Assembly (NCBI RefSeq): GCF_008641065.1
Contig: NZ_VTRS01000005.1
Span: forward strand, 1 to 64,000
DNA: 64,000 nucleotides
DNA from: Rhabdaerophilum calidifontis
GTDB lineage: Bacteria > Pseudomonadota > Alphaproteobacteria > Rhizobiales > Beijerinckiaceae
Reading direction: 5' to 3'
In this document: positions 1-64,000 of the stretch, one piece after another
How the letters are laid out: each line of letters begins with the position of its first letter
Numbering within the stretch: the first letter of the stretch is position 1
Notes under the pieces: generated by a model
What the model was told of the DNA's origin: nothing
Databases searched by the model: none
Seen by the model: the letters and a program-made list of their open reading frames with translations, nothing else
Made by a program: the position numbers and the translations under genes

Positions 1-66
1 CTCGGCCGGTTGACCCCGGACGAGGCGTACTTCAATGCGCTGCCAGCAATCCCGATGGCGGCCTAA
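1..66 (+). CDS. C-terminal end of an IS3-family transposase (partial)
   Basis: Frame 1 is open from the first base and ends at a TAA at 64-66. The 21 residues include RLTPDEAYF, which resembles the conserved tail of IS3-family integrase-core transposases, where the last residues read roughly L-x-G-x-T-P-D-E-x-Y. The catalytic DDE core lies upstream of the window and cannot be seen. This is an inference from a short tail, but the downstream sequence up to about position 126 also resembles an insertion-sequence end. Confidence 0.6.
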   Translation, partial: LGRLTPDEAYFNALPAIPMAA

Positions 67-126
67 CCGAGGCAGGAATCCACTTAGGAAACGCCCCGAA
101 ACTGTTCAAACAAACCGAGCCAGCTC
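1..126 (+). mobile_element. Right end of an IS3-like insertion sequence (partial)
   Basis: After the transposase stop at 66 come about 60 nt ending near GAGCCAGCTCT (about 113-123). This resembles the terminal inverted repeat style of IS3-family elements, which end soon after orfB. The exact boundary and any target duplication cannot be fixed because the left end is outside the window. The element appears to run into the 3' end of the cation transporter gene that reads towards it. Confidence 0.45.
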
Positions 127-705
127 TGCCTGATGTTCTTCGCGGGCGGCGTTCCAGACGGCGCGGGCGGCGTCCACATTCATGGCGGCGATGGCAAGGC
201 CAACGATCACATCTGGCCAGATCGATTGCCAGAGCAGTGTTACGAGCCCCGCCGAGATGATCCCGAGATTGGCCAGGGCATCGTTGCGTGCGGAGAGGAA
301 GGCGGCCTTGGTCAGGCTGCTGCCGGAGTGCCTCCACCGCGCCAGCAGGAATGCGCAGTAAAGATTGACGATCAATGCCCCCGTGCCAGTGATACTCAAC
401 GGCATGGGGGCCGGGGGCGTCGGCACGGCAAGCTTCCCCCACAGCGTCCATCCAAAAGCGACAGCAGGAATGAGCAGGATGGCAGAAAGCACCCTTCCGA
501 CCCTGGCCCGTTGCACTGCGCTCCATCCCAATGCTGCGACAATCAGGAAATTTACGGCCGCGTCTTCGAAAAAATCCACGCTGTCGGCGAGGAGAGAAAC
601 GGATCCTATTGACAAGGCTACGCCCATTTCTATGCCGAAATAGGCGATGTTTATTAATGCAACAATCCAGATGGCTCGGCGTAAGCCGGTTTCGACTTGG
701 TGCAT
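106..705 (-). CDS. Cation diffusion facilitator-like efflux protein
   Basis: The 199-residue integral membrane protein has the look of a short cation-efflux (CDF/CzcD-like) transporter. It shows several hydrophobic segments and two acidic metal-site style motifs: SLLADSVDFFEDA in the second membrane segment and LSARNDALAN in a later one. Members of this family export divalent metals such as zinc or cobalt in exchange for protons. The start codon ATG at 705 follows an AAAGGA ribosome site. No metal regulator gene is adjacent. The last codons and stop lie within the presumed insertion-sequence end, so the C-terminus may have been altered by the insertion. The metal specificity is unknown. Confidence 0.75.
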   Translation of the reverse strand: MHQVETGLRRAIWIVALINIAYFGIEMGVALSIGSVSLLADSVDFFEDAAVNFLIVAALGWSAVQRARVGRVLSAILLIPAVAFGWTLWGKLAVPTPPAPMPLSITGTGALIVNLYCAFLLARWRHSGSSLTKAAFLSARNDALANLGIISAGLVTLLWQSIWPDVIVGLAIAAMNVDAARAVWNAAREEHQAELARFV

Positions 706-1107
706 TGTCCTTTACGCTCCCCAGAATATAAGGATGGTCTACCCTTGACACATCGCGCCCTGGAAGGGGCAATAGCGGCTTCGGGTCTGATTTTTCGGTC
801 GTGCGGTGTCTCCAGACGGGGCGACCGTCCTGCGAAGGCAGTTAAGATGCATAACACAGCGCAAGCGTAACAGCCCGAGGGTTGCGCATCTCATCCAGAA
901 GGCCCCGCGAGCTTCAATCCCGCTCCGCGAGGTGGAACGCGCCAAAGGTGCCGAAAGGCCCCGCCATCGCATTGAAACGCGATCCGCACGGCCGCCATGC
1001 CCGCTCCGGCGGGGCTCCGCCCCGCCAGAAAGCGGATAACGGGCGAAGGAAGTGCGCCGCCGAGCAGTCCGGCCGGCAAGCCCTCCATGGCTCGATCGGC
1101 TTGCGTC
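706..1107. other. Gene-poor interval between cation transporter and modC
   Basis: No convincing gene is visible in these 402 nt; the open frames here lack family resemblance. A GC-rich hairpin is present (GGCGGGG at 1008-1014 pairing with CCCCGCC at 1020-1026). It lies downstream of modC and could help to end mod transcription, although it lacks a T-run. Near 725-730 on the minus strand TATATT could be the -10 element for the transporter gene. TTGACA occurs on the plus strand at 745-750 with no obvious gene to serve. Confidence 0.4.
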
Positions 1108-2229
1108 TTATCGACCAGTCTCGCGGCCATCGTCGGGGCCGGCGTCGCTGTCCATGACATGAATGCCGTCGGGCATCAACGCGATCGTCACGCGGGCCCC
1201 CGGGCCGATGCCGGTCCGGCACGCGGAGTGCGCCGGCAACGTCATCGCAAGAACCGGTGCATCGGCGCCATCGAGGACGACGGTCATCGACAGGTTTTCG
1301 CTCAACGGGATGAGATCCCGGATCGTCCCGGCAAAGCGATTGGGTGTCGTGTCGGCATGATTGGGATCGGTGCTGCTCAAGAGCACCTGCGATCCAGGGA
1401 TGGCCCAGGCGACATCCGCCCCAGCGGGACGCGTATCGGCGCGCAGGGCCTCGATACGACGACCATTCCAGTCCAGAAACGTGCGCGTGCCGTCATGGCC
1501 GATCACCCGCGCCTCGAACAGATTCCTGAGATCAACCAGCCTTGCGGCCTGCACGCTCGCCGGTCGCGCCAGGACATCGCGCGGCGTTCCGGTCTGGAGG
1601 ATCGTTCCCCGATCGAGAAGGCACATGCGGTTTGCAACGCGAGCCGCTTCATCGAAATCATGCGTGACGACCATGATCGGGATCGGCAAGGCTCGACTGA
1701 GCTCCCGAAGCTCGGTGTAGAGCTTCTGGCGCGTTACCCGATCCACGGCCGAGAAGGGCTCGTCGAGAAGCAGCACATCCGGGTCGCGCGCCAGCGCGCG
1801 CGCAACCGCCACCCGCTGCTGTTGCCCGCCGGAGAGTTCGGCAGGCTTGCGCCCCTCAAAGTCGCCGAGATGGACGAGTTCGAGGAGTTGGAAGCCGCGG
1901 GCAGTCCGTTCGTCACGCGGCAGATGATCAAGCGCGGCCACCACGTTGCCGAGGGCGGTCATGTGCGGGAACAGGGCGTAGTTCTGAAAAACGAACCCGA
2001 CCCGTCGCTTATGCGGCGGCAGATCGATCTTCCGCGCCGTATCCAGCCACGACGTCCCCTTGACGGTCACATGACCCGCGACGGGACGATAGAGACCGGC
2101 GATCGTCCGCAGGATCGTCGATTTTCCACTGCCCGATGGTCCGACGAGGGCGAGCACATCCCCGGCGGAGCAGGACAAGTCGACATCGAGCGGGATCGGC
2201 GCCGCCTGTTTCAGACGAACCGTAAGCAT
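1108..2229 (-). CDS. modC: Molybdate ABC transporter ATP-binding protein ModC
   Basis: This ATPase drives molybdate import through ModB. It has a Walker A motif (GPSGSGKS), the ABC signature LSGGQQQRV, a Walker B (VLLLDEP) and a switch histidine (VVTHD). The C-terminal third resembles the Mop/TOBE regulatory domain that distinguishes ModC from other importer ATPases. The length of 373 residues fits the family. I chose the ATG at 2229, giving MLTVRLKQ, which matches the usual ModC N-terminus and sits 2 nt after the modB stop. ATGs at 2241 and further upstream would overlap modB. It is the last gene of modABC. Confidence 0.93.
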   Translation of the reverse strand: MLTVRLKQAAPIPLDVDLSCSAGDVLALVGPSGSGKSTILRTIAGLYRPVAGHVTVKGTSWLDTARKIDLPPHKRRVGFVFQNYALFPHMTALGNVVAALDHLPRDERTARGFQLLELVHLGDFEGRKPAELSGGQQQRVAVARALARDPDVLLLDEPFSAVDRVTRQKLYTELRELSRALPIPIMVVTHDFDEAARVANRMCLLDRGTILQTGTPRDVLARPASVQAARLVDLRNLFEARVIGHDGTRTFLDWNGRRIEALRADTRPAGADVAWAIPGSQVLLSSTDPNHADTTPNRFAGTIRDLIPLSENLSMTVVLDGADAPVLAMTLPAHSACRTGIGPGARVTIALMPDGIHVMDSDAGPDDGRETGR

Positions 2230-2230
2230 G

Positions 2231-2902
2231 TCAGCCCCCATGACGCCGCCCCACATTGGACGAGAGCCGGTAGGTAAGCCCCAGCACCACGAGCGACATC
2301 ATCAGCAAAGTCGCCGCCATGATGCCGGCACCTTGCGTATCGAAAGCCTGAACGCGGTCGTAAATCGCGATGGCGATCGTCTTGGTCTCGCCCGGAATGG
2401 ACCCGCCGACCATCAGCACCACGCCGAACTCGCCGAGGGTGTGGGCGAATGTCAGCACCAATCCCATCGCGACGCCCGGCCATGCCAGGGGCAGGTCGAT
2501 CCGCAGGAGAACCTGCCACGGCGACAAGCCCGAGACGGCCGCCGCCTCGCGGATTTCAGGGGCAATGGCCTCGAAAGCGCGCTGCATCGGCTGGATCGCG
2601 AAGGGGAGATTCACGATCACCGATGCAAGGACCAGCCCCTCGAACGAGAAGACGAGGTTATGGCCGAAGGTCGCGTTCCAGAACTGGCCGATCGGTGTCG
2701 CGCCGCCGATGCTCACAAGCAGGTAATAGCCGACAACCGTCGGCGGCAGCACCAAAGGCAGCGCGAACGCCGCCTCGACAAAGCCCTTGCCCGGAAATCG
2801 GCTGCAGGCCAGCCAACGCCCGACCAGAAGACCAACGGGCAGGAGGATCGCGAGCGTGACAAGGCCAAGCCGGAGGGAAAGCCAGAGGGCAGTCCAGTCC
2901 AT
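2231..2902 (-). CDS. modB: Molybdate ABC transporter permease ModB
   Basis: The inner-membrane permease of the molybdate importer has 223 residues with about five membrane segments. The cytoplasmic coupling loop reads EAAAVSGLSPWQVLLRIDLP, the EAA motif that contacts the ATPase. The sequence ALPLVLPPTVVGYYLL is typical of ModB. I chose ATG 2902 (MDWTALWLSL) rather than an in-frame upstream start, because it lies 4 nt after the modA stop and removes a charged, non-homologous extension. It is cotranscribed with modA and modC. Confidence 0.93.
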   Translation of the reverse strand: MDWTALWLSLRLGLVTLAILLPVGLLVGRWLACSRFPGKGFVEAAFALPLVLPPTVVGYYLLVSIGGATPIGQFWNATFGHNLVFSFEGLVLASVIVNLPFAIQPMQRAFEAIAPEIREAAAVSGLSPWQVLLRIDLPLAWPGVAMGLVLTFAHTLGEFGVVLMVGGSIPGETKTIAIAIYDRVQAFDTQGAGIMAATLLMMSLVVLGLTYRLSSNVGRRHGG

Positions 2903-2906
2903 CCGA

Positions 2907-3719
2907 TTAGCCTTCTTCCCCCGGCAGCAGAAAGCCATACCGCTTGAGGACGGTGCGCGCGGCCGGCGACTGGATATAGGCATAGAAGGCCCTGGCGGTT
3001 TCGTCCGCGTTCTTCAGAAGCACCATCTGCTGGCGCAAGGGCCTGTGCTTCTCGGCTGGGATCAGGGCATAGGTTCCAAGCCTTCCGATCTGCGGTGCCG
3101 CCGCGAGCGAGAGCGCGAAGATTCCGCCTTGCGTTGAACCGGAGGTCGCGAATTGCGCCGTCTGGCTGACATTCTCACCGAGAACCAGCTTTGGGCGCAC
3201 TGTTTCCAGCAGACCAAAGGACTCCAGCGATTCCTCTGCCGCGCGGCCGTATGGGGCATGTTCGGCATTGGCGATCGCGAATTTGGTGATCCTTCCATCC
3301 GCCAGCGCAGCCTTGAAATCGGTGAATGCCGGATCGGGCGTCCAACTCGCACCGGTGGGCGCGAAGAGCACCACCCTGCCGATCGCGTAGAGGGTGCTGC
3401 GGTCAAGCGTCAGCCCCTTGTCCGCCAGTTCGAAGACAAAGCCCTCGTCGGCCGACAGGAACATCTGGAACGGTGCACCCTGGATGATCTGCGTCTTGAA
3501 GTTGCCCGAGGAGCCGTAGGTCGGAATCACGACCTTCCCTGTCTCGCGCCTGAAATTCGCGACCACTTCATCAAGCGCAAATTTCAGATCAGCGGCTGCG
3601 GCGATGCGAGGCGCATTGTCCTGGGCCTTCGCGGGAGCAAGCGTCACCAAAGCCAGGCCCAGAATGACCTTGGACAGGCGCGCAAGACGATGCAGCTGAG
3701 CGGACAAGTGTGGCGCCAT
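2907..3719 (-). CDS. modA: Molybdate-binding periplasmic protein ModA
   Basis: This periplasmic solute-binding protein captures molybdate (and probably tungstate) for ModBC. It is 270 residues long. The N-terminal stretch after MAPHLSAQLHRLARL is hydrophobic and ends in a signal-peptidase-like APAKAQ. The mature part begins with AAAADLKFALDEV, followed by the YGSSGNF ligand-site segment typical of ModA. The ATG at 3719 was preferred over an in-frame start at 3800, because the latter would read through the ModE operator. The gene lies directly downstream of the ModE box. Confidence 0.93.
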   Translation of the reverse strand: MAPHLSAQLHRLARLSKVILGLALVTLAPAKAQDNAPRIAAAADLKFALDEVVANFRRETGKVVIPTYGSSGNFKTQIIQGAPFQMFLSADEGFVFELADKGLTLDRSTLYAIGRVVLFAPTGASWTPDPAFTDFKAALADGRITKFAIANAEHAPYGRAAEESLESFGLLETVRPKLVLGENVSQTAQFATSGSTQGGIFALSLAAAPQIGRLGTYALIPAEKHRPLRQQMVLLKNADETARAFYAYIQSPAARTVLKRYGFLLPGEEG

Positions 3720-3730
3720 CACCACCTCCA

Positions 3731-3758
3731 AGCGATATAGCCGGTTAACTATATCGTT
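3731..3758 (-). promoter_or_regulatory. ModE-type operator upstream of modA
   Basis: A near-perfect inverted repeat has arms CGATATAG (3733-3740) and CTATATCG (3749-3756) around an 8-nt spacer. The TATAT-rich arms match the known ModE binding pattern, which represses modABC when molybdate is plentiful. The site lies 12 nt or more upstream of the chosen modA start and just after the modE-like stop. Regulation of modABC by the adjacent regulator is inferred. Confidence 0.8.
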
Positions 3759-3796
3759 CTCGGAAACGTATGGCCATCGAGAAATCTGTCCTTGGG

Positions 3797-4147
3797 TCAA
3801 GGGTCCGCCAGTTGCACCAGCGTGGCCAAGGCAGCCGCCGTGGCGGCGGAAGCATCGCGCTCGGCCTGACGATACGCGGCCAGTACGGCTTTGCCGGCCT
3901 CAGTCAGATGAGCGCCGCCGCCCGCCTTCCCACCCTTGACCGAAACGACCAGCGGCTCGCGGAAATAGCCGTTCAACGTGTCGATCAGGTACCATGCCCG
4001 CTTGTAGCTCATACCCATCCGCCGGCCAGCCGCCGCGATGGAGCCGGTTTCCTCGATGCCCTGCAGGAGATCGGCCTTGCCGGGGCCGAACGCAACATCG
4101 GCCTTCAGCCCAATTCGAATGGTCAGTCGCGGAGGGGATGCGCTCAT
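3797..4147 (-). CDS. modE: ModE-like winged-helix regulator (DNA-binding domain only)
   Basis: The 116-residue protein matches the N-terminal LysR-type winged helix of ModE. The segment GSIAAAGRRMGMSYKRAWYLID is the helix-turn-helix region, and GGKAGGGAHLTEAGKAVL is the wing. Full-length ModE carries two C-terminal molybdate-binding domains; here they are absent, so effector sensing must differ or be missing. The start at 4147 (MSASPPRLTIRIGLK) fits homologues better than an in-frame codon at 4183. It precedes the ModE box and modABC on the same strand, so it is likely their repressor. Confidence 0.85.
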   Translation of the reverse strand: MSASPPRLTIRIGLKADVAFGPGKADLLQGIEETGSIAAAGRRMGMSYKRAWYLIDTLNGYFREPLVVSVKGGKAGGGAHLTEAGKAVLAAYRQAERDASAATAAALATLVQLADP

Positions 4148-4219
4148 GATCGCGAGAATGTGCTCGACGCCGGCATCATGCAAGCAATCGCGTTGGCCGG
4201 CGTCCCGCTGACGGAATGG

Positions 4220-4423
4220 TCACGGGAAGCCCGGGTGCCCTCCCGGTTCGCGGGCTTGCTCGTTCTTGCGGTCGCGGCGTGCGGCATCGCGGCAGCGGGT
4301 CGAGCAGGTTTCGATCGTCTCCCAGACGCGTGCCCATTTCCGCCGCCAGGCGAAGGGGCGCGCGCAGATCCGGCAGGTCTTGACCGGAAGATCGGCCTTG
4401 CGGCGCATCCGCGCCATGATCAT
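4220..4423 (-). CDS. DUF2256 small zinc-ribbon-like protein
   Basis: The 67-residue basic protein contains the DUF2256 pattern: LPVKTCRICARPFAWRRKW followed by CSTRC, that is two Cys-x2-3-Cys pairs around a tryptophan-rich core. This suggests a small metal-binding domain, but the biochemical role of the family is not known. Its ATG at 4423 overlaps the stop of the upstream dehydrogenase by 4 nt (ATGA), so the two are probably translated together. A second ATG 6 nt further in is also possible. Confidence 0.8.
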   Translation of the reverse strand: MIMARMRRKADLPVKTCRICARPFAWRRKWARVWETIETCSTRCRDAARRDRKNEQAREPGGHPGFP

Positions 4424-5139
4424 CCCTTGACGCGGAGGGTGGAGCGGCCGCCATCGACGCCGATGACCTGGCCGGTGACCCAGCCCGCGTCGGGTGAAAG
4501 CAGGAAGGCGGCGAAGGCCGCGATCTCTTCCGGCGTTCCGAGGCGCTGGAGCGGGTGCAGCTGCGCGATGGCCTGCGCCATCGGCTCGGAGGCGAGGAGA
4601 GGGGCGGCGAGCGCGGTGCGGGTCAGCGAGGGCGCGAGCGCGTTGACGCGGATCCGCGGCGCGAATTCGGCGGCAAGCGCCCGGACCAGGCCATCGACGG
4701 CGCCCTTGGCCATCGCGACCGAGCCGTGCGCGGCGAAGCCCTGCGCCATGGCGACGGTCGAGAAGAGCAGGACCGAGGCGTTCTCCGCCTGTTTCAGCGC
4801 CGGCAGCGCCGCTTGCACCGCACGGGCGGCGCCGAGAGCGTTGAGCCGAAAATCCGCCAGGAAATCGGCCTCGGTCAGCCGCGCGAACGGTTTGAGATTG
4901 ATGGAGCCGACGGCATAGACGAGCGCATCGACCGGGCCGGGGGTTTCGGCGGCGACACGCGCGAAGAGATCCGGATCCAGCACGTCGCCGGGGGTCGTGG
5001 TCGCGCCCGTTTCGGCAGCGATCGAACGCAGGCGCTCCGTATCGCGGGCGACAAGATGCAGCGTCGCGCCGCCGCTGGCGAGGCGCCGTGCCAGCGCGCC
5101 GCCGATACCGCCCGAACCGCCATAGATGATCGCCCGCAT
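4420..5139 (-). CDS. Atypical short-chain dehydrogenase (SDR family)
   Basis: The 239-residue Rossmann-fold protein starts with the cofactor loop YGGSGGIGGALARRL and has the SDR landmarks DALVYAVGS and a C-terminal GQVIGVDGG. The usual catalytic YxxxK is altered: the lysine is kept in SVAMAKGA but valine stands where tyrosine is expected. The protein may therefore be a non-canonical reductase or a binding protein. The ATG at 5139 follows a strong AGGAGG site; an open frame further upstream is non-homologous. It overlaps the DUF2256 gene by 4 nt. The substrate cannot be predicted. Confidence 0.85.
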   Translation of the reverse strand: MRAIIYGGSGGIGGALARRLASGGATLHLVARDTERLRSIAAETGATTTPGDVLDPDLFARVAAETPGPVDALVYAVGSINLKPFARLTEADFLADFRLNALGAARAVQAALPALKQAENASVLLFSTVAMAQGFAAHGSVAMAKGAVDGLVRALAAEFAPRIRVNALAPSLTRTALAAPLLASEPMAQAIAQLHPLQRLGTPEEIAAFAAFLLSPDAGWVTGQVIGVDGGRSTLRVKG

Positions 5140-5239
5140 CCTGCCCTCCTGTTCCGCCCGTATACGGCGGCGGCGGCGGCGCGGTTCAGGCTGCGGGCGG
5201 ATTTCCGTCGACGGTGTCTTCGATCGGTCCGGAGCGGCG

Positions 5240-6013
5240 TCAGCGCTCCACGAAGGCCTTCTCGATGACGAAGCTGCCGGGATTGTTGCTGGAACCTTCG
5301 ATGAAGCCTTCCGGCTCCAGCAAGGCAACCATGTCCTTGAGCATCGCGGGACTGCCGCAGAGCATCACCCGATCCTCCTGTGAGGAGAGGGGCGGCAGCT
5401 CGCAATCCTCGAAGAGTTGGCCGCTGGTGATGAGATCGGTGATGCGGCCGCGATTGCGGAACGGTTCGCGGGTCACGGTGGGGTAATAGGTGAGCTGCTT
5501 CGCCACCTGCTCGCCGACCAGCGGGTGGTTCGGCAATTCGTTCTGGATCATGTCGCCATAGGCCAGCTCGGCGATCTGGCGCACGCCATGCACGAGCACG
5601 ACATGCGCAAAGCGCGCATAGATGTCCGGATCGCGGATCAGGCTCATGAACGGGGCGAGCCCGGTGCCGGTGCCGACGAGGTAGAGATTGCGGCCGGGCA
5701 GCAGGAAATCCGCAACGAGGGTGCCGGTCGCCTTGCGGCCGACCAGGATCGAATCCCCCGGCGCGATATGCTGGAGGCGCGAGGTCAGCGGACCGTCCGG
5801 CACCTTGATTGAGAGGAATTCGAGCTCCTCCTCGTAATTCGGGCTGGCGACGCTGTAGGCGCGCAGCAGCGGCCGCCCCTCGCCCTCCAGCCCGATCATG
5901 ACGAACTGCCCGTTCTGGAAGCGGAACGCGCTGTTGCGGGTTGTCCGGAAGCTGAAGAGGGTATCGGTCCAGTGATGGATCTGGGTGACGGTTTCGAGAG
6001 TGGTGGCGCTCAT
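5240..6013 (-). CDS. fpr: Ferredoxin-NADP reductase
   Basis: This FAD enzyme exchanges electrons between NADPH and ferredoxin or flavodoxin. The 257-residue length matches bacterial Fpr. The FAD-binding segment RAYSVASPNYEEELEF and the NADP-binding segments VGTGTGLAPFMSL and MLCGSPAML are clear, and the C-terminus FVIEKAFVER is typical of the subclass. The ATG at 6013 (MSATTLETVTQ) was chosen over an in-frame start at 6250, whose extension is low-complexity and crosses the promoter region. It could feed electrons to the sulfite reductase encoded nearby, which is inference from context. Confidence 0.92.
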   Translation of the reverse strand: MSATTLETVTQIHHWTDTLFSFRTTRNSAFRFQNGQFVMIGLEGEGRPLLRAYSVASPNYEEELEFLSIKVPDGPLTSRLQHIAPGDSILVGRKATGTLVADFLLPGRNLYLVGTGTGLAPFMSLIRDPDIYARFAHVVLVHGVRQIAELAYGDMIQNELPNHPLVGEQVAKQLTYYPTVTREPFRNRGRITDLITSGQLFEDCELPPLSSQEDRVMLCGSPAMLKDMVALLEPEGFIEGSSNNPGSFVIEKAFVER

Positions 6014-6333
6014 CGCTCGATCGGGGTCCAGGATGCCGGGCGGATCGCCCGCCGGCTGATGCACACAAGACGCGTCGGAAGCCGGATTGCCGCGCTTCCG
6101 GCGCCTAGAAACCGGCAGAGCGGCCGAAAGGCAAGGGGATGGATCAAAAAGCAAGGGCCTGCTCCCGCGGCACGCCGGCGAAGAACGCAACCGTTCCGGC
6201 AGGCGGGAGCGGAGCAGGCGCTTCTCCCGCAGCGGTGGCGGAGCCTTCAATCATTTGTGGAAAATTTTTCTGATATTGAGTAAATTTAATGGTAATATGC
6301 AGAATAATATTCTGATCTAGTCCGGAGTCCTTG
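6014..6333. other. Divergent control region between fpr and the Lrp-type gene
   Basis: These 320 nt contain no supported gene. The half next to fpr is GC-rich, whereas about 6250-6318 is markedly AT-rich for this genome and holds the Lrp-type operator. This is where the promoter of the regulator gene should be. The start of that gene has a GGAG ribosome site at 6322-6325. Confidence 0.5.
6300..6314. promoter_or_regulatory. Lrp-type operator
   Basis: The 15-nt palindrome CAGAATAATATTCTG has perfect 7-nt arms around one central base. Its complementary strand, CAGAATATTATTCTG, fits the Lrp consensus YAGHAWATTWTDCTR at every position. It lies 20 nt upstream of the start of the Lrp/AsnC gene, so autoregulation is likely. 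An effect on fpr is less certain because that gene starts about 290 nt away. Confidence 0.75.
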
Positions 6334-6819
6334 ATGACGAAAGCCCTCGACCGGTTCGACCGCAAGATCCTCGCGCTCCTGCAGGAGAATGCCGACATGC
6401 CGCTCGCCGAGATCTCCGATCAGGTCGGGCTGTCGCAGACCCCGTGCTGGAAACGCATCCAGAAGCTCCAGCAGAGCGGCGTCATCACCCGGCGTGTGGC
6501 GCTGGTCGCGCCGGAAAAGATCGGGCTCGGCCTCACGGTGTTCGTGTCGGTCGAGACCGCGGACCATTCCGCGGAATGGCTCCGCGCCTTCGCGGCCGGG
6601 GTTTCGGCAATGCCGGAAGTGATGGAGCTCTACCGCATGGCCGGCGATGTCGATTACATGCTGCGGGTGATGGTCGCGGACATGGCGGCCTATGATGCGT
6701 TCTACAAGCGGCTGATCGAGGCCTTTCCGCTCAAGAATGTCTCGTCGCGCTTCGCGATGGAGCGCGTCAAATCGACGACGGTGCTGGCGATTCCGCCGGA
6801 GCAGCCGGCGGCGAGCTGA
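6334..6819 (+). CDS. Lrp/AsnC family transcriptional regulator
   Basis: The 161-residue protein has an N-terminal helix-turn-helix (LAEISDQVGLSQTPCWKRIQ) and a C-terminal RAM/AsnC ligand domain ending in VKSTTVLAIP. Proteins of this family form octamers and sense amino acids. SQTPCWKRIQKL is characteristic of the Lrp subgroup. The ATG at 6334 is preferred to a TTG one codon upstream and has GGAG 8 nt before it. The regulated pathway is unknown; its own promoter carries an Lrp box. The 3' end overlaps the convergent small membrane protein gene by 53 nt. Confidence 0.92.
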   Translation: MTKALDRFDRKILALLQENADMPLAEISDQVGLSQTPCWKRIQKLQQSGVITRRVALVAPEKIGLGLTVFVSVETADHSAEWLRAFAAGVSAMPEVMELYRMAGDVDYMLRVMVADMAAYDAFYKRLIEAFPLKNVSSRFAMERVKSTTVLAIPPEQPAAS

Positions 6820-6943
6820 CCGGGTGCGTCGCCGGCTCCGGGATGCGGGCGGCGCGCACGCCGGAGACGATCGCGATCAGGAAGACGAGCGAAGCCACGA
6901 AGAGCAGGATGTCGATCAGCGGTTTCAGGCGCGCCCAGGCCAT
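6767..6943 (-). CDS. Small single-span membrane protein, unknown
   Basis: A 58-residue frame starts at ATG 6943 with a good GGAG site 7 nt upstream. It encodes a short N-terminus, one hydrophobic segment (LLFVASLVFLIAIVSGV) and a proline/alanine-rich tail. No family is recognised. It lies downstream of cysN and a second small membrane protein in the same direction, so it may be the tail of the sulfate operon. It overlaps the 3' end of the Lrp-type gene. Size alone makes this a tentative call. Confidence 0.5.
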   Translation of the reverse strand: MAWARLKPLIDILLFVASLVFLIAIVSGVRAARIPEPATHPVSSPPAAPAESPAPSSI

Positions 6944-7178
6944 TCGCGTCTCCGTTCCGTTCGCATATCCGTTTCCGGGATCCCATCCGTCGGCCGCAAT
7001 CGTCCCGGCCGGGCGGGTTCGGTTCAACGCAGGAACGCGAGACGATACCCTATCGCTGCCCCGGGCGCGAGCGGGGCCGCCCGTGCTGCCGCGCCGCAAG
7101 GGCGGCGTGCGGGCGGGGAAGTCATAGGATCGGATCCTGCAGGGGAAATCGGGCGATGTCGCGGCAGCCGCCCCTCAC

Positions 7179-7337
7179 TCAGCCCGCGGCGCGGCTGATC
7201 GCGGCTTCCGGCGCCCGGCCGGCATTGCCGGCGCCGCCGGGCGGCGCCATGAGCCAGAGCAGGATCAGTGCCAGCAGCAGCAGCCGGAAGGCGCGATCCG
7301 CGCGCCGGGCGAAACGGTCGGGATCGCTGGGGTTCAT
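7179..7337 (-). CDS. Small membrane protein translationally coupled to cysN
   Basis: A 52-residue frame starts at ATG 7337 and overlaps the cysN stop by 4 nt (ATGA). It is preceded by GGAGG with a 6-nt spacer, which strongly supports translation. The protein is basic at its N-terminus (DRFARRADRAF), has one hydrophobic span (LLLLALILLWLMAP) and a short Gly/Ala-rich end. It was too short to be captured by a long-ORF search. No family is recognised; its position suggests a partner of the unusual CysN tail. Confidence 0.6.
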   Translation of the reverse strand: MNPSDPDRFARRADRAFRLLLLALILLWLMAPPGGAGNAGRAPEAAISRAAG

Positions 7338-8941
7338 ATGCCGCCTCCATCACTGAGTTCCGGCACCGCCGCGTCCCGCCGTGCCGCGTGCCGGGCCCAG
7401 AGCGCCCGGTTCACGCGCTCGGCCAGGGGGCGCAACACGAGATCGCCGAGCCCCGCGAGCCCCGCCGCCAGCGGTGCGCCGGTCAATCCCAGCACGAGGA
7501 GGGCGACGAGCCCCGCGCCGGCCAGCCGCGCGGTGCCGGCCGGGCTGAGGGCGGCCCGCAGCAGCACCGCGAGACGGCCGGTCGCCTGCGCCCCCGCCGC
7601 ATCCTCCGCCATGCGGGCCTCCGTCACCGTGCCCATGGCGGCGGTGGCGTTGGTCAGCCGGTCGATGAGGATCAGGCTGCCGAGATCGCGCAGGGTCCGG
7701 AACGGCGCCAGCGCTAACGGCCGGTCGAGCCGCAGCGTCACGGTGCCGAGATCGTTCATCGCCAGCGCCTCGGCCGGGCCATGCACCAGGGTCGCGACAT
7801 CGGTGCGCTGGTCGATCGTGACGATGGTCGCATGCGCCATGGCGGTGCCGAGCTGGAGCTGGAAGCGCTCGCCCGGCCGGATCGCGCGCTCGGCGGTCAC
7901 CAGCAGGCGGACCACGAGCCGATCGGCGACGCGGATGCCGTTCGCTTCCGGTGCGGCGGCCGCGACGATCACGTCGCCGCGCGCGATGTCGATCTCCTCG
8001 GCGAGGGTGAGCGTCACCGCCTCGCCGGTGCCGGCTTCCGCGCGGTCGCCGTCGAAGGTGACGATGCGGGCGATCGTGCCGCGCCGGCCGGAGGGCAGGG
8101 CGAGCACCGGATCGCCGGGGCGGGCGCGGCCGGCGACGATCGTGCCGGCAAAGCCGCGGAAGCCGGCATCCGGGCGGTTCACATATTGCACCGGCAGGGC
8201 GAAGCCGGCCTCAACCGTCACCGGCCGGATCTCGATGCGTTCGAGCCAGTCGAGCAGGGCCGGGCCGCGATACCAGGGCATGCGCGGCGAGGGCGCGGCG
8301 ACATTGTCGCCCTCGCGAGCCGAAACCGGGATGAAAACCAGCGACGCGAAGCCGAGCCCGCGGGCGGCGGCGCGGTAATCGGCTTCGATCGCGCGGAACC
8401 GCGCCTCGTCGAAGCCGATCAGGTCCATCTTGTTGATGGCGACGACGACGTGGCGAACCCCCGCGAGCGCCACGATGATGCTGTGGCGGCGCGTCTGGTC
8501 GAGCAGGCCCTTGCCGGCATCGACAAGGATGATCGCGAGGTCGGCGCCGGAGGCTCCGGTCGCCATGTTGCGCGTATATTGCTCGTGGCCCGGCGTGTCG
8601 GCGACGATGAAGGCGCGGCGCGGGGTCGCGAAATAGCGGTGCGCGACATCGATGGTGATGCCCTGCTCGCGCTCGGCCGCGAGCCCGTCGACGAGCAGCG
8701 CGAAATCGAGTGCGCCGCCATTGGTGCCGAAGCGACGCGAATCCCGCTCAAGGGCCGCAAGTGTATCGCTGGGGATCGCGCCCGCCTCGTGCAGGATCCG
8801 GCCGATCAGGGTCGACTTGCCGTCATCGACCGAGCCGCAGGTGATGAAGCGCAGCAGCGAGCCTGGGCTTGCGGCGGGAGAATCGGCGCCGGGATGCGCT
8901 CCCGAGGCCGCGACGGTTTCGACGGCGCGCGCGTATCCCAT
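7334..8941 (-). CDS. cysN: Sulfate adenylyltransferase large subunit CysN with membrane-like tail
   Basis: CysN is the GTPase subunit of ATP sulfurylase; with CysD it makes adenylylsulfate (APS). G-motifs are evident: GSVDDGKST, DTPGHEQY and NKMD. The EF-Tu-like barrel domains follow and end near LILIDRLTNATAAMGTV. At 535 residues it is longer than a plain CysN, but the roughly 100 extra C-terminal residues are not an APS kinase: they hold a hydrophobic stretch (LVALLVLGLTGAPLAAGLAGL) and a basic segment. The start codon overlaps the cysD stop by 1 nt. No cysC is present; the operon uses direct APS reduction. Confidence 0.92.
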   Translation of the reverse strand: MGYARAVETVAASGAHPGADSPAASPGSLLRFITCGSVDDGKSTLIGRILHEAGAIPSDTLAALERDSRRFGTNGGALDFALLVDGLAAEREQGITIDVAHRYFATPRRAFIVADTPGHEQYTRNMATGASGADLAIILVDAGKGLLDQTRRHSIIVALAGVRHVVVAINKMDLIGFDEARFRAIEADYRAAARGLGFASLVFIPVSAREGDNVAAPSPRMPWYRGPALLDWLERIEIRPVTVEAGFALPVQYVNRPDAGFRGFAGTIVAGRARPGDPVLALPSGRRGTIARIVTFDGDRAEAGTGEAVTLTLAEEIDIARGDVIVAAAAPEANGIRVADRLVVRLLVTAERAIRPGERFQLQLGTAMAHATIVTIDQRTDVATLVHGPAEALAMNDLGTVTLRLDRPLALAPFRTLRDLGSLILIDRLTNATAAMGTVTEARMAEDAAGAQATGRLAVLLRAALSPAGTARLAGAGLVALLVLGLTGAPLAAGLAGLGDLVLRPLAERVNRALWARHAARRDAAVPELSDGGGI

Positions 8942-9843
8942 CAGAAATAGCCTTCCTGCTTCTTCTGTTCCATCGAGGCGGCGCCGTCATGGTCGATCAG
9001 GCGGCCCTGCCGCTCGGAGGTGCGCGAGGCGCGCATCTCGGCAATGATCTCGGCGATGCTGCGCGCGCCGCTCTCGATCGCGCCGGTGAGCGGATAGCAG
9101 CCGAGCGTGCGGAAGCGCACCAGGCGCGTCTCGACCCGCTCGCCCGGGCGCAGCGGCAGCCGCTCGTCGTCGCGCATGATCAGCGTGCCGTCGCGCGCGA
9201 CCACGGGGCGCGGCGCCGCGAAATAGAGCGGCACGACCGGGATGTTCTCGCGCTGGATATAGGTCCAGACGTCGAGTTCGGTCCAGTTCGAGAGCGGGAA
9301 GACGCGGAAGCTCTCGCCCTTCAGCTTGCGGGTGTTGAACAGCCGCCAGGGTTCCGGGCGCTGGTTGCGGGGGTCCCAGCGGTGATCGGCGGTGCGGTGC
9401 GAGAAGATCCGCTCCTTGGCGCGGGATTTCTCCTCGTCGCGCCGCGCGCCGCCGAAAGCGAGGTCGAAGCCGTGTTTGTCGAGCGCCTGCTTAAGCCCGG
9501 CGGTCTTCATGACGTCGGTATGGCGCTGCGAGCCGGAATCGATCGGATTGATGCCGGCGCGAAGGCCCTCCTCGTTGACATGGATGAGAAGATCGAGGCC
9601 GAGCGCCCGCGCGGTCTCGTCGCGGAAGGCGATCATCTCGCGGAACTTCCAGGTCGTGTCGACATGGAGGAGCGGGAAGGGCAATCGCGCCGGGTGGAAG
9701 GCCTTGCGCGCCAGATGCAGCAGCACGCTCGAATCCTTGCCGATCGAATAGAGCATGACCGGGCGCTCGCTGGTCGCGACCGCCTCGCGCAGGATATGGA
9801 TCGCCTCGGCTTCGAGCAGCGACAGATGATCGAGCGGCTTCAT
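8941..9843 (-). CDS. cysD: Sulfate adenylyltransferase subunit CysD
   Basis: The catalytic subunit of ATP sulfurylase is 300 residues long. It has the PP-loop-like [14 protein letters not shown] and the conserved [19 protein letters not shown] stretch, and ends in KKQEGYF like other CysD proteins. The ATG at 9843 ([20 protein letters not shown]) overlaps the cysH stop by 4 nt. It forms a complex with CysN, encoded immediately downstream with a 1-nt overlap. Confidence 0.95.
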
Positions 9844-10613
9844 GCCGGCACCTCCTCGCGCCTGGTGGCGCGCACCAGCCGGCCGTCGGGGCCGACATGC
9901 AGGCCGCATTCCTTCGCGGCCTCGTTCTCCCACCACCAGCGGCCGGCGCGCTCCGGCTCGCCCGGCTGCACCGCCCGCGTGCACGGCGCGCAGCCGATCG
10001 AGGGAAAGCCCTGCGCGTGCAGCGGGTTGAGCGGCACGCCCTCGCGCTCCGCGAAGGCGAGCAGCGCCGGGCGCGACCAATCGGCAAGCGGGTTGAGCTT
10101 GATCAGCCCGCGTCCTGCATCCCATTCGGCGAACGGGGTCGCCTCGCGCGCGGCGGATTGGTCGGCGCGCAAGCCGGTGATCCAGCCGGCGGCGCCGGCG
10201 AGCGCGCGGCCGAGCGGCTCGACCTTGCGGATGCCGCAGCACGCCTTGCGCGCCGTGATCGAGGCGTAGAACCCGTCGATCCCGTGCTCGAGGACGTAAC
10301 CCTCGATCGCGTCGTGGCGCGGATAGAAGGCGGCGATGCGCAGGCCGTAGCGCGTCTCGGTCTCGCACCAGAGCGCGTAGGTCTCCGGATGCAGCCGGCC
10401 GGTATCGAGGGTCGCGAGGGTGATCGCGAGCCCGGCCCCGGCGACGAGATGGGTCAGCACCTGATCTTCGAGGCCGAAGCTCGTCGTCAGCACGAGCCTG
10501 CCGCCGATTGCGGCGCGGGCGGTGCGCAGTCGTTCGGCCGGCGCGAGCGGGGCCAGCGTGGCGGCGAGGGCGGCGGCGGAATCGGGGCCGGCGGCGTGGA
10601 TGCCCGGATTCAT
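9840..10613 (-). CDS. cysH: APS (phosphoadenylyl-/adenylylsulfate) reductase CysH
   Basis: This thioredoxin-dependent reductase converts adenylylsulfate to sulfite. The 257-residue protein carries the PP-loop motif [14 protein letters not shown] and two cysteine pairs (CCGIRK and CAPC), which in this family bind a 4Fe-4S cluster and mark the APS-using type rather than the PAPS-only type. That agrees with the lack of an APS kinase in the operon. Typical C-terminal ECGLH is present as KECGLHV. Start and stop overlap neighbouring genes by 4 nt on both sides. Confidence 0.93.
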
Positions 10614-11137
10614 GGCGCGGCTCCCGGTTCGGCGGCGGCTGCGCGGGCGGCGCGGCGGCGATCGAGAATGCTCACGCCGCCCGCCTGATGGCTGCGCTGA
10701 TAGGTGGCACGGATGGCGCGGGCGGCGGCGAGCCAGATCTCGGCCGGCTGGCGGGTGGCGAGCGCCTCCGGCAACTCGACCTCGTCGAAGCCGCAGGCCA
10801 GCGCATAGGCGAACTGGTCGGCGATCAGCGGCCCCACGGCGCGCAGCGTGCCGCGAAACCCGGCATTGCGCAGCTGCTTCGCCAGCGAGAAGCCCCGCCC
10901 GTCCGAGAAGGCGGGAAAGCCGATCGCGATCAGCGCGAACCGGTCGAGATGCGGGCGGAGCGCGTCGATCCGCACCGTGTTGGCGATCTCGATCCCGAGC
11001 GCGCGGTTGCCTGCCGGCGGGGCCGGCGGCGCATCCGGCGCGAAGGGCACCAGGATCGCGGTCTCGCCGGTTTCCCCGGCCTCGGGGACGCGGGTGAAGG
11101 AGTCGGGCTTGAACCCGTCGCGGTCAAGCAGCGGCAT
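10610..11137 (-). CDS. DUF934 protein of the sulfate assimilation operon
   Basis: The 175-residue protein belongs to DUF934, which is regularly found between sulfite reductase and cysH in proteobacteria. Segments such as [19 protein letters not shown] and [15 protein letters not shown] are the family's signature. No enzymatic activity is established; a helper role in sulfite reduction has been proposed from context. The ATG at 11137 overlaps the 3' end of cysI by 14 nt, and the stop overlaps cysH by 4 nt. The longer frame upstream is an alternative-frame artefact inside cysI. Confidence 0.88.
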
Positions 11138-12794
11138 GGCGGACCTCTCCGCTGAATGCGGCCTTGAACGGCGCGAGGCCGAGGCGGCGGATCGCGGCGA
11201 TGAAGGGCTCGTCCTTCTCGCGCAAGGCGAGATAGGTCTCGACGAGCCGCTCGATCGCGTCCGGCACCGCCTCCGCTGCGATGCCGGGGCCGATGATCTC
11301 GCCGAGCGCTGCATTCTCGGTCGCGTCGCCGCCGAGCGTAATCTGGTAGCTCTCGGCCCCACGCTTCTCGAGCCCGAGAATGCCGATATGCCCGACATGA
11401 TGATGGCCGCAGGCATTGATGCAGCCGGAGATCTTGATCTCCAGCGGCCCGATCTCGCGCTGGCGCGCGGGATCGGCGAAGCGCTTGGCCAGCGCCTGCG
11501 CGATCGGGATCGAACGGGCGGTGGCGAGGGCGCAATAATCGAGCCCGGGGCAGGCGATGATGTCGGTGATCAGCCCGACATTGGCCTCGGCGAGATCCGC
11601 CGCGCCGAGGGCCTGCCAGAGCGCGAACAGATCCGCCTGCCGGACATGGGGCAGCACGAGGTTCTGGTGATGCGTGACGCGGATCTCGCCGAAGGAATAG
11701 CGCTCGGCGAGGTCGGCGACGGCGCGCATCTGCGCCGCGCTCGCATCGCCCGGCGGCTGGCCGATCGCCTTGAGCGAGATCGTCAGCGCGGCATAGCCGG
11801 GCTGGCGATGCGGGAAGACATTGTTCTCCACCCAGGCGGCGAAGGCGGGGTTCGCGGCTTTCGCCGCCGCGAAGGCGGGGCTCTCGGCCGGCAGGGTTTC
11901 ATAAGCGGGCGGTGCGAAATAGGCGGCGATGCGTGCTGCCTCGGCCGGGTCGGCATTGGTCGCGCTGCCGTCGATCGTCGCGTATTCCGCCTCGACGCGG
12001 GCGCGGAATTCCTCGATCCCGATTTCATGGACGAGGATCTTGACCCGCGCCTTGTATTTGTTGTCGCGCCGGCCTTCGAGATTGTAAACGCGCATCATCG
12101 CCTCGAGATAGGCGAGCAATTCGGGCTTCGGCAGGAATTCGCGCACCACCTTGCCGATCATCGGCGTGCGGCCGAGCCCGCCGCCGACGATGATGCGGTA
12201 GCCGATCTCGCCGGCCGCATTGCGGACGATGGCAATGCCGACATCGTGGGCGAGTATGGCGGCGCGGTCATGCGTCGCGCCGGTCACCGCGATCTTGAAC
12301 TTGCGCGGCAGGTAGTCGAATTCCGGATGCAGGCTCGACCATTGCCGGATCAGCTCCGCCACGGGGCGCGGATCCTCGATCTCGTCGGCGGCCACGCCGG
12401 CGAAGTGGTCGGCGGTGACATTGCGGATGCAATTGCCGCTCGTCTGGATGCAATGCATGCCGACATCGGCGAGAAGCTCAAGAATATCCGGGATATCGCG
12501 CAGCTTCGGCCAGTTGAACTGGAGATTCTGCCGCGTGGTGAAATGGCCGTAGCCGCGATCATAGGTCTCGGCGATCCGCGCGAGCTGGCGCATCTGGCGC
12601 GCCGAGAGCGTGCCGTAGGGAATCGCGATCCGTAGCATATAGGCATGGAGCTGGAGATAGACGCCGTTCTTGAGCCGCAGCGGCTTGAACTCGTCCTCGG
12701 TCAGCCCGCCCGAGAGGCGGCGCGTCACCTGGTCGCGGAATTGCGCGACCCGGTCGCGGACAAAGGCATCGTCGAATTCATCATAGCGATACAT
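11124..12794 (-). CDS. cysI: Sulfite reductase (siroheme hemoprotein), nitrite/sulfite reductase family
   Basis: This 556-residue enzyme reduces sulfite to sulfide with six electrons. Both ferredoxin-like half-domains are present, with the substrate-side motif YGHFTTRQNLQFNW in the first half. The siroheme-4Fe4S cysteines are visible as ACPGLDYC and GCINACGHH (Cys-x5-Cys and Cys-x3-Cys). The context with cysH, cysDN and DUF934 favours sulfite over nitrite as substrate. No cysJ flavoprotein is adjacent, so ferredoxin or a separate reductase is probably the donor. Confidence 0.93.
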   Translation of the reverse strand: MYRYDEFDDAFVRDRVAQFRDQVTRRLSGGLTEDEFKPLRLKNGVYLQLHAYMLRIAIPYGTLSARQMRQLARIAETYDRGYGHFTTRQNLQFNWPKLRDIPDILELLADVGMHCIQTSGNCIRNVTADHFAGVAADEIEDPRPVAELIRQWSSLHPEFDYLPRKFKIAVTGATHDRAAILAHDVGIAIVRNAAGEIGYRIIVGGGLGRTPMIGKVVREFLPKPELLAYLEAMMRVYNLEGRRDNKYKARVKILVHEIGIEEFRARVEAEYATIDGSATNADPAEAARIAAYFAPPAYETLPAESPAFAAAKAANPAFAAWVENNVFPHRQPGYAALTISLKAIGQPPGDASAAQMRAVADLAERYSFGEIRVTHHQNLVLPHVRQADLFALWQALGAADLAEANVGLITDIIACPGLDYCALATARSIPIAQALAKRFADPARQREIGPLEIKISGCINACGHHHVGHIGILGLEKRGAESYQITLGGDATENAALGEIIGPGIAAEAVPDAIERLVETYLALREKDEPFIAAIRRLGLAPFKAAFSGEVRHAAA

Positions 12795-12807
12795 GGATTC
12801 GGTTCCG

Positions 12808-13707
12808 TCAGAGTCCGAGGGTGCGCAGGATCGTGAACAGGCTGAGGGCGCAGATCAGCAACCCGACGCCGGCCATCAGCAGCCGGCGATCCAGCCGGCC
12901 GGTCAGCGTGGCGGCGAGGGGCGCCACGCACAGCCCGCCGAGAATGAGGCCGATCACGCTCTCGGCATGGCCGATGCCGATCAGCAGCGCGAAGGAGAGG
13001 CTGCTCGCCAGGGTCACGAAGAATTCGGCGGCGTTGACCGAGCCGATCGTGACGCGCGGCTCATGGCCGGAGCCGAGCATGGTGGTGGTGACGATCGGCC
13101 CCCAGCCGCCGCCGCCGACCGAATCCGCGAAACCGCCGATGAGCGCGAGCGGCGCCAGCCGGCCATCCGGCCGCGCCGCGATGCGGATCGTGCGGAAGGC
13201 GCGGAACAGGATGGAGAGCCCCATCAGCAGCAGGTAACCGGCGATCCAGGGCTGCAGCGCGCGGCCGTCGATCGTGGTGATCAGCACCGCGCCCAGCACG
13301 CCGCCGAGGATCCCGGGCGCGACCAGGCGACGGAAGATGCGCAGGTCGACATTGCCCAGCCGCCAATGCGACAGGCCCGAAGCGGCCCCGGTAAAGGCCT
13401 TGGCGATATGCACGGTCGCGGTGGCTGCGGCCGGCGGCAGGCCGAGTGCCAGCAGCAGCGAATTGGCGGTCACGCCATAGGCCATGCCGAGCGCGCCATC
13501 GACGAGTTGCGCCGCCGCGCCGATCGCCAGTGCGAGCAGGAAGGTGTCGCCGCGCAACGGCGCATCCTCGCCGCGGATCAGCAGCCAATGCAATGTGAAA
13601 CCGGCGAAGACAAGCAGGATCAGCGCCGTCAGCAGGCGCACGCGGCCGGTGCTGATCCGCGCGATGTCCGGCCTCTCCTTCGGCATGGTGCGCGCGTGTT
13701 CCGGCAT
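12808..13707 (-). CDS. TauE/SafE (TSUP) family membrane permease
   Basis: The 299-residue protein has about eight hydrophobic segments and the TSUP pattern, with glycine-rich repeats such as AAQLVDGALGMAYGV and GGFADSVGGGGWGPIV in the two halves. Family members move sulfite, sulfonates or related sulfur anions. Sitting inside the sulfate-reduction operon, it may be the sulfate or sulfite carrier, because no ABC-type sulfate importer is seen. The ATG at 13707 shares a base with the upstream stop; the preceding GTG is less likely. Confidence 0.9.
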   Translation of the reverse strand: MPEHARTMPKERPDIARISTGRVRLLTALILLVFAGFTLHWLLIRGEDAPLRGDTFLLALAIGAAAQLVDGALGMAYGVTANSLLLALGLPPAAATATVHIAKAFTGAASGLSHWRLGNVDLRIFRRLVAPGILGGVLGAVLITTIDGRALQPWIAGYLLLMGLSILFRAFRTIRIAARPDGRLAPLALIGGFADSVGGGGWGPIVTTTMLGSGHEPRVTIGSVNAAEFFVTLASSLSFALLIGIGHAESVIGLILGGLCVAPLAATLTGRLDRRLLMAGVGLLICALSLFTILRTLGL

Positions 13708-14048
13708 CACGTCCGCGCCCCGGTGGAGGTCCGGCCCGGAACGCGCGCGAGATCGGGGCGGATCGAGGGACCGCGCAGCTTGACGCGCTCGCGGAAATGA
13801 TTGGGCACCGGCTCGCCGGCGTCCCCGAGCGTGACATCGATCAGATAGGCATCGACGACGCGGTTGGCGGCGAGTTCGGCCGCCGCCTCGGCCGCCAGCC
13901 GCTCGGCGGCGGCGCGGTCATGCGCGATCACCGCCTCGCGCGGATCGCGCGACCAGCCGGCCGCCGCGCGGACGACGACATCGCCGTTACGCAGATCGTT
14001 CGCGATCAGGATCGCGGGAAGCGCAATTCTGGGGGCCGGGCTCGACAT
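13707..14048 (-). CDS. DUF2849 protein, first gene of the sulfate reduction operon
   Basis: The 113-residue protein matches DUF2849: ILIANDLRNGDVVV, GWSRDPREAVIAHD and a C-terminal HFRERVKLRGPSIRPDL. The family is common in alphaproteobacteria next to sulfite reductase and has no known activity. The ATG at 14048 is preceded by GAGG. Its stop overlaps the permease start by 1 nt, so it opens the seven-gene minus-strand operon. Confidence 0.85.
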   Translation of the reverse strand: MSSPAPRIALPAILIANDLRNGDVVVRAAAGWSRDPREAVIAHDRAAAERLAAEAAAELAANRVVDAYLIDVTLGDAGEPVPNHFRERVKLRGPSIRPDLARVPGRTSTGART

Positions 14049-14266
14049 CGGCGCAAACCTCGATCACAGCCCACCATGGGCCGGCTCGAGGGAGATGACC
14101 GGAAAAGCGTCTGATCTTCAATGGGTTGGTCTGGAATGCCTCAAGAAAGCAAGCAGCTTTCCGGTCAGGCTCGCACGGGAGCATTCCATGCTCCGGAACG
14201 GGGAGCGGCGAGCAGGCGCTTCGCCGCCTCGTGCCGGGACGGGCCACGGGGAAACCGGCGTCGGGC

Positions 14267-15505
14267 TCAGAAGAACGCCTGGAGCCCGGTCTGTGCCCGG
14301 CCGAGAATGAGGGCATGGACATCATGCGTGCCCTCGTAGGTGTTCACCGTCTCCAGGTTCTGGGCATGGCGCATGACGTGATATTCGATCTGGATGCCGT
14401 TGCCGCCGTGCATGTCGCGGGCCATGCGCGCGATGTCGAGCGCCTTGCCGCAATTGTTGCGCTTGACGATCGAGATCATCTCCGGCGCCTCGCGATGCTC
14501 GTCCATCAGCCGGCCGACCCGCAGGCTTGCCTGAAGCCCGAGCGCGATCTCGGTCTGCATGTCTGCGAGCTTCTTCTGGAACAGCTGGGTCTGCGCCAGC
14601 GGGCGGCCGAACTGCTTGCGGTCGAGCCCATAGGCCCGCGCGCGGTGCCAGCAATCCTCTGCCGCGCCCATCACCCCCCAGGAAATGCCGTAGCGCGCGC
14701 GGTTCAGGCAGCCGAACGGCCCCTTGAGGCCGGAGACATGCGGCAGCAGCGCATCCTCCGGCACCTCGACGCCCTCCATCACCACCTCGCCGGTGATGGA
14801 GGCGCGGAGCGAGAGCTTGCCGCCGATCTTGGGCGCCGAGAGGCCCTTCATGCCCTTCTCGAGCACGAAGCCGCGGATTTCGCCGCCATGCGCGGCGCTC
14901 TTCGCCCAGACGACGAAGACATCGGCGATCGGGCTGTTGGAAATCCACATCTTGCTGCCGTGGAGCAGGTAGCCGCCGGCGATCTTCTCGGCGCGGGTCT
15001 TCATCGAACCGGGATCGGAGCCGGCATCGGGCTCGGTCAGGCCGAAACATCCGATCAAGGCGCCGCTCGCAAGCCCCGGCAGGTATTTCCGGCGCTGCTC
15101 CTCGGAGCCATAGGCTTGGATCGGATACATCACGAGCGAGGATTGCACGCTCATCATCGAGCGATAGCCGGAATCGATGCGCTCCACCTCGCGCGCGACG
15201 AGGCCGTAGGCAACATAGGAGGCACCGGCGCCGCCATATGTCTCCGGCACCGTGACGCCGAGCAGGCCGGCGGCGCCCATCTCGCGGAAGATGTCGGGAT
15301 CGGTCTTCTCATGGAGATAGGCATCCGCCACGCGCGGCGCGAGCCTGTCGGCGGCGAAGGCCGCGGCCGCATCGCGGATCAGGCGCTCGTCCTCCGCGAG
15401 CTGATCCTCGATCAGGAAGGGATCGGCCCAGTTGAAGCTGCCGCGCCGGGGGGCGGACCCGGCGGAGGCGGGATTCGTGGCGTCGGGATTCGTGGTGGTG
15501 GACAT
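14267..15505 (-). CDS. gcdH: Glutaryl-CoA dehydrogenase
   Basis: This FAD enzyme oxidises and decarboxylates glutaryl-CoA to crotonyl-CoA in lysine and tryptophan breakdown. The 412-residue protein has the acyl-CoA dehydrogenase segments [16 protein letters not shown] and [17 protein letters not shown]. The C-terminal [20 protein letters not shown], with the catalytic glutamate, is diagnostic of the glutaryl-CoA subgroup. The ATG at 15505 has a GGGAGGAAA site; the very long upstream frame is antisense to the LysR gene. It is divergent from that regulator, its probable controller. Confidence 0.93.
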
Positions 15506-15604
15506 GGTTTCCTCCCGTTCGGCGGCAGGCCGGCGCATGCGGCGCATGGCGCTTGCCGTGGCATGGAAGCGTCTTCGCGGCAAACGCTGTTTGGCCGTGA
15601 ATTC

Positions 15605-15619
15605 ATGCATGCCATGCAT
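15605..15619. promoter_or_regulatory. Palindrome in the gcdH/LysR divergent promoter
   Basis: ATGCAT-GCC-ATGCAT is an inverted repeat lying 25 nt before the LysR-type start and 100 nt before the gcdH start. LysR-type proteins usually bind such dyads between divergent genes to control both. Its role here is inferred from position only. Confidence 0.5.
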
Positions 15620-15643
15620 AGTCTGCCATGTTATGCGTAGGCC

Positions 15644-16552
15644 ATGTCGCGCCCGCGCCGCTTCCTGCCCTCGATCAGCCTGCTCTGCGCCTTCGAGGCG
15701 GTGCTCAGGACCGGCTCCACCGCGGCCGCGGCGCGGGAACTCGACCTCACCCAGGGCACGGTGAGCCGGCTCGTGCAGAATCTCGAGGCCCAGCTCGGGC
15801 TGCGGCTGTTCGAGCGGCATCGGCAGCGCCTCATCCCCGGCGCGGCGGCGCGGGCCTATGGCCGCGACATTTCGCGCGCGCTCGATCTCATCCAGCGGGC
15901 GGGGCTTCAGCTTGCGGCCAATCCCGGAGGCGGAACGCTGGCGCTGGCGATCCTGCCGGCTTTCGGCACGCGCTGGCTGGCGCCGCGCCTCGGCGCCTTC
16001 CAGGCCGCGCATCCCGGCGTGACGCTCAGCATCGCGACGCGGTTGCAGCGGTTCAACTTCGCCGCCGAGGGCTTCGATGCGGCCATCCATTTCGGCGCCG
16101 AGGATTGGCGCGATGCCGGGCATCTCAAGCTGCTCGACGAGACCCTGACCGTCTGCGCCGCGCCGGGGTTTCTCGCCGGGCGGGCGCGGATCGCGCGGGT
16201 CGAGGATCTCGCGACGCTGCCGCTCCTCCAGCTCGGCACGCGACCCGGCGCCTGGGCGGCCTGGAGCGCCGGGCAGGGTGCTGCGCCGCTGGTTGCGCGC
16301 GGCATGCTGTTCGATCAGTTCGCGCCGCTGATCGAGGCGGCGATCGCGGGGCTCGGAATCGCGGTCCTGCCGGATTTCCTCGCCGATCCGGAGATCGAGG
16401 CCGGGCGGCTCGTGCCCGTTCTCGCGCGCGCGGTGCCGAGCGGGGGCGCCTATTGGCTGGTCTGGCCGCGGGCGCGGGAGAATTACCCGCCGCTCGCGGC
16501 GTTCCGCGCCTGGCTCGGCGCCGAAATCGCGCGGGACGCGGCTCGGCGGTGA
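15644..16552 (+). CDS. LysR-type transcriptional regulator (GcvA-like)
   Basis: The 302-residue protein has an N-terminal winged helix ([20 protein letters not shown], then [10 protein letters not shown]) and a periplasmic-binding-protein-like effector domain. The start [16 protein letters not shown] and the mid-domain phrase [13 protein letters not shown] place it in the GcvA-like subgroup. It is transcribed divergently from gcdH across a short intergenic region with a dyad, so control of glutaryl-CoA dehydrogenase is likely. The inducer is not known. Confidence 0.92.
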
Positions 16553-16957
16553 TCGAGGACGGATCCGGGCTCTTCGCGGCCGGATTGCGCGCGCGGGTTG
16601 TCGGCCGCAAAACCGCCGCCAGCGGCCGTGATCCCGCTCCGTCGCCGGGTTTTTCGGCCGGGCACGCGCGGCCCGATCCCTTCGGATCCGCGATGCTCGC
16701 GTGCAGGCGGGCGAGGGGCAGCCGCTTTTTGCCCGGAAATACGCGCTGAAGCGTGCATGATTTCGTTCTATCAATCCTGAATTGTATTTATGTGCGGATT
16801 CCTTATCCCGTGATTTACCACGTGGCAGGTCGCGCGGCTGCGCGTTCGATCACGGAAAGTCTTCCTTAAAGGATCGCGCCGCACAACCCTCGCGAGCAGG
16901 CGACGGAGATCGCCGGACGCCAGAACGGCGTCGTGGTCCACAGGATGACAGCGGGGC
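16553..16957. other. Intergenic region upstream of the ATP-grasp operon
   Basis: These 405 nt hold no recognisable gene. About 16756-16800 is AT-rich compared with its surroundings and is the likely promoter region for the downstream four-gene operon. CACGTG occurs just after it. No perfect terminator hairpin with a T-run is seen after the LysR gene. Confidence 0.4.
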
Positions 16958-18178
16958 ATGAGAATGTCGGTGGTGATGGTGCGGAAGAATCCGCACGCCG
17001 CGAACATGAACGGGGCAGCGGAGCCGGCGCGGCGTGCGGCGCGGGTTTCCGAACTCGAGGCGCAGATCGGGACGATGTTCAAACGTCTCCGGCTCGCCGT
17101 GGTTTATGGCGGGGACAAGCGCGTCGAGGGGGCGGTCATCGAACCGACCGGCAATCCGCGTTCCTGGAAGAGCTACGAGACCGTGGCGCGGGACATCGCC
17201 GCCTCGATGCGTCGGCAGGGCTGCCGCGATGTCAGCCTCGTTCCCGACGACATGCGTCTCGGCGAGGCGATGCGCGAGCGCGACATCCATCTCGCCTGGC
17301 TGAACACCGGCGGCGTGCAGGGGCATTGCTCGGTTGCGCATGCGCCGGCGATGATGGAACTCTTCGGCATCCCCTATATCGGCCATGATCCGATGATGGC
17401 GGGGATCCTCGATTCCAAACACGTTTTCAAGCGCCAGCTGCGCTCCGCCGGGCTGCCGACGGCGGCATTCGCGATCGTCCTGCCCGAGGGGGCGCCCTTC
17501 GAGCCGGAGGCCGACCCGGTCTTCGTGAACGCGTTCGGCGATCATCCGGGGCCCTTCGTCGTCAAGCCGGTCTCCGGCCGCGCCTCGCTCAACGTGCTCT
17601 ATGTCGAGCAGCGCGCGGAACTCGGGGCGGCGATCGACGAGGTCTACGGCCGCACGCGCAATTTCGTGCTCGTCGAGCAATATCTCGGCGGCGCGGAATA
17701 TTGCGTGGCGATCGGTGGACCGGTCATCTGCCGCGGTGGTCGGCTCGAGCGGCTCGACCGGCCGTTCGTGTTCTCGCCGCTCGAGCGGGTGCTCGAACCC
17801 GGCGAGCGCATCTTCACCTCGATGGATGTCCGGCCGATCTCCGGCGACCGGGCGCGGCTCCTCGACCGGCCCGACGATCTGCCGGTGCGCCATGCGCTGA
17901 CCGAACTCGCGCTCGCGGTCTACGAGCAACTCGGCATCGAGACGCTGGTGCGCCTCGATATCCGCGCCGACCACAAGGGCCGGCTCCATGTGCTCGAGGC
18001 CAATCCGAAGCCCGATCTCAAGGCGCCGGAGGGCGGCACCACCAGCCTCGTGGCGCTGGGGCTCGCCGAATTCGGCATGAGCTACGACGATCTCATCATG
18101 TCGGTCTTCGCGGACCGGATCGACGCCCTGCTGAGCCGGCGACGGGGAACCGCCGACCGCCTCGCACGGCTGATCTGA
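16958..18178 (+). CDS. ATP-grasp ligase, D-alanine-D-alanine ligase-like
   Basis: The 406-residue protein has the Ddl-type layout. An N-terminal pre-ATP-grasp domain begins LAVVYGGDKRVEGAV and contains the loop GIPYIGHDPMMAGILDSKHV. ATP-grasp motifs follow: FVVKPVSGRASLNV, FVLVEQYLGGAEYCVAI and the metal-binding LHVLEANPKPDL near the C-terminus. It differs from true Ddl in several places, so ligation of a different carboxylate and amine is possible. The start is uncertain; ATGs at 16964 and 17006 are alternatives. Its stop overlaps the next start (TGATG), indicating an operon with a sensor-transporter. Confidence 0.82.
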   Translation: MRMSVVMVRKNPHAANMNGAAEPARRAARVSELEAQIGTMFKRLRLAVVYGGDKRVEGAVIEPTGNPRSWKSYETVARDIAASMRRQGCRDVSLVPDDMRLGEAMRERDIHLAWLNTGGVQGHCSVAHAPAMMELFGIPYIGHDPMMAGILDSKHVFKRQLRSAGLPTAAFAIVLPEGAPFEPEADPVFVNAFGDHPGPFVVKPVSGRASLNVLYVEQRAELGAAIDEVYGRTRNFVLVEQYLGGAEYCVAIGGPVICRGGRLERLDRPFVFSPLERVLEPGERIFTSMDVRPISGDRARLLDRPDDLPVRHALTELALAVYEQLGIETLVRLDIRADHKGRLHVLEANPKPDLKAPEGGTTSLVALGLAEFGMSYDDLIMSVFADRIDALLSRRRGTADRLARLI

Positions 18179-20589
18179 TGCGAAACCGGGAAGGGCGGCC
18201 CATGGAACTCATACTCTCTCGCGGACGGAGGATCGCGGATGCGCTGGCGATGTTCGTCGTCGCGGCCGTCTCGCTGTTCATTCTGGTTTATGTCGCTTTC
18301 GGGGAGGCGCGCCGGAACTACGAGCGGTTCCAGATCGAGAAGATCATCTCCCAGGGGCAGGTCGCACAATCGGCGGTGGAGGCCTTCGTCCGCCCCGGTC
18401 TCCCGATCCATCAATTCGTGGGCTTCGGCGTCCTGACCGAACCGATCGTCGAGGCGGATCCGCTGATCGACAGCATCGCCGCCTATGATGCCGCGGGCGC
18501 CCGCATCTTCACCTCGATCGGCGGGGCGCAGGCAACCCTGCTCCCGGCCGAAAGCGGGCAGCCCATCGCCGATGGCGTTGCCGAAATCCGGACCACGAAG
18601 GATCTGCTCCAGATCGTGCTGCCGGTGAAGAACCGCTTCGAGACCGTAGGCTCGATCGTGCTGTCCTCGCCGCGAGCAAAGATTTCCGAGAAGGTCGAGC
18701 AGGCCTTCATGCCGCTTCTCGGCATCGCCGGGGCGGCCTCGGTGATGTTCGTCCTCTATGTCGTGCTGTTCGCCCAAAACGGCACGCCGCAGCGCCGTGC
18801 GCGGATGGTCGCCATCGCCTTTGCGGTGAAGTTCCTCGTCGTCTCGGTCTTTGTCGTCCACGCGCTGCTCTCGGTCTATACGCAGGGCGCGCAGGCGCGT
18901 GCCAAGGCGATCGCCGATTCGCTCGCGCAGCGGCTCAACGATGTCGTCGCCTTCGGCTTGAGCTTCGAGGAATTCACCGGGATCGTCGGGCTTGTCGAGG
19001 ATTACAAGCGGCTCAATCCCGAGATCCGCGCCGCGGCGCTTGTGGTCGACGGCAAGCTCCGCGCGCATTCGAGCCCGGCGCCGCGCGAGGGCGGCTGGGT
19101 ATCGGAGGCGCATGATTTCGAGTTCAGCGTCACGCTGACGCCGCCGGATGCCGCGGTGCCGGTGCGGGTGCTGGTCGCGATGCCCAAGGATGTCGTCTAC
19201 AAGCAGGTGATGCGCTCGGCGAAGAATTTCGGCGCGCTGTTCGTCGCCTCGGCCTTCATCGCCGCGCTGTTCATGGGGGTCGCGCGCTCGCTGCAATATG
19301 TCAGCCATTCCGCGCCGGGGCTCGATCCGGACGAGCACGAGAAGGCGACGCTCAATCTCGTCAAGCCGGTCTTCTTCCTCGCGGTGTTCGTCGAGCACCT
19401 CAATTACGCGTTCCTGCCGCAGCTCATGCACGAGATCGCGGCGCGATCGAATCTTTCCAGCGCCTATGCCTCGCTGCCCTTCCTGGCCTATTACCTTTGC
19501 TTCGCGCTGTCGCTCATCCCGGCCGGGCGGCTCAATGCCACGCTCGGCTCGCGCAAGCTGATCATCGCCGGCCTTGCTATGGCGGGCTGCGGCGTGATGC
19601 TGATGTTCTCGATGCATTCGATCGAGATCGCGACGCTGGCGCGCGCGCTCTCGGGGCTCGGGCAGGGCACCCTGTTCATCGGGGTGCAGGCCTATGTGCT
19701 CGCGAATTCGTCCTATCACCGCAAGACACAGGCCGGCTCAGCCATCGTGTTCGGCTTCCAGGCCGGGATGATCGCGGGGATGGCGATCGGCTCGCTGCTC
19801 GTCTCCTATATCGATGTCGGCGGCGTCTTCCAGCTCGGCGCACTGATCGCGCTGATCACCATGTGCTACGCTGCTGCGGTGCTGCCGCAGGGGGTGGACA
19901 GCCGCGAGACGCGCATCGGCACCAGCACCGCCTATCGCGACGTGGTGCGGATGCTGAAGAACGGGCCGTTCCTCAAGTCCATGTTGCTGATCGGCATGCC
20001 GGCCAAGGCGGTGCTGACGGGCGTCATGCTGTTCGCGCTGCCGCTGTTGCTTTCGAAGAGCGGCTTTGCCCGCGAGGATATCGGCCAGATCACCATGGTC
20101 TATGCGGGGGCGGTGATCCTCGCCTCGTCCCTGATCTCGGCCTATGCCGACCGTTCGCGCCAGACCGAGCGGGTGCTGGTGCTTGGCGGGGTCCTGACGG
20201 CGGCCGGGCTGGTGCTGGTCTCGCTGGTCGGGCTCGAGGCGGTTTCGGGCCGGGACGCGCCGCCGCTGCTCGCCACCGCGCTGATCGTGCTCGGCGTCAC
20301 GATCGTCGGCATCGCGCATGGCTTCATCAATGCGCCGGTGGTGACGCATGTGGCCGACAGCCGCATCGCGGGCGAGCTCGGGGTGGCGAATGTCGCCTCG
20401 ACCTACCGGCTCGTCGAACGCTTCGGACACATGCTCGGCCCGGTGATCATCGGCCAGGTCTTCCTGTATTTCGGCCCCTCCTGGGTGACGATCGGCTGGG
20501 TCGGCGCGGCGATCCTGTTCCTGACCGTGCTGTTCCCGAGCGAACCCGAACGGCTCGACCATTCCCAGAACAAACCGGCGGTGGCCTGA
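18178..20589 (+). CDS. MFS transporter with two N-terminal sensor-like modules
   Basis: The 803-residue membrane protein is a rare fusion. Residues 22-42 are a first membrane span, about 43-178 a presumed periplasmic domain, 179-199 and 211-234 two more spans, about 235-350 a second presumed periplasmic domain, and 351-371 a fourth span. From about 395 to 795 it is a major-facilitator permease. The two outer domains have the alpha/beta pattern of Cache-like sensors (for example DSIAAYDAAGARIFTS and AALVVDGKLRAHSS), but that is only resemblance. No kinase, HAMP or methyl-accepting domain follows. An ATG at 18202 is an alternative start. It lies 1 nt from the next gene. Confidence 0.75.
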   Translation: MRNREGRPMELILSRGRRIADALAMFVVAAVSLFILVYVAFGEARRNYERFQIEKIISQGQVAQSAVEAFVRPGLPIHQFVGFGVLTEPIVEADPLIDSIAAYDAAGARIFTSIGGAQATLLPAESGQPIADGVAEIRTTKDLLQIVLPVKNRFETVGSIVLSSPRAKISEKVEQAFMPLLGIAGAASVMFVLYVVLFAQNGTPQRRARMVAIAFAVKFLVVSVFVVHALLSVYTQGAQARAKAIADSLAQRLNDVVAFGLSFEEFTGIVGLVEDYKRLNPEIRAAALVVDGKLRAHSSPAPREGGWVSEAHDFEFSVTLTPPDAAVPVRVLVAMPKDVVYKQVMRSAKNFGALFVASAFIAALFMGVARSLQYVSHSAPGLDPDEHEKATLNLVKPVFFLAVFVEHLNYAFLPQLMHEIAARSNLSSAYASLPFLAYYLCFALSLIPAGRLNATLGSRKLIIAGLAMAGCGVMLMFSMHSIEIATLARALSGLGQGTLFIGVQAYVLANSSYHRKTQAGSAIVFGFQAGMIAGMAIGSLLVSYIDVGGVFQLGALIALITMCYAAAVLPQGVDSRETRIGTSTAYRDVVRMLKNGPFLKSMLLIGMPAKAVLTGVMLFALPLLLSKSGFAREDIGQITMVYAGAVILASSLISAYADRSRQTERVLVLGGVLTAAGLVLVSLVGLEAVSGRDAPPLLATALIVLGVTIVGIAHGFINAPVVTHVADSRIAGELGVANVASTYRLVERFGHMLGPVIIGQVFLYFGPSWVTIGWVGAAILFLTVLFPSEPERLDHSQNKPAVA

Positions 20590-20590
20590 C

Positions 20591-21853
20591 ATGCGCGCGC
20601 TTACCCGCAGATCCCTTCTCGTCTCGGCCGGCCTCGCAGGGCTCGCCGTGGGCCCGGCGCTCGGCCAGGCGGCGTCGCCGCTGCGGGGCGAAATCCTCGC
20701 CGTCGCGCCGGCCCAGCCGCCCGTGGCGCCGGAGCGGGAGCCCTATTGGGCCTGGTTCCGATATGCGCCCGCGATCCTGAAGACCTGGAGTTTCATCGCC
20801 GATCCGCAGGATCCGAACCGTGTGGTCGCCCGCCCGCTTCGCCTCGGTCTCGCTTCGCCGACGCGCCGGGTGCTCGTGGTCTATCCGCGCGCCTCGTCGG
20901 CCTATGACGTCTCGATCACCAAGATTCTCAAGGTGTTCGAGGACAAGCTGCTCGATGCCGAGGTCGTCGCCGTCAATTTCCGCAACGAAGAGGCGCGCGG
21001 CCGGGCGGCGATCGCCTATGCGGAACGCGAAGGCTTCGACCTCATCATGGCGATGGGCTCGGAATCGACCGCCTGGCTGTGGTCGAATTATCGCGGCGGC
21101 CGGCTTCCGGTGGTTTCGGTCTGCTCGAAGGATCCGGTGGTGCTCGGCCAGACGCCCTCCTACGATCAGGGTTCGGGGACGAATTTCGCCTTCACCTCGC
21201 TCAACATGCCGATGGACGTGCAGATGGCCTATGTGCAGGCGCTCAAGCCGCGCCTGCGCAATATCGGCGTGCTGGTCGATTCCAAGAATCTCAGCGCGGT
21301 CGAGACGCAATCCAAGCCGGTGATCGATTACGCCAAGAAGCGCGGCATCCGCGTCCTCGAACTGGCGGTGACCGACCCCGCCAACGCCCAGGCCGAACTC
21401 GCGCGGCTGGTGCCGGCCGCCGCGGCGCAGATGCAGCGCAACGATCCCGATCTCAAGAACTCGCTGTTCTGGCTCACGGGCTCGACCTCGGTCTTCCGGG
21501 AGATCGACACGATCAACCAGCATGCCGGGCGCATTCCGGTGATCTCGGTGGTGCCGGAGATCGTCAAGGAGGGCGACAGCACCGCGGCGATGTCGATCGG
21601 CATCTCGTTCGAATCGAACGCACATCTCGCGGCGGTCTACGCGGCGGAGATCCTCACCGAACGCGCCAGGGTGGACGCGCTCAAGGTGGGGGTGGTCTCG
21701 CCGCCGGATATCGCGATCAGCTTCCGCAAGGTGCGCGACATCGGCATGACGGTGCCATTGTCGATGTTCGAGGCGGCGGGCACGATCTACGACTACGAGG
21801 GCCGGGCCGTACGGATCGACGGCGCGACGGTCCAGCGCGTCCGGACGCATTGA
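20591..21853 (+). CDS. ABC-type substrate-binding protein (PF04392-like), Tat-exported
   Basis: The 420-residue protein starts with a twin-arginine signal (TRRSLLVSAGLAGLAVG) ending near ALGQA. The rest resembles the TrpX-type ABC substrate-binding family, with alternating alpha/beta units such as RRVLVVYPRASSAYDVS, FDLIMAMGSESTAWL and IPVISVVPEIVKEGD. No permease or ATPase gene accompanies it, so it is an orphan. It is flanked by the sensor-transporter and a c-di-GMP enzyme, so sensing rather than uptake is plausible. The ligand is unknown. Confidence 0.85.
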   Translation: MRALTRRSLLVSAGLAGLAVGPALGQAASPLRGEILAVAPAQPPVAPEREPYWAWFRYAPAILKTWSFIADPQDPNRVVARPLRLGLASPTRRVLVVYPRASSAYDVSITKILKVFEDKLLDAEVVAVNFRNEEARGRAAIAYAEREGFDLIMAMGSESTAWLWSNYRGGRLPVVSVCSKDPVVLGQTPSYDQGSGTNFAFTSLNMPMDVQMAYVQALKPRLRNIGVLVDSKNLSAVETQSKPVIDYAKKRGIRVLELAVTDPANAQAELARLVPAAAAQMQRNDPDLKNSLFWLTGSTSVFREIDTINQHAGRIPVISVVPEIVKEGDSTAAMSIGISFESNAHLAAVYAAEILTERARVDALKVGVVSPPDIAISFRKVRDIGMTVPLSMFEAAGTIYDYEGRAVRIDGATVQRVRTH

Positions 21854-22022
21854 TCCGGGCCGTAACGGGGATGGGGAGGCGCGGCCGTGAAGGCCGCTGA
21901 TTGGAAGCGATGGTGCAGTCCGGATTGGACATGGATGGCAATGCGGCGATCGAGATCGCCGGCGACACGCAGGACAGGCACCTCCGCCGGTCCGGGCCGG
22001 CTTCTCGCGCGCGCAGGCGGCC

Positions 22023-24587
22023 GTGCTCCGCATGGCGCTCGGCGGCGCGCCGATCGACGCGCTGTTCGAGCGTGCGGCCGGGGCGCTCGAGGCGCTGATC
22101 CCCGGCGCCGCCTGCCTCATCGAGCTTGCGCGCGGGCCTGGGGGCGACGGATTCCGCTCGGCGCGGCTGCTCGCCGGGCCGCTGACGATGCAGTTCGGCC
22201 TCGATGCGGAGCCCGTCTCCTGCCTGGCGCGCGCCTGCGCCGGCGCCGCCCCGATCACCGTGCAATCCTTCGCGCGCGATCATCAGATGCCGGAGCATGG
22301 CCTGCGCGCGATCGCGGCCGGGTATCACAGCGCCATCGCGCTGCCGCTCGTCGCCGACGGCGCCGAGACGCCGATGGGGGCGATGGCGATCTATTTCCCG
22401 CGCGAGAACGGGCCGGATACCGAGACGGTCGCCAAGATCGAGGCCTTTGCGACGATCCTGTCCGAATTGCCGGAACTGGTCTTCGCCCGCCGGCGCGGCG
22501 AGCGCGCCGATGCGCAATTCGCCGACCTCGCCGAGACCATTCCCGGCGTCGTCTACCAGCGCGTCGTGCGGCCGGACGGCGATATCCGCTACACCTACAT
22601 CAATTCCGGCGCGAAGGATCTGTTCGGCGTCGATCCCGAGACCGTGCTGCGCGATCCGGAGGCGCTGTTCACGCATTTCAGCGCCGATTACCGCAAGACC
22701 TTCAAGCAGCGGCTGATGGCCGCCTCGCAGGAGTTGCGGACCTGGGATGTCGAGGCGCAGATCGTCCGCCCGGACGGCTCCACCCGCCATACGCATGCGA
22801 TCGCCCATCCGCGCCGCGAGCCGGACGGATCCGTGGTCTGGACCGGCGTGATCCTCGATGCCACGCGCATGAAGCTCGCCGAGGCCGAGGCGCAGGAAAC
22901 CGAGGCGCGGACCCGGCAGGCGATCGTCGAGAGCTTCTCGCAGGGGCTGCTGCTGTTCGATCACGACGGCAGGCTCGTCGTGCGCAATTCGAAATTCATC
23001 GAGATCAATCCGGGCCTCGAGACCGTCGCCGTGCCCGGCGCGCGCTATGTTGACGTGCTCAAGGCCGAACTCGACCCCAAACGGGCCGGGCACAACATCG
23101 AATCGGACGCGACCTTCGAGTTCTGCGAGCGGCTCGCCAAGCACAACAAGGGGCAGGGGATCGTCTTCGAGCGCCAGATCGCGGGCGACCGCTGGATCCT
23201 CATCAACGATCATCCGACCGAGACGGGCGGCAAGGTGGTGCTCTACACCGATGTCACCGAATTGAAGCGCCGCGAGCGCCAGATCGAGCATATCGCGCAT
23301 CACGATGCGCTGACCGGGCTGCCCAACCGGGTGCTGTTCCGCAAGAAGCTCGAAGAAGTGCTCAGCCATGCCGAGATCGAGCAGCGGCCGGTGGCGGTGA
23401 TGTTCGTCGATCTCGACCGGTTCAAAGCCGTGAACGACACGCTGGGCCACCCGGTGGGCGATGCGCTGCTTCAGGTCATCGGCCAGCGCATCCGGGACGC
23501 CTTGCGCGCCTCCGACGTGCCGGCAAGGCTCGGCGGCGACGAATTCGCGGTCATCCTGCCGCATGGCGCCAATACCGAGACGCTGACCTCGCTCGCCTGG
23601 CGGCTGATCGATGTCGTCAGCCGGCCGGTGGAGATCCGCGGCCATACGGTGGTCGTCGGGGCTTCGATCGGCATCGCCATCAGCGGCGAGGGCGGCTATT
23701 CGGCCGATTACCTGCTCAAGAGCGCCGATCTCGCGGTCTATCGCGCGAAATCCGACGGCAAGGGCACGTTCCGCTTCTTCGAGGCGGAGATGGATGCGGT
23801 GGCGCAGGAGCGGCGGGAACTGGAGATGGATCTCCGCGCCGCGATTCGGAACGGCGAACTCACGGTGTTCTACCAGCCGCAGGTCGATGTCTTCACCGCG
23901 CAGATCGTCGGCGCCGAGGCGCTGCTGCGCTGGAACCATCCGCGTCGCGGCGCGATTCCGCCCTCGCAATTCATCCCGCTCGCGGAGGAGACCGGGCTGA
24001 TCGCCGAGATCGGGCCCATGGTGCTGTTCCAGGCCTGCCGCGATGCCGCCGCCTGGCCGCTGCCGGCGCGCGTGGCGGTGAATTGCTCGCCGGCGCAGTT
24101 CCAGAACGGCGATTTCGTGCGCCTGGTGCGCGAGGCGCTCGAGGAGACGGGGCTCCGGCCCTCGCGGCTCGAGATCGAGATCACGGAATCGATCCTGCTG
24201 CGCGATACCGACAAGAACCTCGCCATCCTGCACGGGCTCAAGGCGCTCGGCGTGCGCGTCTCGATGGATGATTTCGGCACCGGTTATTCCTCGCTCGGCA
24301 ACCTGCGCTCGTTCCCGTTCGACAAGATCAAGATCGACCGTTCCTTCATCGCGGATCTCAAGAATTCGGTGGATGCGGCGGCGATCATCCGCGCGGTGGT
24401 GTCGCTCGGCCGCTCGCTCGGCATCACCACCACGGCGGAAGGGGTCGAGACCCGCGACCAGCTCACCTATCTGCGCGCCGAGGGCTGTGCCGAGGTGCAG
24501 GGCTTCTATTACAGCGAGGCGCGGCCGAATGCCGATATCCTCGCCATGCTCGCCGCCTCGCCGGACGGCGTGATCGTCCCGAAATAG
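22023..24587 (+). CDS. GAF-PAS-PAS-GGDEF-EAL c-di-GMP enzyme, possibly frameshifted at its start
   Basis: The 854-residue frame carries a GAF-like region (about 10-165), two PAS-like regions (about 175-285 and 300-410), a GGDEF domain and an EAL domain. The synthase motif is intact (RLGGDEFAVIL), preceded by an RxxD inhibitory site (RASD). The phosphodiesterase domain keeps GAEALLRW and DDFGTGYSSL, so both activities are possible. The start used here is GTG 22023, but codon bias suggests the real N-terminus begins upstream in another frame around 21901-21990, with a missing base. It is the last gene of the operon, ending before a terminator. Confidence 0.88.
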   Translation: MLRMALGGAPIDALFERAAGALEALIPGAACLIELARGPGGDGFRSARLLAGPLTMQFGLDAEPVSCLARACAGAAPITVQSFARDHQMPEHGLRAIAAGYHSAIALPLVADGAETPMGAMAIYFPRENGPDTETVAKIEAFATILSELPELVFARRRGERADAQFADLAETIPGVVYQRVVRPDGDIRYTYINSGAKDLFGVDPETVLRDPEALFTHFSADYRKTFKQRLMAASQELRTWDVEAQIVRPDGSTRHTHAIAHPRREPDGSVVWTGVILDATRMKLAEAEAQETEARTRQAIVESFSQGLLLFDHDGRLVVRNSKFIEINPGLETVAVPGARYVDVLKAELDPKRAGHNIESDATFEFCERLAKHNKGQGIVFERQIAGDRWILINDHPTETGGKVVLYTDVTELKRRERQIEHIAHHDALTGLPNRVLFRKKLEEVLSHAEIEQRPVAVMFVDLDRFKAVNDTLGHPVGDALLQVIGQRIRDALRASDVPARLGGDEFAVILPHGANTETLTSLAWRLIDVVSRPVEIRGHTVVVGASIGIAISGEGGYSADYLLKSADLAVYRAKSDGKGTFRFFEAEMDAVAQERRELEMDLRAAIRNGELTVFYQPQVDVFTAQIVGAEALLRWNHPRRGAIPPSQFIPLAEETGLIAEIGPMVLFQACRDAAAWPLPARVAVNCSPAQFQNGDFVRLVREALEETGLRPSRLEIEITESILLRDTDKNLAILHGLKALGVRVSMDDFGTGYSSLGNLRSFPFDKIKIDRSFIADLKNSVDAAAIIRAVVSLGRSLGITTTAEGVETRDQLTYLRAEGCAEVQGFYYSEARPNADILAMLAASPDGVIVPK

Positions 24588-24603
24588 CCCCGCCAACGCC
24601 AGA

Positions 24604-24638
24604 ACCCCCGGATGCGCGAGGAGCGTCGATCCGGGGGT
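24604..24638 (+). terminator. Hairpin after the GGDEF-EAL gene
   Basis: A perfect 10-bp stem (ACCCCCGGAT at 24604-24613 with ATCCGGGGGT at 24629-24638) encloses a 15-nt loop, followed by a short pyrimidine-rich stretch. It lies 17 nt after the stop and probably ends the operon; the T-run is poor. Confidence 0.65.
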
Positions 24639-24787
24639 CCGTCTTCGGTTTCGCCGCCCGCGAAAGCGGGGGAGCGAGGGGCGCGCGAAACCGGCGCCCG
24701 CCGACCGGGCAGGTACGCGTCACGTCCGGGCCGGCGGGACGGGCCGTGCGCATGGAGTCGCGGGGCCCGATCGGGTTTCGGGCGGGA

Positions 24788-25558
24788 TCAGAACGGCAGG
24801 ACGATGTCGAGCACCTGCTGGCCGTAGCGCGGCTGCTGCACGTCGGTGATCTGGCCCCGGCCGCCATAGGCGATGCGCTGCTGGGCGATCTTGGTCGATT
24901 CGATGGTGTTGCCGGCCTCGATATCCTCCGGCCGCACCACGCCCGCGACGATCAGTTCGCGGACCTCGAAATTGACCCGCACCTCCTGCCGGCCCTCGAT
25001 CACGAGATTGCCGTTCGGCAGCACCTGCGTCACCACGGCGGCGATGTCGGTTACGAGCTGCTCGGAGCGCTTGACGGTGCCTTCGCCCTTCGAGCTCGAG
25101 CTGGAGCCGAGATCGACGAGGCCCTTGCCGGTGGCGCCGCGGGCGAAGATCTTGTGCAGGCGATCCTCCTGGCCGAAGAAACCCTCGACATCCACGCCCT
25201 CGGCATTGGTGCGCTTGCGCTCGGTCGTGTTGTCGATCGCCGCCTTGTCGGTGATGCGGACGCGCACGGTGAGCAGGTCGCCGACCTGCTGCGCGCGCTG
25301 ATCCTTGAAGAAGGCGCGGCTGCCGGTGCGCCAGAGCGAATTCGCCTGGTAGGCGACGGGTTTCGGCTCCGGCATCGGCATCTGCACCGGCTTGTAGCCG
25401 GGCTGGGCGGTGGGGTTCTCGATCGCCGAGAGTGCCGGCGCCTTGCCGACATTGGCGAGGCGGTCGAGCGAGCCGCAGGCCGAGAGGCCGAGCGCGGCGG
25501 TGCCGGCGAGGGCGAGGCGCAGCGCCGAACCGGCGGCGGGGGCGGAATGGGTGGGCAT
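24788..25558 (-). CDS. flgH: Flagellar L-ring protein FlgH
   Basis: FlgH forms the outer-membrane L-ring around the flagellar rod. The 256-residue protein has a lipoprotein signal with lipobox LSACGS, the conserved SLWRTGSRAFFKDQRA and VGDLLTVRVRITDKAAIDN segments, and the C-terminal GRGQITDVQQPRYGQQVLD. ATG 25558 (MPTHSAPAAG) was chosen over a longer in-frame start. It is the last gene of flgF-flgG-flgA-flgH, 22 nt after flgA. Confidence 0.95.
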   Translation of the reverse strand: MPTHSAPAAGSALRLALAGTAALGLSACGSLDRLANVGKAPALSAIENPTAQPGYKPVQMPMPEPKPVAYQANSLWRTGSRAFFKDQRAQQVGDLLTVRVRITDKAAIDNTTERKRTNAEGVDVEGFFGQEDRLHKIFARGATGKGLVDLGSSSSSKGEGTVKRSEQLVTDIAAVVTQVLPNGNLVIEGRQEVRVNFEVRELIVAGVVRPEDIEAGNTIESTKIAQQRIAYGGRGQITDVQQPRYGQQVLDIVLPF

Positions 25559-25580
25559 GACGGTGTTCCTTCTCGCGCGT

Positions 25581-26564
25581 TCAGCGCTGGGCCGGGCTCG
25601 CCGCCGGGCTCTTGGCTTCGGCGACATGGGGGATGTGCGGGGGCGGCGTCGTGATCGTCACCTGCTGGGAGCCGGTCACGATGCCCTCGATCGTCCGCTT
25701 GGACTGCGGGTTCTGGACGCGGATCGTGTCGCCCTTGGCGCCGCCGGCGAGGGCGCGGCCGCGCATCGAGAGGCTCAGCCCCTTCACCGAATAGGTCACG
25801 GTGACGATCTGGTTCTTCTCGACGAGGAGCGGCTTTGCCATGTCGGCGTTGCGGATCGGCTCGCCGGCGCGGAGCGCGCGCCGGGGGACGAGGCCCACCA
25901 GTTCGGCCCCATTGGCGATGATGTCGGAGGGCACCTGCGCGGCCGGGCGCCTCACCAGGGTCAGGTCCTTCGCCTGCACCGCGTCGCCGCGTTCGAGATC
26001 GGCCACGGGAACGGCGATCTCGCGGAACTCGGCCACCGAGCCGGTGACGAGCCAGGATTCGCTCTCGTCGGCGCTCGTCAGCCGTGCCTCGAAGCGGCCG
26101 GAGCGCGGATCGCGCTGGATCTGCGCGACGCGGATCGTGCCGGCGCGGCGCAGGTCGACGGTGCGCGCAGTGACGGTGTCGTCGAGCGTCACCTCGATCA
26201 GCACCGGGCCGCCCGCAGGGGCGAGGGCACGGGTGACGAGTTCCTGCATCTCGGCGCGGGCGACGGCCTTGCCGGGACGGATCACCGTCACGGCGCGGAA
26301 CGGGGCGGGATCGATGTCCTCGATGCCGAGTTCGCGCGCGGCCTCGAGAATGCGATCGACGCGGATCGTGCCGCGCCCGCCCGGCGCCGGGGCGCCGAAC
26401 AGCGCGATCTCGCCGCGCTGGTCGAGCCCCTCGACGAGATCGCCGAGCCGGATCGTATCGGCGTCGATCACGGCCTGGGGCCGGATCTTGGCCGGTGCGG
26501 CCAGCGCAGTCCCGGCCATAAGGCCGCAGACCAGCGCGCCGGAGAGAAGGAGGCGGAGTTTCAT
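25581..26564 (-). CDS. flgA: Flagellar P-ring assembly chaperone FlgA
   Basis: FlgA is a periplasmic chaperone that assists FlgI in forming the P-ring. The 327-residue protein has a signal peptide (LLLSGALVCGLMAGTALA) and a C-terminal SAF-type domain with LERGDAVQAKDLTLVRRP and RRALRAGEPIRNADM. It is longer than enterobacterial FlgA, as is usual in alphaproteobacteria. flgI itself is not in this window. Operon position between flgG and flgH supports the call. Confidence 0.93.
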   Translation of the reverse strand: MKLRLLLSGALVCGLMAGTALAAPAKIRPQAVIDADTIRLGDLVEGLDQRGEIALFGAPAPGGRGTIRVDRILEAARELGIEDIDPAPFRAVTVIRPGKAVARAEMQELVTRALAPAGGPVLIEVTLDDTVTARTVDLRRAGTIRVAQIQRDPRSGRFEARLTSADESESWLVTGSVAEFREIAVPVADLERGDAVQAKDLTLVRRPAAQVPSDIIANGAELVGLVPRRALRAGEPIRNADMAKPLLVEKNQIVTVTYSVKGLSLSMRGRALAGGAKGDTIRVQNPQSKRTIEGIVTGSQQVTITTPPPHIPHVAEAKSPAASPAQR

Positions 26565-26575
26565 GGCGTGCCCCC

Positions 26576-27367
26576 TCAGCCGCGGAACATGCCGGAGGTC
26601 GCCTGCAGCATCTGGTCGGCGCCCTGGATGATCTTGGAATTCAGCTCGTAGGCGCGCTGCGCCTGGATCATCGCGGCGATCTCGGTCACCGCGTTGACGT
26701 TGGATTCCTCGAGATAGCCCTGCTGGATGTTGCCGAAGCCTTCCGAGCCGGGCGTGCCGTCGATCGCCTGCCCGGAGCCGGCCGTTTCGAGGAACAGGTT
26801 GTCGCCGATCGATTCGAGGCCGACCTTATTGATGAAGCGCGACATGGTGAGCTGGCCGATCTGCTGCGGCACCGTGTCGCCCGGCAGCAGCGCCGAGACC
26901 TGGCCCGTCTGGCTGATGGAGACGCTGGTGGCGTTGGGCGGGATGGTGATGCCGGGATCGACGACATAGCCTTCCTTGGTGGTGATGCGGCCTTGCGAAT
27001 CGGTCTCGAAGCCGCCGTCGCGGGTATAGGCGGTGCGGCCGTCCGGAAGCTGGACGCGCAGGAAGCCCTCGCCGCGGATGGCGAGATCATAGGTGCGCTC
27101 GGTCTGCGTCACGTTGCCCTGGCTCATGATGCGCGGGGTCGCGACGACCTTGGTGCCCGAGCCGAAGAACAGGCCGGCGGGAACCTGGGTGTTCTGGTCG
27201 GAGGTCGGCGAGCCGGAGCGGCGGTGGTGATCGTAGAGCAGGTCCTGGAAATGGACCGTCTGGCGCTTGAAGCCGTTCGTGCGCATGTTCGCGACGTTGT
27301 TCGAGATGACCTCGACGTTCTTCTCCTGGGCAGACATGCCCGTGGCAGCGGTATAGAGGGCGCGCAT
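26576..27367 (-). CDS. flgG: Flagellar distal rod protein FlgG
   Basis: FlgG builds the distal rod of the basal body. The 263-residue protein has the expected N-terminus (MRALYTAATGMSAQEKNVEV followed by ISNNVANMRTNGFKR) and the C-terminal coiled-coil motif SNVNAVTEIAAMIQAQRAYE. Length matches other FlgG proteins. The ATG at 27367 is the homologous start; the longer frame continues antiparallel into flgF. It lies 29 nt after the flgF stop. Confidence 0.96.
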   Translation of the reverse strand: MRALYTAATGMSAQEKNVEVISNNVANMRTNGFKRQTVHFQDLLYDHHRRSGSPTSDQNTQVPAGLFFGSGTKVVATPRIMSQGNVTQTERTYDLAIRGEGFLRVQLPDGRTAYTRDGGFETDSQGRITTKEGYVVDPGITIPPNATSVSISQTGQVSALLPGDTVPQQIGQLTMSRFINKVGLESIGDNLFLETAGSGQAIDGTPGSEGFGNIQQGYLEESNVNAVTEIAAMIQAQRAYELNSKIIQGADQMLQATSGMFRG

Positions 27368-27396
27368 GGCGGGGATTCCTTGTCCCTGGAATGGTG

Positions 27397-28137
27397 TCAG
27401 ATCGGTTCGCCGAGCCGCTGGATCGCGGTCCGGCGGGTCTCGTCGGTGCGGCTGATGAGGCTCGCGATGGACTGGTACTGACGCGTGACTTCGATCATCC
27501 GGCTGATCTCGACGACCGGCCGGACGTTGGAACGCTCGATGAATCCGCTCTGCACGCGGGCATCGGTCGCGACCTGCGCCGGCTGCGTGCTCGCGAAGAG
27601 ATTGGCGCCGGCGTTCTGGAGCGCCTGCGGGTTCTGGAACCGCACGATGCGCAGCCGGCCGCGCGAGCCGTTGGAGGAGGAGACCGTGCCGTCGCCGGTG
27701 ATGGCGAGGTTGGTCTCGTCGCTGGAGAAGGTGACGGCGCCCTGCTCGCCGACGACGGGATGGCCGTCGGAGGTGACGAGCTGGCCCTGCGCGTTGACCA
27801 TCATCGCGCCGTTGCGGGTATAGCGCTCGCCCTGCGGTGTCTGGACGACGAGCCAGGTATCGCCCGGAAGCGCGATGTCGAGCGGATTGCCGGTGCGCTC
27901 GAGCGTTCCGGTGGAGAGGTCGAGCGGCGTGCCGCGATCGACGACGAAGGACACGCGGCGGTCCGCCCCGCGCCGGAACGTATCGCCGGACGCGACCGGC
28001 ATCTGGAATTCCCGGCTTTCGGCCGAGCGGCGCTTGAAGCCGTTGGTCGTGACGTTCGCGACATTGTTCGCGATGACGTCCATTTCGCGCCTGAGCGCCA
28101 TCTGGCGCGACAGGGCGATGAGAAGAACGTTCTCCAT
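27397..28137 (-). CDS. flgF: Flagellar proximal rod protein FlgF
   Basis: FlgF is a rod protein related to FlgG. The 246-residue protein begins MENVLLIALSRQMALRREMD and has IANNVANVTTNGFKR near the N-terminus and VRPVVEISRMIEVTRQYQ near the C-terminus. This start is typical of alphaproteobacterial FlgF. It is the first gene of the minus-strand rod operon and is divergent from fliL. Confidence 0.95.
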   Translation of the reverse strand: MENVLLIALSRQMALRREMDVIANNVANVTTNGFKRRSAESREFQMPVASGDTFRRGADRRVSFVVDRGTPLDLSTGTLERTGNPLDIALPGDTWLVVQTPQGERYTRNGAMMVNAQGQLVTSDGHPVVGEQGAVTFSSDETNLAITGDGTVSSSNGSRGRLRIVRFQNPQALQNAGANLFASTQPAQVATDARVQSGFIERSNVRPVVEISRMIEVTRQYQSIASLISRTDETRRTAIQRLGEPI

Positions 28138-28460
28138 GGAACGTACCCCTTTGCTCCTCGAATGATGGCCCGTTCTCCTCGCTCCCCAGCGCGAGACCGT
28201 TCCGATGCATTAACCAGAACAAGCGCCGTGCCAGCGCGGCGGGTTCATAAAAAGCGAGACAAATCAGTTCGCTGATCGAAATCTCCGCCTGCGAGGATCA
28301 GGGTCGAATTCGCCGGTCGGCAGAAATGATCGGGCAAATTTTGCCGCGCGGAGCGAAAACGAAAGTCTTCGTTAACCATGGTCGCGGCAACGTCGCTCTC
28401 GGGCAGGGCGAGCCGATTCCGGAACGTGCCGACCCGATTGTCTGATGCGAACGCGCGGAA
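28138..28460. other. Divergent control region between flgF and fliL
   Basis: No gene is supported in these 323 nt. Visible elements include a TTAACCATG CtrA-type half-site at 28372-28380, a second TTAACC at 28210-28215, a 13-nt palindrome GGCAAATTTTGCC at 28333-28345 and a small TTCG hairpin at 28263-28276. These suggest cell-cycle-linked control of both flagellar operons; no protein binding is proven. Confidence 0.5.
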
Positions 28461-28985
28461 ATGGCGGGAACGATGGCGGCGACGACGGCGAATCCTGACG
28501 AGACCACCGAAATCACCGAAACCGGCGAAGAGGGCCAGCAGGCCCCCGGCGGCAGGAAGAAGCTCATCATCATCGGAGCCGCCGCGGCGCTGCTCCTCGC
28601 CGCGGCCGGCGGCGGCTACATGATGTTCGCCGGCAAGAAGGCCGAGGACGCCCAGTCCGCGGCCGCCAAGAAGAAGATGGTGTTCTTCGATCTGCCCGAG
28701 ATCACCACCAATCTTGCGGCCCAGCCGGGGCAGGAGCGGCCGGTCTATCTGCGCCTCAAGGTCGCGCTCGAGCTCGAGGATCAGAAGATGATCGCCGAGA
28801 TCACGCCGCTGCTGCCGCGGGTGATGGACAATTTCCAGATCTTCCTGCGCGAGCTTCGCCCGTCGGATCTCGAGGGGTCGGCCGGGCTCTACCGGCTGAA
28901 GGAGGAACTTGTCCGGCGCATCAACGCCGCGGTCTACCCCGCGCGCGTCGAGGCGGTCCTGTTCAAGGACGTGCTGGTGCAGTGA
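28461..28985 (+). CDS. fliL: Flagellar basal body-associated protein FliL
   Basis: FliL is a single-span inner-membrane protein at the stator-rotor interface. The 174-residue protein has an acidic N-terminus, a membrane span (IIIGAAAALLLAAAGGGYMM) and a periplasmic domain with FFDLPEITTNL and LRPSDLEGSAGLYRLKEEL. An ATG at 28473 is an alternative start. It is followed by fliM. Confidence 0.93.
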   Translation: MAGTMAATTANPDETTEITETGEEGQQAPGGRKKLIIIGAAAALLLAAAGGGYMMFAGKKAEDAQSAAAKKKMVFFDLPEITTNLAAQPGQERPVYLRLKVALELEDQKMIAEITPLLPRVMDNFQIFLRELRPSDLEGSAGLYRLKEELVRRINAAVYPARVEAVLFKDVLVQ

Positions 28986-29027
28986 TCGCCGCGATCGGGT
29001 GACCATCGGGCAAGTGAGGGACAGGAC

Positions 29028-30167
29028 GTGGCTGATACGAACGACCAGACGCAGGACGATCTCGCCGACGAATGGGCCAAGGCGCTCGGCGAATCCGGGG
29101 ATGTCGTCGCCGATGACGACAAGCGCCCCGTCGAGAAGGGGCTCGATCTCGATCTCGGCACCGGGCTCTTCCTCGATCAGGAGGAGGTCGACACGATCTT
29201 CGGGTTTGACCCCGAGGATGCGGACCAGTCCAAGCAGAACGGCGTGCGCGCGATCGTCGATTCGACGGTCGTCTCCTACGAGCGCCTGCCGATGCTCGAA
29301 ATCGTCTTCGACCGGCTGGTCCGGACGCTGACGACGACGCTGCGCGGCTTCTTCTCGGACAATGTCGAGGTCAGCCTCGACGACGTGACCTCGGTGCGGT
29401 TCGGCGATTACGTCTCCTCGCTGCCGCTGCCGACTATCCTCTCGGTGTTCAAGGCCGAGCCCTGGGAGAATTACGGGCTCGTCACCATCGATTCCGACCT
29501 GATCTATCTGGTGATGGACGTGCTGCTCGGCGGCCGGCGCGGGCTCTCGAATTTCCGCATCGAGGGCCGCCCCTACACCACGGTCGAGGTGAGCCTCGTC
29601 AAACGGCTGCTCGACCTGGTGCTGAGCGAGGCGGAGCAGGCGTTCCAGCCGCTTTCGCCGGTGCGCTTCATCGCCGAGCGCATCGAGACCAATCCGCGCT
29701 TCGCCTCGATCACCCGGCCCGCCAACGCGGCGATCCTGATCGCGCTCGCGATCGATCTCGAGGGCCGGGGCGGGCGGGTCGAGCTCTTGCTGCCCTACGC
29801 GACGATCGAGCCGATCCGCGAGCTGCTCCTCCAGAGCTATATGGGCGAGAAGCTCGGCCGCGACACGATATGGGAAGGGCATCTCGCCTCCGAGATCTGG
29901 CAGGCGAAGCTCGATGTCGACGCGGTGCTGCACGAAACGCGCATGCCGGTGAAGCGGGTGCTCGACCTCAAGGTCGGCGATACCCTGGTCTTCGATGTGC
30001 GCGGCGATCCGCTCGTTTCCCTGCGTTGCGGCGAAATGCTTGTGACGCAAGGGAGAATCGGGAGAATAGGCGATTATATGGCGATCGAGGTCGCCAAGCC
30101 CCTCAAGCGGTCGAGAACGACCTTGCAAGCTTTCGAACAAGGCGCGTCTGTGCGTCGCGACAGGTGA
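29028..30167 (+). CDS. fliM: Flagellar motor switch protein FliM
   Basis: FliM is the C-ring protein that binds phosphorylated CheY and links FliG to FliN. The 379-residue protein has an N-terminal CheY-type motif (FLDQEEVDTIFG), a CheC-like middle domain with the conserved VVSYERLPMLEIVFDRLVR, and a C-terminal SpoA-like domain (VLDLKVGDTLVFDVRGDPLV). The start is GTG at 29028, with purine-rich GAGGGACAGGAC just upstream. It is followed 3 nt later by the DUF6468 gene. Confidence 0.95.
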   Translation: MADTNDQTQDDLADEWAKALGESGDVVADDDKRPVEKGLDLDLGTGLFLDQEEVDTIFGFDPEDADQSKQNGVRAIVDSTVVSYERLPMLEIVFDRLVRTLTTTLRGFFSDNVEVSLDDVTSVRFGDYVSSLPLPTILSVFKAEPWENYGLVTIDSDLIYLVMDVLLGGRRGLSNFRIEGRPYTTVEVSLVKRLLDLVLSEAEQAFQPLSPVRFIAERIETNPRFASITRPANAAILIALAIDLEGRGGRVELLLPYATIEPIRELLLQSYMGEKLGRDTIWEGHLASEIWQAKLDVDAVLHETRMPVKRVLDLKVGDTLVFDVRGDPLVSLRCGEMLVTQGRIGRIGDYMAIEVAKPLKRSRTTLQAFEQGASVRRDR

Positions 30168-30170
30168 GAG

Positions 30171-30650
30171 ATGACGGGAAATCTGGGGTTGATCATCGAA
30201 TTGATGGTCGTGGGGCTGCTGGTTGTCACCATTGGCTATTGTGTTGTGCTCGACCGGCGCCTGCGCGCCGTCCGGGCGGATGAGACCGTGATGCGCAAGA
30301 CCGTGATCGAGCTTTCCGCAGCGACCGAGCGGGCCGAACGCGCGATCGACTCGCTGAAATCGACGCTCGGCGATTGCGACCGCACGCTGGCGGAACGGCT
30401 GCGGGTCGCCGAGCGATATGCCGCCGATCTCGAGGAGCAGATCAAGTCCGGCGACGACATCCTGAGCCGCATCGGCCGGATCGTCGCGGCGGCCCCCGAG
30501 CCGCAGCCGGCGGCGCCCGCCCCGGTCGCCCCCGAGGCGCCGCCGCGCGGCCTCTCGCGCATCAGTCAGACGCTGGCCCAGGCCCAGGCCCTCGCCGCCC
30601 AGGCGCAGGTCCGGGCCGGAGACGCGGCGCAGCGGGGCCATGTGGCATGA
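30171..30650 (+). CDS. DUF6468 flagellar-cluster membrane protein
   Basis: The 159-residue protein has one N-terminal membrane span (LIIELMVVGLLVVTIGYCVV), a coiled-coil-like cytoplasmic part (AATERAERAIDSLKSTL and following) and an Ala/Pro-rich tail. It resembles DUF6468 proteins, found between fliM and motE in alphaproteobacteria. Its function is not established; position suggests motor assembly. Its stop overlaps the next start by 4 nt (ATGA). Confidence 0.8.
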   Translation: MTGNLGLIIELMVVGLLVVTIGYCVVLDRRLRAVRADETVMRKTVIELSAATERAERAIDSLKSTLGDCDRTLAERLRVAERYAADLEEQIKSGDDILSRIGRIVAAAPEPQPAAPAPVAPEAPPRGLSRISQTLAQAQALAAQAQVRAGDAAQRGHVA

Positions 30651-31468
30651 CCAGGGTCCGGCTCCTCCCGGTGCTGGTCTTCGGGCTGGTGTCGTTCCTG
30701 ACGCTGAAGCTCCTGACCATTGCCATGAATCTGCCGGATCGCCGGCAGGTGGCCTCGATCTCCGGGGATCCCTTCGCGCGGTCAATCACCCGGGCCCGCG
30801 AGGGGACGCCGGATGACCAGCTCATCACCGGCGCAACCGGAAAGAAGACGGAGAGCAAGCCGGCCGAATCCGCCGCCGCCGAGCCCAAGATGACCAAGGA
30901 AGAAGAGCAGAAGGCGCGCGAGGAATTGCTGGCGCGAATCGAGCGCGAAGGCACCCGCATCCCCGCTCCGGCCGGCGAGGCGGCTCCAGGCGTAGGCGTG
31001 AGCCCCGCCGAGAAGGCGCTGCTCGAAAAGCTGCGCAGCCGGCGCGGCGAGATCGAGGCGCGCGACCGCGAACTCGACCTGCGCGACAACCTGCTGAAAC
31101 TCTCCGAGCGCAAGCTCGACGAGCGGATCGGCGAATTGCGCACGCTTGAGGGCCAACTCGGCGCCGCGTCCGGCAAGCAGGACGCCAAGACCCGCTACAA
31201 GCCGCTCGTCGTGATGTATGAGAGCATGAAGCCGAAGGAGGCCGCGCGCGTCTTCGACCGGCTCGACGTCAAGGTCCTGATGGATCTCGTCGGCCACATG
31301 AATCCGCGCAAGGTTTCCGAGATCATGGCGGCGATGGAGCCGGCTGCCGCCGAGAAGCTGACGCTAGCACTGGCGCGGGCGGCCGCCCAGGGCGACATGG
31401 CGGAGAACAGCGCGCCGCCGCAGCCCGACACCGAATTGCCGCGGCTTCCGGCGGCACCGCGGCGCTGA
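30647..31468 (+). CDS. motE: MotE-like flagellar motor chaperone
   Basis: The 273-residue protein has an N-terminal signal or anchor (LLPVLVFGLVSFLTLKLLTI), a charged coiled-coil region and a C-terminal MgtE-N-like or FliG-like domain (YKPLVVMYESMKPKEAARVF, then VLMDLVGHMNPRKVSEIMAAM). In rhizobia MotE is a periplasmic chaperone for the motor protein MotC. The overlap with the DUF6468 gene and the following hairpin define the end of a fliL-fliM-DUF6468-motE operon. Confidence 0.82.
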   Translation: MTRVRLLPVLVFGLVSFLTLKLLTIAMNLPDRRQVASISGDPFARSITRAREGTPDDQLITGATGKKTESKPAESAAAEPKMTKEEEQKAREELLARIEREGTRIPAPAGEAAPGVGVSPAEKALLEKLRSRRGEIEARDRELDLRDNLLKLSERKLDERIGELRTLEGQLGAASGKQDAKTRYKPLVVMYESMKPKEAARVFDRLDVKVLMDLVGHMNPRKVSEIMAAMEPAAAEKLTLALARAAAQGDMAENSAPPQPDTELPRLPAAPRR

Positions 31469-31490
31469 AGCGACAAGAGCATCTTGAAAA

Positions 31491-31519
31491 ACCCGGCGGT
31501 CCGGCAAAGACCGCCGGGT
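31491..31519 (+). terminator. Hairpin after motE
   Basis: A perfect 10-bp stem (ACCCGGCGGT at 31491-31500 with ACCGCCGGGT at 31510-31519) has a 9-nt loop. It is preceded by A-rich sequence but lacks a strong T-run. It separates motE from the large TPR gene. Confidence 0.65.
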
Positions 31520-31522
31520 GAG

Positions 31523-31537
31523 TTAAGCCGCCGTTAG
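31523..31537 (+). promoter_or_regulatory. CtrA-like site before the TPR gene
   Basis: TTAA-GCCGCCG-TTAG has the 7-nt spacing of the CtrA site TTAA-N7-TTAA with one mismatch. It lies about 50 nt upstream of the TPR gene start and after the motE hairpin, so it may drive that gene. Binding is inferred. Confidence 0.45.
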
Positions 31538-31588
31538 GCATGCGGGTTTAGAGTCCGGCCCAGCATTCCCGTCGAATGGTCGGTTCCC

Positions 31589-34500
31589 GTGTCGCGTTTT
31601 CCTTCCGCAGCCCAGTTCCCGCGCCTCCGTTTTGTCCCGGCTCTGCTGGGGCTGCTGTTCCTCGCCCTGCTCGGCGTTCCGGCCGCGCAGGCCGCGACCA
31701 AGGGGACCGCAATCGGCTCCGAGATGCAGGGCTTCGGCCGTGTCGTCTTCAGTTTCGACCGCGAGATGCCGGCGCGTGTCCGGATGATGAACGCGGTGCT
31801 GATCGTCGAGTTCGACGAGCCCGTGACGATCGATCTCGAGAAGCTCGCGACCCAGCTTCCGCGCTATGTTTCCATCGCCCGCATGGATCCGGATGGCCGC
31901 TCGCTCCGTCTCGGCCTCACCGATCGCCTGAAGGCGGATCTCAAGCCGGCCGGCGAACGCCTCTATCTCGATCTGATGCCGTCGAAATGGCAGGGCATGC
32001 CGCCTCCGCTGCCGGCGGAGGTGGTGCAGGACCTCGTCCGCCGCGCCCGCCAGGCCGAGGATCAGATCCGCCGCCTGACGCGCGAGAACGACAAGGCCGT
32101 CAATCGCGAGCTGGATCTCCGCGTCGGCACGACGCCGCGCTTCCGGCGGGCGATCTTCGTCATGCCGCGCACCGCGCCGGTCGCCTTCGAGCAGAAGGAT
32201 GGCGAGATGCGGCTGATCTTCGACGCGAATTTCCTCATCACCGAGGAGCTGATTCGCTCGCGGCTCGCCGGGCTCGTTCGCGAGGTTGAGGTTCAGCCCG
32301 GCGAGGAGAGCCTGCGCATCATGATGCGGGCGGAGAGCGGCTTCACCGTGCGTGGCTTTCGCGAGGATGATTCCTTCACGCTCGATTTCGCCCGCGCCGA
32401 TGGCGGGCCGATCGAAGGCGAACCCGGTACGCCGCCCGCCAAGGCGGAGGATGGATCGCGCCGCGGCGAGGCTTCGCAGGCCGCGGCGCGGCCCGCTACT
32501 GCGGCGGTGCCGCTCGACACGCTCGTTCCCACCGGCCGGGCGATCGAGGCGCGGCTCGAGGCGGGGCTGGATCCAGACGGATTCGCGCTTCGCCTCGCCC
32601 ATCTCGGCGCGACGCCGGTGGCGATGGTCCAGCGCGGCCGCGAATTGCTGATCCTGCTCGAAACCGGCGATTCGCTGAACAGGCCGGAGCTTCCCGAGGC
32701 GCTGAACGGCCGGCTGGAGGGCCTCTCGATCACCCGGCTGCGCACGGCCTCGCTGATCCGCCTGACGCCGCGGGGGGAGGGACAATTCTGGCTGCGGCGG
32801 GAGGAGGAAGATCTCATCCTCCAGCACGGCCGCGGCATGGGCGCGGATGGTTTCGCCGGCGCGGGCATCGTCATCCGCCGCGCCTTCGACGGCAATGGCC
32901 GCGAATCCCTGGCCGCCATCGTCGGGCCGAAGGGCGCGCTGCATGTGATCGAGGATCCGACGTCCGGCCAGCGCCTGGCGCTGGTTCCGGTGCCGCGCGC
33001 CGAATCGCTCAGCCCCAAGCCGCAGGTATTCGCGGAATTCACGATCGAGCCGACGCTTGCCGGTTTTGCGGTGCTACCGATCGACGAGGCAGTGACGCTG
33101 AAGCGCGAGGGCGAGCAACTGCTGATCGGCCACGAGATCAAGCTCACCCTGTCGAACCTGCCGGCGGAGACGGCGGAGACGCCCCGGGCGCGCCAGCCGC
33201 TCATCCTCGATACCCGGCTCTGGCTGGAGGACAGCCGCGGCCCGATCCGGCAGACGGAGCGCGTGCTGTTCCTCGCCGCGGCCGAGTCCCCGCGCGTGAC
33301 GCGCAGCGATGCCCGCCTCCGGCTCGCGCGCTTCTATCTCGCCAACGGCTTCGATGCCGAGGCCTCGGCGGTGCTGGAGGCGATCGCGGTCGACGATCAG
33401 CAGGCGGCGCAGACCAAGACGATGGTCTTTCATCGCGCGCTGGCGGCGGCGATGATGGGGCGTCTCGTCGATGCCGGCCGGTTCCTCGCCGATCCGGCCA
33501 TCGCCCTCGACGACGAACAGAAGCTCATCCAGGCCGTGGTCGATGCCAAGGCGATGCGCTATCCGCAGGCGCTGGCGCAGTTCCGTCAGGCGCTCGGCGC
33601 CCTCGACCAATATCCCGAACCCTTGCAGGTGCAGTTCCGCCGGCTCGCGATCGAGGCGGCGATCGAGGCCGGCGACCCCGTCTTCGCGCGCGATCAGATC
33701 CTTGCCTTCGAGCGTGTCGATACGCGCTATCGCGACCCCCATACCCAGCAATTGCTGGCCGGGCGGCTCGCCGAGATGCAGGGGCGCTTCGCGGAGGCCT
33801 ATGCCGCCTATTCGCTCGCGGCGCAATCGCGCGACCGGCGGATCGAGGCCGAGGCCCGATTCGGCCGCGCCACGGCCGGGCTCGCGGAGGCCAAGATATC
33901 GCCCGAGGATGCCCGCGCCGAGTTCGAGACGCTGACCGCGATCTGGCGCCGGAGCGAGACCGAGGTGAAGGCGCTCGAACGCCTCGGCGAGATCTATGCC
34001 GGCGAGGGGCGCTGGCGTGAGGCCTTCCTCGCCACCCAGCGCGCGACGGCCATCATGCCCGAGCACCCGGCGACGCGGCGGCTCGAGGAGACGATGGGCC
34101 GGCGGTTCGAGAACCTGTTCCTCGATCAGGAGGCGGCGAAGCTCTCCAAGGTCGAATCCCTGGCGCTCTATCAGGAATTCCGCCAGCTCATGCCGGCCGG
34201 CCGGCGCGGGGATGCCATCGCCCGCCGCCTTGCGGACCGGCTCTACGATCTCGACCTTGCGGGTGAGGCGGCGGAGATCCTCGAGCATCAGGTCAAGCAC
34301 CGGCTCGAAGGCGTGGCGCGCGCTTCCGTGGCGACCCGGCTCGCGCTGATGCATCTCGAAGCGCGCAAGCCGGTCGAGGCGCTGTCTGCGCTGCGCAGCA
34401 CGCGGCTCGCCAGCATGCCGGCGGAGCTGCGCCGGGCCCGCACGCTGGTCGAGGCGCGCGCGCTGGGCGAACTCTACCGCACCGATCTCGCGATCGAGGT

Positions 34501-34996
34501 GCTCGCCAACGAGAGTGGCGACGATGTCGACCGGCTGCGGGCGGATATCTTCTGGAAGGGCAAGAAATGGCGCGAGGCCGGCGAATCCTACGAGCGCGTG
34601 CTCGGGGATGCCTGGCAGGGTGAGGCCATGCTCACTGAAGGCCAGCGGCTCGACGCACTGCGTGCCGGGCTCGCCTATGTGCTCGCCGAGGAGAAGCTGT
34701 CGCTCGACCGTCTGCGCGGCCGCTACCTCGCCAAGATGGCCAAGACCGAAGATGCCGGGGCGTTCAACCTGATCACCCGCGATCAATACAGCCGTCCGCA
34801 GGCTTTCCGCGATGTCGCGCGCTCGGTCGTCAATGCCGACACGATGACGGAATTCCTCGCCGCCTATCGTCGCCGCTACCCCGATCAGGCGGGAACGGCG
34901 CGGCCGGTGCGCAGCGCCGGACAGGAGCGGCAATCGGCGCTCGAAAGCCCGGACGCGGCGGCGCGCCCGAGCCAGGGCCTGCCCGGCGCCGGCTGA
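31589..34996 (+). CDS. Large exported TPR-repeat protein of the flagellar cluster
   Basis: The 1135-residue protein has a signal peptide (FVPALLGLLFLALLGVPAAQA). After it come a beta-rich N-terminal half with a coiled-coil stretch (QAEDQIRRLTREND) and a C-terminal half (about 560-1080) of helical repeats, such as ARFYLANGFDAEASAVLEAI and RLGEIYAGEGRWREAFLA, that look like tetratricopeptide repeats. It probably acts in the periplasm. It sits among flagellar genes, but no function is recognised. The start is GTG at 31589. It ends convergently with fliP. A CtrA-like site precedes it. Confidence 0.8.
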   Translation: MSRFPSAAQFPRLRFVPALLGLLFLALLGVPAAQAATKGTAIGSEMQGFGRVVFSFDREMPARVRMMNAVLIVEFDEPVTIDLEKLATQLPRYVSIARMDPDGRSLRLGLTDRLKADLKPAGERLYLDLMPSKWQGMPPPLPAEVVQDLVRRARQAEDQIRRLTRENDKAVNRELDLRVGTTPRFRRAIFVMPRTAPVAFEQKDGEMRLIFDANFLITEELIRSRLAGLVREVEVQPGEESLRIMMRAESGFTVRGFREDDSFTLDFARADGGPIEGEPGTPPAKAEDGSRRGEASQAAARPATAAVPLDTLVPTGRAIEARLEAGLDPDGFALRLAHLGATPVAMVQRGRELLILLETGDSLNRPELPEALNGRLEGLSITRLRTASLIRLTPRGEGQFWLRREEEDLILQHGRGMGADGFAGAGIVIRRAFDGNGRESLAAIVGPKGALHVIEDPTSGQRLALVPVPRAESLSPKPQVFAEFTIEPTLAGFAVLPIDEAVTLKREGEQLLIGHEIKLTLSNLPAETAETPRARQPLILDTRLWLEDSRGPIRQTERVLFLAAAESPRVTRSDARLRLARFYLANGFDAEASAVLEAIAVDDQQAAQTKTMVFHRALAAAMMGRLVDAGRFLADPAIALDDEQKLIQAVVDAKAMRYPQALAQFRQALGALDQYPEPLQVQFRRLAIEAAIEAGDPVFARDQILAFERVDTRYRDPHTQQLLAGRLAEMQGRFAEAYAAYSLAAQSRDRRIEAEARFGRATAGLAEAKISPEDARAEFETLTAIWRRSETEVKALERLGEIYAGEGRWREAFLATQRATAIMPEHPATRRLEETMGRRFENLFLDQEAAKLSKVESLALYQEFRQLMPAGRRGDAIARRLADRLYDLDLAGEAAEILEHQVKHRLEGVARASVATRLALMHLEARKPVEALSALRSTRLASMPAELRRARTLVEARALGELYRTDLAIEVLANESGDDVDRLRADIFWKGKKWREAGESYERVLGDAWQGEAMLTEGQRLDALRAGLAYVLAEEKLSLDRLRGRYLAKMAKTEDAGAFNLITRDQYSRPQAFRDVARSVVNADTMTEFLAAYRRRYPDQAGTARPVRSAGQERQSALESPDAAARPSQGLPGAG

Positions 34997-35024
34997 AGCG
35001 CTTCGCGCCCGGGCAGGTAGGGCG

Positions 35025-35795
35025 CTATCCGGCTCCGAAGCTCTGCACGAGCGAGGCGGTCACCAGCCGCCAGCCGTCGACAAGCACGAAGAAGATCAGC
35101 TTGAACGGCAAAGCCACCGTGATCGGCGGCACCATCATCATGCCCATCGAGATCAGGATCGACGACACGACAAGGTCGATGATCAGGAAGGGCAGGAAGA
35201 GCAGGAAGCCGATCTCGAAGGCGCGGCGCAATTCGGAGATCATGAAGGCCGGCACAAGGCTCGTGAGCGGCGTCGCCTCCGGGGTTTCCGGGCGCGGCGC
35301 GCGCGAGAGATCCAGGAACAATTCGAGATCCGTCGGCCGCACATGCCGGAGCATGAAGACCTTGAAGGGCTGCGCGGCGCGGTCGAACGCCTCCATCTCG
35401 CGGATCTCGCCGGCGACCAGCGGCCGGATCCCCGATTCATAGGAGGCCTGGAAGGTCGGTGCCATGATGAAGGCAGTGAGGAACAGCGCCAGCCCGGTCA
35501 GCACCGTGGTCGGCGGCGCGGTCTGCGTGCCGATCGCGGTGCGCAGCAGCGACAGGACCACGACGATCCGGGTGAAGGACGTCACCATGATCAGGATCGA
35601 GGGCGCGAGCGACAGGATCGTGAGCAGCGCGACAAGCTGAAGCGCACGCTCGGTCAGCCCGGTTCCTTGGCCGAGATTGATCGAGATATCTTGGGCGAGG
35701 GCGGGCGAGGCGGCGAGGATGCCGGCCGCGGCGAGGCCGGCCAGGCACAGCGCCGGCGCGCCGCCTCGCCAGCGGAAAGGGAACGGCGCGCGCAT
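35025..35795 (-). CDS. fliP: Flagellar export gate protein FliP
   Basis: FliP is a core membrane protein of the flagellar type III export gate, assembling with FliQ and FliR. The 256-residue protein has a cleavable signal (LAGLAAAGILAASPALAQ), the conserved TILSLAPSILIMVTSFTRIVVVLSLL region and the C-terminal PFKLIFFVLVDGWRLV. ATG 35795 overlaps the fliO stop by 1 nt. fliQ and fliR are encoded about 3 kb away on the other strand. Confidence 0.96.
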   Translation of the reverse strand: MRAPFPFRWRGGAPALCLAGLAAAGILAASPALAQDISINLGQGTGLTERALQLVALLTILSLAPSILIMVTSFTRIVVVLSLLRTAIGTQTAPPTTVLTGLALFLTAFIMAPTFQASYESGIRPLVAGEIREMEAFDRAAQPFKVFMLRHVRPTDLELFLDLSRAPRPETPEATPLTSLVPAFMISELRRAFEIGFLLFLPFLIIDLVVSSILISMGMMMVPPITVALPFKLIFFVLVDGWRLVTASLVQSFGAG

Positions 35796-36979
35796 CACTG
35801 GCCGGATTTCGGCGGCGCGGCGGGGCGGCCGAGGAGGCGGGCCATCTCCTCCTCGAGCATGTCCATCTCGGAGCCGGGCGGCGGCGCGGCCGGCCGCGCG
35901 GTCGTGGTGGATGGCGCGGCGAGGGGCGGCGGGGGAGCCGGTGGTTCGGGCGGGAGGGGCGGGACAGGCGGTGCCGCGGGCGCCGGCATCGGGCGCTGCG
36001 GCATGCTCGAAACCGGCGGGACCGGCGGAATCGGCTTGTTGAAGGGCGGGCGCAGCGTGCCCGACATCGGCTTTGCCAGCACCTCGTTGAGGCGTCGCGC
36101 CATCTCGCTCATCGGTTCGGTGCGGGGCACCTCGGTGCGCGGAGGCTCGGCGCGCGGTGCCGAAGGCGGCGGAACCGGCGGAGCGGCCGGCATCGGCATG
36201 CGGGCGCCGGCGGGCGCCGGGGATTGCGGTGCGGGTGCCTGCGGCGCTGAGGACGGCGGGGTCTGGAGCGGCGGAGCGGGCTGGGACGGCGCGGGCCGTT
36301 GCGGTGCGGGAGGCTGGGCGGGCGCCGTTGCCTGACGCTGCGGAAGATCCTGCCGCGAGGGAACATCCTGACGGGGGGGCGCTTCCTGGCGTTGCGCAAC
36401 CTGCTGCTGCATCGCGCTCAGCGCGCGCTCGAATTCGTCGTCGAGCCGCGGGGTGGACGGCACCTGCGTGACGGAGGGCGCCGTGCCGCGCGCTGCGGCC
36501 ACAGGGGGCGGCGGGACGGGCGCGACCACCGGCCGGACGACGGCCGGCGTCGGTGCGGCCTGGGCGGCCGGCGACGGGGCTTCTCCCGTCAGCGCGGCTT
36601 CGGCCGCCTGGATGGCGTCGGGCTCGAGCGCGCGGGCGCTGGTGCGTTCGCGGAAGGCGCGCTCGCCGCGCACGATATTCTGCTCGACCACGACATCGTT
36701 CGGCCCGCCGATCAGGATCAGGTGCTCGACATTGTCGCGGCGGATGATCACTAGCTTGCGGCCGTCGCGGTCGAGGGTGAAGGCGTCGGTGATGGCGAGG
36801 CGCTGCGGCCTTCCGCCGCGTGCGGAGGAGCCGGAGAGGTTGAGCGTCGGGCGCAGGGTGCGAATCAGCCAGGTCGCGAGCGCAAGCACGACAACGAGCA
36901 GCAGGACCGCGAGGCCGATCCAGAGCATCAGCGCGCCGGTGCTCTCGCCCAATCCGAGCTTTTCGATCAGGTTTTGCAT
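35795..36979 (-). CDS. fliO: FliO-like flagellar assembly protein with long proline-rich tail
   Basis: The first 120 residues match FliO: one membrane span (LMLWIGLAVLLLVVVLALATW) followed by the domain RLAITDAFTLDRDGRKLVII and HLILIGGPNDVVVE. FliO helps FliP assemble. The remaining 270 or so residues are a low-complexity tail rich in proline, alanine and glutamine, making the protein 394 residues where most FliO proteins are much shorter. Short motifs such as MARRLNEVL and EEEMARLLGR interrupt it. ATG 36979 (MQNLIEKLGLG) is the likely start. It overlaps fliP by 1 nt. Confidence 0.85.
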   Translation of the reverse strand: MQNLIEKLGLGESTGALMLWIGLAVLLLVVVLALATWLIRTLRPTLNLSGSSARGGRPQRLAITDAFTLDRDGRKLVIIRRDNVEHLILIGGPNDVVVEQNIVRGERAFRERTSARALEPDAIQAAEAALTGEAPSPAAQAAPTPAVVRPVVAPVPPPPVAAARGTAPSVTQVPSTPRLDDEFERALSAMQQQVAQRQEAPPRQDVPSRQDLPQRQATAPAQPPAPQRPAPSQPAPPLQTPPSSAPQAPAPQSPAPAGARMPMPAAPPVPPPSAPRAEPPRTEVPRTEPMSEMARRLNEVLAKPMSGTLRPPFNKPIPPVPPVSSMPQRPMPAPAAPPVPPLPPEPPAPPPPLAAPSTTTARPAAPPPGSEMDMLEEEMARLLGRPAAPPKSGQ

Positions 36980-37150
36980 CCGTTCTCCCACAGATACAGC
37001 GGCTCTGGCCGTGCGAAGCCGAGCCTGCCATCCCGCCTGTCTTCCTACCACGGCGCGCCGCGTTCAACGGCGGAAATAGGTTAATCACAGTTAACGTTCC
37101 GCGCGAAGCTGCGCCAAACCCGAACAAAACGGCCCGCGCCGCCATCCGGG

Positions 37151-37165
37151 TTAACTCGGCCTTAA
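37151..37165 (+). promoter_or_regulatory. CtrA binding site upstream of flgB
   Basis: TTAA-CTCGGCC-TTAA matches the CtrA consensus TTAA-N7-TTAA exactly and continues as TTAACCATG. It lies about 63 nt upstream of the chosen flgB start. A related TTAA pair with 6-nt spacing is at 37081-37094. CtrA control is inferred; its kinase CckA is encoded at the end of this operon. Confidence 0.7.
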
Positions 37166-37227
37166 CCATGAATGCGGCAAGAATTGCCGCGAGAAAGCCC
37201 AGAAGGGCCGGAATTGCCGAGGTCTTC

Positions 37228-37659
37228 ATGATTCATGATCTGCCGACTTTTGCCGCATTGCGCGACCGCATGAAGTTCCTCCAGGCGCGCCAGCGCGTGC
37301 TGGCGCAGAATGTCGCGAATGCCGACACGCCGCGCTACCGGCCACAGGATATCCGCCAGCTCGGCATCGATCCGGCCTCGCGCGGCGCGGACCAGACCCG
37401 GCGGGCCGGCCCCGGCGGCGTTTCCGCCGCCGGCATCACGCTCGCGGCGACCGATCCCGCCCATCTGCGCGCGGGCGGCGCCAGCGGCGTCGAGACGGAG
37501 CGCGGCGCGAGCTACGAGACCCGGCCCTCCGGCAATGCCGTCGATCTCGAGAACGAGATGCTGAAGGTTTCGCAGAACCAGATCGATTTCCAGACCGCAG
37601 CAAACATCTACCAGCGCGGGCTTGCCACGCTGAAGATGGCGCTGGGTCGCCGGGCCTGA
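37228..37659 (+). CDS. flgB: Flagellar rod protein FlgB
   Basis: FlgB is a proximal rod protein. The 143-residue protein has the N-terminal MKFLQARQRVLAQNVANADT followed by PRYRP, and the C-terminal ENEMLKVSQNQIDFQTAANI. ATG 37228 (MIHDLPTFAALRDRM) with a GAGG site is preferred to an in-frame ATG at 37168, which would place the CtrA site too close. It opens flgB-flgC-fliE-fliQ-fliR-flhB-cckA. Confidence 0.93.
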   Translation: MIHDLPTFAALRDRMKFLQARQRVLAQNVANADTPRYRPQDIRQLGIDPASRGADQTRRAGPGGVSAAGITLAATDPAHLRAGGASGVETERGASYETRPSGNAVDLENEMLKVSQNQIDFQTAANIYQRGLATLKMALGRRA

Positions 37660-37670
37660 GGGGAAGAGCC

Positions 37671-38081
37671 ATGGATTTCTTCAAGTCGCTCGCCGTCGCC
37701 GCGTCGGGGCTTCGCGCCCAGGCCGGCCGCATGCGGGTCATTTCCGAGAATATCGCGAATGCGGACACGCTGCCGACGCAGCGCGGCGGCGATCCCTACC
37801 GGCGCAAGGTCGTGACCTTCGAGAGGAGCCTCGACCGCGCGATGGATGTGCAGACGGTACAGCTCGGCCGCATTCGCCGCGACCGCAGCGATTTCAAGCA
37901 GGTCTACGAACCCGGCCATCCGCTGGCCAACGCCCAGGGCTATCTCCAGAAGCCGAATGTCGATCCGCTGATCGAGTCGATCGACCTGCGCGAGGCTCAG
38001 CGGTCCTACGAGGCCAATCTCAACGTCATCACCACCACCCGCCGCATGCTGGCGCGCACGCTCGATATCCTGCGCGCCTGA
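37671..38081 (+). CDS. flgC: Flagellar rod protein FlgC
   Basis: FlgC is a proximal rod protein. The 136-residue protein begins MDFFKSLAVAASGLRAQAGR with VISENIANADTLPT soon after, and ends with NPLIES-like DPLIESIDLREAQRSYEANL. It starts 11 nt after flgB. Confidence 0.95.
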   Translation: MDFFKSLAVAASGLRAQAGRMRVISENIANADTLPTQRGGDPYRRKVVTFERSLDRAMDVQTVQLGRIRRDRSDFKQVYEPGHPLANAQGYLQKPNVDPLIESIDLREAQRSYEANLNVITTTRRMLARTLDILRA

Positions 38082-38097
38082 TCCTGACGAATCGCTT

Positions 38098-38433
38098 ATG
38101 GAGAAGGCCATGAAGACGACGATGACTCCCGGGCTCGCCGCCGGCGCCTATGCCCTCACCCAGAAGATGTCCTCCAATCCCTCGGCGCTGGTCGCCAAGC
38201 AGGGCGAGAAGGGCAATTCCTTCGCCGATGTGCTCGAGGCGACGGTCGGCCGTGCGCATGATGCCGGCAAGAAATCCGACGCGCTGGCGATGCGCGCCGC
38301 CTCGGCCCAGCCGACCGACCTCGTCGAGGTCGTCACCGCTGTTGCCGAGAGCGAGGCTGCGATCGAATCGCTTGTCGCCGTGCGCGACCGGGTAGTGGCT
38401 GCCTATGAGGAAATCATGAGGATGCCGATCTGA
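38098..38433 (+). CDS. fliE: Flagellar hook-basal body protein FliE
   Basis: FliE joins the MS-ring to the rod. The 111-residue protein has the family C-terminus with PTDLVEVVTAVAESEAAIES and VRDRVVAAYEEIMRMPI. An ATG at 38110 could be the true start. Its stop overlaps fliQ by 1 nt. Confidence 0.92.
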   Translation: MEKAMKTTMTPGLAAGAYALTQKMSSNPSALVAKQGEKGNSFADVLEATVGRAHDAGKKSDALAMRAASAQPTDLVEVVTAVAESEAAIESLVAVRDRVVAAYEEIMRMPI

Positions 38434-38699
38434 TGGGCGGGCCGGAGCTGGTCGAGATCGCGCGCGACGGCATCGTCACCTTTTTCAAGGTGGGGATGCC
38501 GGTGATGGTGATCGGGCTGCTCGTCGGCGTCCTCATATCGCTGTTCCAAGCGCTGACGCAGATCCAGGAACAGACGCTCGTCTATGTGCCGAAGGTCGCT
38601 GCGATCTTCGGCTCGCTGCTGTTGTTGCTCCCGTTCATGGCGGATGCGATGGCGACCTACATGACCCGCATTGCCGAGCGCATCGCCGCCGGCGGCTAG
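38433..38699 (+). CDS. fliQ: Flagellar export gate protein FliQ
   Basis: FliQ is a small two-span component of the export gate. The 88-residue protein has the characteristic LLVGVLISLFQALTQIQEQT segment between its two hydrophobic helices. It overlaps fliE by 1 nt and precedes fliR. Confidence 0.95.
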   Translation: MGGPELVEIARDGIVTFFKVGMPVMVIGLLVGVLISLFQALTQIQEQTLVYVPKVAAIFGSLLLLLPFMADAMATYMTRIAERIAAGG

Positions 38700-38755
38700 C
38701 GCGGCTGGCGGGTCCGCGCGTATCGCCGCCGGCCCGAATCGGCGAAGATCGCGCC

Positions 38756-39529
38756 ATGAGCTTCAGCGTCCTGCCCGAATTCGCTCTGGCCTTCATGCTC
38801 GTCTTCGCGCGCGTGGGGACAATGATGATGCTCGTCCCCGGCCTTGGCGAGCGGACGACGCCGATGCGCATCCGCCTCACGCTGGCGATTCTCGTCGCGC
38901 TGGTGATGATGCCGCTGGTGCGGCCGGATCTGCCGAAATCGCTCGCGAATCTGCCGGCGATCGCCAATCTGCTGCTCGTCGAGCTGATGATCGGGTTCAC
39001 ATTCGGGCTCGCGAGCCGGTTTCTGATGTCGAGCCTGCAACTCGCCGGTGTCATCATCGCCAACCAGATGGGGCTCGCCTTCACGATGTCGATCAATCCG
39101 GCGGGCGGCGATCAGGGCCAATCGGTGGCGCTCGCCACCTTCCTGAGCCTGCTCGGCATCTCGCTCATCCTCGCGGCGGAACTCCACCATGTCGCGCTGA
39201 TGGGCATCGCCGATTCCTACCGCACGCTGGCGCCGGGCCAGGCGCCGGCCTCGGGGGACGCCGCGCAACTCGCGGTGATGGTCGCGCAATCGGCCTTCGC
39301 GACCGGGGTGCAGATCTCGGCGCCCTTCCTGGTCTTCGGGCTCGTGTTCAATGTCGGGCTCGGCATCCTGTCGCGGATGATGCCGCAATTGCAGGTGTTT
39401 TTCCTCGCGCTTCCGGCCTCCATCCTGCTCGGCACGGTCGTGCTGATCATCGTACTGTCGCTGATGATGGACAGTTTCATGACGCATGTCGTGCGCGTGT
39501 TTCGCGAGCTTTTTCCGGGGCTGGGCTGA
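38756..39529 (+). CDS. fliR: Flagellar export gate protein FliR
   Basis: FliR completes the FliPQR gate. The 257-residue protein has several membrane spans, an N-terminal FALAFMLVFARVGTMMMLVP and the conserved GLAFTMSINPAGGDQGQSVA segment. It is followed 2 nt later by flhB. Confidence 0.95.
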   Translation: MSFSVLPEFALAFMLVFARVGTMMMLVPGLGERTTPMRIRLTLAILVALVMMPLVRPDLPKSLANLPAIANLLLVELMIGFTFGLASRFLMSSLQLAGVIIANQMGLAFTMSINPAGGDQGQSVALATFLSLLGISLILAAELHHVALMGIADSYRTLAPGQAPASGDAAQLAVMVAQSAFATGVQISAPFLVFGLVFNVGLGILSRMMPQLQVFFLALPASILLGTVVLIIVLSLMMDSFMTHVVRVFRELFPGLG

Positions 39530-39531
39530 GC

Positions 39532-40599
39532 ATGGCCGACGATACCGATCAGGAAGACAAGACCGAAGACCCGACCGACCGCCGCATCGAGCAGGCGATC
39601 GAGCGCGGCGACGTGCCGAAGAGCATGGAGGCTGCGACCTTCCTCGCGCTCGCGGCGGGGATGCTCGCGCTGTTCATCACCACGACCGTCGGGCTTGACG
39701 GGTTCATGACCGGCCTGCGCAGGTTCTTCGAGCATGCGCATACGCTGCCGCTCGATCCGCGCAGCCTGATGAACCTTGCCGGCAAGGCGCTGTGGACGAT
39801 TGCGCTCGTCGTCGGGATTCCGTTCCTGTTTGCGCTCGCGGCGGGCATCGCCTCCGGCCTGCTGATGCATCGCCCGCTCTGGACGACCGAGCCGATGATG
39901 CCGAAATTCAACCGCATCTCGCCGCTTGCGGGGTTCAAGCGCGTTTTCGGCCGTGAAGCGCTGATCCAGTTCCTGAAGAGCCTGATCAAGTTCACGCTGG
40001 TCGGCGTCGTGATGTTCTACGTGCTCTGGCCGGAGCGGCGCCAGATGAACCGGCTCATCCAGCTCGATCCGGCGCTGCTGCTCGACGAATCCGCCGCGCT
40101 GACCTTCAAGCTCATCGGCGGGGTGCTGATGGTCTATGCCTTCGTGGCGGCGGCGGACATCCTCTACCAGCGCTTCTCCTGGCGGCAACGCCTGAAGATG
40201 ACGCGCGAGGAGATGAAGCAGGAATTCAAGGAAACCGAGGGCAGCCCCGAGATCAAGGCGCGCATCCGCAAATTGCGCGTCGAGGTGCTCAAGCGCCGCA
40301 TGATGGCCAATGTGCCGAAGGCTTCGCTCGTGCTCACCAACCCGACCCATTACGCGGTGGCGCTGCAATACAAGCCCGGCATGAACGCGCCGGTCCTGCT
40401 CGCCAAGGGCGTCGATTCGCTGGCCATGCGCATCCGCGCGATCGCGACCGAGCACGACATCCCCATCGTCGAGAATCCGCCGCTCGCCCGGGCGCTGCAC
40501 GCGCGTGTTGAAATCGACCAAGAAATCCCCGAAGAGCATTACAAGGCTGTCGCGGAGGTCATCGGATACGTGATGCGCTTGCGGCAGCGGGCGTTCTGA
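39532..40599 (+). CDS. flhB: Flagellar export switch protein FlhB
   Basis: FlhB switches export from hook to filament substrates through self-cleavage. The 355-residue protein has four membrane spans and a cytoplasmic domain with the autocleavage motif NPTH at residues 270-273. The N-terminus EDKTEDPTDRRIEQAIERGD is typical. ATG 39532 lies 2 nt after fliR; the longer frame upstream is out of context. Confidence 0.96.
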   Translation: MADDTDQEDKTEDPTDRRIEQAIERGDVPKSMEAATFLALAAGMLALFITTTVGLDGFMTGLRRFFEHAHTLPLDPRSLMNLAGKALWTIALVVGIPFLFALAAGIASGLLMHRPLWTTEPMMPKFNRISPLAGFKRVFGREALIQFLKSLIKFTLVGVVMFYVLWPERRQMNRLIQLDPALLLDESAALTFKLIGGVLMVYAFVAAADILYQRFSWRQRLKMTREEMKQEFKETEGSPEIKARIRKLRVEVLKRRMMANVPKASLVLTNPTHYAVALQYKPGMNAPVLLAKGVDSLAMRIRAIATEHDIPIVENPPLARALHARVEIDQEIPEEHYKAVAEVIGYVMRLRQRAF

Positions 40600-40698
40600 T
40601 CGGGAAGGGGCCGGCGCCGGGCTGCATGCGGCGTGGGGCGCGGGGTGCCCGCTCCAGGGCGCGTCGCCCCGGATCTGGCCGACGAGGATGGTGCGCGG

Positions 40699-43239
40699 AT
40701 GCTGAAGGAGACCCCTGTCGGGGCGCCGATCGACCGGAGCCAGCAGCGCGGTTCGCCGGCGCTGCTCCTCCTCATCACGTTCGTCGTCGTGGGCGGCATG
40801 CTCGGCTTCGTCTATCTCGATGAAAGCCAGCACGCGCTGTTCCTCACGCTGTTCCTGGCCGGGTTCGCGGCGCTCGGCGTGCTCGCCGCCTTCCTCTACG
40901 CGGTCGGCGTGCTGCAATGGTCCGGCCGTGCGGCGCGCAACGACCTGACCAAGGCGATCATCGACACCGCCGCCGAGGGCCATCTCGTCGTCGACCGCCA
41001 GGGGCGGGTGCTCTATGCGAATGCCGCCTATCAGACGCTGTGCGGCGGTGTGCCGGGGCGCGTCGCGAGCATCCGGCCGGTGGAGCGGCTTCTTTCCGGC
41101 ACGCCCGAGGTCAGCGAGGCGGTCTATCGCCTCGCCCAGGCGGCGCGCGAGGGACGCGGCGCCACCGAGACGATGCGGCTCGTGCCGGCGCTGGCCGGCG
41201 GCGGCGCTTCCGCCTGGTATCGCGTGCGGGTGCGGCCGCTCCCGCGTGACGGCGGCTCGGTGCAGCACTGGAGCGTGGCCGACATCACGCGCGAACGCGA
41301 GCGCAACGAGAACGAGTTCCAGGAACTCCAGCAGGCGGTTTCCTATCTCGACAACGCGCCGGCGGGCTTCCTCTGCGCGCGGCCCGATGGCCGGATCGTC
41401 TATCTCAACGCCACGCTCGCCGATTGGCTCGATCTCGACATCGCCGAGATCGCCGATCGCGAACTCGATCTCAAGGATATCGTCGCGGGCTCGGGTGCGG
41501 CGCTTCTGGCCGGGATCCAGGGCGCGCCCGGCGGCATCCGCACCGAGACCATCGATCTCGATCTCAAGCGCCGCTCCGGGCAGACGCTGCCCGTGCGGCT
41601 TGTCCACCGCATTGCCTTCGCGGCGGACGGGACGGCCGGGGTCTCGCGCACCCTGGTGCTCAACCGCAGCGAGGGGCAGGGCGATGCGACGGATGAGGGA
41701 CTGCGCGCCGCCGAGGTGCGCTTCGCGCGGTTCTTCCACAATTCGCCGCTGGCGATCGCCACCCTCGACCGCAAGGGCACTATCGTCTCGACCAATGCGC
41801 GGTTCGCGGCGCTGCTCCAGGCGGCCGAACTCGCGGAGCCGCGCATGCTCGCAGCGCTCGCGACGCCGGCGGACCGGCCGCGGATCGAGGCGGCCTTCGC
41901 CGAAGTGCTGGCCGGGCGCGGCGAGATCGACCCCGTGGACGCCACGCTCGCCACCCGCGAACCCCGCAGCGCCCGCTTCTTCCTCGTGCCGGCCGAGGCG
42001 CGCGAGGCGGATGGCGAGGCGGCCCTGATCTACCTGATCGAGACCACCGAGGAGAAGAAACTCCAGGAGCAGTTCATCCAATCGCAGAAGATGAACGCGA
42101 TCGGCCAGCTCGCCGGCGGGGTTGCCCATGATTTCAACAATCATCTCCAGGCGATCGTCGGCTTCGCCGACCTGCTGATCGGCAATTACCGCGCCACCGA
42201 TCCCCGCTACCAGGACGTGATGCAGATCAAGAGCTCGGCCAACCGCGCCAAGAGCCTTGTCCGCCAGCTCCTTGCCTTCTCGCGCCAGCAGACGCTGATG
42301 CCGGAATCGATCGATCTCGGCGCGCAGCTCAGCGATCTGACCAACCTGCTCAAGCGCTCGATCGGCCCGAATGTCGAGCTTGACGTGCGCCATGGCCGTG
42401 ATCTCTGGCCGATTCATGCCGATCCGGCCTCGTTCGACAACATGATCATCAACCTCGCGGTCAATGCCCGCGACGCGATGCCGAAGGGCGGGCGGCTCGT
42501 GATCCGCACCGCCAATATCCCGGCTGCCGATTGCGCGGGTTTCGCCGTGGAGGGCATGCCGGCGGCGGATTATGTGCTGGTCGAGGTGGAGGATACCGGA
42601 ACGGGCATGACGCCGGACGTGAAGAAGAAAATCTTCGAGCCCTTCTTCACGACCAAGGATGTCGGGCGCGGGACCGGGCTCGGCCTCTCCTCGGTCTACG
42701 GTTTCGTCACGCAATCGAACGGCTTCATCGATTGCCAGTCCGAACCCGGCGTGGGGACCACGTTCCGGATCTTCCTGCCGCGGCACATGCCTGCTGCGGA
42801 CCCGCCGTCTCCGGGCGGAACGCTCGATCCCGTGCCGCCGGCTGCTCGGCCGGCACCGGTCGCCGATCTCACCGGCCGGGGCACGATCCTGCTCGTCGAG
42901 GACGAGGATGCCGTGCGCAATTTCGGCGCGCGGGCCCTGCGCTCGCGTGGCTACACGGTGATCGAGGCGCAATCGGGAACCGACGCCCTCGAACAGGTCG
43001 GCGACAGGATCGGCGAGATCGATCTCGTCGTTTCCGACGTGGTGATGCCGGAAATGGACGGGCCGACCCTGCTCAAGGAGCTGCGCGCCCGTAACCCAGA
43101 CCTCAAGGTCATTTTCGTATCAGGCTATGCCGAGGAAGCCTTCCGCAAGAATCTGCCCGATGGCGAGCAATTCGACTTCCTGCCCAAGCCGTTCGGCCTG
43201 AAACAACTGGTCGAGGCCGTGAAGGGCGTGATGGCGTGA
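40699..43239 (+). CDS. cckA: CckA-type hybrid histidine kinase
   Basis: CckA phosphorylates the CtrA cell-cycle regulator through ChpT. The 846-residue protein has two N-terminal membrane spans, about three PAS-like regions, a HisKA domain ([20 protein letters not shown], phosphorylated His477), an ATPase domain ([22 protein letters not shown]) and a C-terminal receiver with Asp780 in [12 protein letters not shown]. The ATG at 40699 ([10 protein letters not shown]) is preferred to a GTG at 40633. It lies 100 nt after flhB, so motility genes and their master regulator kinase may be expressed together. Confidence 0.92.
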
Positions 43240-43340
43240 CAGCGCCGGACACTGCCCCGCGACGGCGCTATCCCGTCGCCGGTCCCGGGCCTGTTCCGGC
43301 GGATGTCGGTATGGCGCGGTGCCACCCGCTCAGCGGGGCA

Positions 43341-44285
43341 TCAGCCGCTTACCCGCGGCGCCTCGTCCTCCCAGATCATGCCGCCGTCATAGGCTGCTGC
43401 GATCCGGCCCAGCGCCGCGCGCAGCTCATCGCCTTCCGGGAGAGAGGGCGCCGGTTCGGCGGCTCCACGTGCCGCACCGGCGGCGAGCAAAGTCCGCAGC
43501 GTCTCCGCGTCGAGATGCGGAAGCCGCGCGAGAAACCCCTGAATAAGCTGCCCGGCGAGGACGTGGTCCGGATGGATGGCCTCGCGATGCGGGCGGCCGA
43601 ATTCATAGAGATGACGGACACTGTCCCAGGGCAAGGGCTCGCGCGGGAAACGCGCTGCGAGCGCGGATTCCTCCGCCGCGACATAGAAGCGGTTCAACCC
43701 GTCGCTGAAGGCGAATTCAAACCGCGCGGCCAGCAGAAGCGGCTCCCACTCGTCATGTGACGGCTGCCCGGACCCGGGCCGGATCGCCTCGATGCACAGG
43801 ACGGAGGGCCGGTGCCGTGCCCAGTCGATCCCGGCCAGGACTTCCGCCTCGGCGCCCTCGACATCGATCTTCAGGAAGTCGATCCGGTCCAGTCCGGCCT
43901 CGTCGATCAGCCGGGAGAGCGGAACGACATCCTTCTCCTCGCTCGAATAATCCGCGCCGAACGCGCGCGCGCCCATCGCATTGGCCTCGATCATCGTCGA
44001 GAAACCGTGGAGGCGCTCGACCCGATGAAACGTCGTCCGGCCCGCCGCGCGACCGACGAGGCAATCCACAACCCTGTCCCGCGGGCGCAACCGCGCGTAA
44101 AGTGCTGCAAGATCGGCTTGCGGTTCGACGACGAGCCCCCGCCACCCGCGAAGGTAGAAGTGGAAGCTCACATTGTCGGCCACGGGGTGCCCCGCGCCGA
44201 CATCGACATAAACGCCCTGGACCCGATCCCCCAAAACACGGTCGAGATGCGCGTCCTCCATCAATTGCGCATATGACAGTTGCAT
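43341..44285 (-). CDS. FkbM-family methyltransferase
   Basis: The 314-residue protein has an FkbM-type SAM-binding domain in its first 190 or so residues: VYVDVGAGHPVADNVSFHFY, LVVEPQADLAALY, and DFLKIDVEGAEAEVLAGIDW. These enzymes O-methylate sugars or other hydroxyl groups, often in surface polysaccharides. The last 110 residues have no obvious family. It is convergent with cckA and divergent from recA, with no glycan genes nearby, so the substrate is unclear. Confidence 0.85.
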   Translation of the reverse strand: MQLSYAQLMEDAHLDRVLGDRVQGVYVDVGAGHPVADNVSFHFYLRGWRGLVVEPQADLAALYARLRPRDRVVDCLVGRAAGRTTFHRVERLHGFSTMIEANAMGARAFGADYSSEEKDVVPLSRLIDEAGLDRIDFLKIDVEGAEAEVLAGIDWARHRPSVLCIEAIRPGSGQPSHDEWEPLLLAARFEFAFSDGLNRFYVAAEESALAARFPREPLPWDSVRHLYEFGRPHREAIHPDHVLAGQLIQGFLARLPHLDAETLRTLLAAGAARGAAEPAPSLPEGDELRAALGRIAAAYDGGMIWEDEAPRVSG

Positions 44286-44343
44286 CCCGTCTCCCCGGTC
44301 CCGAGCCCTCCGAACCCTAACGATGACGGCGATCGGATGTCAA

Positions 44344-44358
44344 GAACAAAAAAGGAAC
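44344..44358 (+). promoter_or_regulatory. SOS box (LexA site) of recA
   Basis: GAACAAAAAAGGAAC fits the alphaproteobacterial LexA motif GAAC-N7-GAAC. It directly precedes a plausible promoter (TTTACA at 44359-44364 and AATTAT at 44381-44386). LexA repression of recA is inferred from this placement. Confidence 0.85.
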
Positions 44359-44429
44359 TTTACAATGCGAACAAAGCATGAATTATTGCGACGTTGAACG
44401 TCACTGGCGGATGCCCTAAGGAGGTTCCC

Positions 44430-45500
<1,071 letters not shown>

Positions 45501-45553
45501 GCCCCGCTTGATGGTGGACAGCTCTTCCAGGCCTCTCTAGAACCGGCAAAGAA

Positions 45554-45570
45554 GCGTGGTGAGACCACGC
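45554..45570 (+). terminator. Hairpin between recA and alaS
   Basis: GCGTGGT-GAG-ACCACGC forms a perfect 7-bp stem with a three-base loop. There is no T-run, so it may be a weak terminator, an attenuating element or an mRNA stabiliser for recA. Confidence 0.4.
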
Positions 45571-45587
45571 CGGCGACAGGATTTGGC

Positions 45588-48245
45588 ATGAGTGGCGTCA
45601 ACGAGATCCGGACGAGCTTTCTCGATTTCTTTGCACGGAACGGGCATGCGGTTGTTCCGTCTTCGCCGTTGGTGCCCAGGAACGATCCCACATTGATGTT
45701 CACCAATGCGGGAATGGTTCAGTTCAAGAACGTTTTCACGGGTTTCGAGAAGCGCGATTACAGTCGCGCGACAACCTCTCAGAAGTGTGTTCGTGCCGGC
45801 GGGAAGCATAACGATCTCGATAACGTCGGATACACGGCGCGACATCATACATTTTTCGAGATGTTGGGTAATTTCTCCTTTGGGGAATATTTCAAGGAAG
45901 ATGCGATCGAATTCGCCTGGACCTTGGTCACGCGTGAATTTGGGCTCCCGAAGGATCGCCTGAGCGTTACAGTCTATCACGAGGACGATGAGGCCTTCGG
46001 TTTCTGGCGCAAGATTTCCGGATTGCCTGAGGATCGGATTATCCGGATTGCGAGTTCCGACAATTTCTGGGCCATGGGCGATACCGGTCCCTGTGGCCCC
46101 TGTTCCGAAATCTTCTTCGACCATGGCCCGGCGATCCCGGGTGGCCCACCCGGCAGCCCGGACGCGGATGGCGACCGCTTCATCGAGATCTGGAATCTCG
46201 TTTTCATGCAGTTCGAGCAGATGCCGGACGGAGAGCGGGTGCGGCTGCCCCGTCCCTCCATCGATACCGGCATGGGGCTCGAGCGCATCGCGGCGGTGTT
46301 GCAAGGCACGCACGACAATTACCGCACCGATCTGATGCGGGCGCTGATACGCGCCGTCGCCGATCTTGTTTCGGTCGATCCGGATGGGCCGCAAGGCGTC
46401 AGTCATCGCGTGATCGCCGATCATCTGCGCGCGGCGTGTTTCCTGGTGGCGGACGGTGTCCTGCCGTCGAATGAAGGGCGCGGCTATGTCCTCCGGCGCA
46501 TCATGCGGCGCGGCATGCGGCATGCGCATCTGCTCGGCGCGCGCGAGCCGCTGATGCATCGGCTGGTGCCGGCGCTCGTGCGCGAAATGGGGCAGGCCTA
46601 TCCGGAGCTCGTCCGTGCGGGGTCGCTGATCACCGAGACATTGCAGCTTGAGGAGACGCGGTTCCGCCGCACGCTCGAACGCGGGCTTGGCCTACTGGAG
46701 GCCGAGAGCGCGGGGATCAGTGCTGGCGGCACGCTGTCGGGCGAGACGGCCTTCCGGCTCTACGATACGTTCGGGTTCCCGCTGGATCTGACGCAGGATG
46801 CGCTGCGTCCTCGCGGAATTGCCGTCGATCTGGGGGGCTTCAACGCGGCGATGGCGCGGCAGAAGGCCGAGGCGCGTGCCGCTTGGTCTGGGTCAGGCGA
46901 GGCGGCGAGCGAGCCTGTCTGGTTTGCGATCCGCGAGCGGGTCGGCGCCACGGAGTTCCTCGGCTATGAGACCGAGCGGGCGGAGGGGGTGGTCACTGCA
47001 ATCGTGCGCGAGGGCGCAGAGGCGGACGAGGCCGGTCTCGGCCAGGCGGCGCTTGTCGTCAACCAGACACCATTTTACGGCGAATCCGGCGGACAGGCCG
47101 GCGATCATGGCGTGATCCAGGGCGAGACCTTCCGCTTTCGGGTTGAAGATACGGTCAAGCGCGCGGGAGATGTCTTTGTGCATCGCGGCGTGGTCGAGCA
47201 GGGCGTCGTGCGCGTGGGGGCGCCGGCGGTTCTGGAGGTGGATCCGGCGCGCCGCGGCGCCATTCGCGCCAACCATTCGGCAACGCATCTCCTGCATGAG
47301 GCGCTGCGCCGGGTTCTTGGTGATCATGTCGCGCAGAAGGGGTCGCTGGTCGAGGCCGAGCGGTTGCGCTTCGACTTTTCGCACCCGAAGCCGGTCAGCA
47401 CGGAGGAATTGGAGGCAGTCGAGGATCTCGCCAATGCCATGGTGCTGCAGAACAGCGCGGTGACGACGCGGCTGATGGCGGTTGACGATGCGATCGCCTC
47501 CGGTGCGCGGGCGCTGTTCGGCGAGAAATACGGTGACGAGGTCCGGGTGGTCTCGATGGGGCTCACGGCCTCGGAAGCGGGCGTCGCGAAGCCTTATTCC
47601 GTGGAATTGTGCGGCGGCACTCATGTGGCGCATACGGGTGATATTGGCCTGATTTCCGTGACCGGGGAAAGCGCGGTTGCGGCGGGGGTCCGCCGCATCG
47701 AGGCGCTGACCGGACAGGCTGCGCGACGTCAGCTCAACGGCGAGCGGGCGCGCCTGCGGGCGGTTGCCGGGCTCGTCAAGGCCGGGATCGACGAGGTTGC
47801 CGAGCGCGTGGCGCAGGTGGCGGAGGAGCGGCGGCGCCTGGAACGCGAACTGGCGGAGGCGCGGCGCAGGCTGGCGCTCGGCGGGGCCGCTGCGGGCGAC
47901 ACCATCGCGCAGATCGGTGGGCTGCGATATCTCGGCAAGAAGGTCGAAGGTGTCGAGGTCAAGGATCTCAAGGGGCTGGCCGATCAGCACAAGGCGAGCC
48001 TCGGCTCGGGGGTCGTGGCGTTGGCGGTTGTCGGCGAGGATCAGCGCGCCGGAATTGTCGTTGCGGTGACGGAGGATCTCACGGGGCGCGTCAGCGCGGT
48101 TGATCTCGTCCGTGCGGCCTCGGAGGTGCTCGGCGGGAAGGGCGGTGGCGGGCGGCCGGATATGGCGCAGGCCGGAGGGCCGGATGGCGCGCGCGTGCAG
48201 GATGCGCTCGCCGTCATTGCCGAGAGGCTGGCGGCGATCGGGTGA
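45588..48245 (+). CDS. alaS: Alanyl-tRNA synthetase
   Basis: AlaRS charges tRNA-Ala and edits misacylated Ser and Gly. The 885-residue protein has the catalytic N-terminus ([20 protein letters not shown]), the editing-domain motifs [11 protein letters not shown] and [11 protein letters not shown], and a C-terminal oligomerisation region. Length is normal. recA-alaS order is common in alphaproteobacteria. It ends 3 nt before the channel gene. Confidence 0.97.
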
Positions 48246-48248
48246 GGC

Positions 48249-49508
48249 ATGGCAGGGCGCGGCGCGGTCCACGGGCTGAGGCGGCGCTGCTACGAGGTGC
48301 TTGATGTCGGCTCGGTGCATGATCCGCTCGGCGTGGCGGTGCATCGGGGCCTCATCCTGGTGGTTCTGGTCAGCGTCGCTGCGGCGATTCTTGAATCCGT
48401 GCCCTCGATCGCGGCCCGGGCCCATCCATTGTTCCTGGTGCTGGAAGGGATTGCGGCGCTGGTCTTCACGGTGGAATATGTGCTGCGGCTCTGGGCGATC
48501 GTCGAGCATCCGCCGCTGAAGCGCATGCCGCCCTGGCGGGCACGGCTCGCCTATGCGTCGAGCCCGGCGGTCCTCATCGATCTCCTGGCGATTCTGCCGT
48601 TCTTCATCTCGCTTTTCGGGCCGACCAATCTCCAGGTGCTGCTGCTCCTGCGGCTGGTGCGGTTCTTCAAGCTCGCCCGCTATTCGCCCGGCATGCGCTC
48701 GCTGATGGATGCGATCCACACCGAGCGCCGCGCGCTGGTCGCCTGCCTCGTCATCCTCGGCGGGCTGATGATCATCGCCGCGGCGGCGATGCATGCGGTC
48801 GAGGGGCAGGAGCAGCCTGACCGGTTCGGTTCGATCCCGATCGCGATGTACTGGGCCATCATCACGCTGACGACGGTCGGCTATGGCGATGCCGCACCGG
48901 TGACCGCGCTGGGGCGCGTGATCGCCGGGATCACGGCGGTGATGGGGCTGGTGATGCTGTCGCTGCCGGTCGGGATCATCGCGAGCGCCTTTGCCGAGGT
49001 GATCCACAGGCGGGATTTCGTCGTCACCTGGAGCATGGTCGCGCGGGTGCCGCTGTTCGCCCAACTCGATGCATTGGAGATCGCGGCCATCATGCGCTTC
49101 TTGCGGTCACGGGTGGCGGCGGCGGGAGAGGTGATCGCGCATCGCGACGATCCGGCGCATTCGATGTATTTCATCGCCAGCGGCTCGGTGGAGATTGAGC
49201 TCCCCGAGCGGCGGTTGCGGCTCGATGCCGGGCATTTCTTCGGGGAGATCGCGATCCTGCATCAGCGCCGGCGGACAGCGACGGTGCGCGCGCTCGAGGG
49301 CACGCGGCTCCTGGTGCTCGATCGCGATGATTTCTCGACCCTCATGCGCGAGAACCCGGTCATCGCGCGGCGGATTCACGAGATCGTGGAGAGGCGCGTC
49401 GGGACCCAGCCGGTCGAGGCGCGGGGCGATCTCGCGCTCGGCGAAATCGAGCCTGGCCCTGCGGCGGAGGCCGAGGCTCAGCCGGATGATGGGTCGAAGG
49501 CGCGGTAG
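48249..49508 (+). CDS. Six-span potassium channel with cyclic-nucleotide-binding domain
   Basis: The 419-residue protein has five or six membrane spans. The putative S4 has only a few arginines (LLRLVRFFKLARY). The selectivity filter TVGYGD is at residues 209-214, and S6 follows. A C-terminal cyclic-nucleotide-binding fold contains GHFFGEIAIL and RRRTATVRAL, so cAMP or cGMP may gate the channel, as in the MlotiK1 family. The tail of about 30 acidic residues is not part of that fold. It starts 3 nt after alaS and overlaps the convergent thioesterase gene by 31 nt. Confidence 0.88.
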   Translation: MAGRGAVHGLRRRCYEVLDVGSVHDPLGVAVHRGLILVVLVSVAAAILESVPSIAARAHPLFLVLEGIAALVFTVEYVLRLWAIVEHPPLKRMPPWRARLAYASSPAVLIDLLAILPFFISLFGPTNLQVLLLLRLVRFFKLARYSPGMRSLMDAIHTERRALVACLVILGGLMIIAAAAMHAVEGQEQPDRFGSIPIAMYWAIITLTTVGYGDAAPVTALGRVIAGITAVMGLVMLSLPVGIIASAFAEVIHRRDFVVTWSMVARVPLFAQLDALEIAAIMRFLRSRVAAAGEVIAHRDDPAHSMYFIASGSVEIELPERRLRLDAGHFFGEIAILHQRRRTATVRALEGTRLLVLDRDDFSTLMRENPVIARRIHEIVERRVGTQPVEARGDLALGEIEPGPAAEAEAQPDDGSKAR

Positions 49509-49915
49509 AGCGCCCGCACGCGGTCGGGGATCGGGATCGCGCGATGCGTGCGCTGATCGGTATAGACCTGGACGACCTCGCCGGTGGTCATCAGTCGCGC
49601 CGCGCCCGCCGGAAAGATCGCGAGCGCATAGGTGAGGCTGGCATTGCCCATGCGCGCCACCCGGACGCCGACCTCGAATTCCATGTCGTAGGTCAGTGGG
49701 GCGCGGTATTCGACCAGCGCGCGCACCACGTGCCAATCCTGGCCGGTTTCCTGCGCCTCGCGGAACTGATCATAGCCGAGGACGCGACAATATTCGAAGA
49801 TGGCGGTGTCGAACCAGGTCAGGTAATGCGCGTTGTAGGCGACGGCCTGACCGTCGATCTCGGAATAGCGCACGCGCGCCGGCCAGAAGAAGCGGAAATC
49901 GGCGCGGGTGGTCAT
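49478..49915 (-). CDS. Acyl-CoA thioesterase (4HBT hotdog family)
   Basis: The 145-residue hotdog-fold protein resembles the YbgC/4-hydroxybenzoyl-CoA thioesterase group. The N-terminal VRYSEIDGQAVAYNAHYLTW carries the catalytic aspartate region, and LVEYRAPLTYDMEFEVGVRV is characteristic. The acyl-CoA substrate is not predictable. Its 3' end overlaps the channel gene on the other strand. Confidence 0.87.
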   Translation of the reverse strand: MTTRADFRFFWPARVRYSEIDGQAVAYNAHYLTWFDTAIFEYCRVLGYDQFREAQETGQDWHVVRALVEYRAPLTYDMEFEVGVRVARMGNASLTYALAIFPAGAARLMTTGEVVQVYTDQRTHRAIPIPDRVRALYRAFDPSSG

Positions 49916-49938
49916 GCCGCGACGCGCTCCCCCGGTCC

Positions 49939-49958
49939 GGGGCGCCGGCCGGCGCCCC
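49939..49958. repeat. Perfect 20-nt palindrome between thioesterase and icd genes
   Basis: GGGGCGCCGGCCGGCGCCCC is fully self-complementary with no loop. It lies between the start of the thioesterase gene and the icd terminator. Being a continuous palindrome, it could be a protein site or a repeat unit; other copies were not found by eye. Confidence 0.5.
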
Positions 49959-49998
49959 GATAGGCTGCGAGCCGGGGGAAGCCGGACCCGGCAGGGAA

Positions 49999-50031
49999 CC
50001 GGGCCTCGGACATGCGGACGTCGAGGCCCGG
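49999..50031 (-). terminator. icd transcription terminator hairpin
   Basis: A perfect 10-bp stem (CCGGGCCTCG at 49999-50008 with CGAGGCCCGG at 50022-50031) has a 13-nt loop. It begins 7 nt after the icd stop on the minus strand. A T-run is absent, so it may be factor-assisted. Confidence 0.6.
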
Positions 50032-50038
50032 CAAGGGC

Positions 50039-51253
50039 TTACGCCCCCATCGCCTTCTGGAGATTCTCGTCGACCTTGTCGAGGAAGCCGGTGGTCGAGA
50101 GCCATTTCTGCTCGGCGCCGACGAGCAGGGCGAGGTCCTTGGTCATGAAGCCGGCTTCGACCGTGTCGACGCAGACCCGCTCGAGCGTCGTGGCGAAGCG
50201 GGCGAGCTCGGCGTTCTCGTCGAGCTTGGCGCGATGGGCGAGGCCGCGCGTCCAGGCGAAGATCGAGGCGATCGAATTGGTCGAGGTGGCCTTGCCCTTC
50301 TGGTGCTCGCGGTAATGGCGGGTGACGGTGCCGTGTGCGGCCTCGGCCTCGACGATCTTGCCGTCCGGCGTCATCAGCACCGAGGTCATCAGGCCGAGCG
50401 AGCCGAAGCCTTGCGCGACGATATCGGATTCGACGTCGCCATCGTAGTTCTTGCAGGCCCAGACATAGCCGCCGGACCATTTGAGTGCCGAGGCGACCAT
50501 GTCGTCGATCAGGCGATGCTCGTAGGTGATGCCGGCCTCCTTGTAGGCGGCGGCGAATTCCCTGTCGAAGATTTCCTGGAACAGATCCTTGAAGCGGCCG
50601 TCATAGGCCTTGAGGATCGTGTTCTTGGTCGAGAGATAGACCGGATACTTGCGCATCAGGCCATAGGCGAAGGAGGCGCGGGCGAAATCGATGATCGATT
50701 CATCGAGATTATACATGGCCATCGCCACGCCGCCGCCGGGGAACTGGTAGACCTCGTGCTCGATGGCCTTGCCGTCCTCGCCCTCGAAGCGGATCGTGAG
50801 CTTGCCCTTGCCCGGCACCCGGAAATCGGTGGCGCGATACTGGTCGCCGAAGGCGTGGCGGCCGATGACGATCGGCTGCGTCCAGCCGGGCACGAGGCGC
50901 GGCACGTTCTTGCAGATGATCGGCTCGCGGAAGATGACGCCGCCGAGGATGTTGCGGATCGTGCCGTTCGGCGATTTCCACATCTTCTTGAGCTTGAATT
51001 CCTCGACGCGCGCCTCGTCCGGCGTGATCGTCGCGCATTTCACGGCAACGCCGTGCTTCTTGGTGGCTTCCGCGGCATCGATCGTCACCTGGTCATTGGT
51101 GGCGTCGCGATTCTCGATTCCGAGATCGTAATATTCGAGCTTGAGATCGAGATAGGGGTGGATCAGCTTGTCCTTGATGAAGGCCCAGATGATCCGGGTC
51201 ATCTCGTCGCCGTCCATCTCGACGACCGGGTTCGCAACCTTGATTTTCTTCAT
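50039..51253 (-). CDS. icd: NADP-dependent isocitrate dehydrogenase
   Basis: This TCA-cycle enzyme converts isocitrate to 2-oxoglutarate with NADPH formation. The 404-residue protein resembles the homodimeric, eukaryote-like type. It starts [20 protein letters not shown] and has the [12 protein letters not shown] substrate segment and the [20 protein letters not shown] cofactor region. The start ATG 51253 is supported by homologous length. It is divergent from trmJ. Confidence 0.97.
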
Positions 51254-51478
51254 CGGGAAAAGCCTTGGGTTCAGCGGTAAAAGCGCGCGAGAACCAGCCG
51301 CTTGCGCCGGGCATGCCGGCGGAGCGGCGGATCGAGCGGGCTATAGCACCGCTTTCCGCCAAGGCAAAGATTGACGAAGGGAGAAGCGGGGCCGGCGGGG
51401 TGCGCCGGGTGCCGGGGTCCTTTTTCTTCGCGCAGGCGGTATTCACACATCCGGGACTTGCTCTAAACCCTGCCTGCT

Positions 51479-52267
51479 ATGGAAAGCCTCGATCCCGCGC
51501 CGGCCAAAGCCCCCGTCATCATCCTCGTGCGGCCGCAGCTCGCCGAGAATATCGGCATGTGCGCGCGTGCCATGGCGAATTTCGGGCTCACCGAGATGCG
51601 GCTCGTCGCCCCGCGCGATGGCTGGCCGCAGAAGACCCGGATGAAGAAGGGTGCATTCTCCGCCGCCGCCGGCGCGACCGGAATCCTCGAGACGGCGACG
51701 CTCTTTCCCGATGTCGAAACGGCGATCGCCGATCTCCACCATGTTCACGCTACCACGGCGCGCGAGCGCGGCCAGGCGAAGCCGGTCGAGGCGCCGTCGG
51801 CGGCGATGGCGGCGGCCGCGGCGCGGATCGGCGCCGGGCAGCGGGTCGGTATCCTGTTCGGGCCCGAACGCACCGGCCTTTCCAACGACGAGGTGGCGTT
51901 CGCGAGCGCGGTGATCACCTTCCCGGTCAATCCGGAATTCGCCTCGCTCAACCTCGCCCAGGCGGTGCTGCTCACGGGCTATGAATGGTTCCGTCATGCC
52001 CATGGCGAGGCGCCGCCCTTCGCGATGCCGGCCGAGAGCCCGCCGGTGACGCGCGAGACGCTGAATTCCTTCTTCGCCTTCCTGGAGGGGCATCTCGACC
52101 GGGCCCGTTTCTTCTGGCCGGAGGACAAGCGGCCGGTGATGATCCGCAACCTGCGCAACATCGTCCACCGCATGGATCCCAGCGAGCAGGACATCCGGAC
52201 CTTGCGCGGCGCGCTGGATTTCATCGCGCGGCGCGGCGCACCGTCGGATGGCGATCCGCCGGCTTGA
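51479..52267 (+). CDS. trmJ: tRNA (cytidine/uridine-2'-O)-methyltransferase TrmJ
   Basis: TrmJ is a SPOUT methyltransferase modifying the ribose at tRNA position 32. The 262-residue protein has VRPQLAENIGMCARAMANFG at the N-terminus and the SAM-knot motifs ILFGPERTGLSNDEV and NPEFASLNLAQAVLL. The C-terminal extension typical of TrmJ is present. It may be cotranscribed with the following oxidase and murI. Confidence 0.9.
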   Translation: MESLDPAPAKAPVIILVRPQLAENIGMCARAMANFGLTEMRLVAPRDGWPQKTRMKKGAFSAAAGATGILETATLFPDVETAIADLHHVHATTARERGQAKPVEAPSAAMAAAAARIGAGQRVGILFGPERTGLSNDEVAFASAVITFPVNPEFASLNLAQAVLLTGYEWFRHAHGEAPPFAMPAESPPVTRETLNSFFAFLEGHLDRARFFWPEDKRPVMIRNLRNIVHRMDPSEQDIRTLRGALDFIARRGAPSDGDPPA

Positions 52268-52317
52268 AATCGCCGTATTCCGAAGGCCTGCTGTCCTCCC
52301 CTTGTCCGGATCCCCCG

Positions 52318-53643
52318 ATGCCAAGCCGCCGCCAGGTGAATGCCGCGCTTCTGGCCGCGCCCTTCCTCTGCAGCAGGCGCGCGCGCGCCGCGGCGCGGGC
52401 GGAGGTCGATGTCGCGATCATCGGCGCCGGCGCGGCGGGGCTCGCCGCGGCGCATCGCGCGCGGGAGAAGGGCCTTACCGCGCGGGTCATCGAGGCGCGC
52501 GAACGCGTCGGCGGGCGCATCTACACCGATGCCAGCCTCGGCCCGGCTTTCGATGCCGGGGCGTTCTACATCCATTTCGCCGAGCGCAATCCGTGGCGGG
52601 AGATCGCGCTGGGGCTCGGCGCGGAACTCGTCGACGACAACACGCTCTGGGGCAGCTTCAACGTGTTCCGCGAGGGGCGGCCGATCCCGGCCGAGGAGCG
52701 CAGCCGCCGGCGCGGCGCCTTCGGGCGGCTGTCCGACGCGATCGACCGCGAGCCGCCGGGCGAGGATCTCTCCTTCGCCGAGACGGCACGGCGCCACGCG
52801 CCGGACCTGATCGAGGCCGCCGAGGCGATGACGCTGCTCTCGCTCGGCGAGAACGCCGACCGGGTCTCGATCCGCGATTATCAGGCACTCGATTCGGGCG
52901 ATGATCTCGTGCTGCCGGGCGGCTATGGCACATTGCTCGCGCGTTACGCCGCGGGGCTCGATATCCGGCTCGGCACGATGGTGACGGGGATCGATCTTTC
53001 GGGCGCCGTCGCGCGCATCGAGAGCGCCGGCGGCGTGCTGACGGCGCGGGCGGTGATCGTCACCGTCCCGCTCGGCGTGTTGCAGGCGGAGGCGATCCGC
53101 GTCACGCCGCGCCTGCCGCTGGCGCTCGTCGCGGCGCTCGACGGGCTGCGGATGGGGGCGCTGACCAAGGTCGCGCTGCGGGTCGAGGGCACGCGGTTCG
53201 GCCTTTCGCCCTGGTCGCAATTCTTCGATCAGGGCCGCGCCGACGATCTCGTCAATTTCGAGTTCTGGCCGTTCGACCGCGATATCGTGGTTGCGATGTT
53301 CGGCGGCGATTTCGCGCGTGCTCTTGCGGCTGCGGGAGAGGCGGCGGCGATCGAGGCGATCCGGGCGCGGCTCGTCGCCATCCTGGGCGCGGAGGCGGCG
53401 GGGAGGATCACCGGCGGGCGGCTTGCCGGCTGGAGCGCCGATCCGCTCGCGCGCGGCGCCTATTCGGTGGCGCTGCCCGGGCGGATGACGGCGCGCGCGG
53501 CGCTGGAGGCGCCGGTCGCCGATTTGCTCTGGCTCGCCGGCGAGGCCAATGCCGGCGCCGCCTCGATGACTGCGGGCGGGGCGGCCCTCTCCGCCATCCG
53601 CGCGGTGGATGGCATCGCCCACCGGCTTGCAGCGGCAAGGTGA
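52318..53643 (+). CDS. Flavin-containing amine oxidase family protein, Tat-like signal
   Basis: The 441-residue protein has a possible twin-arginine signal at its start (SRRQVNAALLAAPFL). The FAD-binding motif AIIGAGAAGLAAAH and the GG-motif EARERVGGRIYT follow. The C-terminus LLWLAGEANAGAASMTAGGA matches the FAD-contacting end of monoamine or polyamine oxidases. The substrate is unknown. The ATG at 52318 starts 50 nt after trmJ; a longer frame upstream lies inside trmJ. Its stop overlaps a GTG that may start murI. Confidence 0.85.
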   Translation: MPSRRQVNAALLAAPFLCSRRARAAARAEVDVAIIGAGAAGLAAAHRAREKGLTARVIEARERVGGRIYTDASLGPAFDAGAFYIHFAERNPWREIALGLGAELVDDNTLWGSFNVFREGRPIPAEERSRRRGAFGRLSDAIDREPPGEDLSFAETARRHAPDLIEAAEAMTLLSLGENADRVSIRDYQALDSGDDLVLPGGYGTLLARYAAGLDIRLGTMVTGIDLSGAVARIESAGGVLTARAVIVTVPLGVLQAEAIRVTPRLPLALVAALDGLRMGALTKVALRVEGTRFGLSPWSQFFDQGRADDLVNFEFWPFDRDIVVAMFGGDFARALAAAGEAAAIEAIRARLVAILGAEAAGRITGGRLAGWSADPLARGAYSVALPGRMTARAALEAPVADLLWLAGEANAGAASMTAGGAALSAIRAVDGIAHRLAAAR

Positions 53644-53696
53644 AGGCGCGAAACAGGCTCGTGCCGCCCGATCGAATCGCCGCTTCCGCTTCGCCC

Positions 53697-54479
53697 ATGC
53701 CCGCCGCTTCGCCGCGGGACCGGCAGAGGATTCTCGTCTTCGATTCCGGTCTGGGCGGGCTGACCGTCTTCCGTGCCGTCCACGCGCTGCGGCCGGATGC
53801 CGATTATCTCTATCTCGCCGATGACGCGCATTTCCCCTATGGCGCGCTGGCGCCGGATGCGCTGGTCGCCCGCGTGCTGGCGGTGATCGGCGCGGCGCTG
53901 GACGAGTTCCGCGCGGATTGCGTCGTCATCGCCTGCAACACCGCCTCGACGCTGGTGCTGCCGGCGCTTCGGGCGGCGTTCCCGATGCCGATCGTCGGCA
54001 CCGTGCCGGCGATCAAGCCCGCCGCGGCGATGACGCGGACCGGACTGATCTCGGTGCTCGCGACGCCCGGCACGGTGAGCCGCGATTACACCGCCGAACT
54101 GATCCGTGATTTCGCCGCCGGGTTCGACGTGACGCTGGTCGGCTCGAAGCATCTCGCCGGCCTCGCCGAGGCGGCGCTGCGCGGCGAGGCCGTCGCCGAT
54201 CCCGAGATCGCGGCCGAGATCGCCCCCTGCTTCATCGAGAAGGCGCGCGGAAGGACGGATGTGGTCGTGCTGGCCTGCACGCATTATCCGCTGCTGCTCG
54301 CGCGCATCGAACGGCTCGCGCCCTGGCCGGTCGCCTTCATCGATCCCGCGCCGGCGATCGCGCGGCGGGTGGTGCAGCTCATTGGCGCCGGCGGCGCGGG
54401 GGAGGGCGGTTTCGCCGCGCGCTTCACCGCCGGCGCGGCGCCGGCTTGCGCCCTCGCGGCATTCGCCGCCGGGCGTTGA
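53697..54479 (+). CDS. murI: Glutamate racemase
   Basis: MurI makes D-glutamate for peptidoglycan. The protein has the FDSGLGGLTVF motif near the N-terminus and two catalytic cysteine segments: VIACNTASTLVLP and LACTHYPLLL. Its 260 residues fit the family. I used ATG 53697 (MPAASPRDRQRILVFDS); an upstream GTG at 53640, overlapping the oxidase stop, would add 19 residues and cannot be excluded. Confidence 0.93.
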   Translation: MPAASPRDRQRILVFDSGLGGLTVFRAVHALRPDADYLYLADDAHFPYGALAPDALVARVLAVIGAALDEFRADCVVIACNTASTLVLPALRAAFPMPIVGTVPAIKPAAAMTRTGLISVLATPGTVSRDYTAELIRDFAAGFDVTLVGSKHLAGLAEAALRGEAVADPEIAAEIAPCFIEKARGRTDVVVLACTHYPLLLARIERLAPWPVAFIDPAPAIARRVVQLIGAGGAGEGGFAARFTAGAAPACALAAFAAGR

Positions 54480-54512
54480 CGCGGCGCGCCGCCTCCTCTA
54501 TACGCGCCGCTT

Positions 54513-54532
54513 CCCCGGATTTCGATCCGGGG
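54513..54532 (+). terminator. TTCG hairpin after murI
   Basis: CCCCGGAT-TTCG-ATCCGGGG is an 8-bp stem closed by a stable TTCG tetraloop, 33 nt after the murI stop. It lacks a T-run. It may terminate murI or form part of the long rpsD leader. Confidence 0.5.
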
Positions 54533-54710
54533 TTGCGCACCCGTGTCGCGTCGCGGTTCGGCCCCAGGCCTCCCGACAGCGACTGTCGCGCCGGCAACGG
54601 CGAGAGGAGGGGCGTTCCAAGCGCCGGCCCGGATTTTCCGGGCCATGTCCCGAACCGGGCTCGCTGGAACGCGATGGTGGATCGGCCGTGCCGTGTTGCG
54701 CGGGCCATGC

Positions 54711-54749
54711 CGTCGTTTCCGAGCGGGCCAGCCGAGCCAGGAAACGACG
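54711..54749 (+). promoter_or_regulatory. Hairpin sequestering the rpsD ribosome-binding site
   Basis: CGTCGTTTCC at 54711-54720 pairs perfectly with GGAAACGACG at 54740-54749 across a 19-nt loop. The right arm holds the AGGAAA ribosome site and ends immediately before the rpsD ATG at 54750. Such a structure would block translation. Autogenous control by S4 is an attractive inference. Confidence 0.7.
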
Positions 54750-55367
54750 ATGACCAAGCGTCACGAAGCCAAATACAAGATCGACCGCCGCATGGGCGAG
54801 AATATCTGGGGGCGCCCGAAATCCCCGGTCAACCGCCGCGAATACGGCCCCGGCCAGCACGGCCAGCGCCGCAAGGGCAAGCTCTCGGATTTCGGCACCC
54901 AGCTCCGCGCCAAGCAGAAGCTCAAGGGCTATTACGGCTCGATCTCGGAGAAGCAGTTCCGTCGGTATTATGCCGAGGCCGTGCGGCTCAAGGGCGATTC
55001 CGGCGAGAACCTGATCGGCCTGCTCGAGCGCCGCCTCGACGCGATCGTCTATCGCGCGAAATTCGTGCCGACCGTGTTCGCCGCGCGGCAATTCGTCAGC
55101 CACGGCCATGTCAAGGTCAATGGCCGCCGCGTCAACGTGCCGAGCTTTCTCGTGAAGCCGGGCGATGTCGTCGAGGTGAAGGAAAGCTCGAAGCAGCTGA
55201 CGATCGTGCTCGAGGCGGCCGGCCTCGCCGAGCGCGACGTGCCGGATTTCCTCGAGGTCGATCACGGCAAGATGACCGCCAAGCTCGCGCGGATCCCCGG
55301 CCTGTCCGATGTGCCCTATCCGGTTCAGATGGAGCCGAATCTCGTGATCGAGTTCTATTCGCGCTGA
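54750..55367 (+). CDS. rpsD: 30S ribosomal protein S4
   Basis: S4 is a primary 16S rRNA-binding protein. The 205-residue protein has the family core [20 protein letters not shown], the S4 RNA-binding domain ([35 protein letters not shown]) and the usual C-terminus. The ATG at 54750 has AGGAAA 6 nt away; the longer frame upstream runs through the leader and lacks similarity. In many bacteria S4 represses its own mRNA. Confidence 0.97.
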
Positions 55368-55399
55368 TTGCGTCTCGCCGGCGCCGGACCCGCTTGCAG

Positions 55400-55424
55400 A
55401 AGGCCGCCCCGGGGCGGCCTTTTT
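55400..55424 (+). terminator. Rho-independent terminator of rpsD
   Basis: AAGGCCGCCCC pairs with GGGGCGGCCTT as a perfect 11-bp stem and is followed by a T-run at 55420-55424. It begins 33 nt after the stop. This is the clearest intrinsic terminator in the window. Confidence 0.92.
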
Positions 55425-55521
55425 CATGCTCGACGCCGTTCGGCTTGCGCAGGATCAAGGCCTGCGCGGGAGTTCGTGCCTAGATATCCTTCGACAGTTT
55501 GGATCCTGTGCGGAGGCTGGC

Positions 55522-55725
55522 ATGTGGAAGGTCGCGCTTCTGGTGCATATCGTGCTGATGACGGTGCTGATGGGCGCTCTTGTGATCGCCATCGTCAGCG
55601 TGCCGGCGCTTGCCGATCAGGGCATGCGCCTTATCCTGATCGCGGCGGCGCTCGGATTCGTCGCCGCGATTCCGCTCAGCGTCTATGTTTCCCGCCGCAT
55701 CCTCGCGCTGACCCGCGAGGCCTGA
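55522..55725 (+). CDS. Small two-span membrane protein, unknown
   Basis: A 67-residue protein starts at ATG 55522 with a GGAGG site 6 nt upstream. It has two hydrophobic helices (LLVHIVLMTVLMGALVIAIV and LILIAAALGFVAAIPLSVYV) and a short basic end (SRRILALTREA). No function is recognised. A longer in-frame start at 55426 is less likely because it would include the end of the rpsD terminator region. Confidence 0.6.
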   Translation: MWKVALLVHIVLMTVLMGALVIAIVSVPALADQGMRLILIAAALGFVAAIPLSVYVSRRILALTREA

Positions 55726-55808
55726 TTCCGCGCCCTCCCGGCGCCGTGGGCTTCCGACATTCACCAAACGCGATATGATCGGAGAAATCATAAGCGGAGG
55801 ATGTCAGG

Positions 55809-56747
55809 ATGGCCAGCGTCAACGGAACCGGGCCGCAGGGGACGCGGCGGGCTTTTCTTTCCGGCGCCGCGGGGTTCGTGGCGGCCGGCATGCTTCCCGC
55901 CCCGGCGCGGGCGGAGGGCGTGGCGCGGCTCGGCTCGCGCGAGGTGCTGACGATCTCCGACGGCAGTTTCACGGTGCCGCTCGCGATGCTCGCGCGAGGG
56001 GTGCCGCCCGATACACTCATGGCGGCGCTGCGGGAGGCCGGACAGCCGATTGATCAGGCGCGGATGCCGCTCAACATCACGCTGATCCGCGACGGCGACC
56101 GTTACACGGTGATCGATTGCGGGGCCGGCGGGCATTTTCTGGCCGGTTCCGGCCAGTTCGCCGCCAGTCTCGACGCGGCCGGGATCGACCGGGCCAGGGT
56201 CGCGCGCGTGCTGTTCACCCATGCCCATCCCGATCATCTCTGGGGCGCGATCGACGAGTTCGATTCCGCATTGTTCCCCACCGCCCGCTACGGCATGGCC
56301 GCGGCGGAGATCGCGTTCTGGATGGCGGAGGACGTCTATGCGCGGCTGCCGGAGGATCGCCATGCCTTCGCCGCCGGTGCCCAGCGGGTGCTGAAGACGC
56401 TCGGCGATCGGCTGGAGCGGTTCGCGCCGGGGCAGGAGGTCGCGCCCGGCATCCTCGCGGTCGAGACCGCCGGGCATACGCCGGGCCATGTCGCCTTCGA
56501 GGTTGCCGGCGGCGGCGAAACGCTGCTCGTGCTCGGCGATGCGCTGATCCATCCGGTGATTTCGTGCCGGTATCCGGATTGGCGCTCGGTCGCGGATATC
56601 GATCCGGATCTGGCCGTGGCGACCCGCTGGCGGCTGCTCGAACGGCTCGCAACCGATCGCGTGCCGGTGATCGCCTATCATTTTCCGATGCCGGGGCTGG
56701 GGCGCATCGAGCGGGCCGGCAGCGCCTATCGCTTCGTTGCGGCCTGA
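55809..56747 (+). CDS. Metallo-beta-lactamase-fold hydrolase, Tat-exported
   Basis: The 312-residue protein has a twin-arginine signal (TRRAFLSGAAGFVAAGMLP). The metal-binding motif HxHxDH is at residues 138-143 (HAHPDHLWG), followed by ETAGHTPGHVAFEV and the aspartate in VLGDALIHP. This is the glyoxalase II or lactonase-like branch; the substrate cannot be inferred. It is convergent with the small hydrolase gene. Confidence 0.88.
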   Translation: MASVNGTGPQGTRRAFLSGAAGFVAAGMLPAPARAEGVARLGSREVLTISDGSFTVPLAMLARGVPPDTLMAALREAGQPIDQARMPLNITLIRDGDRYTVIDCGAGGHFLAGSGQFAASLDAAGIDRARVARVLFTHAHPDHLWGAIDEFDSALFPTARYGMAAAEIAFWMAEDVYARLPEDRHAFAAGAQRVLKTLGDRLERFAPGQEVAPGILAVETAGHTPGHVAFEVAGGGETLLVLGDALIHPVISCRYPDWRSVADIDPDLAVATRWRLLERLATDRVPVIAYHFPMPGLGRIERAGSAYRFVAA

Positions 56748-56762
56748 ATGTCTCCGCCGTCC

Positions 56763-57320
56763 TCAGGCGGCCGGCAGCCGCTTGAGGAAGGTCGCGAAGC
56801 GCAGCAGCCCCTCGGGCCAGGGGCCGTGGCCGGAATCGGCGTTGAGATGGCCCGCCTCGCCGGCATCGATCAGCGCCGAACCCCAGGCATTGGCGAAATC
56901 CGCCGCCGTCTCGAATTCGCAGAACGGATCGTTGCGGCTTGCGACCAGCAGCGAGGGGAAGGGCAGGGGATCGCGCGGCAGGGGCGCGAAATCATGCGCG
57001 AGGCCGGGGATCAGTTCGGCGCGGTTCCAGTCCGAGAGCCCGACGAGGAAGGCGCCGAGCACCGGCGCGGCGAAATCCGGCGCCGCATGCGCCACTGTCG
57101 CGACGCCGAGCGAATGCGCAACGAGCACCACCGGCCGTTCGGCGGCGTTGACGGCCTCCACCAGCGTCTCGGTCCAGAGGCGGCGGTTCGGGCGGTCCCA
57201 ATCCGGCTGCAAGACGCGCCGTGCCGTCGAAAGCTTTGCCTCCCAGCGGCTCTGCCAATGGTCCGGGCCCGAACCGCCCAGGCCGGGCACGATGAGGATG
57301 GAGAGCTCGGAGGTCTTCAT
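56763..57320 (-). CDS. RBBP9/YdeN-family serine hydrolase
   Basis: The 185-residue alpha/beta hydrolase begins LIVPGLGGSGPDHWQSRWE. The nucleophile serine lies in VAHSLGVATV, and the aspartate/histidine segments SRNDPFCEFETA and GHLNADSGHGPWP follow. These small enzymes are of unknown substrate. It starts 10 nt after purB and is probably in the same transcript. Confidence 0.87.
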   Translation of the reverse strand: MKTSELSILIVPGLGGSGPDHWQSRWEAKLSTARRVLQPDWDRPNRRLWTETLVEAVNAAERPVVLVAHSLGVATVAHAAPDFAAPVLGAFLVGLSDWNRAELIPGLAHDFAPLPRDPLPFPSLLVASRNDPFCEFETAADFANAWGSALIDAGEAGHLNADSGHGPWPEGLLRFATFLKRLPAA

Positions 57321-57329
57321 CGCCTGCCC

Positions 57330-58634
57330 TCACGCGCCGAACACGCGCGCGAAGATCGTGTCCACATGCTTCATGTGATAGGCGAGGTCGAACATCGCCT
57401 CGAGTTCGGAAACCGGAATCCGTGCCGTCACTTCCGCGTCGTTCTTGAGCGAGGTCAGGAAGTCGGCGCCGTGTTCCCAGGTCTTCATCGCGTTGCGCTG
57501 GACAAGCCGGTAGGCATCCTCGCGGCTGAGCCCGGCCTGGGTGAGGGCGAGCAGCACCCGCTGCGAATTGTGCAATCCCGAGAGCCTGTCGAGGTTCTTG
57601 CGCATGTTGTCCGGGTAGACCACCAGCTTGTCGACCACCTGCGTCAGCCGGTGCAGGGCGAAATCGAGGGTGATGGTCGCGTCGGGGCCGATACAGCGCT
57701 CGACCGACGAATGGGAGATGTCGCGCTCGTGCCAGAGCGCGACATTCTCCATGGCGGGGATGCAATAGCTGCGGACCATGCGGGCGAGGCCGGTGAGATT
57801 CTCGGTCAGCACCGGGTTGCGCTTGTGCGGCATCGCCGAGGAGCCCTTCTGGCCGGGCGCGAAATATTCCTCCGCCTCGTAGACCTCGGTGCGCTGGAGA
57901 TGGCGGATCTCGGTTGCGAGCCGCTCGATCGACGAGGCGATGACCGCGAGCGTCGCGAAGAACATCGCGTGCCGGTCGCGCGGGATGACCTGGGTCGAGA
58001 CCGGCTCGACCGCGAGGCCGAGCTGGCTCGCGACATGCGCTTCCACGGCGGGATCGATATTGGCGAAGGTGCCGACCGCGCCGGAGATCGCGCAGGTCGC
58101 CACTTCCTGGCGGGCATTGAGCAGCCGGGCGCGGTTGCGCTCGAATTCGGCATGGGCCTGGGCGAGCTTCAGCCCGAACGTGACCGGCTCGGCATGGATG
58201 CCGTGCGAGCGACCGATGGTCGGGGTGTATTTGTGCTCCATCGCCCGGCGTTTCAGCGCGGCGAGCAGCGCATCGAGATCGGCAAGGAGGATATCGGCCG
58301 CGCGGCTCAGCTGCACCGCCAGCGTCGTGTCGAGCACGTCGGAGGAGGTCATGCCCTGATGGACGAAGCGCGCTTCCGGCCCCACGATCTCGGCGAGATG
58401 GGTGAGGAAAGCGATCACATCGTGTTTGGTCTCGCGCTCGATGGCGTCGATCCGGGCGATGTCGAAGGTCGCGGCGCCGCCCTTTTCCCAGATCACGCGC
58501 GCGGCCTCGCGCGGCACCACCCCGAGATCAGCGAGCGCGTCGGTCGCGTGCGCCTCGATCTCGAACCAGATGCGGAAGCGCGTTTCCGGCGACCAGATGG
58601 CGACCATGTCGGGGCGGGCGTAGCGGGGGATCAT
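57330..58634 (-). CDS. purB: Adenylosuccinate lyase
   Basis: PurB acts twice in purine synthesis, cleaving SAICAR and adenylosuccinate. The 434-residue protein has VHQGMTSSDVLDTTLAVQL and the fumarase-superfamily signature GSSAMPHKRNPV. Its N-terminus (MIPRYARPDMVAIWSPETRF) is typical. A small hydrolase gene follows 9 nt later. Confidence 0.96.
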   Translation of the reverse strand: MIPRYARPDMVAIWSPETRFRIWFEIEAHATDALADLGVVPREAARVIWEKGGAATFDIARIDAIERETKHDVIAFLTHLAEIVGPEARFVHQGMTSSDVLDTTLAVQLSRAADILLADLDALLAALKRRAMEHKYTPTIGRSHGIHAEPVTFGLKLAQAHAEFERNRARLLNARQEVATCAISGAVGTFANIDPAVEAHVASQLGLAVEPVSTQVIPRDRHAMFFATLAVIASSIERLATEIRHLQRTEVYEAEEYFAPGQKGSSAMPHKRNPVLTENLTGLARMVRSYCIPAMENVALWHERDISHSSVERCIGPDATITLDFALHRLTQVVDKLVVYPDNMRKNLDRLSGLHNSQRVLLALTQAGLSREDAYRLVQRNAMKTWEHGADFLTSLKNDAEVTARIPVSELEAMFDLAYHMKHVDTIFARVFGA

Positions 58635-58689
58635 CGGCGAACTCGTCTGAAGGGGAACGCTGTCTCGTTACACGCCGGGGGCGGCGGGC

Positions 58690-59154
58690 TCAACCGTCGC
58701 GGCGGCTGCGAAGCGCCAGCGCCAGCCCGGTCAGCAGCGGCAGCGGCCAGGGCAGCAGATAGGCGGGGGCGGAAATCAGGAACAGGCCGAAGCTCTGCGC
58801 CGCCGAGAACAGCATCATCCGCAGCCCGTGTTCCGCCACGGCCTCGAAATGGCCGCTGATGAACAGGATCTCGGCCACGAAGGCGAGGCCCATCGCCGGC
58901 ACGAACCCGGCGGGGAAGCCGAGAAGCGCGGCGATTGCACGCCGCAGCCGCGTGCGCCGGAGCGGGTATTCGAGCGCCAGCGCCGCCAGCGCGCCGCCGA
59001 GCCCGCCGATCATCGCGATGGCGATCAGGGCATGGGTGCGGTCGTTCCAGGTCTCGTCGCGTTCGAGGATCCGCAGCGCCATGGCGGCGCCGGCCGCGAG
59101 CGGCAGCAGCAGCAGGCCCGCGCAGCGCGACCCCGCAAGCCCGGCGGCAGGCAT
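58690..59154 (-). CDS. Four-span membrane protein, unknown
   Basis: The 154-residue protein has about four hydrophobic helices, for example LIAIAMIGGLGGALAALALE and LLGFPAGFVPAMGLAFVAEI. No conserved motif is recognised. Its ATG directly follows the rpe stop (TGA-ATG), so it is translated in the same operon. It ends about 55 nt before purB. Confidence 0.7.
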   Translation of the reverse strand: MPAAGLAGSRCAGLLLLPLAAGAAMALRILERDETWNDRTHALIAIAMIGGLGGALAALALEYPLRRTRLRRAIAALLGFPAGFVPAMGLAFVAEILFISGHFEAVAEHGLRMMLFSAAQSFGLFLISAPAYLLPWPLPLLTGLALALRSRRDG

Positions 59155-59826
59155 TCAGCCGTGCGCCGCTTCGGCCGCCGCGCGCAGGGCGGCGATATTG
59201 GCGGCGAAGGCGCTCCGCCCGCCCCGGAAGGCGGCCGAACCCGCCACGAGGACATTGGCGCCGGCGCGGATCACGGCGCCGGCATTTTCCGGCGTGATCC
59301 CGCCATCGACTTCGAGATCGATCGGCCGGTCGCCGATGATCGCACGCGCCTCGGCGACAAGGCCGAGCGCGGAGGGGATGAAGCTCTGGCCGCCGAAACC
59401 GGGATTGACGCTCATCACCAGCACGAGATCGACCAGATCGATCACCGGCCCGATCGCGCCGGCCGGCGTGCCGGGGTTGAGCACCACCCCCGCCTTGCGC
59501 CCCAGCGCGCGGATCGCCTGGAGCGTGCGGTGGATATGCGGCCCGGCCTCGACATGCACCGAGATCAGGTCCGAGCCGGCCTCGGCGAAATCCTTCAGGA
59601 ACGGATCCGCCGGGGCGATCATCAGATGGGTGTCGAAGGGCTTGGGCGTCACCTTGCGGATCGCGCGGATGATCGGCGCGCCGAACGAGATGTTCGGCAC
59701 GAAATGCCCGTCCATCACGTCGATATGCACCCAATCCGCCCCGGCGGCCATCATGGCGGCGACATCTGCGCCGAGATCGGCGAAATCGGCGGAGAGGATC
59801 GAAGGGGCGATGATCAGCGGTCGCAT
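59155..59826 (-). CDS. rpe: Ribulose-phosphate 3-epimerase
   Basis: Rpe interconverts ribulose-5-phosphate and xylulose-5-phosphate in the pentose phosphate or Calvin pathways. The 223-residue TIM barrel has the N-terminal [13 protein letters not shown], the metal-binding [18 protein letters not shown], the [12 protein letters not shown] loop and [11 protein letters not shown]. Its start overlaps the upstream symporter gene by 13 nt. Confidence 0.96.
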
Positions 59827-60827
59827 GCGTTCTCCGGGTCGGGTCGGGGCGGGGTGTCCCGGGTGTCCGGCGGGGAACGGCCGGTGCGGTCGAGCCAGCC
59901 CTTCACCGCCTTGAGCGCGATCGGCGCGAGATAGATCGGCACCTGCGCGATCGCGAAATAGAGGAAGGTCGATTTCGGCACCAGCGAAATGATCGGTGCG
60001 ATCAGCAATCCCATGTTCCGCAGCCCGATCCCGATCGCGTAGGAGAAGCGGTCGTTGAAGCCGAGCGGTGCCATCGCCGCGTAACTCGCCGCGAAACCGA
60101 GGATCGCGAGCAATGTCGAGAGCAGGAAATAGCCGGTGATCGTGGCCGGATCTTCCAGGGTGGCCTCGATCACGCCATCCATCGCCGCGATGGCGAACAG
60201 GAAGAACAGCACCACGTTGAAACCGTCGAGTTCATGCCGGAACATGCCGATCCGCGCGATGCCGACGGCGCGCCGCACGACGAGGCCGAGCAGGATGCCG
60301 CCGCCGATGAAGATGGCGAGGCGGCGGGCGAGTTCCAGCGGGTCGAGCGGCACATGGGCGCCGGCGAGCAGGCTCGCGAAGAGCGGCGCGGTGAGCGGGG
60401 TTGCGACCATGCCGAGCACGAGGATCGACAGGGCGAGGCTGTTCTCGAAGCCGAGCACCGCGGCGAAGGCCGGCGAGGCCATCAGCGGCGGCGCCGCCGC
60501 CATCAGCGCGATGGCGAGGCGCAGGCCGGGATCGAGCGCATCCCCGCCGAGTGCCGCGATCGCCAGCAAGCCGGTCAGCGGCGGCAACAGCGTCGACCAG
60601 AGGAACGCTGCGGCGAGTCGCCCCGGCTGCGCCCAGACGCGGCGGATGCCCGCCATGTTGGCGCGTGCGAAGCTCAGCACGATGAAGCAGAAGATCGAGA
60701 TCGGGATGAAGGGGCGCAGCGCCGCCGCGAGTTGGGGCAGGGCGAGGCCGAGAAAGATCGACAGCCCGAAGGCGGCAGCGGAATGCCGACCGATGAAGGC
60801 CAGGGCGGCGCGGGGATGATCGAGCAT
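59814..60827 (-). CDS. Bile acid:sodium symporter (BASS)-like membrane protein
   Basis: The 337-residue protein has about eight to ten hydrophobic helices in two related halves. It contains [18 protein letters not shown], a BASS-type crossing region with small residues. The substrate may be an organic anion or metabolite, but cannot be named. It is divergent from the DadA-like oxidase, with an inverted repeat between them, and its 3' end overlaps rpe. Confidence 0.75.
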
Positions 60828-60841
60828 CGTTATGGTGTAAT

Positions 60842-60869
60842 TCTCTATCTTTTCGATTTATGATAGAGA
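60842..60869. promoter_or_regulatory. Inverted repeat in the symporter/oxidase divergent promoter
   Basis: TCTCTATC at 60842-60849 and GATAGAGA at 60862-60869 form a perfect dyad with a 12-nt spacer, 15 nt upstream of the symporter start. The AT-rich setting fits a regulator binding site controlling both genes. No regulator gene is adjacent. Confidence 0.55.
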
Positions 60870-60950
60870 TAAACCCTATCAAATTGCGTGAAATGACGTT
60901 GAAATGCCGATTGGCTTCCGGCACGATGGGCCGTGCTGGAGGAGAATGGC

Positions 60951-62195
60951 ATGCGGTTTGATGTTCTGGTGCTCGGCGGCGGAATCGTCGGCACGTCGCT
61001 GGCGCTGGATCTGGCCCTGCGCGGGCGCTCGGTGGCGCTTGTCGAGCGCGGCCGGCCGGGCGGGGCGACCTCGTTCGGCAATGCGGGGCTGATCCAGAGC
61101 GAAGCCTTCATGCCATATGCCTTCCCGCGCGACCCGTTCCTTCTCCTGCAATATGCCCTCAATCTCAAGTCGGAAGCGAATTACCGGCTGCGCGATCTTC
61201 TGCATGTCGCGCCCTATCTCTGGCGCTATTTCCGGGCCTCGAACCGGGCCGGGCAATTGCGCACCGCCGCCGCCAATGCGCCGCTGTTTCGCGCCTGCCT
61301 CGCCGAACACCGCCGTCTGGCCGAGGCGGCGGGTGTGACAGCGATGCTGCGCCCCGGCGGCTGGATCAAGGCGTTCCGCTCGCAGCGGGCGCTCGATGCC
61401 TTCCGCCGCGAGGGGCTCGCGGATCTTGCGCCCTACAAGGTCGATGCCGAGATCCTGGACGCGGCGGCGCTGAAGGCGCGCGAGCCGCATCTCGCGGATG
61501 TCTTCGCCGGCGCCATCCACTGGAAGGAGCCGTGGAGCCTCGCAGATCCCGAGGCGCTGACCCTGGCCTATGCGGCGCGCTTCGAGGCGCTGGGCGGCCG
61601 GGTGCTGGCCGGCGATGCCCTGAGCCTCGTCGAGGCGCGCGACGGCTGGTCCGTCACCACCGCGGACGGCCAGGCGAGTGCGCCGGATTGCGTGGTGGCG
61701 CTCGGCCCCTGGTCGGCGGATCTTCTCCGGCCGCTGGGCTATTCCGTGCCGCTCGGCGTCAAGCGCGGCTACCATGTGCATATGCGGCCGCAGGGCAACG
61801 CCGTTCTGAACCTGCCGCTGCTCGACACGGAATACGGCTACATGATGGTGCCGATGGCGCGCGGCATCCGCCTGACGACCGGCGCGCAATTCGCGCATCG
61901 CGACGCACCGCCCAATCCCGTGCAGGTGGACATGATCGAGCCGCATGCGCGCGCGGCGTTCCCGCTCGCGGGCCGGGTCGAGACGACGCCCTGGCTGGGC
62001 GCGCGCCCCTGCCTGCCGGACATGATCGGGGTCATGGGGCGGGCGCCGCGCCACAAGGGGCTGTGGCTCAATTTCGGCCATGCGCATCACGGGCTGACGC
62101 TCGCGGGCTCGGCAGCGCGGCTCCTCGGCGAAATGATCACCGGCGAGGCGCCGTTCACGGATCCCAGGCCCTATTCGCTTGAACGCTTCGCCTGA
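60951..62195 (+). CDS. DadA-like FAD amino acid dehydrogenase/oxidase
   Basis: The 414-residue protein starts with the dinucleotide motif VLVLGGGIVGTSLALDLALR, followed by GRPGGATSFGNAGLIQS, which is typical of D-amino acid dehydrogenases of the DadA family. The C-terminus has NFGHAHHGLTLAGSAARLLG. Substrate choice is open; DadA enzymes oxidise D-alanine or other D-amino acids. The ATG at 60951 follows GGAGGAGA; a GTG upstream is less likely. Confidence 0.87.
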   Translation: MRFDVLVLGGGIVGTSLALDLALRGRSVALVERGRPGGATSFGNAGLIQSEAFMPYAFPRDPFLLLQYALNLKSEANYRLRDLLHVAPYLWRYFRASNRAGQLRTAAANAPLFRACLAEHRRLAEAAGVTAMLRPGGWIKAFRSQRALDAFRREGLADLAPYKVDAEILDAAALKAREPHLADVFAGAIHWKEPWSLADPEALTLAYAARFEALGGRVLAGDALSLVEARDGWSVTTADGQASAPDCVVALGPWSADLLRPLGYSVPLGVKRGYHVHMRPQGNAVLNLPLLDTEYGYMMVPMARGIRLTTGAQFAHRDAPPNPVQVDMIEPHARAAFPLAGRVETTPWLGARPCLPDMIGVMGRAPRHKGLWLNFGHAHHGLTLAGSAARLLGEMITGEAPFTDPRPYSLERFA

Positions 62196-62215
62196 GCGCC
62201 GGGTAAAACGCGAAT

Positions 62216-62235
62216 CCCCGCAGCGGCTTGCGGGG
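62216..62235. terminator. Hairpin between convergent oxidase and peptidase genes
   Basis: CCCCGCA-GCGGCT-TGCGGGG forms a 7-bp stem 20 nt after the oxidase stop. It could serve both convergent genes, although no clear T-run follows. Confidence 0.45.
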
Positions 62236-62327
62236 CGATCCTGGCAGCCTGATTCCGGGTGTTCATCCGCCGATTCCGGTTCCTGTCACGGCGGTTGCGG
62301 CGCTTCGCGCAACGATTGCGCGGCTTC

Positions 62328-63353
62328 TCATGCCGATTCAGGCGGGCCGAAACGGTCGCGCCAGGCGGGCAGCGCGCCGGGATAGGGGAGCGCGCAAGCG
62401 CGATGCACGGCAATGGCGATGGCGCGGGCGATGCAATCGGCGGCGAGCAGCCCGAGCGCGGCGAGATCGCGCATCGGCTCGGCGAGCGGACGCGCGCCGG
62501 TGGCGGCGGCGAACAGCGTGTCGCCATCCATCGGCGCATGGGCGGGGCGGATGGCGCGGGCGATGCCGTCCTGCGCCATGATCGCGAGGCGCTTGGCCTG
62601 CGGCTTGGTCAGCGCGGCGTCGGTGACGATGGCGCCGATCGTCGTCGCGGGCTCTGCGGCATGGCCCTTGAGCCTCGGCGCCAGCGCCTCGGGCAGGATT
62701 TCCGCCGGCAGGCCGAGCCCGCCGAATTCGGCGCCGTGCTCGTAGGGGGCCGCCCAGAAATGCGGGCCGTCGCCGATCAGCGCGGTGCCGATCGCGTTGA
62801 CGGCGACGAAGGCCTGGACGCGGTGCCCGGCCCGGCTCTCCGCCGCGGCGGTGCCGAACCCGCCCTTGAGATCGGCCGTGGTGGCGCCGAGCCCGGCGCC
62901 CACCGAGCCGAGCGCGAAGCGCGGCGCGGCGGCCTCCGCCGCCAGCCGGCCGAGTTCCCAATAGGGCGGGTGTGCCCCCCAATGCTTGTCGCCGCCATTG
63001 AGCAGATCGAACAGGATCGCCTGCGGCACGATCGGCACCCGCACCGGACCGACGGGGAAGCCGCGCCCCATCGCGGCCAGCGCCGACATCGCGCCGCCGG
63101 CGGCATCGAGCCCGAAGGCCGAGCCGCCGGAGAGCAGCAGCGCATCGACACGCTCCACACTCATCTCCGGTTCGAGCAATGCGGTGTCGCGGCCGCCCGG
63201 CGCGCCGCCGAGGATCGAGACCGAGGCGATGGCCGGCGCATCGAAGACCAGGGCGGTAACCCCGGTCGCAGCGCGGCGGTTCTCGGCATGGCCGATCAGC
63301 AGGCCGGGAATCGTGGCCTCGGCGGCGGGGCAGGAGGGCGCGGACGCGGACAT
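62328..63353 (-). CDS. P1/DmpA-family (S58) self-processing peptidase
   Basis: The 341-residue protein resembles DmpA/L-aminopeptidase family enzymes, which cleave themselves before a serine or threonine to expose the nucleophile. Landmarks are VSILGGAPGGRDTALLEPE, ALLLSGGSAFGLDAAGGAM and the candidate cleavage region AEPATTIGAIVTDAALTKPQ. The start ATG 63353 (MSASAPSCPAAEA) replaces a longer in-frame extension. It is divergent from ccdA. Confidence 0.85.
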   Translation of the reverse strand: MSASAPSCPAAEATIPGLLIGHAENRRAATGVTALVFDAPAIASVSILGGAPGGRDTALLEPEMSVERVDALLLSGGSAFGLDAAGGAMSALAAMGRGFPVGPVRVPIVPQAILFDLLNGGDKHWGAHPPYWELGRLAAEAAAPRFALGSVGAGLGATTADLKGGFGTAAAESRAGHRVQAFVAVNAIGTALIGDGPHFWAAPYEHGAEFGGLGLPAEILPEALAPRLKGHAAEPATTIGAIVTDAALTKPQAKRLAIMAQDGIARAIRPAHAPMDGDTLFAAATGARPLAEPMRDLAALGLLAADCIARAIAIAVHRACALPYPGALPAWRDRFGPPESA

Positions 63354-63445
63354 GGTAGGCTCGACTGGCAGGCTCACGCAAAGGTGTCCCGGCGCGGGGT
63401 TTTTCTCAACCTCTTTCACGCTAAGGAGGGATGAAAGGAAACGCG

Positions 63446-64000
63446 ATGGCCGCCGAACTGACCCTTCCCGCAATCCTGCTCGCAGGGCTCCTGTCGTTTC
63501 TCAGCCCCTGCGTTCTGCCGCTGGTGCCGCCCTATCTCTGCTATCTCGCGGGGACCAGCGTGTCCGAATTGGCGCGGGCCGAGCATGCGGACCATGCGCT
63601 GCGGCGGCATGCCCTGCTCGCCGCCCTGTTCTTCGTGCTCGGGTTCTCGACCGTGTTCGTCGCGCTCGGCGCTGGCGCCTCGTTGGTCGGCATGCTGCTG
63701 CGCGCGCATAGCGCGGTGCTCGCACAGATCGCGGGGGTTGCGATCATCGGCATGGGCCTGCATTTCCTCGGCCTGTTCCGGATCGGATTTCTCGCCCGCG
63801 AGGCGCGGATCGAGGTGCGGCGGCCGGCGGGGCCGGGCGGCGCCTTCGTCATGGGGCTTGCCTTCGCCTTCGGCTGGACGCCCTGCATCGGCCCGGTTCT
63901 GGCGGGTGTGCTGGCGGTGGCGGGCTCCGAGGCGACGGCGCTGCGCGGCGCGGGGCTGCTGGCGGTCTATTCGGCGGGTCTCGGCCTGCCCTTCCTGCTC
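63446..64000 (+). CDS. ccdA: Cytochrome c biogenesis protein CcdA (3' end beyond window)
   Basis: CcdA passes electrons across the membrane to periplasmic thioredoxin-like proteins. The visible 185 residues contain the first span with SPCVLPLVPPYL and a later span with GWTPCIGPVLAG, the two conserved redox cysteines. The start ATG 63446 follows AAAGGA; ATG 63431 is too close to its AGGAGG. The gene is cut by the window end. Confidence 0.92.
   Translation, partial: MAAELTLPAILLAGLLSFLSPCVLPLVPPYLCYLAGTSVSELARAEHADHALRRHALLAALFFVLGFSTVFVALGAGASLVGMLLRAHSAVLAQIAGVAIIGMGLHFLGLFRIGFLAREARIEVRRPAGPGGAFVMGLAFAFGWTPCIGPVLAGVLAVAGSEATALRGAGLLAVYSAGLGLPFLL

Follow-up and report, generated by a model that had tools for sequence, protein, structure and literature searches.

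The gene considered here lies within a window of 64,000 nucleotides, the whole stretch of DNA that was analysed, and encodes a short-chain dehydrogenase/reductase (SDR) that lacks the catalytic tyrosine. Translation of the frame gives 239 residues and a stop codon, includes AHGSVAMAKGAVDG, and places V141 and K145 at the YxxxK site (Table 1). The preliminary description had read this motif as VxxxK with the cofactor loop and the lysine retained, and the translation bears out both points: the site reads V141-A-M-A-K145, and the glycines of the GGSGGIG loop are present together with K145. The Pfam matches are adh_short_C2 (E 4.6e-47) and adh_short (E 1.9e-29). The only tyrosines of the protein are Y6 and Y75, of which Tyr6 stands at the threonine position of the TGxxxGxG-type loop, whose glycines are kept. 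The fold itself is ordinary for an SDR. The AlphaFold model is a confident SDR fold (pLDDT 96.8, pTM 0.93), and its 50 closest listed matches among solved structures are all SDRs at 25-35% identity, several of them with NADP(H); 6y4d, 6ihi and 5ff9 (31-35% identity) are among the best matches. Measured against a classical SDR, the protein thus has the Rossmann fold with its loop and the Asn and Ser(Thr) residues, and lacks the catalytic Tyr in YxxxK.

Table 1 Features of the SDR locus in the window
Feature	Position	Strand	Basis
Tyr-less short-chain dehydrogenase/reductase (SDR), 239 aa	4420..5139	-	translation, Pfam; AGGAGGG 5' of ATG 5139
GxxxGxG cofactor loop, residues 7-13 (GGSGGIG)	5101..5121	-	G7 63/63, G10 60/63, G13 62/63
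Thr128 codon, catalytic serine position	4756..4758	-	Thr 47, Ser 16 of 63
His138 codon (Lys-7; FabI YX6K tyrosine register)	4726..4728	-	63/63 family; 1/84 Tyr-bearing SDRs
Val141 codon, YxxxK tyrosine position	4717..4719	-	Ile 34, Val 29 of 63
Lys145 codon, YxxxK lysine	4705..4707	-	63/63
DUF2256 gene (PF10013, E 2e-17), small Cys-containing protein	4220..4423	-	Pfam; adjoins SDR stop
Ferredoxin-NADP reductase-like gene, upstream of SDR	5240..6013	-	PF00970/PF00175 (searched on 5240-6025)

The overlap with the DUF2256 gene that had also been claimed depends on which start codon is used. With the first ATG (4423) the two frames share 4 bases (ATGA), whereas with the alternative ATG at 4417, the third codon, 2 bases separate the genes. 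Many of the relatives' DUF2256 proteins begin MxxMRxK, implying that this third codon may be the true start. The ferredoxin-NADP reductase-like gene was considered as a functional partner and found unsupported, with no match in the relatives' loci (many of them with flanks of 1.5 kb), and it is probably only a neighbour. Downstream, positions 1108-4183 of the window hold a ModE-like regulator (TIGR00637, below the cut-off) and ORFs that we read by eye as ModA, ModB and ModC.

Relatives were drawn from GTDB contigs (one scan, 80 of 113 loci kept) and from 385 genomes of the class, 99 of the family and 398 of the phylum. In the 115-SDR alignment of the first rounds, the tyrosine column of YxxxK holds Tyr in 84 rows and Val or Ile in 31, the latter being the window protein together with its closest relatives, and the lysine is kept in all 84 Tyr-bearing SDRs. 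All 11 own-genome paralogues in this alignment have the Tyr (22 other genome matches were listed, 11 of them outside the alignment). A fuller set of 66 has Tyr in three distant rows (L177-L179), and Ile (34) or Val (29) in the remaining 63. Our working alignment, A2, has 63 members and leaves out the three Tyr-bearing rows, which are 35-36% identical, and L123, a partial match from a disrupted gene. Three plasmid relatives (L181-L183) stand outside A2; their motifs, checked separately, show Val at the Tyr site and the equivalent of His138, as in A2. The Asn of the catalytic tetrad (N100), R32, H195 and W220 are each kept in 62 of the 63 members, and position 83 is Lys in 60 and Arg in 2. The preliminary description had proposed an alignment of homologues as a check on whether the substitution is fixed, and it is, as Ile or Val in every member of A2. 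A tyrosine nearby that takes the same place, which had been named as the case against the reading, was not found, there being no conserved Tyr column near the site. The sole common tyrosine, Y75 (49/63), lies at the NNAG position, and we rejected a takeover by a neighbouring Tyr. The 2,4-dienoyl-CoA reductases are SDRs that, like the Tyr-less clade, work without a Tyr at YxxxK, with a relocated tyrosine at Lys-15. An arrangement of this type was likewise rejected, since the corresponding position, 130, is Ala in 62 of 63 members.

Could the valine be an accident, left by a sequencing error or by the decay of a dying SDR? No PF04244 (photolyase-related) gene was found in the genome, so that part of an operon seems to have been lost, and the copy of one relative, in genome G283, is broken mid-gene, as decay would have it. 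However, the same type of substitution occurs in 63 of 63 members, the frame of the window gene is intact with start and stop, and dN/dS is far below 1. Its values of 0.03-0.27 come from a simple Nei-Gojobori count on 14 close pairs of relatives, with the window gene in none, and they show that these relatives are under purifying selection. We therefore rejected error or pseudogene formation as the source of the Val, an explanation that we regard as hardly credible. In the trees, the Tyr-less rows form one side of one branch, with a support of 97 in the quick tree and 100/97 in the careful tree, whose bootstrap was unsettled; the rows had been thinned from 150 to 94, and the tree alignment included the Tyr/Val trait column itself. 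Besides the phylum of the window, the clade occurs in at least five others (Bacteroidota, Planctomycetota, Verrucomicrobiota, Gemmatimonadota and Myxococcota), and it is old and probably of a single origin.

What stands near the vacated position is a histidine. His138 precedes the old Tyr position by three residues and Lys145 by seven, and it is invariant in A2 (63/63), which gives the clade the signature H-x2-[IV]-x3-K. Since His occupies this column in only 1 of the 84 Tyr-bearing SDRs of the 115-SDR alignment, the loss of Tyr accompanies an invariant His within this sample. The window's own genome encodes a FabI, L014, which has the YX6K motif and scores 497 bits with NCBIfam PRK06505 (cut-off 446). 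When the A2 profile was matched to it, H138 fell on the FabI Tyr and the alignment ran gapless to the Lys, although the match was weak (63.9 bits, in a database of one sequence). The preliminary description had left two options, namely use of another residue or a non-catalytic NAD(P)-binding protein. The former is favoured because His138 is invariant and aligned with the FabI Tyr, while the latter stays a rival. In the structure-match alignments, two of the best matches, RasADH and noroxomaritidine/norcraugsodine reductase, carry a His at the His138 position in addition to the Tyr, so that a His there does not by itself have to stand in for the Tyr. R32 aligns with the first Arg of GRR in RasADH, an NADPH enzyme, and NADP(H) is thus the likely cofactor of the Tyr-less SDR. 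In the accessible part of PMC10499049, an SDR with Tyr173/Lys177 has His170 (Tyr-3) among the residues touching docked NADPH, and the reductases described there share >76% identity with the 5FF9 enzyme. The parallel with His170 supports a placement of His138 along the active site; whether His138 takes part in catalysis is a separate matter.

We counted as carriers the genomes with an SDR match of E <= 1e-40; in the class search the first 7 candidates per genome were scored, so that carriers there are a lower bound. In the family (99 genomes, 30 carriers), DUF2256 was present in 30/30 carriers vs 15/69 other genomes (p 1.7e-14) and PF04244 in 28/30 vs 17/69 (p 1.5e-10), and in the class (385 genomes, at least 24 carriers), the figures were 19/24 vs 82/361 for DUF2256 (p 3.0e-8) and 18/24 vs 92/361 for PF04244 (p 1.5e-6), all by Fisher tests that ignore relatedness, on two sets that share a few genomes. 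Among the 52 distinct carrier genomes of the family and class, PF04244 was found in 45, within 2 kb of the SDR in 34, and DUF2256 in 47, within 2 kb in 27. Of the 45 genomes with both genes, 21 have PF04244 directly downstream of the SDR on the same strand, the matched stretches being <60 bases apart. The full order SDR-DUF2256-PF04244 on one strand was seen in G396, G465, G456 and G420, in G446 and G475, which belong to the window's genus, and at locus L021. A PF04244 search of the window's own genome gave no match; its SDR and DUF2256 genes therefore look like the operon minus its last gene, and one PF00875-type photolyase is encoded elsewhere. The match is absent in 7 of the 52 carriers, the window's genome included, which indicates that the SDR can persist without PF04244. 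Eight loci (L022-L026, L030, L176 and L182) come from classes other than the window's or from an unknown phylum; one of them (L024) has PF04244 in its flanks, the flanks being 0.6-6 kb long. The computations give good support to a functional clade of Tyr-less SDRs that is predicted to bind NADP(H) and has links to DUF2256 and PF04244.

Two further observations concern these partner genes. In the class, PF04244 occurs in 92 of the 101 genomes with DUF2256 vs 18 of the 284 others (p 6e-59), a very strong association, and DUF2256 may act as a partner dedicated to the photolyase-related protein. The broken SDR of G283 (L143:7960-8746) is interrupted at a T-run stretch, with only residues 120-239 matching, and is adjoined by PF04244 and DUF2256 matches; its disruption could be assembly damage or decay.

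A position directly before PF04244 in 21 of 45 genomes is what would be expected of a partner protein, and the clade could have become a non-catalytic, NADP(H)-binding redox sensor or scaffold, which would read NADPH/NADP+ or assist the photolyase-related protein, its turnover having been lost with the Tyr. The absence of the catalytic Tyr from all 63 members is in line with this, and an invariant His in the pocket would also suit the binding of a ligand without turnover. On the other hand, Asn, Ser/Thr, Lys and several other polar residues are near-invariant, beyond what NADP binding by itself should require, and the SDR persists without PF04244 in the seven carriers mentioned above. We consider a sensor or scaffold the main rival, possible but doubtful.

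The wider neighbourhoods of the relatives point to light stress. In the annotated locus of Mesorhizobium terrae (L181), the SDR has as neighbours an NAD(P)/FAD oxidoreductase, DUF1365, a CFA synthase-family protein, fasciclin, MsrP/MsrQ, CIA30, a cryptochrome/photolyase, a ferrochelatase and a photolyase, and several other loci hold at least one of CFA synthase-like, DUF1365, SnoaL, DUF3833 and a second SDR. In M. terrae the SDR is separated from the cryptochrome/photolyase gene by the CIA30-domain gene (PF08547, L181:6675-7265), and in L128 and L130 the SDR is separated from PF04244 by a DUF6134 gene. As far as the accessible parts of PMC7074977 and PMC9758184 go, the islands are similar to the light regulons, of the singlet-oxygen and LitR kinds, that these papers describe. 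The SDR is best read as belonging to a light-stress module, and in several genomes it lies inside light-stress islands. The plasmid search returned three records, of which two annotate the Tyr-less SDR as an ordinary SDR oxidoreductase; in the Methylobacterium record the gene table is empty over the matching stretch.

In Pedobacter arcticus (L022:4301-4999), the SDR start comes 1 base after the end of a GTP cyclohydrolase I gene (folE), which may hint at a pterin substrate. This neighbour also bears on another explanation, in which the enzyme would need no replacement acid and would pass hydride to a quinonoid pterin, a flavin or an imine using Lys145 and water. Flavin/biliverdin-type and dihydropteridine-type reductases are parallels for such acid-free hydride transfer, and the PF04244 partner belongs to a flavoprotein family, which would suit it. 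The same direction is indicated by FolE, FolM and CryB, which are named among the Pseudomonas LitR light-regulated genes or clusters in the accessible part of PMC9758184. However, folE adjoins the SDR at a single locus of those searched, that of the query itself (many flanks being 1.5 kb), and an invariant His138 is left unexplained. We think acid-free catalysis unlikely.

Catalysis with His138 in the role of the Tyr is the reading that we favour, at about an even chance. The SDR would transfer hydride from NADPH, and His138, helped by Lys145 and Thr/Ser128, would polarise or protonate the substrate from the place that the Tyr holds in YX6K enoyl reductases. More tentatively, the substrate might be a conjugated molecule that is produced or damaged in the light, such as a flavin-/pterin-like chromophore or an unsaturated carbonyl. 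A more ambitious version, in which the clade is a distinct SDR family whose general acid moved from Tyr to His (H-x6-K) and which serves as an NADPH-dependent dark partner of PF04244 flavoproteins, for example by making, reducing or repairing the chromophore, seems distinctly unlikely at present.

The loss of the Tyr is real and ancient, and among the members examined it is fixed. The window protein scores below the cut-off of the named models among its best 25 of 216 NCBIfam matches, the top one being PRK07231 (148.2 vs 215 bits). Annotation as an ordinary SDR conceals that the residue defining SDR chemistry is absent from every member examined and that an invariant His lies nearby. If catalytic, the clade is an example of a rewired SDR active site; if not, light-stress and photolyase genes have in it a conserved partner that is predicted to bind NADP(H). 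In both cases, the uncharacterised DUF2256-PF04244 neighbourhood gains a third, testable member.

In one open-licence library, where two papers mention DUF2256, we found no paper joining DUF2256 with a short-chain dehydrogenase, and none on a short-chain dehydrogenase lacking the catalytic tyrosine or described as a catalytic-tyrosine pseudoenzyme. Among the matches listed for light regulons, photolyase operons and active sites, titles and the beginnings of abstracts do not describe the gene, and the accessible part of a photolyase-operon paper (PMC9649867) mentions neither a dehydrogenase nor an SDR. With classical SDRs (PF13561; RasADH and noroxomaritidine/norcraugsodine reductase), the clade has in common the Rossmann fold, GxxxGxG, the Asn-Ser/Thr-Lys residues and the NADP-type Arg, but these enzymes keep the catalytic Tyr where the clade has Ile or Val throughout. 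It shares with FabI, a YX6K SDR, a candidate proton donor at Lys-7 rather than Lys-4; the residue there is Tyr in FabI and His in all 63 members, and the overall match to FabI is weak. The cut-offs of 12 FabI models (299-477 bits) compare with a best score of 148.2 for the window protein among its best 25 of 216 matches, and FabI models are absent among the 25 commonest of the 44 families matched by the 63 members. A comparable known setting is that of the ChrR/LitR light-stress islands, which, in the accessible parts of PMC7074977 and PMC9758184, contain the SDRs RSP_1087 and PME6630 and have neighbours (CFA synthase-like, DUF1365, SnoaL and photolyases) similar to those at several of the relatives' loci. 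The second SDR in the relatives' islands has YxxxK in all 6 cases checked, unlike the Tyr-less SDR beside it.

Follow-up and report, generated by a model that had tools for sequence, protein, structure and literature searches.

Several described systems resemble parts of the locus analysed here. LuxP-LuxQ combines a periplasmic binding protein with tandem periplasmic PAS/Cache-like modules, UhpC-type sensors are MFS proteins coupled to signalling, and the TRAP and TTT families of secondary transporters, which depend on a substrate-binding protein (SBP), couple an exported binding protein to a transporter of non-ABC type. Cache-domain receptors carry a Cache-like module outside and signalling inside (PMC4822843). 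A table passage of that survey covers kinases, MCPs, c-di-GMP enzymes, phosphatases and cyclases, among others, and its main text uses none of the terms MFS, major facilitator or transporter.

In the window (the whole stretch of DNA analysed, 64,000 nucleotides from Rhabdaerophilum calidifontis), four open reading frames run in one direction at 16958-18178, 18178-20589, 20591-21853 and ~22023-24587. This bears out the co-directional order reported in a preliminary description of this DNA: a ligase (G1), a transporter with sensor modules (G2), a binding protein (G3) and a c-di-GMP protein (G4) (Table 1). The tight joins claimed in that description hold for G2 and G3, which are separated by a single nucleotide (20589, 20591), whereas the 1-nt overlap of G1 and G2 depends on the ATG at 18178. 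Since the G2 homologues of loci L030, L031 and L033 lack an in-frame start codon upstream of the position matching 18202, and the homologue of L032 starts at the equivalent position, 18202 is more likely the true start of G2, giving a gap of 23 nt rather than an overlap. As similarity of G4 to L030-L033 continues upstream of the GTG at 22023 (FSRAQ..VLRMAL), G4 probably begins 5' of this codon; its frame contains no ATG, GTG or TTG upstream of 22023. A scan for sigma-70-type promoters found none (0.9 expected). A LysR gene is located at 15644; elsewhere, LysR matches are weak and occur in three loci.

Table 1. Predicted features of the locus, in coordinates of the window.
Feature	Position	Strand	Remarks
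G1, divergent Ddl-fold ATP-grasp ligase	16958..18178	+	406 aa; Pfam, NCBIfam, structure model and Foldseek
G2, double-Cache-like MFS transporter	18202..20589	+	18178 is a possible alternative ORF start; homologues favour 18202
G2, extracytoplasmic PAS/Cache-like module 1	18310..18717	+	residues ~45-180; hydropathy, structure model, Foldseek
G2, extracytoplasmic PAS/Cache-like module 2	18895..19227	+	residues ~240-350; hydropathy, structure model, Foldseek
G2, MFS domain	19363..20532	+	residues ~396-785; Pfam MFS_1, 1.6e-34
G3, exported PF04392 substrate-binding protein lacking ABC partners	20591..21853	+	Pfam ABC_sub_bind, 4.6e-13
G4, GAF-PAS_3-PAS_7-GGDEF-EAL protein	~22023..24587	+	no predicted TM segment; start uncertain
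G4, input module GAF-PAS_3-PAS_7	22053..23276	+	wholly or partly retained in histidine-kinase partners of relatives
G4, output module GGDEF and EAL (exchangeable part)	23295..24518	+	Pfam and partner genes of relatives

The first three genes form a conserved unit that is inherited together. The same 7 of 199 genomes of the order carry G1, G2 and G3, and an orthologue of any of them is absent from the other genomes; at class level, full-length G2 occurs in 9 genomes, which are the 10 genomes with G1 minus genome G321. The triad is present at 27 loci in several families, with G2 and G3 at most 15 nt apart by nearest start in 25 of these. The preliminary description had proposed a search for co-occurrence, and this search refutes the possibility that the genes are not conserved together. 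Against the unit counts G321, the sole genome with the ligase alone, where two G1-like genes lie at two loci (L074 and L075, both near contig ends) and neither G2 nor G3 has a match. Neither locus enters the counts over 27 loci, nor does L082 (genome G655, from the phylum survey), a 750-aa fusion of ATP-grasp and M20 peptidase that was not accepted as an orthologue. The solitary ligase genes of G321, together with two of the 27 loci (L037 and L039) where the triad has no neighbouring signalling gene, which likewise counts against a coherent system, would fit an accidental neighbourhood of unrelated genes. Yet, the three genes share one phyletic distribution across 199 genomes and lie side by side at 27 loci of several families, which renders such an accident extremely improbable. 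Flagellar (flg) genes are found near 4 of the 27 loci, namely the window and three close relatives, with short flanks at several loci. A functional tie to flagella is thus unsupported, and the place beside the flagellar cluster, noted in the preliminary description, is specific to this lineage.

A signalling gene adjoins the triad in 25/27 loci, and its type varies between GGDEF-EAL protein, histidine kinase, response regulator and nucleotide cyclase; the genome-wide background in 3.09 Mb amounts to 9 GGDEF and 22 HATPase_c matches. On the G2 tree, GGDEF-EAL and phosphorelay outputs have been switched at least three times. The fourth gene varies among the loci and a fixed four-gene operon is consequently ruled out: G1 to G3 of the proposed set are conserved together, whereas the c-di-GMP gene represents one output type among several. 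Pfam assigns PAS_3, PAS_7, GGDEF and EAL domains to G4, and GAF_2 scores slightly under its cut-off (26.1 versus 28.6 bits); the GGDEF, RxxD and EAL signature motifs are legible in the translation, as predicted for a c-di-GMP enzyme. Parts of the PAS/GAF input are retained across output types. The input region of G4 matches eight kinase partners with 150-281 bits, while its next match inside its own genome reaches 46.7 bits, and the eight kinase partners scanned contain PAS in all cases and GAF in three. Neither G4 nor six of these eight kinases has a predicted TM segment and they must therefore sense something intracellular.

Among the far relatives, the enzyme is exchanged as well. The sensor-MFS protein has a PF04392 protein nearby in all 53 loci, while a TauD dioxygenase replaces the enzyme in L101 and L102, and further loci encode a GNAT protein (alone or together with alanine racemase or ATP-grasp_4), a GCS2-like ligase or a formyltransferase; their output is mostly SpoIIE. 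The platform is thus built on a constant sensor-MFS and PF04392 protein, with both the enzyme and the output exchangeable. We consider it likely that G1-G2-G3 is a small-molecule signalling platform.

G1 passes the Pfam cut-off of PF07478 (Dala_Dala_lig_C / ATP-grasp; 54.9 bits, cut-off 24). The structure prediction of G1, whose ATP-grasp pocket the preliminary description had proposed to model, returned the Ddl fold (pLDDT 80), with DdlB (8evz) as top match (23% identity, TMt 0.81); fold searches were performed with Foldseek only. G1 shares with Ddl the fold and the ATP-binding half, with VKP, VE.Y..G.E, R.D and LEAN/LEVN aligned, but within the best 25 of 30 NCBIfam families it scores far under the cut-off of every Ddl model (73.8 bits for the best one, cut-off 243), and the stretches of the substrate site differ. 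In MAFFT and hhalign alignments with the ordinary Ddl of the same genome (contig C11) as sole comparison, the Ddl substrate-site motifs, whose residue roles we assume, are not kept in G1: HGPFGEDGTVQG and NTQPGMTETSL of this Ddl correspond to NTGGVQG and NPKPDLKxPxxxTSL. The NCBIfam score, the altered motifs and the separate Ddl on C11 rule out that G1 is an ordinary Ddl, the objection anticipated at the outset, and the Ddl-like ligase is indeed a non-ordinary one. From these alignments we infer a non-standard ATP-grasp enzyme, presumably forming amide bonds, with substrate pockets other than those of Ddl.

Hydropathy and structure model (pLDDT 79) agree on the two extracytoplasmic modules fused to the MFS part of G2, as had been noticed before: TM segments precede the MFS domain at residues ~24-37, 182-195, 215-231 and 353-366, and a PAS-like extracytoplasmic fold lies between two TM helices. 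Foldseek relates the modules to WalK/YycG sensor domains and the ligand-binding domains (LBDs) of dCache chemoreceptors, with one match at E <= 0.001. No Pfam Cache family matches G2 up to E 0.1, and the label Cache-like therefore rests on fold. The likeness of the tandem periplasmic modules to dCache receptors would also suit a pure receptor, in which the MFS half does not transport, G3 and G2 act together in the manner of LuxPQ or UhpC, and G1 is a side enzyme; the LuxP-LuxQ entry 2hj9 appears weakly at Foldseek rank 50 (E 0.079). We regard such a receptor as rather improbable, given that 14 aligned rows share invariant MFS residues, including R...GxGQG in TM4 and YR..ER.GH..GP in TM11, which fit a working transporter.

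The sequence matches of the MFS domain (Pfam MFS_1 at residues 400-729, 119.8 bits) appear consistent with both import and export. Two importers head the NCBIfam matches, namely the aromatic acid/H+ symport family and an L-lactate transporter, and tetracycline and multidrug efflux families rank below them, all far under their cut-offs; the nearest MFS protein by PDB sequence is the exporter MdfA. Class A MFS proteins carry GMAIGSLL in TM5, where many far relatives have GPPIGG, presumably antiporter motif C, and this counts against export. The same holds for the presence of G3, as binding proteins mostly serve uptake. G3 belongs to the PF04392 family, has PDB sequence matches to 6hni/3lft, and TrpX is its best NCBIfam match (38.7 bits versus 390). 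Its description as an orphan ABC-type binding protein stands: an ABC permease or ATPase was found neither among the scanned neighbours in the window (LysR, G1-G4, FlgH, FlgA, FlgF) nor among the ORFs scanned beside the triad in relatives. The Tat export formerly predicted is backed by a Tat-like RR motif in G3; a simple pattern detects such a motif in 6 of the 13 rows aligned, including that of the window.

We tentatively favour, at somewhat less than even probability, a compound that is exported and sensed again. The amide ligase G1 would make or finish an amino-acid-like compound for export by the MFS half of G2, and G3 would catch it outside and hand it to the two Cache-like modules, so that the transporter may also serve as a receptor or a feedback gate. 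The state of G2 might reach the cytoplasmic GAF-PAS input of the output protein via contact with G2 or via the intracellular level of the compound, and the output here would be synthesis or hydrolysis of c-di-GMP by G4. With G3 outside and a soluble output protein, the path from G3 to the output is a guess. Such a make-export-sense scheme gains plausibility because the enzyme is exchanged while the sensor-MFS and the binding protein stay.

A serious, though slightly less probable, alternative reverses the flow. G3 would trap an environmental amino-acid-like compound, G2 would import it as an SBP-assisted MFS transporter and G1 would conjugate it inside, where the GAF-PAS region reads the ligand or conjugate; exchangeable enzymes would suit different environmental compounds. 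The annotation of PF04392 proteins for uptake, the match of G3 to TrpX, the importers heading the MFS list and the PAS and GAF domains of the kinase partners argue for it, and an imported ligand could act on the TM-free G4 and kinases. However, MdfA and the efflux families lie close as well, and many enzymes of these loci catalyse ligation or acylation rather than breakdown, an objection tempered by the often catabolic role of TauD dioxygenases. The efflux families would likewise agree with self-protection, in which the cassette would detect and expel an amino-acid-like antibiotic (e.g., a D-alanine analogue) that the enzyme modifies. Acetyltransferase, alanine racemase and Ddl-like enzymes, as encoded in these loci, also occur around D-amino-acid drugs, but c-di-GMP, kinase and SpoIIE outputs are unusual for resistance and the lost Ddl substrate-site motifs of G1 do not fit either; we deem self-protection very unlikely.

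Extending the export-and-sensing reading, Alphaproteobacteria might possibly hold modular autocrine systems with a constant Cache-MFS and PF04392 protein. Their exchangeable signal-making enzymes would comprise Ddl-like, TauD, GNAT (with alanine racemase or ATP-grasp_4) and GCS2-like proteins, their outputs c-di-GMP, phosphorelay, nucleotide cyclase and SpoIIE partner switching, and each lineage could conceivably signal with its own amino-acid-derived molecule. If true, a transporter acting as receptor with swappable enzyme and output would be a general platform for small-molecule sensing or communication in Alphaproteobacteria, the product of the enzyme and the ligand of the binding protein would form a testable pair at each locus, and a candidate input would be at hand for many orphan kinases, c-di-GMP enzymes and SpoIIE partner switches.

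In the open-licence literature (titles and beginnings of abstracts, most subscription journals lying outside), no description of the cassette was found among the matches listed. The conserved ligase, transporter and binding protein with a changing output suggest an undescribed modular system to make or modify, transport and sense a small molecule. Compared to TRAP and TTT, the cassette has an MFS protein with sensor modules, and PF04392 replaces the DctP/Bug proteins. It goes beyond the UhpC-type sensors in having a ligase and a binding protein, and in the extracytoplasmic sensor domains of its MFS protein. Unlike LuxQ, its proposed receptor is a 12-TM transporter instead of a kinase, and the output resides in a separate, exchangeable protein.

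The genes of the triad (G1, G2 and G3) are conserved together and adjacent in relatives, with exchange of both the enzyme and the adjoining signalling, or output, gene. All four genes of the preliminary description, the fourth being the output gene G4, are present on the + strand of the window by ORF reading and Pfam (see table). Judging from the sequence, G2 likely starts at 18202 rather than 18178. In G4, no hydrophobic segment was found; upstream of its GTG there is no start codon common to G4 and its nearest relatives. The flagellar neighbours are shared, among the 27 triad loci, with L030, L031 and L033 only.

Features of the cassette, of its output genes and of related loci
Feature	Location	Strand	Description
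G1	window 16958-18178	+	406-aa ATP-grasp protein
G2	window 18202-20589	+	MFS protein (sensor-MFS); N-terminal extension of ~390 residues
G3	window 20591-21853	+	exported PF04392 (ABC_sub_bind) binding protein
G4	window 22023-24587	+	GAF-PAS_3-PAS_7-GGDEF-EAL; GAF score just below cut-off
G4 5' similarity	window 21888-22023		similarity to nearest relatives extends 5' of first in-frame start (GTG 22023)
Flagellar genes	window 24788-28222	-	FlgH, FlgA, FlgF-like; next after cassette
G1-like ligases of G321	L074:7398-8543; L075:80-1285		identity to G1 ~42%; both close to a contig end
Intermediate systems	L101:7907-13956; L102:4293-10616		TauD-type dioxygenase where ATP-grasp ligase stands elsewhere
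NMT1_3-type binding protein	L105:5890-6867		directly adjoins PF04392 protein and sensor-MFS; secretin gene next
SpoIIE clusters	L083-L096 (e.g. L094:5735-16000)		several also with second MFS-like sensor protein; phosphatase is HAMP-SpoIIE
Cyclase-like chain	L085:12540-14246		guanylate/adenylate cyclase-like and HATPase_c_2 anti-sigma-type domains in a single chain
GGDEF-EAL output	13 loci		similarity to G4
Hybrid kinase output	3 loci: L036, L038, L042
Kinase output	5 loci: L068, L069, L070, L072, L077		receiver proteins next in L069, L070, L077
dCache kinase	L073		one ORF distant from triad
dCache nucleotide cyclase	L071
Receiver and receiver-Hpt proteins	L040
GAF protein	L067		truncated by contig

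In the order (199 genomes), the alignments of G1 and G3 (E <= 1e-30) and the G2 protein as queries recovered the same seven genomes (G000, G018, G024, G036, G042, G113 and G147); a congeneric species, G082, had none of the three in this survey. At E <= 1e-10 G2 matched 21 of the 199, whole-length in only seven and with the MFS half only in the other 14. The genome searches scored few candidates per genome (at most 5 to 9). Across 385 genomes of the class, G1 occurred in ten and full-length G2 (>700 bits) in nine, the latter being the former minus G321, which has no G2 or G3 match despite two G1-like genes. In the phylum (398 genomes) G1 was found in four: the genome of the window, two of its own family and one unrelated fusion protein. 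Scanning genome contigs yielded 13 additional loci. Of the four-family co-occurrence that the preliminary description had proposed to check, the triad was borne out, G1, G2 and G3 standing together in all 27 loci examined (the window, L030-L042, L067-L073 and L076-L081), with the order G2-G3-G1 in L037. The contig end truncates G1 in L042, and the draft sequences of L032, L038 and L039 carry frame breaks in G1 or G3. From the nearest candidate start, G2 and G3 overlap or lie within 15 nt in 25 loci, the exceptions being L076 (61 nt) and L077 (78 nt). Pairwise distances among the three proteins correlate at 0.82-0.92, to which the shared ancestry of the species contributes.

By predicted structure and fold search, G1 has a Ddl fold and retains the nucleotide-side stretches. 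We nevertheless rejected its identity with the housekeeping Ddl: the Ddl gene of the genome lies on another contig, flanked by MurB-like and FtsQ-like ORFs (named from their translations), and where Ddl has its two substrate-site stretches, G1 has other conserved ones, including NPKPDL. G1 is presumably an ATP-dependent ligase with substrates other than those of Ddl.

According to hydropathy and the structural model, G2 is arranged as TM - PAS/Cache-like - TM - TM - PAS/Cache-like - TM, followed by the MFS. No Pfam Cache model matched. Foldseek related its predicted extracytoplasmic part to WalK/YycG sensor domains and to amino-acid/polyamine chemoreceptor domains, with a single match at E <= 0.001 and low TM-scores, since the model contains two modules and long helices. 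In NCBIfam the aromatic acid/H+ symport family ranks at the top together with a lactate transporter, ahead of tetracycline and multidrug efflux families; the PDB ranking is headed by the exporter MdfA. For transport direction, these matches point both ways. As to substrate, transport direction, docking and signal path, we infer a scheme in which the enzyme product would be exported by G2 and sensed outside. We favour it tentatively, and by a narrow margin, over the alternative of an environmental compound captured, imported, conjugated inside and sensed there.

The enzyme is exchanged in more distant systems. Another 22 genomes of the class had a G2 match and no G1 match, and 12 were taken as L101-L112. 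L101 and L102 encode an MFS of double-module length and a G3-like protein (E 2e-92 and 7e-114) and no G1-like gene; SpoIIE is the output in L102, and none was recognised in L101. GNAT proteins occur in L103, L104, L106, L110 and L112, together with an ATP-grasp_4 protein in L104 and L106 and an alanine racemase in L103; L109 has a GCS2-like and L111 a PLP-type protein. Because genes of the GNAT and PLP types are widespread, any one of these cases could be coincidental. No enzyme was recognised near the sensor-MFS in L105, L107 and L108. SpoIIE is present in L104 and L106-L111, and no output gene was recognised in L103, L105 and L112. L083-L096 come from the 14 genomes of the order in which G2 matched by its MFS half only. 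With families assigned by similarity to Pfam-named members, sensor-MFS, PF04392 protein and SpoIIE phosphatase are universal in these loci. They are accompanied by GNAT (13/14, with weak Pfam scores, some below cut-off), RsbW-like (12/14), STAS (11/14) and alanine racemase (6/14) genes; the locus without a GNAT, L083, carries a formyltransferase-like gene. The cluster appears to combine partner switching with a set of small-molecule enzymes. A separate one-module sensor gene (13/14) matches G2 profile positions ~10-220, and the MFS N-termini of seven proteins match positions 205-367 (in L085 and L091 the first module instead). G2 looks like a fusion of a one-module sensor gene and an MFS gene. 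In total, a PF04392 protein lies within ~3 kb of the sensor-MFS in 53/53 loci (27 + 2 + 14 + 10); 50/53 also have a candidate modifying enzyme.

The output gene is exchanged as well. A signalling gene lies beside the triad in 25/27 loci (none in L037 and L039), but its type varies, and the c-di-GMP gene of the four-gene set proposed earlier is not fixed; some of the signalling genes are convergent or divergent to the triad and not in the same operon. Contig ends truncate the GGDEF-EAL partners of L032, L034 and L081 past residues 188, 534 and 645. Matches in the window's 3.09 Mb genome number nine for GGDEF and 22 for HATPase_c. A quick tree of G2, with L071 and L073 as long branches, required at least three changes for GGDEF-EAL versus phosphorelay and nine for all output states. 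Eight kinase partners match the G4 input region at 150-281 bits, against 46.7 bits (second PAS only) for the next match in the window's genome, a rough comparison because different programs gave the scores. Pfam found PAS_3 in all eight, GAF_2 in three (L068, L069, L070) and PAS_7 in three (L069, L070, L077), the input module being whole in L069 and L070 and partial in the other six. No hydrophobic segment was found in six of the eight, with weak ones in L068 and L072; in L071 and L073 each dCache protein has two.

Among the titles and abstract openings listed by searches of open-licence literature, we found no description of the cassette or of the L083-L096 cluster. According to a review on c-di-GMP sensing (PMC8846402), SBP_bac_3 alone of the PBP clan had been studied in c-di-GMP networks. 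Many of the enzymes are ligases or acylating enzymes, and the output genes encode regulators; a constant transporter-sensor and binding protein with exchangeable enzyme and output is therefore more in keeping with a platform for small-molecule signalling than with a system for nutrients.
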